33,913 nt of DNA, taken from assembly GCA_028821785.1 (NCBI GenBank), contig JAPKFC010000014.1:1-33913 (forward strand). The letters are read 5' to 3'. This document shows, in pieces, positions 1-33,913 of this stretch. The DNA is from Candidatus Poseidoniaceae archaeon. GTDB lineage: Archaea; Thermoplasmatota; Poseidoniia; Poseidoniales; Poseidoniaceae. Numbering within the stretch: position 1 is the first letter of the stretch; every line of letters starts with the position of its first letter. The notes under the pieces were generated by a model, which saw nothing but the letters and a program-made list of their open reading frames with translations, searched no databases and was not told the DNA's origin. The translations under genes and the position numbers were made by a program.

Positions 1-960
1 ATATGTATCTAACTTAGCTCGGCAATTATTAGTACCAAACACAGCTTGACAATCGTCATCTTGTTGTGGATAAGTCAATTCTGCAACTACTTTACGAATG
101 GTATTTCCTGCATCTCGGTCATAAGAAATTTTGACATCAAAGTCAAGTTCAACACCCTTTCCGGAAGTATTTCCTCCCATCTCAAAGTCTGACCATTTAG
201 CAGCATAAGAGACATAGATTTTGATTGTATCAGAATCAACTAAGCCTTGGCTATTTACTATGTTCAATTTTACTTCGTATTCGCCCGGTTGAACATCATT
301 CCAACTTACCGACACACCGCTCAAATCGACATCATTTTCAGCATCCCCGTCATTATCAGCATCAACATTTAGATCTAAGTCCCAATCATAATCTGGAATA
401 TATTCGTTAGGATCTCCTGCATCTGAATTAGATGCATCTAGTGAGATAGTCGTTGTTTCTGATACATCTCTATCAGATTGACTTTTATCGTAATGACACA
501 TCCACACTACTATTTTTGTGGCTTCATCGATTTCATTGTCTTCGCAATCCTCAGCGTCATTATACTGAGTGATTTCGGCTATTGGTGCGACTGCTGTTGC
601 ATCAACAATGGTTAAATTTCTAACCTGTTCTGAAGTTCCAAATCCATCTGAAATTGTCAATATTACCATTTTTATTCCGGCTGAATCATAAGACCATTCG
701 GCGGTCTTTCCTGTTTTATCTACCGAGGAGTCGCCATCAAAATCCCAACGGTATGTCAAACTTCCATCGGCCGGAGTTGAACTACTGGCATCAAACGAGA
801 CAGAATCACCGACTCTGATATTTTCATTGCTTGATGAAAAACTGAAAACTGCAAATAGTTCACCTGAAGAGGTGCTTTCTTCCTCAAAAATACAGCCTGA
901 TAAACCGACTAATAACATCATGAAAGCCATCAAAACTGGGCCAAATTGTAACTTCATCAT
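1..960 (-). CDS. PKD-domain lipoprotein, C-terminus missing
   Basis: The reading frame is open from an ATG at 960 to the window edge (320 codons, no stop), so the 3' part is missing. The first 23 residues form a lipoprotein signal: a hydrophobic stretch ending in LSGC, with Cys23 the likely lipidated residue, followed by acidic residues. Residues about 32-115 resemble a PKD domain, with the typical YRWDFDGD core, and a second Ig-like stretch with DYDWDLDLN follows. Many Asp/Asn/Ser residues suit a surface protein of a marine archaeon. A second ATG at 957 is an equally good start. The gene lies 49 nt downstream of polB on the same strand and could be co-transcribed with it. PKD domains usually mediate extracellular binding; the ligand cannot be told. 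Confidence 0.8.
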   Translation of the reverse strand, partial: MMKLQFGPVLMAFMMLLVGLSGCIFEEESTSSGELFAVFSFSSSNENIRVGDSVSFDASSSTPADGSLTYRWDFDGDSSVDKTGKTAEWSYDSAGIKMVILTISDGFGTSEQVRNLTIVDATAVAPIAEITQYNDAEDCEDNEIDEATKIVVWMCHYDKSQSDRDVSETTTISLDASNSDAGDPNEYIPDYDWDLDLNVDADNDGDAENDVDLSGVSVSWNDVQPGEYEVKLNIVNSQGLVDSDTIKIYVSYAAKWSDFEMGGNTSGKGVELDFDVKISYDRDAGNTIRKVVAELTYPQQDDDCQAVFGTNNCRAKLDTY

Positions 961-1009
961 TTACTTGCTAAGCCTGCTGTTTGAAAAGCCCTTCCTTCCC
1001 AAGTACGCT

Positions 1010-3664
1010 TTAGAAGGAGAATAGTGAGGTTTGGCGGTTACCCGCGACTAATTCTTTGGCACTCCAGCCAAATGCCTCGGTAATTCTGCCGATTGCAGCT
1101 GCAGTTCGTTCTGCATAGAATATCTCATCATACCCGCTAATGCCACCATTTTCTTCACCCTCAAGCCATGGCTCTACATTCATTGGCCTATTACTAGCAT
1201 CACTTACAATATAAGCAACTTTCATACCAGGAGTAAATCCAAGACCCTTTTCTATCAAAGCGCGAGCGATTCTAACTTGTGCCATAGAATCTGGATTTGC
1301 ATAATGTTTAGTAAAATCGATAGAGCCATCTTTATTCAATTTTCCTTTACACGATTTTGAAAGCACTAATTCTGAAGCATCGACTTGTTTGTTTTTTACC
1401 GCTTGAACTCTGCTTAATGCGTATTGTACCAACTCCTCACCCTCATCGGCTAGAGCGAAATTAAACATTTGTTTCATCGTATCTCGCAGGTAAGAAAATG
1501 TATCTGTCCTTTGAGTTTCATAGCCCCGAATTAACATTTCTTCACTCGGCCAAACCACTTGACCAACGTATCTTTTCTTAGCACCATGGCTAAAAAATAC
1601 AGATAAGCCTTTTTCAAATTCTAATACTGCTGAATCTTTGCTAAAGCGTTGCGCTATGTCTAATCCAAAGGTGATCATTGCTTGTTTTGCATTATTCCAA
1701 TTTTCAATCTCCGCTTCGGTTGAATCTTCTTTCAAAACTGAAATTGCGTTTTCATCAACCGGTGAACGAACAAATATTGAATCGGTATCGGAATAGACTA
1801 CTGAATGTTCTTCTTCTTCTAAACTGGCGATTATCGCTTTGATATTATGACGCGCCCATGCGGTAATTGATGAACCTAAATCGCGATGAGTAAAACGATA
1901 AAATCCTGATGCGAAAACTCCGTAAAAAGAATTCATTAGAATCTTTACCGCATATTGCATAGAGTCATGAAATTGTAAGGCCTTGTCATCTTGATTGGCT
2001 TTAGCGGCCACCATACCCGCTTTATGTTCATCTCTTTGCGCCATTAAATCTTCTAATAACAACGGAACTAATCCTTTACGATTATCTTGATGAAGGAATT
2101 TTGCACCGGTGGGTGCAGTATGAATCAAGTCACCTTCTAAAGGTTGAATGTCTTGATTGGAGTCAATTCTTGTGGTATAGCATATATTGTGGCCGATCAT
2201 AATTGAAGGATACATACTTTTGAAATCCAGCACCGCTATCCATGGATGTAAACCCGCTTCAACATCGTGAACATATCCACCTGTAATTTGACCTTCTTTG
2301 GCATCTGCTGAACCAGTTAATGGTATTGCAACATTCTTTGAATCGGCTAAACGAATAACCAAGGAATCGATTAACTGACTTGTGCTACCATTGGCAGCGG
2401 TGTCAAAATTAACCTTAGCAACACTGGCAACCGCTTCCTTACGGCGAATTACTTGTATTGCGTTTAGAATATCTAATGGTAAAGCTGCATCTCTGATACA
2501 ATATTCAAGAACTTCATCTGGCCGATTAGCCCATTCAACATCCATATTTGATGCATCAATATCCATTTTATGGCGTTCATCATCATCTGGAAATAATAAC
2601 TTTGAGACAAAACTTAGAGTTTCTCTTTGTGGCTTGAGTGCAATTCTTGCTTGCCACCAACAATCAACTATTGCTCTCCCTGCTAGATTCCAAGCACGGT
2701 TGGATTGCCGTTTCGGCATTAGCCCTGTTCTAGTTCGCTTCAACTCCGATTCAATTTGAGGAACTCTTCCCCAGCCTAATAATTGGGCTCTTTTTCTCCA
2801 TTCTATTTTCTTGGCTAATACTTCAGTTCTCTCAAATAGCCGTGGTAAATCAAAATTGTCAATATTGTAGCCGGTAATAATATCTGGATCATTTGCTCTA
2901 ACTACAAGAGTCATCTGTTCAAGAATATGAGACTCTTTGCCAACGAATGTGAATTGTTGCCGCGTACCATCTTGCATATTTTCAATCCAAGCAGCACCAC
3001 ATAGTACAGTATTGTGAGCAATGCTGGTCTCTAAATCAAATGAAAAGACCTTGAAGGGGACAGGGAATGGTTCTGCTGCTATCAAATTGGATAGATTACA
3101 ACTAACTGTAATATCAACCGGATACCGGCCAACTCCACCCGCTTCAATTACCGCATTCATTCGGCTACCATCTTCATCATCAGCACTTCTTTCATCGATT
3201 AATTGTCCTTCAACAGAAACATGCATTCCTAAATCCAAATCCAAAAATATTCGATTCAAATAAGGAATATCTCCTGAAAAAATACTCCAGCCTTGCTGTT
3301 GTAATTTTTTGCGTAACTGGGGAACGAGGTATGGTTGTTTGACTTCTATTTGCCAAGTTGGCCTCATACCCAAGTCTGTTAATTTCATTACAGGGCCTTT
3401 ACAACTGACAATATCTGCGTGCGCCTCCAGACTACGAAGTCTATTTACGAGGTATTCAGGTAAGTCTTCTTCTTCATCCAATGGCGCCAAACTCGCCACT
3501 TCAAAAGTTGGCGAAAGGCCCTCTATTAGCAAACAAATAGATTGTCCAGTTTTACTGCGACCAAATAACTCTATCACTGTCCGGGGGATTGTTTGGCCAT
3601 CCTCTACAACCTCAGTGGAATGATAACGGCCACTGATAATTCCGATGTCGCCGTGCCAGGTCAT
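1010..3664 (-). CDS. polB: family B DNA polymerase
   Basis: Replicative-type DNA polymerase with 3'-5' exonuclease, about 884 residues, the usual archaeal PolB length without intein. Exonuclease motifs are visible: FDLETS near residue 206, YNIDNFDLPRL, and YCIRDAAL. Polymerase motifs follow in order: DFKSMYPSI near 478, KILMNSFYG near 570, YSDTDSIF near 621 (the two catalytic Asp), and KKRY. The C-terminus ends RQTSLFSF, which looks like a PCNA-interacting peptide (Q-x-x-L-x-x-F). The frame opens at 3703, but I prefer the ATG at 3664 because GGGGGAG lies three bases upstream, and the extra 13 residues do not look like a polymerase N-terminus. It is divergent from the aminotransferase gene. 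Marine Group II also uses a family D polymerase, not visible here, so the division of labour is open. Confidence 0.96.
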   Translation of the reverse strand: MTWHGDIGIISGRYHSTEVVEDGQTIPRTVIELFGRSKTGQSICLLIEGLSPTFEVASLAPLDEEEDLPEYLVNRLRSLEAHADIVSCKGPVMKLTDLGMRPTWQIEVKQPYLVPQLRKKLQQQGWSIFSGDIPYLNRIFLDLDLGMHVSVEGQLIDERSADDEDGSRMNAVIEAGGVGRYPVDITVSCNLSNLIAAEPFPVPFKVFSFDLETSIAHNTVLCGAAWIENMQDGTRQQFTFVGKESHILEQMTLVVRANDPDIITGYNIDNFDLPRLFERTEVLAKKIEWRKRAQLLGWGRVPQIESELKRTRTGLMPKRQSNRAWNLAGRAIVDCWWQARIALKPQRETLSFVSKLLFPDDDERHKMDIDASNMDVEWANRPDEVLEYCIRDAALPLDILNAIQVIRRKEAVASVAKVNFDTAANGSTSQLIDSLVIRLADSKNVAIPLTGSADAKEGQITGGYVHDVEAGLHPWIAVLDFKSMYPSIMIGHNICYTTRIDSNQDIQPLEGDLIHTAPTGAKFLHQDNRKGLVPLLLEDLMAQRDEHKAGMVAAKANQDDKALQFHDSMQYAVKILMNSFYGVFASGFYRFTHRDLGSSITAWARHNIKAIIASLEEEEHSVVYSDTDSIFVRSPVDENAISVLKEDSTEAEIENWNNAKQAMITFGLDIAQRFSKDSAVLEFEKGLSVFFSHGAKKRYVGQVVWPSEEMLIRGYETQRTDTFSYLRDTMKQMFNFALADEGEELVQYALSRVQAVKNKQVDASELVLSKSCKGKLNKDGSIDFTKHYANPDSMAQVRIARALIEKGLGFTPGMKVAYIVSDASNRPMNVEPWLEGEENGGISGYDEIFYAERTAAAIGRITEAFGWSAKELVAGNRQTSLFSF

Positions 3665-3714
3665 AGACTCCCCCAACAACCAAAACGGCGCACAGTCCTT
3701 CAACCCACCCCTGC

Positions 3715-3726
3715 GGGTATATCTGC
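3715..3726 (-). promoter_or_regulatory. polB: possible TATA box for polB
   Basis: Read on the minus strand, the segment GATATACC lies about 50 bases upstream of the preferred polB start. That would place transcription initiation roughly 25-30 bases before the ATG and include the GGGGGAG ribosome-binding site in the leader. This is a motif match only, in the 151-base divergent region between polB and the aminotransferase. Confidence 0.3.
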
Positions 3727-3815
3727 AAACTTTTCCTCATCCAACATATTGGCAAAACGGCCACAACCCTTGAAAGGGGTCTATGCTCCCGAACAAATGT
3801 GGGCTTGGTGAAATT

Positions 3816-4838
3816 ATGAGTAATGATATCGATTGGGATAGCCTGACATTTTCTTTAACACCAACAGATACAATGTATTTGACAGAAACTGAGCAAGATA
3901 AGGCTTGGATGCCTGGAGATTTACGCCCATATGGAAATATGTCAATTTCTCCAGCCGCTGGTGTTCTAAATTACGGCCAAGGCTTATTTGAAGGGATGAA
4001 GGCATATCGAACTGCAAACGATAGAGTTGTATTTTTTAGGCCTGAAGAAAATGCTAGGAGAATGCAACGAGGCGCTGACCGTTTGAAAATGCCACCTGTT
4101 CCAGAATCTATATTCATAGATGCTGTTGAACAAGTAGTTGCAGCTAATTTGAAGTGGATCCCACCTATGGGTAAAGGCGCACTTTATGTGCGCCCATTGC
4201 TAATGGGTTCAGGACCTGTTCTGGGAGTTTCACCCGCTCCATCATACACATTCTTGGTTTATGTGACTCCAGTAGGGCCTTATTTCAAAGGCGGAGTTAC
4301 TGCGATTGATTTACTGATTTCAGAAGAATATCACCGTGCTGCCCCTGGTGGCTCTGGTGGCGTCAAGGCAATTGGAAATTATGCTCCTGGAATGATGCCA
4401 AGCAAGAAAGCGAAGGCTGCTGGTTACTCTGAAGTAATCTATCTAGATGCTGAAACACATTCCTGTATTGAAGAAGTCGGTGCTGCTAATTTCTTCTGTC
4501 TAAAAGATGGGATATTGTACACTCCTGAATTAACTGGAACAATATTGCCAGGTATTACTCGTGATTCAATTATAAAATTGGCTCGAAATAATGGGATGGA
4601 AGTAATTGAAACAAAAGTAACTGCTGAATTCGCAATGACCGCTGATGAGGCTTTCTGTTGCGGAACTGCTGCGGTAATCTCCCCCATCGGTTCAATAACC
4701 AAGGGTGAAAATAAAACAGTATATGGTAATGGAATTCCAGGCGAGATTACAACTACTCTTTACGATCAATTAACTGGCATACAAAGTGAAACTTCACCTG
4801 ATACATTTGGTTGGTTGCACGAAGTCCCTACAAATTGA
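3816..4838 (+). CDS. ilvE: branched-chain amino acid aminotransferase
   Basis: PLP-dependent fold-type IV transaminase that interconverts Leu/Ile/Val and their 2-oxo acids; 340 residues, close to the length of the longer (BCAT-like) branch. Visible signatures: FEGMKAYR near the N-terminus, VRPLLMGSGPVLGV, GGVKAIGNYAP with Lys184 the likely Schiff-base lysine, CIEEVGAANFF, GTILPGITRDSII, and a late CCGTAAVISPIG loop. The frame opens further upstream at 3783, but ATG 3816 is preceded by GGTGA at proper spacing and gives the expected N-terminus. It stands alone, divergent from polB and convergent with the SRP19 gene, which begins two bases beyond its stop. No other branched-chain pathway genes are in the window. 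D-amino-acid transaminases share the fold, but the motif pattern fits BCAT better. Confidence 0.94.
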   Translation: MSNDIDWDSLTFSLTPTDTMYLTETEQDKAWMPGDLRPYGNMSISPAAGVLNYGQGLFEGMKAYRTANDRVVFFRPEENARRMQRGADRLKMPPVPESIFIDAVEQVVAANLKWIPPMGKGALYVRPLLMGSGPVLGVSPAPSYTFLVYVTPVGPYFKGGVTAIDLLISEEYHRAAPGGSGGVKAIGNYAPGMMPSKKAKAAGYSEVIYLDAETHSCIEEVGAANFFCLKDGILYTPELTGTILPGITRDSIIKLARNNGMEVIETKVTAEFAMTADEAFCCGTAAVISPIGSITKGENKTVYGNGIPGEITTTLYDQLTGIQSETSPDTFGWLHEVPTN

Positions 4839-4840
4839 AT

Positions 4841-5302
4841 TCAGTTCTTGAATCCTCTTTTCTTGAAACTCTTCTTTTTAGAAGGTTCTTTGTTGGACTG
4901 GCGGTTACTTCCTTTTCTTTGTGAACGTGCTCGGCGGTCACCTGTTTGTGGACCTCTTTCTTCTCGGTCTGCCTGTGCTTCTTTCAAGTCGCGTTGCATC
5001 TGGCGCCATTCGCCACCAATTAATTGTAAAATTTCTTCTTTTGAATTTGCACCGATGCTCTGCTTGGAACCAACTCTGGAAACCCACAATCTTCCTTCAC
5101 CAGCATGAGGGCGGCGTGGGTGATTAGTCCCTTCCTCGCGCTTGATTTTACGGAGTCCTACTTTTCTTGCTGCAAGAAATAATCCTTCTAAATCTGGTTT
5201 GATTACCGATGCGTCTTTTGGGACACGGCGACCTTGGCGACGTGAGATTTTAGCATTAAAATAACCTGGCCAGATACTGAGTCTGTCTGGGTTGTGTTCC
5301 AT
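4841..5302 (-). CDS. srp19: signal recognition particle subunit SRP19
   Basis: SRP19 binds the S domain of 7S RNA and helps SRP54 assemble on it during co-translational targeting. The family core is clear at residues about 9-100: SIWPGYFNAKISRRQGRR, a region ending in AARKVGLRKI, and NHPRRPHAGEGRLWV. After residue 110 comes a very basic, Lys/Arg/Ser/Gln-rich tail ending KKKSFKKRGFKN, longer than in many archaeal SRP19 proteins and probably an RNA-contacting extension. Two ATGs in tandem (5305 and 5302) follow GAGGTGAG; the second has the better spacing. It lies 59 bases downstream of the eS8 gene on the same strand, so the two may share a transcript. The 7S RNA itself was not found in this window. 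Confidence 0.93.
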   Translation of the reverse strand: MEHNPDRLSIWPGYFNAKISRRQGRRVPKDASVIKPDLEGLFLAARKVGLRKIKREEGTNHPRRPHAGEGRLWVSRVGSKQSIGANSKEEILQLIGGEWRQMQRDLKEAQADREERGPQTGDRRARSQRKGSNRQSNKEPSKKKSFKKRGFKN

Positions 5303-5361
5303 CATCTCACCTCACTGGGGTAATGCCCCATCATACCGGTGAGGATAACAGGGTTATCAAA

Positions 5362-5742
5362 TCATTCAAGAAGGATGCCGTTGATTACGCCATCTTTACC
5401 TGGACGAGAAGTAATACGTGCACGACCTTTGTCGGTTTCGATAATTGCTCCCTTGACCAGAATGTTTCTACGAACATAGTTTGGATTAGATTGGTTCTCA
5501 ACTACTGAATGGATGATCCCCTTTGTAGTCTTTCCAGTTTTGGTGTCATTTAGAGAAACTCGGTTTTCCGACATGACACGAACCATGATATTTCCACCGG
5601 TCTTTCGGTAGATTTTGCGCTTTGGTTCGCCAACTAATGCGAATTGCTTTTCGGTCGAGATTTCAGTAGAACGCTTGCTGCGAGCCTGAACTAGACGACC
5701 ACCTGAGGGTTTGCGACGAGAGACTCCATGCCATTGTGCCAT
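5362..5742 (-). CDS. rps8e: 30S ribosomal protein eS8 (S8e)
   Basis: Archaeal/eukaryotic small-subunit protein eS8, 126 residues, full length. The N-terminus MAQWHGVSRRKPSGGR and the core GNIMVRVMSENRVSL, then VENQSNPNYVRRNILVKGA and GRARITSRPGKDGVINGIL, are typical. The open frame extends to 5808, but ATG 5742 gives the canonical N-terminus. A TATA-like element sits about 40 bases upstream, consistent with its own promoter. The gene is flanked on the same strand by a fumarylacetoacetate-hydrolase family gene upstream and SRP19 downstream, a mix of a metabolic and two translation/targeting genes. Confidence 0.97.
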   Translation of the reverse strand: MAQWHGVSRRKPSGGRLVQARSKRSTEISTEKQFALVGEPKRKIYRKTGGNIMVRVMSENRVSLNDTKTGKTTKGIIHSVVENQSNPNYVRRNILVKGAIIETDKGRARITSRPGKDGVINGILLE

Positions 5743-5779
5743 AATAATCCAATCCTTACGACTCCATCCGACCGGCCAA

Positions 5780-5789
5780 CCATATATGA
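5780..5789 (-). promoter_or_regulatory. rps8e: probable TATA box for eS8 gene
   Basis: On the minus strand the sequence TTCATATATGG lies about 38-47 bases before the eS8 start codon, giving a predicted leader of roughly 10-15 bases. It is just inside the intergenic space after the upstream gene's stop at 5799. TTGGCCGGTC follows directly downstream. Confidence 0.45.
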
Positions 5790-5798
5790 AAGCAACCC

Positions 5799-6407
5799 TT
5801 AGATACAATTCGCTTCAAAGCGCGATACTGAACGGCCATCTATCGTCTGCAATATTGCAACTAATCTGTCTCCAGCATGTAGTTGCCCAACTCCTGCAGG
5901 CGTACCTGTGAACAAGTAATCGCCAGGGCAGACCGGTGCCCACTGCTGGAGTGCAACCAGTTGCATACTCGGAGTAATACTCATTTGTGAAAGAGGTGCT
6001 TGCTGAACAACCACTCCATTTACTGTTAAGATTAGAGCCAGTCCTTTTTCTTCATCGACCATTGAATGCATATCATCTGTCCAATCAGAAAACGGACCAA
6101 TCACTGCACTGCCTGTGAAACACTTTCCTTTGGCCCAAGGTATTTGTTGTTCTCGACATATTGATTGGGCAGCTCTATCGGTCAAATCCAAACCAACTGC
6201 TACTGCCTCCGGTTGGAGATTATTTCCCAAACGAATTATGCATTCGATTTCATGATGTACTTCTCCAGGGTGCTGTGAAATTTGTAATGGTCCTTGTCGG
6301 GTGATACAGTTTTGCGGTTTGACAAAAAATACCGGTTCTATCGGTTGCTGATTACCAAGTTCTTCAGCGTGTTTAGCAAAAGTTCGGATAGTACACCATA
6401 GTGCCAT
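5799..6407 (-). CDS. fumarylacetoacetate hydrolase family protein
   Basis: A compact 202-residue member of the FAH superfamily, similar in size to FAHD1/YcgM-type proteins, which hydrolyse or decarboxylate acylpyruvates and oxaloacetate using Mg2+. The family pattern is visible: PGEVHHEIECIIRLG (metal-binding Glu pair), VAVGLDLTDRAAQ, PWAKGKCFTGSAVIGPF and GDYLFTGTPAGVGQLHAGD. The exact substrate cannot be read from sequence. The frame is open to 6752, but the ATG at 6407 starts the conserved part; the upstream extension would overlap the divergent PUA gene. It is divergent from that gene with 79 bases between starts, and eS8 follows on the same strand. Confidence 0.9.
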   Translation of the reverse strand: MALWCTIRTFAKHAEELGNQQPIEPVFFVKPQNCITRQGPLQISQHPGEVHHEIECIIRLGNNLQPEAVAVGLDLTDRAAQSICREQQIPWAKGKCFTGSAVIGPFSDWTDDMHSMVDEEKGLALILTVNGVVVQQAPLSQMSITPSMQLVALQQWAPVCPGDYLFTGTPAGVGQLHAGDRLVAILQTIDGRSVSRFEANCI

Positions 6408-6486
6408 AACCCTGCCCAAGACAAAACGCCAAATGAACAAGTTGGTAGTGCTAAGGGTCAAAAGTAGTAGCCTATAGCATTCATTG

Positions 6487-6996
6487 ATGGCAAAGGAATG
6501 GCATATCAAAAAGCGACGCCCAGTCCGCAGAAAACAAATCGCACCTTTGTTAAAAGAATTAGAATCTGCCCTTGGTATTGATTTGGCAGTTGATGGCGCT
6601 TTCCTTGAAATGGCTGAATATGGTCCTTGGCAAATGGTCTTTGTAGACAAAATAGCCAAATCGGTTGAATTAAAAAATGATGACGGAGAGCGCTTCGCAT
6701 TTTTGACTCTGCGAGGATTTTTAGAACATTCTGATTCTGCAAAATGGGTCAATGTCGATCATGGTGCAATCCCATTCTTGATGAATGGTGCGGATTGTAT
6801 GGTAGCTGGAATTCAAGATGCTGACCCGAGTATCGAGGTTGGTGATTTAGTTTGGATTCGTGATATGAAACATAAACGCCCTCTTGCCATTGGTTGGACA
6901 ACCATGGATAGTTCTGAATTAATTGCTTCTAGTAAGGGGAAGGGAGTCAAAACTCTTCATTGGGTTGGCGATGAACTTTGGGATATGGATAGTTGA
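6487..6996 (+). CDS. PUA-domain RNA-binding protein
   Basis: 169 residues. The C-terminal half (about residues 85-165) is a PUA domain: VNVDHGAIPFLMNGADCMVAG is the recognisable core (its beginning binds RNA in PUA proteins), followed by IEVGDLVWIRD and PLAIGWTTMDSSEL. The N-terminal part is an alpha/beta segment like the pre-PUA part of MCT-1/Tma20-type proteins (COG2016). Those proteins act at the ribosome or on tRNA; this protein is probably a translation- or RNA-modification-related factor, but the exact role is inference. A TTG one codon upstream (6484) also opens the frame; ATG 6487 is preferred. A GTACCGGTGTAAGC sequence and the next gene follow within 35 bases. Confidence 0.85.
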   Translation: MAKEWHIKKRRPVRRKQIAPLLKELESALGIDLAVDGAFLEMAEYGPWQMVFVDKIAKSVELKNDDGERFAFLTLRGFLEHSDSAKWVNVDHGAIPFLMNGADCMVAGIQDADPSIEVGDLVWIRDMKHKRPLAIGWTTMDSSELIASSKGKGVKTLHWVGDELWDMDS

Positions 6997-7031
6997 GTAA
7001 GTATCAAGAAGTACCGGTGTAAGCAAGTGAT

Positions 7032-7598
7032 ATGCAGGGCCGTCATCTCATCTCAATGTTGTTGATTGTCACTCTAATGTTCCCATTGGTCGCCGGTTCA
7101 TCATTAACTGGAGGCGTTGATAAAAACCCGGATGAATCAGAAGTACCTTTCTCAATCGTTGAAAGAACGAACCCTAGCATCGATGGCAAAGATTGGAACT
7201 TTGAAATTAGAATCGATGATGATGCGTATGCAAATGGAACTACTCTTTCCATTACCACACAAGTATGTACTAACGATGGCGTGTGTGACCCACCAGTCTC
7301 ACATGAAATTGAGCCAAGGCGAAACTATGCGATCTCCATCACCCCTCCTTCTGACCACACATATGTTAACTGGAGAGTCACTGCTAATTACGAAAACGGA
7401 GAGAAGGAAAACTTTCCTCAAGGAGACTGGTTCAAAACATGGTCATCTTGTTGGTTTAACGAGGGTGCATGGGGTGGTGTAGATTCCACTGGGGATGGAT
7501 GTGAAATTGGTGATGAAGGTGGCATACTTCCCGGATTTGCATTACCGACTATACTAGGGTCTATTGTAATGGCAATCGCGTATTACCGTCGTGATTAA
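7032..7598 (+). CDS. secreted protein with PGF-CTERM-like C-terminus
   Basis: 188 residues with no catalytic domain that I recognise. Residues 1-23 form a signal peptide ending near VAGSS. The middle is a beta-rich, Cys-containing extracellular region (CTNDGVCDPP, then CWFN and GDGCEIGDE near the end). The C-terminus is tripartite: ILPGFALP, a short hydrophobic helix, and YYRRD. That is the arrangement of PGF-CTERM sorting signals, which archaeosortase cleaves so that the protein can be lipid-anchored. GTGAT stands directly before the ATG. It starts 35 bases after the PUA gene and converges, with a few bases of overlap, on the gene ending at 7595. Function unknown; likely a cell-surface protein. 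Confidence 0.8.
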   Translation: MQGRHLISMLLIVTLMFPLVAGSSLTGGVDKNPDESEVPFSIVERTNPSIDGKDWNFEIRIDDDAYANGTTLSITTQVCTNDGVCDPPVSHEIEPRRNYAISITPPSDHTYVNWRVTANYENGEKENFPQGDWFKTWSSCWFNEGAWGGVDSTGDGCEIGDEGGILPGFALPTILGSIVMAIAYYRRD

Positions 7599-7993
7599 TT
7601 GAGATATTCTACTAAACGTTCAACGAAGCGTCGCTGCTCGTAATTCCAATTTTGCATTACCACTGAAACACTTGACTTGTCTTTAGATAGATTACCATCA
7701 ACAAAACCAACTTGTGTTAAATCACTATTCACCAATGGTAAATTCTCCCCATTACATTCTAAAAGTAGTCCTTTATCTGTCATTGTTGCTGTTCCAAATG
7801 AAAATGTTACTTTGTTATCGGATTGCTTTGTTTTGACCTGTCCGGCTTTCAAAAAGCGAACAAGCGCATCCAACAATGAATTCACATCTACATCTTCTTC
7901 GATCGCCCCTGAGCCATAGGCGGAAAGGAATTCTAGTTCTGTAGAGTTTTGTTCTATGAGGTGGTCTAAACCGCGACCAATTTTCTCTTCCAC
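7595..7993 (-). CDS. hypothetical protein
   Basis: About 132 residues when started at the GTG at 7993, which is preceded by GAGGTGATT at ideal distance. An in-frame extension to 8035 would run into the preceding gene and is less likely. No signal peptide or membrane segment is visible. The sequence is soluble-looking: an N-terminal helix (GRGLDHLIEQNSTELEFL), a basic/acidic helix (SLLDALVRFLKAGQV), a beta-rich middle and a C-terminal helix YEQRRFVERLVEYLN. I do not recognise the family. It begins 10 bases after the stop of the SAP-domain protein gene, so the two are almost certainly co-transcribed, which may tie it to that membrane protein on the cytoplasmic side. Confidence 0.72.
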   Translation of the reverse strand: MEEKIGRGLDHLIEQNSTELEFLSAYGSGAIEEDVDVNSLLDALVRFLKAGQVKTKQSDNKVTFSFGTATMTDKGLLLECNGENLPLVNSDLTQVGFVDGNLSKDKSSVSVVMQNWNYEQRRFVERLVEYLN

Positions 7994-8003
7994 AATAATC
8001 ACC

Positions 8004-10157
8004 TCACAATGGCCCCTGAATAAGGTTCCAACCAATCAATCTTCCATCGCTTGCATCTGCAACTAAAGAAAGATGATTAGACCATTGTCCGGAATCCCAT
8101 TCACGCGACATGTCAACCGTAGTTGCGCCACTTGAACTATCAACAAAATTATTGAGGATTGAATTTAGCCCGCTATCTGGGACCATTACCAAATATCCTA
8201 TTCTTGTCTCTGGATGATAATCTCCACCTGTGGTGAAAAATTTGTCATTTCCAGTTAATTGTGGGAAACGAGAGTTATCGATTAAGCGTTCTTCCATCAT
8301 ACTGAGATTCAAGACGCTCGGAATGGAATTACGATTGTGTGATATTTCTTCATCATATGCTCCTTTGTCAAGATAATTACAATTCTCTTCGCTGGCTTGA
8401 CCGCTTATTGAAAATTTAACCCAACCTGCAGTATTGTCAGTCGCCACCCATGATACATTCCAGGTAGTCGCGCCATTTGCCCTTTCATCGATTGCTCGCC
8501 AGATATAACCGCCATCGTTCAATGCTGCTGTTGCTCCGCTTATCTCACCTGAAAAATAGTCTAAACATTGAATTGATTGTTCTAAATTGTAGCCTCTTTT
8601 ATCTGATTCATCTGGTAAGTGGTTATCTGACTCACCCCAATCAATTAAATCATCACTGCTTGGTTTGAATTCATTTGCTTGAGGCCGGTTATCGTAATTC
8701 TTACCCAAATCAAGTAATTTAACACCTCTCTTGAGAGTGATACGATCAAAGGTATGGTGGATTTCTAATTCGCCATCAGGCAATACATAATCCCCTAGTA
8801 GTTTTGAAGTTGTAGAGCAACCTGCTCGATTGGAATCGCTTCCTGAAATTACTACATCTACTGTTTGTTTAGCAACCCATGGACTGTCTTCTCCAACCCA
8901 AAGGGTCATCGAAGCAGAGCCAAGACAATATGCTTCCAAGTCATGATGAGTTGCGGTGATTTTCCACATAGGGTCATTACCAATTTCTTCAATACCGATA
9001 ACTCTCCAATCCCATCCAAGGTTAGAGCCAGTCGCGTCATTATCAATCAAATCATTGGCAAATAATTCTTTGACTTCAACCGGTTGCGAAAGCAAGGCAA
9101 ATCCAGGTGCTATTGTTTCTAGTCCACCGAACAATGAGCCAACCCCATAAGACATCGCATTGCCTTGGTAAGCATCATCTAGCGTTACGCTCCATTGAAT
9201 CTGATTAGCAATAGATGATTGTTCTCTTAATTCTGTCCAACTTGTTGAGGTCAATTCTGAAGAACCACTAACGCTGGCAAATGTGTCGGAACAGGCGTTT
9301 GAACCCGGAATTGATGAACGTAAGTGACGTTGTACTGTAAATCTATCAAAGTCAAAAGAATTGGTTGATTCAACGGCAAGCCAATCAGCACCTTGGCCAC
9401 CACGCACTGAGACGGCGCCTAATCTATCCAACGAACTTTGTGAAGATAGTTCATCTGCGCCACCTTCAATAATAGAAGTTTGACCCATTCCAGAATATTC
9501 TAGACGGATTTTACATATCTCATCTTCAGTCTCTATATGGTCTAATACTAAATCTAAGAATCCTTCAGTGGCAATGAATTCACCTTCTGAAATTGAATAT
9601 TTCATCTCGTCACCATATTTTAGAGGGTCCCCTGTAAATGGATCGAGTTGATTGTTGATGAACCACCAACCTCCAGCTGCAAGCATCATTGCAGTTAGTA
9701 ATAAAGCAGCAACTTGTGGACGTCTGATAATATCAAAAAGAGTTGCTGGCTTGAGATTCCCCTTTGATTTACGAGGAATTGGAGCTGGTTTTTCCTCCTC
9801 TGGTTCATCGATGAGATCTGCATCAAGAATCTCGGCATCGATGAAATCCTCTTCTGCAAATTCTACATCTTGTAAAATTACTTCACCTACTTCAGAATCA
9901 TCTTCTTTGGGAGTTAATGTAGATTCATCTTCCAATGACATTACAAATTCTTCTTCGACTACTGCGGGCTTTTTTTTCTTGGAGGCTTTTGCCTTAGTCG
10001 CCTTCTTTACAGATAGCCCAATTTTACTTCTATCGAGTCCAAACTCTAGTAACCTTTCAATCAAAACACTTTTTTTGCCTGTAGTTGATAAATCATTCAA
10101 AATGCATAAGGCCTTCAATTTGGCAACCGTCAAAGAGGATGTCTCTTCTACCACCAT
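8004..10157 (-). CDS. SAP-domain, membrane-anchored extracellular protein
   Basis: About 717 residues. Residues 8-41 match a SAP motif (LTVAKLKALCILNDL, then TGKKSVLIERLLEFG), a two-helix fold that usually binds DNA. A Lys-rich patch (KKATKAKASKKKKP) and a long acidic linker follow. Positive residues (RKSKGN, RR) precede a single membrane helix at about 148-167, placing the N-terminus in the cytoplasm. The remaining 540 or so residues are an extracellular beta-rich region, rich in Asp, Ser and Trp, with scattered Cys, and unfamiliar to me. ATG 10157 has GGAG upstream; an alternative ATG at 10184 also has a GGGAT before it. The gene is followed within 10 bases by the small gene ending at 7595. 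SAP heads on archaeal membrane proteins could also serve protein-protein contacts, so DNA binding is inference. Confidence 0.85.
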   Translation of the reverse strand: MVVEETSSLTVAKLKALCILNDLSTTGKKSVLIERLLEFGLDRSKIGLSVKKATKAKASKKKKPAVVEEEFVMSLEDESTLTPKEDDSEVGEVILQDVEFAEEDFIDAEILDADLIDEPEEEKPAPIPRKSKGNLKPATLFDIIRRPQVAALLLTAMMLAAGGWWFINNQLDPFTGDPLKYGDEMKYSISEGEFIATEGFLDLVLDHIETEDEICKIRLEYSGMGQTSIIEGGADELSSQSSLDRLGAVSVRGGQGADWLAVESTNSFDFDRFTVQRHLRSSIPGSNACSDTFASVSGSSELTSTSWTELREQSSIANQIQWSVTLDDAYQGNAMSYGVGSLFGGLETIAPGFALLSQPVEVKELFANDLIDNDATGSNLGWDWRVIGIEEIGNDPMWKITATHHDLEAYCLGSASMTLWVGEDSPWVAKQTVDVVISGSDSNRAGCSTTSKLLGDYVLPDGELEIHHTFDRITLKRGVKLLDLGKNYDNRPQANEFKPSSDDLIDWGESDNHLPDESDKRGYNLEQSIQCLDYFSGEISGATAALNDGGYIWRAIDERANGATTWNVSWVATDNTAGWVKFSISGQASEENCNYLDKGAYDEEISHNRNSIPSVLNLSMMEERLIDNSRFPQLTGNDKFFTTGGDYHPETRIGYLVMVPDSGLNSILNNFVDSSSGATTVDMSREWDSGQWSNHLSLVADASDGRLIGWNLIQGPL

Positions 10158-10288
10158 AATGAACTCCAAACCAATGGCGCGCATTAATCCCTTTCAAGAC
10201 CTGCCCTTGTTGGGTCAATTAAATGGCCATTCGCGAAGGGTTGTCAAAAAGGCAAGGTTGCTAATTGAAATCGGCAATAAAGGTGCTA

Positions 10289-11296
10289 TCATTCTTCGTA
10301 AGCACTGAATGAACCATCTTCTGATTTGACATAGACTGATTGTGCATAGGTGCCATCAGCGTGTATTTTGAAATAATAACCATTATCGGTTTCTTCGAAT
10401 CTTTCACCGGTGTCCTCAGTTACTTCTTCAGCAACTGGTTCACTTTGTTCTACTTCTGCTGGTGGAGCGTCCGGCGGACCAGATGTTGGCCCACTTGTAG
10501 GGCCGCCTGTTGGCCCTGAAGGTGGTGCACCGGCAGGTCCTGCTGCGATTTTATCCTTGGAAATTTCGGATAATACTTTGGATTCGGTCGTTTCATTGGT
10601 GCCTTCTAGCATAGAGCGCACTGTTTCACCATGCTTCTGAGCGCCGATAAAGGCAAAGATTGAGAGGAATAAACAGCATAATCCAAGCACTCCTGCGAAT
10701 ATTTGGTTAGGCCACATCTTTCCGTTAACTTTCATATCAGAATTAGCATCACCAAGATTATCTCCATTAGAATCTACATATTGAACTATCATGCAATAAG
10801 CAGCAGGGTCAACATCAAATTCAAAATCGTATGTTGCACCTGCACTTGGGGTGGTTTTTGTCACCTGATAATGATGGGTATGGCCGCTTCCATTCCTTGC
10901 CACTGGGGTAAATTCTCCAAGATTACTTTGGCAATCATCCGCTTGTATTAGATAGGCGCCAAGTAAAACTCCGGCCTGTGCTGGAGGATTGATTACATCG
11001 ATTGATATCGTAACTGGTACATCTGTAAAATCATCACCTGGAATTGGCAATCCCCAAATATATCCAACATCCTTCTCCGCTGAATTGGTAAAATCATCGT
11101 AATCCGCTCCAAACGGCATTGGGAACAATGCAAAACCAAACAAAATTGCTGCGATCCCCAAATACATGAACACATTCCAGCGAGCCCGTTTTAATGCCGC
11201 CTTACGTCCATCTAATGACATGTCTTCTAGTTGCTCATCCATGTCTTCATCGACAGCAATCTCGTTGGCGAGTTCTACCTGCTCATCGTCGGTCAT
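10289..11296 (-). CDS. two-helix membrane protein with Gly/Pro-rich cytoplasmic tail
   Basis: About 335 residues. The acidic N-terminus (DEDMDEQLEDMSLDG) leads into a basic stretch and a first membrane helix (VFMYLGIAAILFGFALF). An extracellular domain of about 140 residues with two Cys and a His-containing GSGHTHHYQV segment follows, then a second helix (IFAGVLGLCCLFLSIFAF). The cytoplasmic tail contains a Gly/Pro/Ala/Ser/Thr-rich linker (PSGPTGGPTSGPTSGPP) and acidic residues. It ends in a small domain, YYFKIHADGTYAQSVYVKS, that looks like a short beta-hairpin repeat. Function is unknown. Start choice is uncertain: ATG 11296, GTG 11308 or TTG 11317 are in frame. It is divergent from the RimK gene and lies upstream of the SAP gene on the same strand, about 130 bases away. 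Confidence 0.82.
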   Translation of the reverse strand: MTDDEQVELANEIAVDEDMDEQLEDMSLDGRKAALKRARWNVFMYLGIAAILFGFALFPMPFGADYDDFTNSAEKDVGYIWGLPIPGDDFTDVPVTISIDVINPPAQAGVLLGAYLIQADDCQSNLGEFTPVARNGSGHTHHYQVTKTTPSAGATYDFEFDVDPAAYCMIVQYVDSNGDNLGDANSDMKVNGKMWPNQIFAGVLGLCCLFLSIFAFIGAQKHGETVRSMLEGTNETTESKVLSEISKDKIAAGPAGAPPSGPTGGPTSGPTSGPPDAPPAEVEQSEPVAEEVTEDTGERFEETDNGYYFKIHADGTYAQSVYVKSEDGSFSAYEE

Positions 11297-11391
11297 ATCC
11301 GTTGCCACATTATCCAAGCACTTGAAAGAAACGGAAAGTCAACTAACGCAAGAGGCGATGGGCTCAATAATGAGGTCTATTTGCGAGTAAC

Positions 11392-12579
11392 ATGGGAATT
11401 CGTGTTGCTGTGCTATCACGCGGACCCCGTTTGTATAGTACAAGAAGATTGGTTGAAGAGAGTAAAAAGCGGGGAATTGAGGTCGAAGTTGTAGACCCAA
11501 TGAAATTCTCCCTTTTCGTTGCAAATGGTGATATCAACGTCACGTACAAAGGTGAACCATTCGCTTTTGATGCGATAATTCCCCGAATTGGACATTCCAT
11601 CACAAAACATGGTGTCGCAGTTTTACGACATTTGGAGCAATTGGATGTATGGACTGCAAATACTGGACAAGGGATATTGCAAAGCCGTGACAAATTACAC
11701 GCCAGCCAAATTCTTGCACGAAACAATATTCCAGTTCCAAGAACTACCTATGTGCGAGACACATTAGATATTGAAGCCGCTATTGAATCGGTCGGCGGTC
11801 TACCTGTCGTCATCAAGGTGACTTCAGGAACACAGGGGCAAGGTGTTTTCTTGCGACATACTCTGCACGAAGCAAAGAATCTAGTTCAAGGATTGTTAAT
11901 GACTGGGCGTTCAATTTTAATTCAAGAATATATTGCAGAATCACATGGCAAAGATATTCGAGCCCTAGTCGTTGGTGACAAGGTAGTTGCTAGTATGCGT
12001 AGAAAGGCAAGGGGTAGAGAATTTAGAAGTAATTACCACCTTAATGGAACGGTAGAAAAGGTCGACCTGCCTGACGACATCGCAGAGGTTGCTTGTCGTG
12101 CAGCCCGCGTATTAGGGTTACATATCGCTGGAGTGGATCTGCTTGAATCCGACCAAGGTCCGTTGGTTCTAGAAGTAAATTCATCACCTGGCCTAGAAGG
12201 AATTGAAAAGGCTAGTGGAGTGAATGTCGCTGGTGAAATTGTTGATTTCGTCACTTCTGAAGCTTCATTCTCTAAAGTCGATTTGGACCAATTAATGCGC
12301 ACTGTCCCTGGCCAAGGAATGATGTCTTTGCAAATTAGAAATCATCCGGATCTCGTTGGAGAAAAATTGTGTGACCTTTTCAAAACTAGTGTGGATGTTC
12401 CTGTTTTCGCATTGTCAAGGGATAATTCCTTGTTATGGAATCCGGACTCGGAATTACAATTAAGATATGCCGATGTTCTAATTTGCTATGGAGAACTTAC
12501 AGAACTTCGCTCTTCTCTTAGGCAAGCGATAGGAGAAATTCCGAACGAGATTGATACTGAAGTTGATCAAGAATCCTAA
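11392..12579 (+). CDS. rimK: RimK-family ATP-grasp ligase with C-terminal TrkA_C-like domain
   Basis: 395 residues. Residues 1-95 are the RimK N-terminal domain (VAVLSRGPRLYSTRRL, DAIIPRIGHSITKHG). Residues about 100-295 are the ATP-grasp core, with KVTSGTQGQGV, ILIQEYIAESHGKDIRALVV, FRSNYHLNG and LVLEVNSSPGLEGIEK. The similarity to bacterial RimK, which adds glutamates to the C-terminus of ribosomal protein S6, is strong along its whole 300 residues. Archaeal relatives instead ligate amino acids in lysine/arginine, F420 or methanopterin pathways, so the substrate here is uncertain. Residues about 307-385 are extra: LVGEKLCDL, VFALSRDNSLLWNPDS and ADVLICYGELTEL fit the TrkA_C (RCK_C) ligand-binding fold. 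ATG 11392 is a near-leaderless candidate, with CAATAAT centred about 25 bases upstream. Confidence 0.9.
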   Translation: MGIRVAVLSRGPRLYSTRRLVEESKKRGIEVEVVDPMKFSLFVANGDINVTYKGEPFAFDAIIPRIGHSITKHGVAVLRHLEQLDVWTANTGQGILQSRDKLHASQILARNNIPVPRTTYVRDTLDIEAAIESVGGLPVVIKVTSGTQGQGVFLRHTLHEAKNLVQGLLMTGRSILIQEYIAESHGKDIRALVVGDKVVASMRRKARGREFRSNYHLNGTVEKVDLPDDIAEVACRAARVLGLHIAGVDLLESDQGPLVLEVNSSPGLEGIEKASGVNVAGEIVDFVTSEASFSKVDLDQLMRTVPGQGMMSLQIRNHPDLVGEKLCDLFKTSVDVPVFALSRDNSLLWNPDSELQLRYADVLICYGELTELRSSLRQAIGEIPNEIDTEVDQES

Positions 12580-12620
12580 GTTGACTTGGAAACAATAACA
12601 AGTAATAAGCATTAATTGCG

Positions 12621-12637
12621 ACTAATTTACGATTAGT
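12621..12637. repeat. inverted repeat ACTAAT-N5-ATTAGT
   Basis: A perfect 6-base inverted repeat with a 5-base spacer, 40 bases after the rimK stop and upstream of the recombinase gene. It could be a weak transcription-end hairpin for rimK or a protein-binding dyad. The arms are shorter than those of known Xer dif sites, so I do not call it a recombination site. The rest of 12580-12670 shows nothing else I can name. Confidence 0.35.
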
Positions 12638-12670
12638 TAATACAGCGTTGCCAATATTATCCGTCAAACT

Positions 12671-12809
12671 GTATAGTGATATTTGCTGTTAGCGCGCGGT
12701 GACTTCTTATGATAGGCCACTGTCCTCTTTCATGCTCTTAGGAGCAAATGGGATGTACGGCCGCTTCGGCGGTAGGCGAATTTCGCCAAAAAAACGAGGA
12801 GGAAGAGAG
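12671..12809 (+). promoter_or_regulatory. xerA: putative promoter and hairpin-rich leader of xerA
   Basis: GTATAGTGATATTT at 12671-12684 is a TATA-like element that would start transcription near 12700. The 110 or so bases that follow contain three consecutive perfect hairpins: TGCTC-TTAG-GAGCA (12733-12746), CCGC-TTCG-GCGG (12761-12772, a UUCG tetraloop) and GGCGAA-T-TTCGCC (12775-12787). They are followed by the strong ribosome-binding site GAGGAGG (12796-12802) and the ATG at 12810. The frame is open back to a GTG at 12699, so this stretch could instead encode an N-terminal extension. Confidence 0.4.
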
Positions 12810-13883
12810 ATGCGGTCACGCAAAGCAATAAGACCAAGCCAACTAAGGCTTGATGCTGAATCTCTTAGCCTTCCAACCCGATTAATTCACTTACAAGACC
12901 TAGATTGGATCAGTTGTTATCAACAGCAATTACGTACCGAAAATAAGTCTGAAAATACTCGACGCAATTATATGTGTCATCTTAGAAGTTTAATCGAAAC
13001 TACATTGCCTGGAGAACAGGTATTATCACAGCATGATTATGATTTTATGACAATTCTTGAATTGGCTTCACGAATGGAGCCATTGAATGGCAGAATAGAC
13101 CGTTGGTCTCATTCTCAAGCCGATTTAAGACCTACAACTTTCAATGCCAAACTCGCTGCTGCAAAGCATTTATTGAAGTGGACTGGTCAAATTTGGCCTG
13201 ACCATATTGGAAGAGTAAAGACTGGTAAGAGACTGCCTAGAGTATTATCTCGTAGCGAATTATCAATGGTATTGGAAGCCTCACGGTTGAGTGAAAATGC
13301 TGTTGCTTCAATTGTTGTTGTTATGCTATTAGACACCGGCATGAGAGTGAGTGAGATCTGTAATCTGGATATTGGTGATATCGATTTTGCCGATGGCTCT
13401 GCTAGAGTTAGAGAAGGAAAGGGCGATAAAGACCGACTCGTATTATTCACAGATAGAACACTGGAACGAATCAAAGCCTGGTTGCCGGTAAGAAATGAAA
13501 GAGCCGCTACAGATGAATTAGCATTCTTACTCAATACTCGTTGCAGAAGATTACAACCTCGTGGTGTTCAAAGACTGATGGATGACTTGGCTGTTGAAGC
13601 ATCTATCCCTAAAGGAAAACTAACACCCCATGTATTGAGACATAACTTTGCTACCGGTTTGCTTGAAAGAGGGGCTGATTTGGTTTCTATTCAACGATTA
13701 CTGGGCCATTCCAGCATAGCAACTACTAGGAATTACTTGGAGATTTCAGACCAAACACTGCGCGAAGTATACCATCGCGCTCAAGCAACTCGTAAAACAA
13801 TTGAAGCTGAAGCTGCACAACAGCAACATGATGTTGAGGAATTAATTGAAACAACGCCTTCTACCAGTTCACTGGGAATTTGA
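12810..13883 (+). CDS. xerA: tyrosine recombinase XerA-type
   Basis: Site-specific tyrosine recombinase, 357 residues, probably the archaeal chromosome-dimer resolvase acting at a dif-like site. The N-terminal SAM-like core-binding domain includes NTRRNYMCHLRSLIE. The catalytic domain has the full set: Arg179 in DTGMRVSEI, Lys204 in EGKGDKDRLV, His274 and Arg277 in HVLRHNFATG, His300 in LLGHSSIATT and Tyr309 in RNYLEI. The tail is Gln/Glu/Ser/Thr-rich. ATG 12810 is chosen because GAGGAGG lies seven bases upstream; the frame is open to a GTG at 12699. A phage or integrative-element integrase is possible in principle, but no other mobile genes, attachment repeats or tRNA lie next to it. It converges, one base apart, on a small minus-strand gene. 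Confidence 0.93.
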   Translation: MRSRKAIRPSQLRLDAESLSLPTRLIHLQDLDWISCYQQQLRTENKSENTRRNYMCHLRSLIETTLPGEQVLSQHDYDFMTILELASRMEPLNGRIDRWSHSQADLRPTTFNAKLAAAKHLLKWTGQIWPDHIGRVKTGKRLPRVLSRSELSMVLEASRLSENAVASIVVVMLLDTGMRVSEICNLDIGDIDFADGSARVREGKGDKDRLVLFTDRTLERIKAWLPVRNERAATDELAFLLNTRCRRLQPRGVQRLMDDLAVEASIPKGKLTPHVLRHNFATGLLERGADLVSIQRLLGHSSIATTRNYLEISDQTLREVYHRAQATRKTIEAEAAQQQHDVEELIETTPSTSSLGI

Positions 13884-13884
13884 T

Positions 13885-14067
13885 TCAATTACGCTTTTGT
13901 TTGCGCTTAGAAATTGATTTAGGACCAAACCATTCTCTGTGTGGGCGGATTTCTTGGCCGGAGTGTCCTACTATTGGGCAATACTTTCCAGATCGGCAAC
14001 GAGAGCAATTTTCTTTTGCTGGCAATTCTACCGCCTTGCGAAGTCTTCCGTACTTACGCCTCGGCAT
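13885..14067 (-). CDS. small basic Cys/His protein, putative zinc binder
   Basis: 60 residues, very basic at both ends (MPRRKYGRLRK and KSISKRKQKRN). The middle carries Cys21, Cys24, Cys30, His35 and His43 in the pattern C-x2-C-x5-C-x4-H, which could hold one zinc ion. The size and charge suit an RNA- or DNA-binding or ribosome-associated protein, but I do not recognise the family. It fits snugly between the xerA stop and the H1-like gene, reads in the same direction as the latter and lies 55 bases after it. This argues for a real gene and perhaps a shared transcript. No good ribosome-binding site is seen before its ATG, so confidence is moderate. Confidence 0.58.
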   Translation of the reverse strand: MPRRKYGRLRKAVELPAKENCSRCRSGKYCPIVGHSGQEIRPHREWFGPKSISKRKQKRN

Positions 14068-14122
14068 GAATAGACAACTAAGCCAAACGGCTTTTGTTTA
14101 TTGCGATTGATTGGAGATGAAA

Positions 14123-14767
14123 TCAACGTTTCTTCAAACGCTTCATCCAATCGAACTGGTCAACACTCTTTGGAACTTTGATGGTTCCACCTTTTCTTCC
14201 AGTTTCGTTAGCGACATTCTTCACTTTGCTAACAGTGGCTTTGGCAATCTTACTGATTTTCTTAGGTGTTGCTTTAGCCGCTTTCTTAGCCTTGGTAGTG
14301 GTTTTCTTTGCTGAAGACTTTGCCGCTGTTGCTACTTTCTTAGCCTTAGCAGGAGCCTTCTTAGCAGCCGCCTTAGCCTTAGTAGTGGTTTTCTTTGCAG
14401 CCGCCTTAGCCTTAGTAGTGGTTTTCTTTGCAGAAGACTTTGCTGCTGTTGCTGCTTTCTTAGCCTTAGCAGGGGCCTTCTTAGCAGCCGCCTTGGCCTT
14501 GGTAGTAGTTTTCTTTGCAGCCGACTTAGCCTTAGTAGTAGTTTTCTTTGCTACTGATTTTACCTTATTTGCGGCTTTTGCAGCGGTGATGGCTTTACCC
14601 GCAATCGCTTCACTCAAACCTGCCTTTTGCAAAGATTTGGTGGAAGATTTGGCTAACTTGGCAACGCTATCAATCTTTGCAGCTACTAATTTTTTTGCAG
14701 ATGCAGCACTTACATTAGGAAGTGCAGATAAATTACCAGATTTTGAATCAGTTCCCTTAGCAGCCAT
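14123..14767 (-). CDS. histone H1-like Lys/Ala-rich protein with helix-hairpin-helix head
   Basis: 214 residues. Residues about 12-66 (SALPNVSAASAKKLVAAK onward) look like a helix-hairpin-helix unit of the kind found in DNA-binding proteins. Residues 71-170 are almost only Lys, Ala and Thr with a little Pro and Ser, built from motifs such as AAKKTTTKAKA and KKAPAKAKK, like the C-terminal tail of eukaryotic H1 or bacterial Hc1/AlgP proteins. The last 25 residues are non-repetitive (GGTIKVPKSVDQFDWMKRL). GGTGAG lies just before the ATG. The likely role is DNA compaction or RNA binding. No histone-fold gene is in the window. The antisense strand here is open but hydrophobic and is a by-product of the Ala/Lys codons. 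Confidence 0.88.
   Translation of the reverse strand: MAAKGTDSKSGNLSALPNVSAASAKKLVAAKIDSVAKLAKSSTKSLQKAGLSEAIAGKAITAAKAANKVKSVAKKTTTKAKSAAKKTTTKAKAAAKKAPAKAKKAATAAKSSAKKTTTKAKAAAKKTTTKAKAAAKKAPAKAKKVATAAKSSAKKTTTKAKKAAKATPKKISKIAKATVSKVKNVANETGRKGGTIKVPKSVDQFDWMKRLKKR
14288..14557 (-). repeat. tandem 120-bp coding repeat in H1-like gene
   Basis: Two near-identical 120-base units (14438-14557 and 14318-14437) plus a 30-base partial third unit encode a 40-residue period: SAKKTTTKAKAAAKK, TTTKAKAAAKKAPAKAKK, then xATAAKS. Differences between the copies are mostly synonymous or Ala/Val/Ser changes. Such in-frame repeats tend to expand and contract, so tail length may vary among strains. Confidence 0.85.
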
Positions 14768-14873
14768 AGACTCACCTATGGCAATGGAAAACAGCGCTCA
14801 CACTTCAATACTTTGATTCGATTCAAATTCACAACCGTTGAATTGATTGCCTATAAGCCAACACATAGGACAT

Positions 14874-15797
14874 ATGAGAGAGGTTCTTGGTGTTGATTCG
14901 AGTGTACTCTTCGCCCAGGTTAAAAAGGCCACCTCCGACCACAAAATAGAACCTGAAAGTAATCTATTACGAAGTAAACATTTCCATATGGGTAAGCCAG
15001 TATATCTTGGAGATGTAGCAATTCGCCTACTTTCGCAATTATCTCAGCCAGACACTCCATTTTTCATTCAACCACCCTCGTTTAACGAACAGATTTGGCG
15101 ATTTACATGCAAAAGTAGTTCCTTATCTATTTCAGTTGAATCTATTTCATATTGGGGTTTCGGGCTATTCAATTCCGGATATCTAAACAGAATTGAAGTT
15201 ACTGGACCACTACAGGAGCGAGCGAAAGTTTTCTTTGACTTAGTGGCCACGTTATCGCATAATCCTTGGGAGTTTTCACATCGGCGCAGTGCTAGAAGAG
15301 TGATGCAAAAAGAATCTATTTCACTCGAGGAAAATGAAAAATCTTGGCGTTACCTAATACAAGTTGCATCTTCTAATATGGAGGAGCAAATTTCGATTAT
15401 GGCTGAACGTGCAAGTATGGTTGAAAAACGGATGACATTGAATAAGGATGTCAAAAATTGGAATCAACAAAATGCCAATGCTTCACTACAAAGCGCGTTG
15501 CATGATTTGGATGTATCTAGAGCCGCTCATGCAGATGACAACTCTCCTGCGGTCAGCCGTGCGCTGGCTAGAGTTGAGGCCTCTTTGATCAGTGCAGACC
15601 CAGCAACACAACTTGAAACAAGTGATGAGATGCAAGAGCAATCCCAGGTGGATGGGCAGATTTTGCAATTCGGAGATGCCGTTATTGATGAAAATGTGGA
15701 TATTGTAGACTTATCCGAAAATACTGACGAAGATGTTGAATTAACCGCTGAAGACGCCATTATTAGTGATTTGTCACAAAGATCTGAAGAAGAATAA
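14874..15797 (+). CDS. hypothetical protein
   Basis: 307 residues starting at ATG 14874 with AGGA shortly upstream; a TTG at 14847 also opens the frame. No signal peptide or membrane helix. Residues about 30-150 appear to be a mixed alpha/beta domain with Phe/Trp-rich segments (PFFIQPPSFNEQIWRF, SISYWGFGLFNSGYLN). Residues about 150-240 are helical and charged, possibly coiled coil (SNMEEQISIMAERASMVEKRM). The last 60 residues are strongly acidic (ENTDEDVELTAEDAI and SQRSEEE). I do not recognise the family. It is divergent from the H1-like gene (107 bases between starts) and followed by Sec61-beta on the same strand. An acidic tail next to a basic DNA-binding protein is suggestive of a partner, but that is speculation. 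Confidence 0.8.
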   Translation: MREVLGVDSSVLFAQVKKATSDHKIEPESNLLRSKHFHMGKPVYLGDVAIRLLSQLSQPDTPFFIQPPSFNEQIWRFTCKSSSLSISVESISYWGFGLFNSGYLNRIEVTGPLQERAKVFFDLVATLSHNPWEFSHRRSARRVMQKESISLEENEKSWRYLIQVASSNMEEQISIMAERASMVEKRMTLNKDVKNWNQQNANASLQSALHDLDVSRAAHADDNSPAVSRALARVEASLISADPATQLETSDEMQEQSQVDGQILQFGDAVIDENVDIVDLSENTDEDVELTAEDAIISDLSQRSEEE

Positions 15798-15867
15798 TTA
15801 CTTTTTCATTCAATTAACTTGCGGGTCGTGTTGATAAGGGGGTGGCCACTCGCCCACATTGATTACA

Positions 15868-16065
15868 ATGGCTGCGAAGAAGAAGAAGTCCGATGGCAGT
15901 GGTATCCAGCAAGCCGCTGGTTTAATTCGTTATTTCGATGAAGAATCTGAGCATGCTTGGAAAATTACCAAGGGTCAAGTATACTTTGCTTGTATCTCAA
16001 TCTCTGTATTCTTCTACCTTGTAAATCAAGGCGTACTACAAGCAATTTGGAATATTTTTGCTTGA
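15868..16065 (+). CDS. secG: preprotein translocase subunit Sec61-beta (SecG)
   Basis: 65 residues, the usual length. A Lys-rich N-terminus (MAAKKKKSDGSG) and the family signature AAGLIRYFDEE are followed by one membrane helix (VYFACISISVFFYLV), with the N-terminus in the cytoplasm. The protein is the small accessory subunit of the SecYE protein-conducting channel. The frame opens at a TTG at 15859; ATG 15868 gives the canonical start. It is a single gene, 70 bases after the preceding one, with no other sec genes nearby. Confidence 0.94.
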   Translation: MAAKKKKSDGSGIQQAAGLIRYFDEESEHAWKITKGQVYFACISISVFFYLVNQGVLQAIWNIFA

Positions 16066-16095
16066 TTTGAGCATTGCTTTTAGCAATTGATGATT

Positions 16096-16452
16096 TTACA
16101 AAGGTCTGATTAGAACTATCTTTCCTTCTTTAGAAGCCATTGCTTGAGCAACTTGCATTGCGGTTTTCATACCCGAAGTTGCGCCGATCGTTTTCGGTTC
16201 ACCTTCTTCGTGAATTATCAATCGGTGAGTTAGATTGTAAAGAACGCCTTCTTCGATTCTTTGGAATACCCAATGTTCATTTTCAATGGTCACCATTGCT
16301 GGAACATCTGAAAGTGGACCCATTGCCTTACCAATTGTTGTGGTCCTAGCCGAAAGACCTTGTAAGTCTCTAAACGGTTTCCAAGTTCTTCGCCTTGCTG
16401 GCTGTTGTATACGCCGACTTCTATCTATGCCTTCTCTAAATGCTCTTGTCAT
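16096..16452 (-). CDS. hypothetical protein
   Basis: About 118 residues from ATG 16452; a TTG at 16500 extends the frame by 16 residues. The N-terminal part is basic (DRSRRIQQPARRRTWKPF). The middle is beta-rich, with VPAMVTIENEHWVFQRI and LYNLTHRLIIHEEGEP, and the C-terminal part is a helix then a strand (MKTAMQVAQAMASKEGKIVLIRPL is the end of the protein). There is no signal peptide, membrane segment or known motif. Its size and charge would suit a nucleic-acid-binding protein. It lies downstream of the polytopic membrane protein on the same strand, separated by about 130 bases that include a perfect hairpin, and it converges on Sec61-beta. Confidence 0.7.
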   Translation of the reverse strand: MTRAFREGIDRSRRIQQPARRRTWKPFRDLQGLSARTTTIGKAMGPLSDVPAMVTIENEHWVFQRIEEGVLYNLTHRLIIHEEGEPKTIGATSGMKTAMQVAQAMASKEGKIVLIRPL

Positions 16453-16468
16453 CTTAGGGTCCCATCCC

Positions 16469-16488
16469 TTGGAGTTGGTTAACTCCAA
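16469..16488. repeat. perfect inverted repeat TTGGAGTT-N4-AACTCCAA
   Basis: An 8-base perfect dyad with a 4-base loop, ending 17 bases before the ATG at 16452 on the minus strand. It could be an operator or an RNA hairpin in the leader of that gene. If translation starts at the TTG at 16500, the dyad is inside the coding region. Confidence 0.5.
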
Positions 16489-16584
16489 TCTCTGAGCCAA
16501 TCTGTTACACTAATAAGAAGCGCGACGACATAGCAGCCGCGAATGGTGATTACAGTACCCTCATTAACTAATTCGAGCACACGA

Positions 16585-17955
16585 TTATGCGCTAAGTGAT
16601 TGTTGTTTACGCATTTGATGCAATAAAACAGAACTCAACAAAAGAGGAATTATTGGCATGCAGAACCATATTACGAATAATTGATTTCCTGGTTGCTGAA
16701 GAATTCTTGGCACGATAGTAAGGGAGAAAATTATTACAAAAGCCATAGAAATATACAATTGCTTTGAATTTAAACTCCTTACATCTTCCTCTACAAGCCA
16801 CGGAACAACCAATGTCACTGCCAAGGAAAACCAAATAGCTGGTAATAAAATTAGTACATATGGAGAAAATGCAGCAATAAATAATGGCGACAAACTCAGT
16901 GTTAATCTTACCCACCAAAGTTCAGGTCTTGGAGTTGCATCAAATCCCATAGTCGGTAAAAACATTGAAGCGACACAAGTGGCGATTACTGCAAATACTA
17001 GCCAAATCGTCATTAATGATTCACCATTACCTGAAAAAATATCTAGCGATTGAGAAAATATTAAGGAAATTATTATCAAAAATATGAATGCTAATAGTGA
17101 AGTAAATATCAAAGATTTTGTCCTCCCATCACCGGCACCTAATTTAGAATCCAATTGTTTAGCAGGTTCTAGTATTGTTGCAAAACTAATTGCCATGTGT
17201 AAGAAGATTGAAATGAAAATAAGATGATAATAATGTTCAAGATCTAACCAAAAGTCAGCTTTCATATTTTTGATTGCATCTATTTTCATGAAAAGAATCA
17301 CTGCAATTGGAAAAATAACGACCAGTTTGTATTTCGCTTTTTTAGCCAAATTAGCCAGCCCCGAGTCAACTGCCGCTATTGTGCTCGTAGCGAATAATTC
17401 GGCTGCAATAATGAGAATTGCTATTGTCAATAATGCATACCAAAGAGGACCTATGCTGTCGGTAGGCCATGTAGATTGGCTAGTTATCGATTGTGCATTT
17501 AGATATGAACTGTCGGGAAAGAAGACTGTAAATGAAAATAAAGCAACCAATGAAACGAAACTCATCACTCTATACCTGACCAATGTTCTAATGAATTGGG
17601 GGCTTTGTGAAATGCTTGGCAACTTATCAACAGATAATGAAAAAATTAACAATACCATCAAGGATAATTCTGAGAGTCCATCTCCCCTCAAGAAGGTCAT
17701 CCATGCACCACCGTTCATTGCATTTGCACCTGCGTTATATTTGGCAATATCTGAATGATTAAGGTCGTTTGTTAATACTGCGATTAAGCGGTCCAATATT
17801 ATCAATGTAAGGAAAATAAGCGGCAATAAATTCTGTAATGATTTCAACCATTTCCCTTTTTCAATAGCCATTTTTTCAATTATCGGAGTCATCTGCCAAG
17901 TGATGAGAGAGATGGCGAATAGAGGTACTAGCCAAGGCACATCATCTCCCAGCAT
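16585..17955 (-). CDS. polytopic membrane protein of unknown function
   Basis: About 456 residues with roughly 11-13 predicted membrane helices, for example WLVPLFAISLITW, LLPLIFLTLIILDRLIAVL, SLMVLLIFSLSV, VMSFVSLVALFSFTVFF, LWYALLTIAILIIAAEL, YKLVVIFPIAVILFMKI, IFISIFLHMAISFATIL and SLLAFIFLIIISLIFSQSL. There are few charged residues within helices and no transporter, kinase or glycosyltransferase motif that I recognise. ATG 17955 is preferred to the GTG at 17967, which would overlap the divergent methyltransferase reading frame. It stands divergent from that gene, with about 60 bases between the preferred starts. Confidence 0.82.
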   Translation of the reverse strand: MLGDDVPWLVPLFAISLITWQMTPIIEKMAIEKGKWLKSLQNLLPLIFLTLIILDRLIAVLTNDLNHSDIAKYNAGANAMNGGAWMTFLRGDGLSELSLMVLLIFSLSVDKLPSISQSPQFIRTLVRYRVMSFVSLVALFSFTVFFPDSSYLNAQSITSQSTWPTDSIGPLWYALLTIAILIIAAELFATSTIAAVDSGLANLAKKAKYKLVVIFPIAVILFMKIDAIKNMKADFWLDLEHYYHLIFISIFLHMAISFATILEPAKQLDSKLGAGDGRTKSLIFTSLLAFIFLIIISLIFSQSLDIFSGNGESLMTIWLVFAVIATCVASMFLPTMGFDATPRPELWWVRLTLSLSPLFIAAFSPYVLILLPAIWFSLAVTLVVPWLVEEDVRSLNSKQLYISMAFVIIFSLTIVPRILQQPGNQLFVIWFCMPIIPLLLSSVLLHQMRKQQSLSA

Positions 17956-18015
17956 AGTGTGTGGCACAGGTATTCAGCCCTTGAGCATGGCGGAAACTAT
18001 GAGGTTGGAGAAGTG

Positions 18016-19827
18016 ATGGCGCTGCTAATGGGGACTGACCGTTGGCACGATGAGGAACTCCTCGATGCAGCAAAATCATCTCCATTAGCAGGTCTTGCTG
18101 AAAGTCTTGGCTATCAAATGGAACAATGGTTAGAAGTTGCAACTACTGCTCTTCCCGAGACACTTCGAATTACATCAAATAGAAACGATAGGGCTTGGAC
18201 AATACAACAAATACGGGATATGGGTGCTACTCAACTATCGTGGCTTGGTTCAGATAATGCTTTCCAAATGCCATTTGAAAGGGGTAAGGCGGGCAATCAA
18301 AATTCAAAACACATGATGACCATATTGCATGATTCGGGACGGATTACAAGACAGGAAGCTGCCAGTATGCTTCCTGTGGTATTACTGCAACCACAACCAG
18401 ATCAATTGGTATTGGATATGTGTGCAGCACCAGGTTCAAAGGCCACTCAAATAGCGGAAACAATTGCACCAAGTGGTGTCGTTGTTGCAAATGAACCAGT
18501 GTCTGGTCGCCTCAATATGCTAGTTAGTAATCGAGGGCGTTTGGCACTGAGTAATATGTTGATCTCGCAACACGATGGTCGCCATTTAGGGAGAATCCCC
18601 CCTCCTGGCTTTGATGCGATAGTTGCTGATGTTCCTTGCACGGGTAATGCGACCACACGCAAAAACCGAAATCTATGGTGGAGATGGACTCCCAAGAATG
18701 GTCGCGCTTTATTCAAATTGCAAGTCGATATTGTAGCAAGAGGTGCAAGTTTGTTAACGCCTGGTGGTAAATTGATGTTGTCAACTTGTAGTATTGACCC
18801 TGTTGAAAACGAAGCGGTTGTTGCTGAATTATTACGCCAATTACCATATTTACAATTAGTTCCAATCGATGAAAGTTTAGTCCCAGGACTAACTTTACAA
18901 AAGGGAATTAGTGATTGGGGCATTTTAGATGAACAAGGCAAAGAGGTTGCCTTTGATGGAACATTACCAGAATTACCCTTGTTAAAACCAGCACATTTGT
19001 CTCCTCAGAAAAGAATTGAATTATCAAAAAATATTGATTTAGAAGAAGAATTCGATGTTGCGAAAGAACTTGAAATCGAGTCACTATTGCCGTTATGCCG
19101 TAGATTGCGCCATCAAGACAACAATACTAGCGGATTCTTTGTTGCAATGTTTGTCCATAAAAAAGATGCAACACCTGAAGGTATTGCCCGCACATTCATT
19201 CACAAACGCGCTTTACCTTCCGAATCAACTTGGCAACCGAAAATGTTAGACCATCCAAAACCGGACCGGAATTCAGTTTTCCCTGCTGCTGATGAAATAA
19301 TTAATGAGGCGGTATCAAGATACAAAATAAATGACCCTGGATGGTCTTGGTGGCATCGCGGAAAAAGAACAAATATTGCTCCAGTTATGGCATATGAGAG
19401 ACTCTTCATGCAAAAATGCCCGAATAAGAAAGGAAATATTTGGCCGGAAGGAACTTTTCACCCAATGAAAATCATTCATGTTGGTCTTCCTGTTTTCACT
19501 GAGAAAAAGGGCACATGGCGCACTAGACAAGAATCAATTCCTGCTATCCAACAACATATGGGTGACGTACTACTCAATATTTCGCAGCAGACTCTCAAAC
19601 GATTATTACAAGGTTGGGCGCCATTGATTGAAGAATTCGTTGAAGAATTAGACATTGAAGCCCCTGAACCAGGACCTCTACTATTTGGTTGTGAAATTGA
19701 TGAAGTTGAACATGTTGTTTCAGCATGGTCTGGTGCAAGAATTACCATGATGATAGACGACACTGGCAAAGATATTTTGCGGATGAAATTGGGTTTGCCT
19801 TTCATTTTTGAGGAAGAGGAAGAGTGA
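18016..19827 (+). CDS. NSUN2/Trm4-like RNA (cytosine-C5) methyltransferase
   Basis: 603 residues. SAM-dependent m5C methyltransferase of the NOL1/NOP2/sun family. Motif I is LDMCAAPGSKATQIAE (about 133-148). The motif IV cysteine is Cys208 in DVPCTGNATTRKN and the catalytic motif VI cysteine is Cys258 in LSTCSIDPVENEAVV. Insertion of NLWWRWTPKNG after motif IV and a long C-terminal region, with HPMKIIHVGLPVFTEK resembling the PUA-like end of NSUN2, point to the eukaryotic Trm4/NSUN2 branch rather than bacterial RsmB/RsmF. Substrate is therefore probably tRNA; positions cannot be inferred. The frame opens at a GTG at 17959, but ATG 18016 follows GGAG and is preferred. The next gene begins 9 bases after the stop, suggesting an operon. 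Confidence 0.93.
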   Translation: MALLMGTDRWHDEELLDAAKSSPLAGLAESLGYQMEQWLEVATTALPETLRITSNRNDRAWTIQQIRDMGATQLSWLGSDNAFQMPFERGKAGNQNSKHMMTILHDSGRITRQEAASMLPVVLLQPQPDQLVLDMCAAPGSKATQIAETIAPSGVVVANEPVSGRLNMLVSNRGRLALSNMLISQHDGRHLGRIPPPGFDAIVADVPCTGNATTRKNRNLWWRWTPKNGRALFKLQVDIVARGASLLTPGGKLMLSTCSIDPVENEAVVAELLRQLPYLQLVPIDESLVPGLTLQKGISDWGILDEQGKEVAFDGTLPELPLLKPAHLSPQKRIELSKNIDLEEEFDVAKELEIESLLPLCRRLRHQDNNTSGFFVAMFVHKKDATPEGIARTFIHKRALPSESTWQPKMLDHPKPDRNSVFPAADEIINEAVSRYKINDPGWSWWHRGKRTNIAPVMAYERLFMQKCPNKKGNIWPEGTFHPMKIIHVGLPVFTEKKGTWRTRQESIPAIQQHMGDVLLNISQQTLKRLLQGWAPLIEEFVEELDIEAPEPGPLLFGCEIDEVEHVVSAWSGARITMMIDDTGKDILRMKLGLPFIFEEEEE

Positions 19828-19836
19828 GGACTAACT

Positions 19837-21126
19837 ATGATGATATCCAATACTAAGGAATATTATCATTCATTGTTAATTGCATTAGTTTGTTCGTTAT
19901 TCCTATTAGCTCCGATGTTGATCTCATCTGTTTCTGCTCAAAGCGAACCAGAAGAAGTTATTTTTGCCTCGACTGCAATCCCTTCCCCTCTTGCCAAGAA
20001 TATCGTATTAGTAGAACAATTCATTGAAGACACTCCTAATGCAGACGATCCCCAACAACAGGATTTATGGAGAAAATATCAGGCCAGAGATGATGTCCTC
20101 CCCCTAAGTTGGTGGAAATGGTCTGATGAGACCGGTTCTGATTGGCCCGATGATGATGCAAAGGCAAGAGCAGGGCAACTTGGAATGCAACAACAATCTC
20201 AACAACAGGCTCAATATGTATTGAATTCTAATATTGAGCAATTTCAAGATATTGATGAAGCAATACAACGAGCAAGTGATTTTTCTGTTCAAGAAGTTGT
20301 TATTGAGTTGTCTGGAGATATAATTTTGACAACAAATCAACAAGGTGAATATGAAGTCAAGATTCAAGCCGAATTCGAACCAATGGTCAATTTGAGCGAT
20401 GATACAATGCTATACATTTTCCTCAGTGAAGATAATGCAGAGGACGTCCATGGAAGGCAGATTAAGAATTTGATAAGAGATATGAAGCCGGAAGTCGGTT
20501 TTTCTGTTGAAGCAAATAATATCACCAATACGACTTGGATAATGCCAAAGGAACATTTGATCGCTGCAGGTATTGATTTAGAAGAAAATCCATTGGGATG
20601 GCATTTGACTTTGGCATTCATTGGTAGCGTGGAAGGAGATGATGAAGCAACAGGCCTTCTTGCATTGTATAACTCTCCACTTCCGAACCAGTGGTCGAAT
20701 CCACAATCGTCTAAGTTCTTAATGCCGATTATATTGATTATTTTTACTACGGCCATTGCATTTATCGTATATTCCAATGCCTCTATTAGAGAAAAAGGGA
20801 TGCCCAAAATCAATGTCGGTTGGAAGAAAACTTCTGGCCCTGCAATAATGGTTTCAATCGAAGCAGGAAATCAAAAGGTATCGGTTACTAAACTTGAGAT
20901 TGAACAACCATGGAAAAGTCGTGGTGGATTTAAACAGTTAGAAATTAAAGAAAATAGTAAATATGACCTCAATATCTCATTCAAGCAAGGACATCCAGAA
21001 GATTTGAGTTTTTCTTTGACGATGGTGATTGAGGAATTGGGTGGTTGGACGCAACATTTACGACTTTCACCACCACAACAGGAACAAGAAAATCAATTGC
21101 AAAGTGTTGAAGGCAATGAGGAATGA
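19837..21126 (+). CDS. secreted/membrane-anchored protein of unknown function
   Basis: 429 residues. A signal peptide or N-terminal helix (SLLIALVCSLFLLAPMLI) ends near SVSAQS. An extracellular region of about 260 residues follows, rich in Gln, Asp and Glu, with a Gln-rich stretch (GMQQQSQQQAQ). A membrane helix (FLMPIILIIFTTAIAFIVY) at about 287-305 leads to a cytoplasmic C-terminal domain of about 120 residues that looks beta-rich (PAIMVSIEAGNQKVSVTKLE). I do not recognise either domain. ATG 19837 follows GAGG at about eight bases. Its position 9 bases after the methyltransferase gene, and the closely following Lrp regulator gene, suggest one transcript, though no functional link is evident. 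Confidence 0.82.
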   Translation: MMISNTKEYYHSLLIALVCSLFLLAPMLISSVSAQSEPEEVIFASTAIPSPLAKNIVLVEQFIEDTPNADDPQQQDLWRKYQARDDVLPLSWWKWSDETGSDWPDDDAKARAGQLGMQQQSQQQAQYVLNSNIEQFQDIDEAIQRASDFSVQEVVIELSGDIILTTNQQGEYEVKIQAEFEPMVNLSDDTMLYIFLSEDNAEDVHGRQIKNLIRDMKPEVGFSVEANNITNTTWIMPKEHLIAAGIDLEENPLGWHLTLAFIGSVEGDDEATGLLALYNSPLPNQWSNPQSSKFLMPIILIIFTTAIAFIVYSNASIREKGMPKINVGWKKTSGPAIMVSIEAGNQKVSVTKLEIEQPWKSRGGFKQLEIKENSKYDLNISFKQGHPEDLSFSLTMVIEELGGWTQHLRLSPPQQEQENQLQSVEGNEE

Positions 21127-21145
21127 GCGAGGGGTTGTGAGCCAA

Positions 21146-21601
21146 ATGGAACTTGATGATACCGACAGAGCAATTATTGCTGAATTATTACAAGATGCTC
21201 GAGCCTCTCAAAGAGAATTAGCAAGGGTGGTTGGAGTTGCACAAGGTACTATTACAAACCGGTTGAAAAGACTTGAAAAGAATGGAGTAATAAAGGGATA
21301 TTCAGTTGTCCTAGACCCCGAAATGGTTGGTTGGAGTATGACGATAATGGCCGGTTTAAGAATAGAAAAGGGAAAGATGATTTCTGTTCAAAAAGTAATA
21401 TCTTCAGACCCGAGAGTCTTTGCAGTATACGATGTAACGGGCGATTGGGATTCCATGGTCTTGGCGAGAGTAAAGAATCGTGCTGACTTAGATGACCTTA
21501 CCAAGACGGTTTTTACGCTAGATGGAGTAACAAGATCTTTCACTCACGTAGTCCTAAACACTGTCAAGGAAGACGGCTTACCAAAGCCCGCTACTGAATA
21601 A
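21146..21601 (+). CDS. Lrp/AsnC-family transcriptional regulator
   Basis: 151 residues, the normal length. N-terminal winged helix-turn-helix: LDDTDRAIIAELLQDAR, then QRELARVVGVAQGTITNRLK, and GVIKGYSVVLDP. The C-terminal RAM/ligand-binding domain contains VFAVYDVTGDWDSMVLARVK, with the glycine-aspartate turn typical of amino-acid-binding Lrp proteins. Archaeal members act as activators or repressors of amino-acid metabolism genes, often including their own; targets here are unknown. In-frame starts at 21116 (overlapping the previous stop) and 21146 are possible. ATG 21146 begins the conserved domain and has GTGAG upstream. Confidence 0.93.
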   Translation: MELDDTDRAIIAELLQDARASQRELARVVGVAQGTITNRLKRLEKNGVIKGYSVVLDPEMVGWSMTIMAGLRIEKGKMISVQKVISSDPRVFAVYDVTGDWDSMVLARVKNRADLDDLTKTVFTLDGVTRSFTHVVLNTVKEDGLPKPATE

Positions 21602-22010
21602 ATTCTTCAAGCCCGATTGAATTTAACGATTCAACGTATCTAGTTTCAGGCTTGAGTGCTCGCGAGAGAACTTTTCTAGCTTCTTGACTAATTTTTACAT
21701 CTAAGGATTGTAATTTTACAAACAGTTTTTTTTGCAATGTTGTACCGGTTCTATCCCAATCCATCAACAATTCAAGTACCGCACCACCTTCACTACTTCT
21801 CGTGCCATAAGTCTCGAATAAATAGGTACAAAAGCGGTCTAAATCCCAACCTCTGTTCAACTGTTCAATCGTACCAGTGAAGCCAAGTTCTCTCAACGCC
21901 TTTATGTCTTTTTTACCTTCGACTATTATTGGCATTCCAAGTGAGTTTTCTTCCAATAACCTTGTCAGAGCTTGTGCTGCTAAATTGAATCGTAATTGAA
22001 CGTCAGCCAT
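21591..22010 (-). CDS. Toprim-domain protein
   Basis: 139 residues. A small stand-alone Toprim fold like those of the archaeal COG1658/RNase-M5-related group. Glu31 in PIIVEGKKDIKAL and Asp84/Asp86 in LLMDWDRTG are the metal-binding residues expected for nucleotidyl transfer or phosphodiester hydrolysis. The C-terminal third is helical and basic. RNA or DNA processing is the likely role, but the substrate is unknown. ATG 22010 is preceded by GGTGA and lies just one base after the DUF167 gene's stop, a tightly coupled pair. The 3' end overlaps the Lrp gene's end by 11 bases on the opposite strand. Confidence 0.88.
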   Translation of the reverse strand: MADVQLRFNLAAQALTRLLEENSLGMPIIVEGKKDIKALRELGFTGTIEQLNRGWDLDRFCTYLFETYGTRSSEGGAVLELLMDWDRTGTTLQKKLFVKLQSLDVKISQEARKVLSRALKPETRYVESLNSIGLEEFIQ

Positions 22011-22011
22011 A

Positions 22012-22338
22012 CTATTCACCTTGTTGTGTTAAGGCATCATTCAATCGTGCCAATAAATCGCTTATAGTAATCGATTTAACACTGACTCTCTTAGAGCGAG
22101 ATATTTGTCCAGAAACAATTTCCAAATCTCCTTTTGTCAATGATAGTGACTTGGCCAAAACATGCAAAAGTGCTTCATTTGCCTTACCTTTTTGGGCTTC
22201 TGCTTTGACCGCGACTGTTAGTTTGGAACGCCATTTATTTATTCCTACAATCCCTTGCCGACTGGAACCTGGTTGCACTTCAATGTCCAGTAAAACTCGC
22301 CCGTCAAGGGTGGTTTGAACACATCCGGATAACTCCAT
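22012..22338 (-). CDS. DUF167 (YggU/UPF0235) family protein
   Basis: 108 residues, the usual length. The family pattern is clear: LLDIEVQPGSSRQGIVG, then KLTVAVKAEAQKGKANEAL, and VSGQISRSKRVSVKSI. DUF167 proteins are small, widespread and of unknown function. ATG 22338 gives the expected start; a TTG at 22365 would extend it by nine residues. It is translationally coupled to the Toprim gene, and the two are transcribed away from the oxidase operon. Confidence 0.9.
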   Translation of the reverse strand: MELSGCVQTTLDGRVLLDIEVQPGSSRQGIVGINKWRSKLTVAVKAEAQKGKANEALLHVLAKSLSLTKGDLEIVSGQISRSKRVSVKSITISDLLARLNDALTQQGE

Positions 22339-22394
22339 CACACATTGCGCAGATATGCTAGTCAAAGAACCCTTGTTATGGAGATTATTTACCC

Positions 22395-22462
22395 GATAAT
22401 ACTCTCGGTTATTATCAAATTCGGCGAGGTTTTATTCGCGCGTACTCTTTCACTAACCTCGC
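22395..22462. promoter_or_regulatory. two perfect dyads upstream of the oxidase operon
   Basis: The 250-base divergent region 22339-22588 contains GATAATA-N8-TATTATC (22395-22416) and GCGAGGTT-N23-AACCTCGC (22424-22462), both perfect. The first looks like a binding site for a dimeric regulator; the arms of the second have centres 31 bases apart, about three helical turns. Between them and coxB lie AT-rich candidates for a TATA box (ATAGTTTTATG near 22521 and CTTAAAG near 22548). Which gene, if either, they control is not decided by sequence. Confidence 0.5.
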
Positions 22463-22588
22463 TTGCACAATTACGGGAAAAAGGCGTGCTGAAAACGATT
22501 AATGTGCAATGGAAATCAATATAGTTTTATGTTGGCCTCAACAAATGCTTAAAGTCGGTATCGGCGGGGGTTAGAACAAGGTGGAACA

Positions 22589-23578
22589 ATGATTGCTGAA
22601 GACACTGTTTTCTCTGTGCTATATGATAAGTTCATGTTTTGGTCAGACATCGTAGGAATAATCACCTTTGGTGTATTATTTTACTTGATTTTACGCTACC
22701 GTGCTAAACCTGGTTCGGAGAAATTTAATCCCGACCACATTGAAGTTGGAGCGTTTCCGGTCGACAGACATAATACTCGCCTAGAAATCGCATTTTATGT
22801 CGTTCCAACAATACTTATTGTTTGGCTGACTGTACTTGCAACATCCTCTAGTTCTACCGTTTGGAATATCCCTGCTGATGAAGTCTCATTTGATGTTGAT
22901 GTTGTTGGCAAACAATGGTTCTGGGAATTTGATTATGTTGAGGAATTGACTTGGGAAGATGATTCAAGGATAACCCATGTCAACGTTGAATGGCAAGACG
23001 GTTCAACCACTCTTGCTATCGATACTCTGGGCTCTTCGGCTGTTAATGCCACTGTTGTTCAAGATGGAGAAGCAACCGACTATGCAATTGACCTAGAATC
23101 TAATTCTACTAGTATTGCCCTTACAAGTGATTATTCGCTTTATCAAAGCGTCAAAGTAACCGATGCTGATGGAAATCTGCTTCACACATGGGAACATTTG
23201 CCTGTCGGCCATCAACTTTCAACCGCTGCTAGTGAACATTTGGTTATTCCATGTGATGAAGATATTGTTCTAACTTTATTCTCAAGACCTCATGACGAGT
23301 CAAATACTGTATATGCTGGAGTTCAACACGCTTTCTGGCTCCCAGAATGGGGTGCAAAAGAAGATCTTGTACCTGGTCTAGAAGGTGGAACTGTGATGAC
23401 TTTCGAACCTGACAGAGTTGGGACATTTGATATTAGATGCGCTGAATTCTGTGGTTTAAGTCACTCTAAAATGGTAGGCTACATTGACATTGTCGCTAGA
23501 GATGGCGAAACGTGTGACGAAGATGTCGGAATACAACTGACTTCAGACTCTGAAGGTTCAAGTGGAGGTGAGCATTGA
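22589..23578 (+). CDS. coxB: cytochrome c oxidase subunit II with enlarged CuA domain
   Basis: 329 residues. Two membrane helices (about 12-32 and 68-88) are followed by the extracellular CuA domain. The CuA ligands are all present: His247 in GVQHAFWLPEWG, Cys284, Glu286, Cys288, His292 and Met295 in CAEFCGLSHSKM; the aromatic entry patch is KQWFWEFDY near 108-116. Between that patch and the next conserved strand (EHLVIPCDED near 216) there are about 100 residues, where most subunits II have about 15-50. The additional part is Thr/Ser/Asp-rich and beta-like. The protein receives electrons from a soluble or membrane donor and passes them to subunit I. AAGGTGG precedes ATG 22589. The stop overlaps the coxA start (TGATG). 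Confidence 0.96.
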   Translation: MIAEDTVFSVLYDKFMFWSDIVGIITFGVLFYLILRYRAKPGSEKFNPDHIEVGAFPVDRHNTRLEIAFYVVPTILIVWLTVLATSSSSTVWNIPADEVSFDVDVVGKQWFWEFDYVEELTWEDDSRITHVNVEWQDGSTTLAIDTLGSSAVNATVVQDGEATDYAIDLESNSTSIALTSDYSLYQSVKVTDADGNLLHTWEHLPVGHQLSTAASEHLVIPCDEDIVLTLFSRPHDESNTVYAGVQHAFWLPEWGAKEDLVPGLEGGTVMTFEPDRVGTFDIRCAEFCGLSHSKMVGYIDIVARDGETCDEDVGIQLTSDSEGSSGGEH

Positions 23579-25872
23579 TGCGAACAAGAGCAATAGTACT
23601 ACTTGGCCTGGTAATGGTTTCATTGATTGCAATACCATCCTATACCGCAATGCCGGGTGGAATTGGAAGTCAAGCCGATAGCGGATGTACTTGTCACGGA
23701 GGCGCATCTTCAAGCACACAAGTGTTGGTTGATGGACTCCCGAGTATATTCAATGCAAGTGAAACTTATTCATTTACTGTAACAGTTGTCAATGATGATT
23801 TGACAAGAGTCGCCGATGATAACGGTAGAATGGGTGGTTTTAGAATCATCTCCAATGGTGGAACTGTTTCTTCAATCAATGAGACTTTGTCTCATGAAAT
23901 GGATGGAGCACTAACTCATACAGTTGAAGCAAATACTGTCCGTCAATGGGAATTTGAATGGACTGCTCCTGCTGATTCAGAGGCTGTAGTTGATTTCACT
24001 ATTTATGGAAACGCAGTTAATGGCGGAGACGGCTCTGGTGGCGATGAATGGAATGAATTCACCATGACGAGCATGGGTATTGATGCTGGCGCAGTAGCAC
24101 CTGCAGCACGTTCTTTAGTAGTCCTAGTCACTTCTATTGGACTTTCATTAGGCCTAGTCCTCGTTGGATTGATGTGGGTCTTTTACAACCGTTCTCCTGA
24201 AACTTTCAGCGTTAATCGATTCTTTGCTTACATCATACCATGGCTAACAACAACAGATCACAAACAAGTTGGAATTCTATACTTCTTGTTTGGTTTCACA
24301 TTCTTCCTTGTTGGAGGAGTGCTAGCACTTCTATTCCGCATTCAATTGGCTTTGCCAGAAAACAATTTCTTGACTGAAGCAGAATACAATTCATTCTTTA
24401 CTTTACATGGTACAACAATGATTTTCTTAGCGGCTATGCCGATGATTGCTGGATTCATGAATTATGTCTTACCTCTACAAATTGGAGCTAAGGATTTGGC
24501 ATTCCCAAGAATCAATGCAATGGGATTGTGGCTACTCGTATTTTCTGCACCACTAATTTACGCTGGTATTTGGACTGGTGATGCTGCCGATATCACATGG
24601 GTAATGTATCCACCATATTCCTCTTTGACCGCTGGCGCTCTTGGAGAATCGATGTCACAGTATGGCTCAAGTGTTGGAACTACTGCTTTCATCGCCGGTA
24701 TGGCTATGCTCGGTGCTTCTTCAACGCTCAGTGGTGTTAACTTCATCACAACCGTATTCACTATGCGAGCAAAAGGTGTTGACTGGATGAAGATGCCATT
24801 GTTCACATGGTCGGTATTCGTATCTGTTTTCATGCTCTATATGTCACTCCCAGCATTCGTTATCGGAGTTTTCTTCTTATTGTTCGACCACACTATTGGA
24901 ACTGTATTCTTCACCAGTGGTGGAGACCCACTACTATTCCAACACCTGTTCTGGTTCTTCGGACACCCCGAGGTATACGTTGTCATAGTACCTGCTTTCG
25001 GAATTGTTTCTGAAGTCTTAGCAACTTCGGCAAGGCGTTCTATTTTCGGTTACAAATCAATGGTCATCGCGATGGCTGGAATCGGTGTCGTAGGTTTCAT
25101 TGTGTGGGGACACCACATGCTAACATCTGGTATGGACCCGATGTGGAGAGGTATTTTCATGATCACAACAATGGCTGTTGCAATTCCTACTGGTGCTAAG
25201 ATATTCAATTGGTTAGCAACGCTATGGGGAGGTTCATTGGTGATGAAGGCTCATACATTGTGGGCACTCGGATTCCTAATCACATTCACTCTCGGTGGAA
25301 TTTCTGGTATGTTCTTACCTGTTTCAGGACTTGATACCCACTTCCACGATTCTTACTATGTAGTTGCTCACTTCCATTATGTGTTCATCGGTGGTACTGT
25401 CTTCGCACTCTTTTCAGGATTATACTATTGGTTCCCTAAGGTAACCGGTAAGAAGTTGGATGAAACTCTTGGAATGTGGCACTTCCTCATTGGATTCATC
25501 TCATATAACGCTACATTTTGGCCAATGCATGCACTTGGAATAATGGGGATGCCTCGTAGAACTCACTCCTATACCATGGAGAGTGGCTTTGCCGAATATA
25601 ACATGGTAATATCCATCTTTGCCATAATCTTTGGACTAAGTCAATTGATTCTAGTATGGAATCTAATTCGCTCTTCACGACATGGAGAACCTTGTGGAAA
25701 GGATCCATGGGGTGGATGGTCACTCGAATGGTCAACTACCTCTCCTCCACCTACACCTTCATTCGACGTCAACCCGATTCAGGGAGATATGAACGTTGAA
25801 TTCGGCCACCATTCAGAAACCAGTCTCGGCGATAAGTTGTGGACTGCTAAGAAAAAGGAGGTGGATGTATGA
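23578..25872 (+). CDS. coxA: cytochrome c oxidase subunit I with secreted N-terminal domain
   Basis: 764 residues, about 215 more than usual. Order: signal peptide (1-25); an extracellular beta-rich domain (about 26-175) with SGCTCHGG at 35-42; a membrane helix (about 180-203); and a complete subunit I from about 212. In the oxidase part the heme and CuB ligands are visible: FFTLHGTTMIF, WFFGHPEVYVVIVP (His-Tyr crosslink pair), VWGHHMLTSGMD and VAHFHYVFIGG. GAKDLAFPRIN and IPTGAKIFNW hold the D- and K-channel residues, and the HPEVY glutamate marks an A1-type aa3 enzyme. The N-terminal domain resembles Reeler/choice-of-anchor modules, but its motif is C-x-C-H, one residue short of a heme c site. 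GGAGGTGA precedes the start. Confidence 0.95.
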   Translation: MRTRAIVLLGLVMVSLIAIPSYTAMPGGIGSQADSGCTCHGGASSSTQVLVDGLPSIFNASETYSFTVTVVNDDLTRVADDNGRMGGFRIISNGGTVSSINETLSHEMDGALTHTVEANTVRQWEFEWTAPADSEAVVDFTIYGNAVNGGDGSGGDEWNEFTMTSMGIDAGAVAPAARSLVVLVTSIGLSLGLVLVGLMWVFYNRSPETFSVNRFFAYIIPWLTTTDHKQVGILYFLFGFTFFLVGGVLALLFRIQLALPENNFLTEAEYNSFFTLHGTTMIFLAAMPMIAGFMNYVLPLQIGAKDLAFPRINAMGLWLLVFSAPLIYAGIWTGDAADITWVMYPPYSSLTAGALGESMSQYGSSVGTTAFIAGMAMLGASSTLSGVNFITTVFTMRAKGVDWMKMPLFTWSVFVSVFMLYMSLPAFVIGVFFLLFDHTIGTVFFTSGGDPLLFQHLFWFFGHPEVYVVIVPAFGIVSEVLATSARRSIFGYKSMVIAMAGIGVVGFIVWGHHMLTSGMDPMWRGIFMITTMAVAIPTGAKIFNWLATLWGGSLVMKAHTLWALGFLITFTLGGISGMFLPVSGLDTHFHDSYYVVAHFHYVFIGGTVFALFSGLYYWFPKVTGKKLDETLGMWHFLIGFISYNATFWPMHALGIMGMPRRTHSYTMESGFAEYNMVISIFAIIFGLSQLILVWNLIRSSRHGEPCGKDPWGGWSLEWSTTSPPPTPSFDVNPIQGDMNVEFGHHSETSLGDKLWTAKKKEVDV

Positions 25873-27227
25873 GCGGTCACGGAGCGGATATAGAAAATTC
25901 AATTTGGGTACGCGCTTTACTATTTGCTGGAGGATTCCTTACTTTCGGAATTATTGCTTTCAGTATTCTCGGTATTGCACTGGCTGGACCTGCTCATGAC
26001 GAGTACATGGATGCGGTTGAGCACTACCATCACGCTGAAGATGATTACAAGGAATCTGTTGCTGCTGGGCATTCTGTTGAAGGCGATCACCACGATGAAT
26101 TATACTTAGAAATGGAAAAGGCACACCATCATGAAGTGGATGCACATTTATCTTACCTCAATTGGAAGGTTTCTGGAAATACGATATTGGTAATGAGTAT
26201 TATTTTCGCTTCATTCATTGGAATTGCCGGTTTGATTAATTCACTACGAGTAGATGTTGAACACAGTGATGACGAACATGAACATCACGGCTCTGCTTCA
26301 CCGATTATTTTCACCTTTGGTATCATGCTATTCATGATGGGATTCCCTGGTTTTTCAAATACTATTACCGAACTGCTAACAGGAACAGATGCAGTAATTG
26401 GTGAAATGTTAATCGGTGTAACCGGACTACTAATCATCATCATAGGTGTAGGAAATTGGTGGTGGGAAGATTTACCATTCAATGGACATGGAGAACAAAT
26501 CGCTACTTCTGCACCGTTTGAAGGTGAACACATTCGCAAGGCTGGTATTTGGATCTTCATTATGTCTGAAATAATGATTTTCGCAACTTTCTTCTCATCA
26601 TACCTACGTATGCGTACTGGATGGTGTACAAAGTGGGCATGGGACAATGATATGTGTGCTTCCGATGCTACAGGCTATGATATCATGACCGCTTCTGATT
26701 ATTTGAGGCCAGGTGGTGCAAGTGGCACTGGAGACTTCTGGACAATGCTTCCGGGAGGAATCAATACATTTGCCCTAATTATTTCGTCTTACACTATTGT
26801 CATTGCTCTAAAGACTGCAAAGGCACATGATTGGAGTCGCCCTGATAATTTCATTACCAAGTTTATTCCACAACCAATAATGAAAATTGTTTTCCCTGAC
26901 CAAAAGAGAACTGTTAGAAACTTCTTGTTCGCAACCCTACTACTAGGTTCACTGTTCATCATATTGAAATTGGTTGAGTGGTCTCATTTGGTTGCTGAAG
27001 GATTTACTGTTAGTACATCTCAAGCAGGTTCGATATTCTATATCGCAACTGGAGCACACGGATTGCACGTCTTCATTGGACTGCTCATCATGATCTATCT
27101 TGTCTTCAAAGCTGACACTGTTGGCTATGACAAGGAAAATGCACAGGGGATTGAGTACTTTGGATTGTACTGGCACTTTGTCGATTTGGCTTGGGTACTA
27201 ATTTTCCCAGCATTCTATTTGTATTGA
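25869..27227 (+). CDS. coxC: cytochrome c oxidase subunit III with His-rich extension
   Basis: 452 residues, about twice the usual five-helix form. The canonical part starts near 217: HIRKAGIWIFIMSEIMIFAT, then NTFALIISSYTIVIALK, IILKLVEWSHL, GAHGLHVFIGLLIMI and YWHFVDLAWVLIFPAFY. The N-terminal 215 residues add about four membrane helices. The loop after the first helix (43-98, predicted outside) contains 11 His in about 56 residues, with clusters YHHAEDDY, GDHHDEL and KAHHHEVDAH. A second cluster, EHSDDEHEHHGS, follows helix two. These could bind copper or zinc. The ATG overlaps the coxA stop (ATGA) and is preceded by GGAGGTG, so translation is coupled. Subunit III normally stabilises the catalytic core and proton uptake. 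Confidence 0.93.
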   Translation: MSGHGADIENSIWVRALLFAGGFLTFGIIAFSILGIALAGPAHDEYMDAVEHYHHAEDDYKESVAAGHSVEGDHHDELYLEMEKAHHHEVDAHLSYLNWKVSGNTILVMSIIFASFIGIAGLINSLRVDVEHSDDEHEHHGSASPIIFTFGIMLFMMGFPGFSNTITELLTGTDAVIGEMLIGVTGLLIIIIGVGNWWWEDLPFNGHGEQIATSAPFEGEHIRKAGIWIFIMSEIMIFATFFSSYLRMRTGWCTKWAWDNDMCASDATGYDIMTASDYLRPGGASGTGDFWTMLPGGINTFALIISSYTIVIALKTAKAHDWSRPDNFITKFIPQPIMKIVFPDQKRTVRNFLFATLLLGSLFIILKLVEWSHLVAEGFTVSTSQAGSIFYIATGAHGLHVFIGLLIMIYLVFKADTVGYDKENAQGIEYFGLYWHFVDLAWVLIFPAFYLY

Positions 27228-27237
27228 GGTGAAGATA

Positions 27238-27624
27238 ATGAGCGAACATGCAGTAACTGGATTAGAAAAGTGGCTTAAAGATAATACTGGAATGGACATC
27301 TATTTCTGGAATTTTCTTGTATTGATGTTTTTCACATTATTTGAAATCGGAGCAGTATTCTTTGACACAATACCTGGGACGGAGATCAGGGTCACATTGA
27401 TGATGGTTTGGGCAGTTCTAATCGTTGTTGGAATCATCAAAGGATATGGCATTGCTGCATATTTTATGCACTTGAAAGGGGATCCAGGCATCTATTTTAG
27501 AACTGCAATGTTCCCAGTATTATTCGTATTATTGATGATTTTCGGAATTGGCCTATCAAACCCAGATGGTGTTGATGGACTTCCTTCATGGTGCACTCCT
27601 AACTGGGATTACGCTACTCGTTAA
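27238..27624 (+). CDS. cytochrome c oxidase subunit IV-like small membrane protein
   Basis: 128 residues with three membrane helices (NFLVLMFFTLFEIGAVFF, VTLMMVWAVLIVVGIIKGY, AMFPVLFVLLMIFGIGL) and the AAYFMHLKGD motif that marks the bacterial/archaeal COX4/CyoD-like subunit family, which assists assembly of the CuB site in related oxidases. GAGGTGA precedes ATG 27238. The gene lies 10 bases after coxC and is clearly part of the operon. The C-terminus (SWCTPNWDYATR) carries one Cys. Confidence 0.87.
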   Translation: MSEHAVTGLEKWLKDNTGMDIYFWNFLVLMFFTLFEIGAVFFDTIPGTEIRVTLMMVWAVLIVVGIIKGYGIAAYFMHLKGDPGIYFRTAMFPVLFVLLMIFGIGLSNPDGVDGLPSWCTPNWDYATR

Positions 27625-27675
27625 GCGAAGTAATAGTGAACAACTGTTAACAACAGCCTTCAAACCCCTTTGGTC

Positions 27676-29016
27676 ATGAACAGTAGATTTGTCATTGCGG
27701 TTACGCTAGTAGCGTGCTTATTGATTTCTTCTATCCCTACTGCTTCAGCATACAAAGGACATGTTTTAGGCCGAACCGCTGTTGATGATTTCGTATTAGT
27801 AGACGATCATTCAGAAAATCGTTCTCTTTACACTCTGCAAGGCGACCTCTTGATAGTTTCATTCATCTTTACAAGATGTACATCTGTGTGCCCAGTTATT
27901 ACTCAAAATCTAAAATCGGTGCAAGCGGGACTTTCATCTGATATTGCCGATGATGTTAGTATTATTTCCATTACAGTAGACCCTGCATATGACACACCTG
28001 AAGTTCTCCATGATTACGCGCACATTCATGATGTAAATTGGCCACACCTTACTGGTTCTGAAGAGAGTTTACAAACGGTTTGGGATTCCTTTGGTGTTGT
28101 TGTTGCTAAAGAGGTAATCGATGCTCATGTATCAATTAATTCTAGTCAGGGAATGGAAAATCAAGTTTCAATTCTTTACCCCGACAATACTACAATGTTG
28201 CTCGATGGACACACACAAACGCTACCTTCAGAAAATGCAACGGGATGGAATTTAACGGAATCAACAATGGAAATGCACAATGTATCGCTCAACTATTCCG
28301 TCCATGAAACGTGGGGAACTTCTGTAAATGGAATCGACAATGTTGATGCTCCTTCCGATTCATCTTGGTGGTGGGCTCTATACCTTTGGAATGGAACTAA
28401 TTCATCTTGGCAAGAAAGTCCAATTGGAATTGATTCTGTAATGTTGGGCCAAGATACAGACCATATCGCTTGGGCTGCATCAAATTCTAACCTTTCATAT
28501 CTACCGATTCCCGGTAGTGAAATGATCTGCCATGACCCTACAACTAACATGACTACAAATCATAGCCAGCAAGTCAACTGTGAAAATTCTGGGAACATGT
28601 GGATGAACCAAACAAATCAACAGCATAGCGATGAAGGTGAAATTGCTAAATGCGGTGGCCATGGCTGGGAAATGGGTCAAGGTGAAGGTAAACATTGCAT
28701 GTGTGATGATGGATTCGAATGGGCAGATGGAGACAAGTTATCCTGTGAGGGAGCAACTCCAGCGGATCAATTTGAAGTTGGTCATTCAACGATAACCTAT
28801 ATTCTAGACAATGAACGGAAACCACGCATTGCTTGGATTGGAGATGATTGGCATGTTGAAGATTTTATTGCCGATGTTGAAGAGTTATACAGTTCTGAAA
28901 ACGATTTACCAGAAAAACCTGGAATGCCTGGGTTTGGTGTTGCCATGGCAATCTCAGCACTTGGCTTGACAGCAATTGCAATAAATGTCCGTTCATCCGA
29001 TGAGGATGAAGAGTGA
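27676..29016 (+). CDS. Sco1/SenC-type copper chaperone with large insertion
   Basis: 446 residues. A signal peptide (1-26) is followed by a thioredoxin-like Sco domain. The copper ligands are Cys68 and Cys72 in FTRCTSVCPVI and His370 in GHSTITYILD; ISITVDPAYDTPEVL lies between. In ordinary Sco proteins the Cys pair and the His are about 90 residues apart; here the distance is about 300. The insertion (roughly 150-362) has many N-x-S/T sites, a Trp-rich WWWALYLWNGTNSSW segment and a final Cys-rich stretch (KCGGHGWEMG to CMCDDGFEWADGD) that looks EGF-like. The C-terminus has MPGFGVAMA and a hydrophobic helix, similar to a PGF-CTERM anchor but with an acidic end. It lies 51 bases after the subunit IV gene and probably loads CuA in subunit II. 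Confidence 0.9.
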   Translation: MNSRFVIAVTLVACLLISSIPTASAYKGHVLGRTAVDDFVLVDDHSENRSLYTLQGDLLIVSFIFTRCTSVCPVITQNLKSVQAGLSSDIADDVSIISITVDPAYDTPEVLHDYAHIHDVNWPHLTGSEESLQTVWDSFGVVVAKEVIDAHVSINSSQGMENQVSILYPDNTTMLLDGHTQTLPSENATGWNLTESTMEMHNVSLNYSVHETWGTSVNGIDNVDAPSDSSWWWALYLWNGTNSSWQESPIGIDSVMLGQDTDHIAWAASNSNLSYLPIPGSEMICHDPTTNMTTNHSQQVNCENSGNMWMNQTNQQHSDEGEIAKCGGHGWEMGQGEGKHCMCDDGFEWADGDKLSCEGATPADQFEVGHSTITYILDNERKPRIAWIGDDWHVEDFIADVEELYSSENDLPEKPGMPGFGVAMAISALGLTAIAINVRSSDEDEE

Positions 29017-29027
29017 CCATTCTGACC

Positions 29028-29039
29028 TTGGCCGGCCAA
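29028..29039. repeat. 12-base perfect palindrome TTGGCCGGCCAA
   Basis: A perfect palindrome between the Sco gene's stop and the tRNA gene. Eight of its bases (TTGGCCGG) recur on the minus strand in front of the eS8 gene (5770-5779). It may be chance, a protein site, or part of a termination structure for the oxidase operon. Confidence 0.35.
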
Positions 29040-29088
29040 CGTTTTGAGCCGAAAAGGGGATGAAAGGGGGGCTCTTCGCACAACCACT

Positions 29089-29172
29089 GCAGACGTCGCA
29101 TAGCCTGGTATTGCGCCGGATTTGAAATCCGGTGCCCTTTGTGGCACGGGAGTTCGAATCTCTCCGTCTGCG
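29089..29172 (+). tRNA. tRNA-Ser (anticodon TGA)
   Basis: 84 bases including discriminator G. The acceptor stem is GCAGACG / CGTCTGC, perfect. The D arm contains GG in its loop and has a 3-base-pair stem. The anticodon stem is CCGGA / TCCGG with loop TTTGAAA, giving anticodon TGA at 29123-29125, which reads UCN serine codons. A long variable arm (TGCC-CTTTGT-GGCA) marks a class II tRNA. The T arm is GGGAG-TTCGAAT-CTCTC with one G-U pair. CCA is not encoded (CTT follows), so it must be added. The identity elements (long variable arm, discriminator G) agree with serine. No intron. Confidence 0.97.
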
Positions 29173-29177
29173 CTTCC

Positions 29178-29183
29178 TTTTTT
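29178..29183 (+). terminator. T-run terminator after tRNA-Ser
   Basis: Six T residues start six bases after the mature tRNA end. Archaeal RNA polymerase stops at such U-tracts without needing a hairpin. Confidence 0.55.
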
Positions 29184-29256
29184 GTCGTTGAGATTTTGTT
29201 ATTTTGCAGCGAATATGAAGCAAGGGTTCTCAAACTGAAGCCGTTCTGCAAACAAT

Positions 29257-30744
29257 ATGCGCAGAGGTCTTGTTGCCCTATCTCTTTTCGCCCTCATGGT
29301 CTTGGCTGGTTGTTTGTCTTCAACAACTGCTGGATGGGGAGTGGGCGATGGTGAAGTGAAAGTTGATTTTTCAACTGAATCTACATCTGCTACAAGTTCT
29401 CTAGGCGATGAAAAAATATCCTTTGATGAACTGTTACCTGTCGGTTGTAATGATACTCGAGTCCTTGACAATGGAGGCAATCCGATTAAATTCACCGGAT
29501 ATATGGCTGCAAGCCACTTCTACGAAACTCATGACTCACTAAACGGAGCAAAGGACCTTGATCTTGCTGTAACTGCTTCAGTTGCAATAAAATCAATGAG
29601 TATGAAAGAAGCTACGAATGTTGAGGGGGAGCAAATTCCACGCGTTCAAGTAAAGAATTGGAATTTACCTTTGTATCCAGAGACTGGTGCTGGAAATATT
29701 GACCTCGATGAAGTTGATATGGATTCAAGTTCAAAATGGTTTGTTCTAGGACTCATCCCAACAACTGAAAATATTCTTTACGGAATGCAGGCACTTGGAG
29801 AATGGCATCAACCTATACAAATAGAAGGATACCTTGTTGACACAAACAAAACAATGTCGGCTGGATATTACTCCTCATACCATGAAGTAAACGATAACTG
29901 TGAGATGGAGATTGGCCAGAACAATATAGAATCAGTTTACTTGATGGTAACTTCGATTAAATTTCAAGATTCAGTTGTTACTTCAAGCGGAGATTCTTCT
30001 GATGAATGGGTTTTGGGAGATGTCCCATTCCTAGGCCGTGGCGGTTTCATCATGTTCTTCTTAATCTTCGGAATCGGTGGCGCTGTTACTATGTTCATAT
30101 TCTCCAAGATTGCAGTTGCAAAAGGTGCATCTCATTCGATGGAAATATTGGTCGGAAAGAAAGCGATGGCTGCAGTTTCTAGAGTTAAATCTGATATTAA
30201 ACAAGCAAGGTCCTCGGGGATGAAAAGTTCAAAACAACGCAATGCTGAAGCACGAAAAGATGCTTCTATTGAGGCTAAAAAGGAAGGTGTAAAACCTGCT
30301 AAGAGAGAAACTGCTGATTCGGACAGCCTGACTGGATTTGATTTGGATAGTGCTTTACAATCTGGACCTAGTGAATCAACTACTTCTGAATTTGGCTCTA
30401 AGGGTTCAAGCGTAGTAGCAACTACTGAAGCAAAAAATATTGATTCTCAAGTCACTTCAATTCCGAGAAGTGTATCACAGCAAAGTAGCCCTGTTACTTC
30501 TACAGTGCCTACCGCTCAGTCTTCTGTAATCTCCAATACTGATCCAGCTCCGAGTAAGCGTTCGCACTTCTCATCATCCATTTCTGGAAGTTCTAAGCCT
30601 CAACAACAACCTAAAAAGAAGGTTGTCAAGAAACGCGCAACCAAGAAAGTGCAACAACCTGAAGTTGAACCTTGGACTGAAAATAAACAAGAAACTACTA
30701 ATTCTTCTGAAGAAGAGGAAGAGTTCTCTGACTTCTCCTTTTGA
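29257..30744 (+). CDS. lipoprotein with membrane helix and long cytoplasmic tail
   Basis: 495 residues. The N-terminal signal has a lipobox (LMVLAGC, Cys at about residue 19). An extracellular region of about 240 residues follows. A membrane helix (GFIMFFLIFGIGGAVTMFIF, near residue 265) is followed by a basic juxtamembrane segment. The cytoplasmic tail of about 210 residues is Ser/Thr/Gln/Lys-rich and looks disordered, with KPQQQPKKKVVKKRATKK and an acidic end (EEEEEFSDFSF). Both a lipid-modified N-terminus and a membrane helix in one protein are unusual; the signal could be cleaved normally instead. I recognise no enzyme domain. It lies downstream of tRNA-Ser and converges, six bases apart, on the lipid-kinase family gene. 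Confidence 0.82.
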   Translation: MRRGLVALSLFALMVLAGCLSSTTAGWGVGDGEVKVDFSTESTSATSSLGDEKISFDELLPVGCNDTRVLDNGGNPIKFTGYMAASHFYETHDSLNGAKDLDLAVTASVAIKSMSMKEATNVEGEQIPRVQVKNWNLPLYPETGAGNIDLDEVDMDSSSKWFVLGLIPTTENILYGMQALGEWHQPIQIEGYLVDTNKTMSAGYYSSYHEVNDNCEMEIGQNNIESVYLMVTSIKFQDSVVTSSGDSSDEWVLGDVPFLGRGGFIMFFLIFGIGGAVTMFIFSKIAVAKGASHSMEILVGKKAMAAVSRVKSDIKQARSSGMKSSKQRNAEARKDASIEAKKEGVKPAKRETADSDSLTGFDLDSALQSGPSESTTSEFGSKGSSVVATTEAKNIDSQVTSIPRSVSQQSSPVTSTVPTAQSSVISNTDPAPSKRSHFSSSISGSSKPQQQPKKKVVKKRATKKVQQPEVEPWTENKQETTNSSEEEEEFSDFSF

Positions 30745-30750
30745 TTAGAA

Positions 30751-31806
30751 CTATTGCCAATCTACTTGGTTTGCGCCTCTAACAGTAATTTGATCCAAGT
30801 GCCATTCTAATTTGGCAGGTAATTGCAGGATCGGTTCACCATCAATATTGAGATAACTTGTTATTTTCGTAGAAGAATCACTAGGCTCTCCATTGGGTGA
30901 AACACATCTGAGATTCAATTTACTTGCAGGTGTTTGAGTTATTCCCCATTTTCCAATATGCTTTCCTTTCTTGATAGGCCCCATTAGAGATAACATAGCA
31001 ATCCTACTTAGGCGAGGTGCGAATATTAACAAACCATTTTCCTTAACTGGATTCATTCCAGGATTAATCTTGTAGCCACCGCCAAAGGTTTCTGCCGCAG
31101 TTACCGATATTAGAGTAAAGTCTCTAATCTCAGGTTTGCCGTCATCAATTGTTACTTCGACTTTTCTTCTCTTCCACAATGGAATTGTTGTGACTCCAAG
31201 ATAGGTGTATTTCTTAGCGCCCTTTATCCACTTGGCCCTTCTCAACTTGGCTCTCCCTATATCAGAAGTGATTCCACAATCTGCTTCTAAGAATGACCAC
31301 CTTACGACATTGCCATCACCTGTAGGCTCTCCATCCCATACATTGGATTCTGGTGCAGGATAGTCACCTTCTTTTGGACAAGGAGTTCCTTCTAATCTCC
31401 ATGCTCCACAGCGTCTATCTGTTCCGTTTTTTATAATCTCAATGGCCTTATCCAAATCAAATCTTGGAATGTTATGGGCAATACAATAATCATTTCCTGA
31501 CCCGTATGGTAACTGACCCAAAACAATGTCTGAACCTCTCAGGGCGCTGGCTATTTCATGGACAATCCCGTCACCGCCGACCGCTACAACAAGTGGTGGC
31601 TTTCCTTCACTTTCTCCACCTTGTTGTGAAGATTCCCATTGCTGTCTAATCTCATAAGCAAGGTGTCCACCATGACCGACTCGTTCGGTCATATATGTTT
31701 CAACTTGATATCCTGAAGCAATAATTTTTGTTAGCAATTTTGGCCACATTTTAGCGCAAAGAAAATCCCTACTGGCCGGATTGACAATACAATGTACTAA
31801 TCCCAT
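30751..31806 (-). CDS. diacylglycerol kinase family protein
   Basis: 351 residues. The N-terminal catalytic domain of the DAGK/sphingosine-kinase/NAD-kinase-like fold is clear: HCIVNPASRDF, VVAVGGDGIVHEIASALRG (nucleotide-binding GGDG, near residue 74) and LGQLPYGSGNDYCIAHNIP. The C-terminal half is the beta-sandwich lid, with ADCGITSDIGRAKLRRAKW, FTLISVTAAETFGGGYKINP and YLNIDGEP. Such enzymes phosphorylate diacylglycerol or other lipid alcohols using ATP. In an archaeon the acceptor may be a prenyl-ether lipid or another alcohol, so substrate is open. Starts at 31806, 31830 and 31878 are all in frame; 31806 matches family N-termini. It is divergent from ribD. Confidence 0.9.
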   Translation of the reverse strand: MGLVHCIVNPASRDFLCAKMWPKLLTKIIASGYQVETYMTERVGHGGHLAYEIRQQWESSQQGGESEGKPPLVVAVGGDGIVHEIASALRGSDIVLGQLPYGSGNDYCIAHNIPRFDLDKAIEIIKNGTDRRCGAWRLEGTPCPKEGDYPAPESNVWDGEPTGDGNVVRWSFLEADCGITSDIGRAKLRRAKWIKGAKKYTYLGVTTIPLWKRRKVEVTIDDGKPEIRDFTLISVTAAETFGGGYKINPGMNPVKENGLLIFAPRLSRIAMLSLMGPIKKGKHIGKWGITQTPASKLNLRCVSPNGEPSDSSTKITSYLNIDGEPILQLPAKLEWHLDQITVRGANQVDWQ

Positions 31807-31912
31807 AGTTTGACCACGGCCTAAACACATGGATGAACCCTTTCCCGTTTTTACCTGTTTTAGGCAATGACTCTTCATAGGATAGAGATTGGCAGACAAT
31901 AGGGGCGCAACT

Positions 31913-32923
31913 ATGTGGAGTGATGATGATATCAAATTCATGTCAGCAGCATTGGATGTAGCGATTCGCGGAAAGGGTAAAGTTTCACCCAATCCATTAG
32001 TCGGATGTGTATTGGTCAAGGATGGCCAAATCATTGCCGAGGGTTGGCATGATCATCTTGGCGGTTTACACGCTGAGCAAATGGCAATCCATGATGCAGA
32101 GAAAAAGGGTGAATCTCCTAATGGTGCAACTGCTTATGTGACCTTAGAACCTTGTAATCACTTTGGCAGAACACCTCCGTGTACTGAAGCGTTAATGTGG
32201 GCTGGAGTGAAATCGGTAGTCGTAGCCCACCCAGACCCAAACCCTACCGTTAGAGGTCAAGGAATTACTGTTCTTCAACATGCAGGCATTACTGTTAAAT
32301 CTGGACTACTAGAAGGTCAAGCTGCTGACCAAATGAGGCCATTCTTACATTGGTGCCAATATCGAAAACCAATCGTAACCGTAAAAATGGCAGTTGATCG
32401 TAATGGTAGTGTTGATGATAGAAGTAAGGATGCTGGACGTTTTACCTCACAACAATGTTTAGATTTAGTTCATCAGATGAGAGCAGATAGTGATGCTATC
32501 TTGGTCGGTGTTGAAACGGTTGTAAGAGACAACCCCTCGCTATTGGTATCAAGAGTTGAAACTTCTAAACAACCTCTAAGAATCGTAATAGATCCTAATG
32601 CGAGGATTCCTGAGGACTGTCAAGTCCTAAATGATGGAAAGGAAACGCTAGTATTGCAAGATGATTTTAGAGATTTACCTAATATTCTAAATCGATTAGG
32701 TGATATGGAGATTCAAACATTGATGGTTGAAGGAGGCCCAATTACTGTCAAACATTTCCTTGACAATAAGTTAGTGGATGACTTTTTCTTGATTCAATCC
32801 ACGGTTGAACATCTAACTCCATATGATAGTGGAATAAATTCTCAGGTGCTTAACGATGCTGGGTTAACTCGTGCTGATGACCAAACATGGGGAGAAGAAA
32901 CTGTTCAATATTGGAGCCGGTGA
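31913..32923 (+). CDS. ribD: bifunctional riboflavin biosynthesis protein RibD
   Basis: 336 residues, the length of the bacterial bifunctional enzyme. The N-terminal deaminase has His53-Ala-Glu55 (GLHAEQMAI) and Cys81/Cys90 (PCNHFGRTPPC), the zinc ligands and the proton shuttle. The C-terminal reductase domain has KPIVTVKMAVDRNGSVDD, ADSDAILVGVETVVRDNPSL and TLMVEGGPITVKHFL. It converts the pyrimidinone-amine product of GTP opening to the reduced, deaminated intermediate on the riboflavin pathway. Many archaea use a separate reductase acting first (RibD-like Arfc), so the fused bacterial-type form suggests lateral acquisition. ATG 31913 follows AGGGGCG; a TTG at 31889 also opens the frame. 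No other rib genes are adjacent. Confidence 0.95.
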   Translation: MWSDDDIKFMSAALDVAIRGKGKVSPNPLVGCVLVKDGQIIAEGWHDHLGGLHAEQMAIHDAEKKGESPNGATAYVTLEPCNHFGRTPPCTEALMWAGVKSVVVAHPDPNPTVRGQGITVLQHAGITVKSGLLEGQAADQMRPFLHWCQYRKPIVTVKMAVDRNGSVDDRSKDAGRFTSQQCLDLVHQMRADSDAILVGVETVVRDNPSLLVSRVETSKQPLRIVIDPNARIPEDCQVLNDGKETLVLQDDFRDLPNILNRLGDMEIQTLMVEGGPITVKHFLDNKLVDDFFLIQSTVEHLTPYDSGINSQVLNDAGLTRADDQTWGEETVQYWSR

Positions 32924-32949
32924 ATTGCTTTTGCTTGTTTGACGAACGG

Positions 32950-32957
32950 TTAAATTA
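32950..32957 (+). promoter_or_regulatory. TATA box for a probably leaderless transcript
   Basis: TTAAATTA is centred about 25-26 bases before the ATG at 32979, the distance at which archaeal transcription would begin at or next to the start codon. No ribosome-binding site is visible before that ATG, which agrees with a leaderless mRNA. Confidence 0.5.
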
Positions 32958-32978
32958 GACTCCACCTCTCGTAGAACC

Positions 32979-33913
32979 ATGTCAGCGAAGACAATACTGG
33001 TAATTTCTATTCTGGCATTATTTTGTTTTTCACCGATGCAAGGCCCACTTTCATCCCATCTGCAAGCAGATAATGGAGTTCTAGAAGCAGGTCCTGCTTC
33101 TTTAGAGATATTGATGATGGGAAATAGTTACACTTCTGCAAATTCTCTTGATTCAATTGTTGATGGAGTGATGAGTGCTGCATCAAATCCATCCAATGTT
33201 ACAAGTTTAACCGGCGGGGGTATGCGTCTTTCACAACATTCTAGCAATGTAGCATCATCAGGTCATCAATGGAATACTACGCTCAGTAATGGAGTATGGA
33301 ATTGGGTAGTTCTTCAGGATCAAAGCCAAATTCCTGGTTTCCCTCGCAATAATCAAGAATGGATTAATAGCAAAAATGGAGCAGTGCAACTTGCACAAAC
33401 TATCGATGATAAAGGGGCAGATTCTGTCCTAATGATGACTTGGGGGCGCCGTGATGGAGACAGTGTCAATACTCAGAGATTCCCTGATTTCTCAACTATG
33501 CAAGATGAACTAGAGGCGGGATATTTGGATTACCGCGATAATATGTCTTCGCATGGAGATGTATGGATTGCTCCTGTTGGACTTGCATTTGAGCATATTC
33601 ATGACCAAATAATTGCAAACGGTGGTACGCCAACCAATTCTGGAAATCTATTCTATGACCTTTACAGCAGTGATGGTAGCCATCCTTCAATCTCTGGCTC
33701 TTATCTTGCTGCATTAGTAATCTATGCAACTATAACTGGCGATGACCCTGTTGGCCTTTCTCATTCAACCAGCCTTTCTCATTCAGTGGCTTTGGAACTA
33801 CAGCAAGCAGCTTCCGCGACCGTATTCAATGAAACCTCTCACCTTGATTACCCTTGGCAGACCAACAATCAAAATCAATTGCCTCCAATTAACCTCTCAG
33901 CCATCCCTGACGG
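32979..33913 (+). CDS. secreted SGNH-hydrolase-like protein, C-terminus missing
   Basis: The frame is open from ATG 32979 to the window edge (311 codons), so the C-terminus is missing. A signal peptide (ILVISILALFCFSPMQ) is followed by an SGNH-type fold. ILMMGNSYTSANSL is the first block, with Ser in the nucleophile region; TGGGMRLSQH and WNWVVLQDQSQIPG are consistent with the middle blocks, and DGSHPSISGSYLAAL gives the Asp-x-x-His pair of the last block. The arrangement resembles DUF4886-type extracellular hydrolases, which act on esters such as acetylated sugars or lipids. The direct repeat CCTTTCTCATTCA occurs twice near 33755-33790 (encoding LSHS twice). The substrate is unknown. Confidence 0.82.
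   Translation, partial: MSAKTILVISILALFCFSPMQGPLSSHLQADNGVLEAGPASLEILMMGNSYTSANSLDSIVDGVMSAASNPSNVTSLTGGGMRLSQHSSNVASSGHQWNTTLSNGVWNWVVLQDQSQIPGFPRNNQEWINSKNGAVQLAQTIDDKGADSVLMMTWGRRDGDSVNTQRFPDFSTMQDELEAGYLDYRDNMSSHGDVWIAPVGLAFEHIHDQIIANGGTPTNSGNLFYDLYSSDGSHPSISGSYLAALVIYATITGDDPVGLSHSTSLSHSVALELQQAASATVFNETSHLDYPWQTNNQNQLPPINLSAIPD

Follow-up and report, generated by a model that had tools for sequence, protein, structure and literature searches.

The cytochrome oxidase operon

The window analysed here is a 33,913-nt contig (JAPKFC010000014.1) of a Candidatus Poseidoniaceae archaeon, and its source genome is a metagenome-assembled genome (MAG) of 1.82 Mb rated 86% complete. In the list of open reading frames (ORFs) of the window, coxB, coxA, coxC, coxD and sco are adjacent and all on the plus strand, and their products match, in operon order, the Pfam families COX2, COX1, COX3, COX4_pro and SCO1-SenC (Table 1). 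CoxB also matches TIGR02866 (E-value 4.1e-33) with a score under the cut-off of that model, and the TIGR02891 match to the core of CoxA, residues 223–734, scores slightly below the cut-off of that model. CoxB carries the CuA motifs HAFWLP at residue 247 and CAEFCGLSHSKM at residue 284, CoxA the motifs HGTTM, HPEVY, GHHML, DTHFHDSYY and HFHYV, and Sco CTSVC at residue 70 and GHSTITY at residue 371; we take all of these to be metal-ligand motifs. By its COX1 ligand motifs, the CuA site of subunit II and the presence of subunit III, the enzyme is an A-family heme-copper cytochrome c oxidase. The ORF positions, Pfam matches and motifs thus bear out the preliminary description of this DNA as a five-gene oxidase operon with intact ligands. 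The start of coxA is more likely the ATG at 23578 than the TTG at 23575, because GGAGGTGA lies directly upstream of the ATG. The product of the conserved gene downstream of sco gave no Pfam match; by eye, its N-terminus is lipoprotein-like.

Table 1. Genes and protein features of the oxidase locus, in window coordinates.
Feature	Position	Strand	Basis
coxB, cytochrome c oxidase subunit II	22589..23578	+	PF00116 5.1e-10; CuA motifs intact
CoxB insert, ~residues 116-214, between WFWEF strand and CuA ligand region	22934..23230	+	length comparison
coxA, subunit I with fused N-terminal domain	23578..25872	+	PF00115 4.8e-143
Fused choice-of-anchor V / reeler-like domain of CoxA, ~residues 26-173 (putative heme-c electron input)	23650..24093	+	NF041895 8.7e-23; model fold
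Cys38-Thr-Cys40-His41 of CoxA, proposed heme attachment and proximal ligand	23686..23697	+	motif conservation
His115 of CoxA, candidate distal ligand	23917..23919	+	column conservation
Extra transmembrane helix of CoxA, ~residues 183-205, from outer domain to COX1 core	24121..24189	+	hydropathy peak 186-204
coxC, subunit III	25869..27227	+	PF00510 7.8e-19
CoxC N-terminal extension, His-rich, variable	residues 1 to ~135 of coxC (25869..27227)	+	His positions; f2 alignment start
coxD, subunit IV	27229..27624	+	PF03626 3.4e-09
sco, copper chaperone	27670..29016	+	PF02630 1.9e-25 over residues 40-149
Sco insert, large, variable, ~residues 150-365	28117..28764	+	between PF02630 match and GHSTITY
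Downstream gene, conserved, function unassigned	29257..30744	+	homologues after sco in most f1 loci

Additions to CoxB, CoxC and Sco

The additions were compared across 80 loci around coxA genes from relatives, many of which are MAGs. In a separate list of 80 relatives, the titles name Candidatus Poseidoniales or Poseidoniaceae, Poseidonia, and Euryarchaeota or Thermoplasmatota MAGs, many of them Marine Group II (MGII), which agrees with the origin assumed in the preliminary description. Loci L040–L114 were selected since their CoxA match reached the N-terminus, and L115–L119 are second oxidases; the window together with L040–L113 makes up the set of first-type operons (n = 75).

In the window CoxB, 132 residues separate the WFWEF strand from the CuA His region, against 60–65 in three relatives of genus g9, and residues 110–244 gave no Pfam match. 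Among the 75 first-type operons, CoxB is 310–350 aa long in 38 of 38 loci of family f1 outside g9, 235–260 aa in all three g9 loci and 213–293 aa in all 34 loci of family f2. The f1 insert lies at a position that we take to be near the cytochrome c docking face and may therefore be a later adaptation there. Family f2 lacks both this insert and the long N-terminus of CoxC; in 34 of 34 f2 loci CoxC aligns only from window residue 132–149 onward. Hydropathy places hydrophobic segments of CoxC at 144–162 and 176–194, leading into NWWWED and the HIRKAG helix, and these two segments are presumably the ordinary COX3 helices I–II. The extension probably consists of two extra helices and a His-rich loop. 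The additions on four proteins that had been described are thus real, but the one on CoxC is probably smaller than the four-helix His-rich extension first proposed.

In Sco of the window, 296 residues lie between CxxxC and the C-terminal His, and among relatives this distance runs from 121 to 491 residues at the loci measurable by motif pattern. Only 8 of the 34 f2 loci have a Sco match after the operon; of these, L082 and L101 end at contig edges. Genus g9 lacks the CoxB insert yet has a long Sco insert in two of its three loci, namely the two in which Sco is covered.

The preliminary description had the additions of CoxA, CoxB, CoxC and Sco packing together as one outer cap, and the f1 loci outside g9 do combine all four. 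The CoxA domain is, however, kept in f2 and g9, which have neither the CoxB insert nor the long CoxC N-terminus. The additions vary separately, since g9 retains a long Sco insert while lacking that of CoxB, and since lengths and Sco adjacency differ by family. Mutual independence across relatives is among the findings that the preliminary description itself named as refuting. In view of the 75 operons, such a cap appears very improbable, and we read the additions of CoxB, CoxC and Sco as lineage-specific elaborations rather than parts of a shared structure.

The N-terminal domain of CoxA

The COX1 core of CoxA is preceded by ∼220 residues, and CoxA residues 18–161 match the choice-of-anchor V model NF041895 with an E-value of 8.7e-23 and 81 bits against a cut-off of 42. 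To our knowledge, this family is named only from its sorting anchor and has been assigned neither a function nor heme binding; the term “choice-of-anchor V” was not found in the open-access papers searched. The related model NF041894 (MXAN_6652 family) matches three sister proteins, well under its cut-off. Bacterial anchor-V members, which may carry CXXCH, were sought on plasmids, and none was found; they form no part of the evidence. CoxA gave no match to viral contigs.

Full CoxA matches, starting at or before query residue 8 and spanning at least 655 residues, were seen in 119 of 145 genomes of the order. Another 12 genomes have partial matches only (fragments or contig-edge pieces, one with internal stops and one beginning at residue 32). 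In the remaining 14 the matches are weak, with a best E-value of 3.2e-30 or worse, and cannot be the COX1 core. Second oxidases that start at the core and lack the fused domain occur inside the order in G077 (contig C6) and G117 (contig C14). The domain is fused to CoxA in six of six genomes of f3, a family of the same class, and, outside the class, in two oxidases of one genome (G167). The genomes G145, G164, G193, G203 and G254 contain anchor-V genes, and their CoxA is unfused and starts at the core. In G147 (L317) the pairing takes a split form, with a further CoxA that lacks the fusion and, directly after it, a separate anchor-V gene whose ORF touches that of CoxA. G145 has the domain in other redox contexts as well, one with 4Fe-4S and NrfD genes and one with cupredoxin and multicopper oxidase genes. 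The domain was also seen on very large surface-like proteins without an evident respiratory role.

A conserved Cys-x-Cys-His motif

All 85 ORFs that CoxA matched, 81 CoxA proteins and four stand-alone neighbours, contain GCxCH. When the window and 325 loci were searched with a profile built from motif-bearing sequences, 223 distinct domains were obtained, a set in which Poseidoniales CoxA is overweighted. All 223 carry C-Xn-CH close to their start (217 with n = 1 and two each with n = 2, 3 and 4). In the profile alignment, every one of the 223 rows has the second Cys and the His, and 221 have the first Cys. Further along the domain, a His that corresponds to His115 of the window protein is found in 205 of the 223, several of the misses being one-column alignment shifts; in L036, L256 and L268 this candidate distal His is replaced by Gln. 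Such a combination, CH invariant and the Cys spacing variable, would be expected of heme c attachment more than of a metal site.

The window domain has CTCH and not the canonical CXXCH of c-type cytochromes, and we know of no heme-attachment motif as short as CXCH. Searches of the open-access literature for “CXCH motif”, “CX1CH” and “Cys-X-Cys-His” returned no report, plain CXCH was absent from the papers listed by a further search, and searches on Marine Group II or Poseidoniales cytochromes gave no title on such an oxidase domain among the matches listed. In one open-access report with the phrase “fused to subunit I”, subunit III was what was meant.

Sister anchor-V protein of the bc operon

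The bc operon of the source genome encodes a further anchor-V protein, a small membrane protein, a protein with a Rieske motif, cytochrome b (PF00033, 1.5e-41) and a protein of 937 aa in which 4Fe-4S and CCG domains were matched. The Rieske protein is named from its CTHLCC...CICHSS motif and had no Pfam match at 0.001. All 60 order genomes searched have a bc-type anchor-V match at E ≤ 1e-25, and 58 have one at E ≤ 2.7e-69; in G048 and G054 the only match is near 1e-26 and perhaps represents a paralogue. A Rieske-motif gene is found beside the bc-type gene in 30 of the 30 best-scoring loci (28 from f1 and two from f2), 26 of them scored by motif pattern and four by reading. The same arrangement recurs in f3 (L319, L320).

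In a tree of 120 domains, the rows labelled as oxidase and as bc separate with a single change (support 83/85, 98% of 200 bootstrap trees). As 53 rows are ungrouped, the labels come from simple patterns that leave some true CoxA rows ungrouped, and several long branches are flagged, we take the tree only as consistent with an oxidase/bc split. According to an earlier report, cytochrome b and Rieske proteins occur in most MGII, but a canonical bc1 complex does not (PMC6336850), so that cytochrome c1 would be a missing part.

Cytochrome c maturation and cytochrome c families

Matches to PF01578 (CcmF/CcmC) were found in 60 of 60 order genomes, and CcmE in 32 of 40, the other eight giving none. 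The source genome encodes an 856-aa CcmF and, beside an ABC ATPase, CcmC, both with NCBIfam matches, and a CcmE that contains CPSKY near its end. With CcmF, CcmC and CcmE matched in the source genome and in relatives, a c-type maturation system is present.

The cytochrome c family PF13442 was matched in none of the 60 order genomes (7 of 14 controls positive) and PF00034 in one, G045 (8 of 14 controls positive); neither was matched in the source genome. Other proteins, e.g., multiheme cytochromes, could serve as Ccm substrates, the families searched being PF13442 and PF00034.

We also compared anchor-V and PF01578 matches outside the class. Of 293 genomes in the phylum, apparently 193 belong to this set, the listing having left out 145 rows that had no match. 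Without correction for kinship, and at a threshold set post hoc, PF01578 is present in 10 of 10 genomes with an anchor-V match at E ≤ 2.5e-14 versus 27 of 183 others. At E ≤ 0.001 the counts, likewise uncorrected for kinship, are 20 of 28 versus 17 of 165, and eight genomes with weak anchor-V matches lack PF01578. A possible link in f2 between CcmF and an anchor-V gene of ∼900 aa was dismissed as synteny only, the two lying ∼8–9 kb apart with unrelated genes between them (four genomes).

Predicted fold of the domain

A model of the domain was built from 53 sequences (pTM 0.81, mean pLDDT 81.9); model residues 9–16, at the motif, have pLDDT below 50 and are its least certain part. The best Foldseek matches were F-spondin reelers (E-value 4.4e-6), and cytochrome f was not among the best 50 listed. 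VIA-align scored an F-spondin reeler at Z 10.0, cytochrome f of several species at Z 8.9–9.5 (alignments of 130–141 residues that begin at model residue 1) and cohesins at Z 9.0–8.9, aligned only from residue 22 or 23, so the reeler, cytochrome f and cohesin scores lie within about 1 Z of each other. The copper-binding protein YcnI was also among the fold matches (Z ∼7). For a second model, of a 50% identical relative (pTM 0.72, residues 1–16 least certain), the scores were 8.2 for a lipoprotein, 7.7 for cytochrome f (rank 2) and 7.6 for a reeler, values that by the program's own guidance may reflect nothing beyond a shared arrangement. A comparison with cytochrome f had been proposed before the domain model was built. 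A likeness among modelled beta-sandwiches is by itself no indication of function.

Of eight diverse members of the family, six matched the Pfam Reeler model (PF02014) at E ≤ 10, the best at 1.2e-7, and the window domain scored 17.2 bits against a cut-off of 21; this supports a kinship of the domain with reelers. Apocytochrome f was not matched by Pfam in the eight members at E ≤ 10, nor was it seen in a PDB sequence search. Another PDB search, with the window domain as sole query, brought no useful match (best E-value 0.63).

Interpretation

We observed the fusion, the conservation of the motif, the operon positions, the Ccm genes, the absence of the two main cytochrome c families and the similarity of the model folds. 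From these, it is probable that the N-terminal domain of CoxA is a cytochrome-c-like heme electron-input domain of the choice-of-anchor V (reeler-fold) family that is built into the oxidase. We also lean, with somewhat less assurance, toward a broader reading in which ordinary respiratory cytochromes c have been replaced, in Poseidoniales and their class-mates, by a reeler/cytochrome-f-like family with heme at Cys-x-Cys-His, acting both as the cytochrome c1 or f of the bc complex and as the built-in domain of CoxA.

Heme binding, the attachment chemistry, the ligands and the electron path are what we infer, as follows. A signal peptide would export the N-terminal domain of CoxA, and Ccm would attach heme to Cys-x-Cys-His on the outside. 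The added helix would then bring the chain back to the cytoplasm, where the ordinary COX1 core follows. The sister protein in the Rieske/cytochrome b operon would have the role of cytochrome c1 or f. Electrons might pass from quinol through cytochrome b/Rieske to the bc-type anchor-V protein, perhaps on to a mobile anchor-V protein or halocyanin, and then through the CoxA anchor-V domain to CuA, heme a and the oxygen site; the bc-type protein could thus reduce the CoxA domain either directly or via a mobile carrier.

A changed electron input had already been suggested, with blue-copper proteins in place of a conventional cytochrome c, and the idea finds support in another form, as the CoxA domain looks like a built-in carrier. 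Blue-copper proteins do occur, PF00127 being matched in 53 of 60 order genomes; none was found in the source MAG. Halocyanin is reported to be highly transcribed in one family (PMC9723583), and halocyanin-type donors to the oxidase are possible.

The domain might instead bind or relay copper, Cys-x-Cys-His and the later His either loading CuA or accepting electrons from halocyanin. A copper site could well be formed by two Cys and two His, and the cupredoxins of the 53 genomes, the fold match to YcnI and the cupredoxin and multicopper oxidase neighbours in G145 would all fit. Yet the domain also stands in bc and NrfD/4Fe-4S operons, where no copper enzyme was seen, and a Cys spacing that varies from 1 to 4 around an invariant CH suits heme over a fixed copper site. 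Since copper binding would also leave Ccm without a recognised substrate, we regard this explanation as quite improbable. Conservation of CH in 223 of 223 domains likewise argues against the view that the domain is a cofactor-free reeler module for adhesion, docking or assembly, in which Cys-x-Cys-His is structural or redox-sensing. That view would accommodate the Pfam Reeler matches in six of eight members, the F-spondin reeler as top fold match and the large surface-like proteins that bear the domain. It would not readily account for the recurrent placement at quinol-oxidising and oxygen-reducing complexes, nor for Ccm genes without a recognised substrate in the PF13442 and PF00034 searches, and we consider it unlikely, though less so than the copper site.

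If the domain is indeed a heme-bearing electron input, it would stand in for the cytochrome c apparently absent from Poseidoniales and account for the retained cytochrome c maturation genes. The c-type cytochromes would gain a heme-attachment motif and a fold, genome surveys based on CXXCH would overlook cytochromes, and a domain named solely after its anchors would acquire a testable function. It would also explain how the bc complex is linked to oxygen in abundant surface-ocean archaea from which cytochrome b and Rieske proteins are reported but no canonical bc1 (PMC6336850).

Comparison with known systems

The core subunits and ligand motifs are those of an A-family aa3-type oxidase (coxB-A-C-D), from which the present enzyme differs in the outer domain and extra helix of subunit I, the insert of subunit II and the extended subunit III. 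Its CoxA domain scores over the cut-off of the choice-of-anchor V model NF041895, and three sister proteins score well under that of NF041894. The reeler family PF02014 is both a sequence match in six of eight members and the top fold match, with the window domain under the cut-off; a CXCH motif is not known to us from animal reelers.

In caa3-type oxidases a cytochrome c is fused to subunit II, and the likeness lies in an oxidase that bears its own putative heme-c electron-input domain. Here, however, it is subunit I that bears the domain, at its N-terminus; the predicted structure is mostly beta and the motif CXCH, whereas the class I cytochrome c of caa3 is helical and has CXXCH. The window CoxB matched no cytochrome c family, Pfam giving only COX2 and a weak FixQ match.

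Cytochrome f, in which the N-terminal amine is a heme ligand, differs from the anchor-V domain in having CXXCH instead of CXCH, and no sequence match between the two was seen in the Pfam and PDB searches. The domain may share the beta-sandwich of cytochrome f, its model aligning at Z up to 9.5 and about equally well with reelers and cohesins, and it likewise has an N-terminal Cys motif. The bc-type protein further resembles cytochrome f in its C-terminal membrane anchor and in its position beside Rieske and cytochrome b.

Neighborhood of the Oxidase Genes

The Sco insert contains a cysteine-rich stretch which, judged by eye from its sequence, looks EGF-like, and over which a Pfam search at 0.01 gave no match. 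The gene that comes after sco in most loci of family f1 also has homologs in several loci of family f2. Elsewhere, the window carries a tyrosine recombinase gene of the phage-integrase family (PF00589, 5.1e-37).

Features in the window and in other loci
Feature	Location	Details
Cys-rich stretch within Sco insert	window 28528-28746	Cys 287, 304, 328, 343, 345, 359
Gene after sco in most f1 loci	window 29257-30744	
Tyrosine recombinase gene	window 12699-13883	
937-aa protein	L135:11872-14682 (G000:C61)	bc operon, downstream of cytochrome b
Anchor-V gene clusters	L285:7785-11049 and 210-3444 (G145)	redox neighbors
Anchor-V membrane protein	L136:7997-8950 (G000:C57)	
Anchor-V gene	L299:6646-7814 (G167)	DUF420 gene opposite

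bc Operon and Cupredoxin Genes

The 4Fe-4S and CCG (HdrD/GlpC-like) domains of the 937-aa bc-operon protein lie in its second half, preceded by a stretch with no domain assignment. The protein possibly joins a C-terminal half of cytochrome b to an iron-sulfur module. In 10 genomes (G002, G053, G020, G022, G010, G012, G001, G028, G048, and G054) the contig that carries the CcmF match also has a small cupredoxin match, the two lying ∼1.4–2.5 kb apart when their positions are compared by eye.

Anchor-V Domains in Other Settings

Large surface-like proteins with an N-terminal anchor-V domain are encoded in L146, L148, L152, L162 and by further long ORFs. Their motif is CXCH, CXXCH or CX4CH, some have RCC1-like or PKD-like repeats (judged by eye), and a respiratory role is not evident for them.

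In G145, ORFs for a 4Fe-4S protein, NrfD and an anchor-V protein touch in an operon-like arrangement, and genes for a cupredoxin, another anchor-V protein and a multicopper oxidase lie in the vicinity. The L136 gene has a TatC-like gene (assigned by eye) on one side and, on the other, the gene for the beta subunit of NAD(P) transhydrogenase (PF02233); the L136 protein has Gln in place of the candidate distal His. In G167, the anchor-V gene is faced on the opposite strand by a gene (PF04238, 4.7e-22) of the DUF420 family, which is found near oxidase genes.
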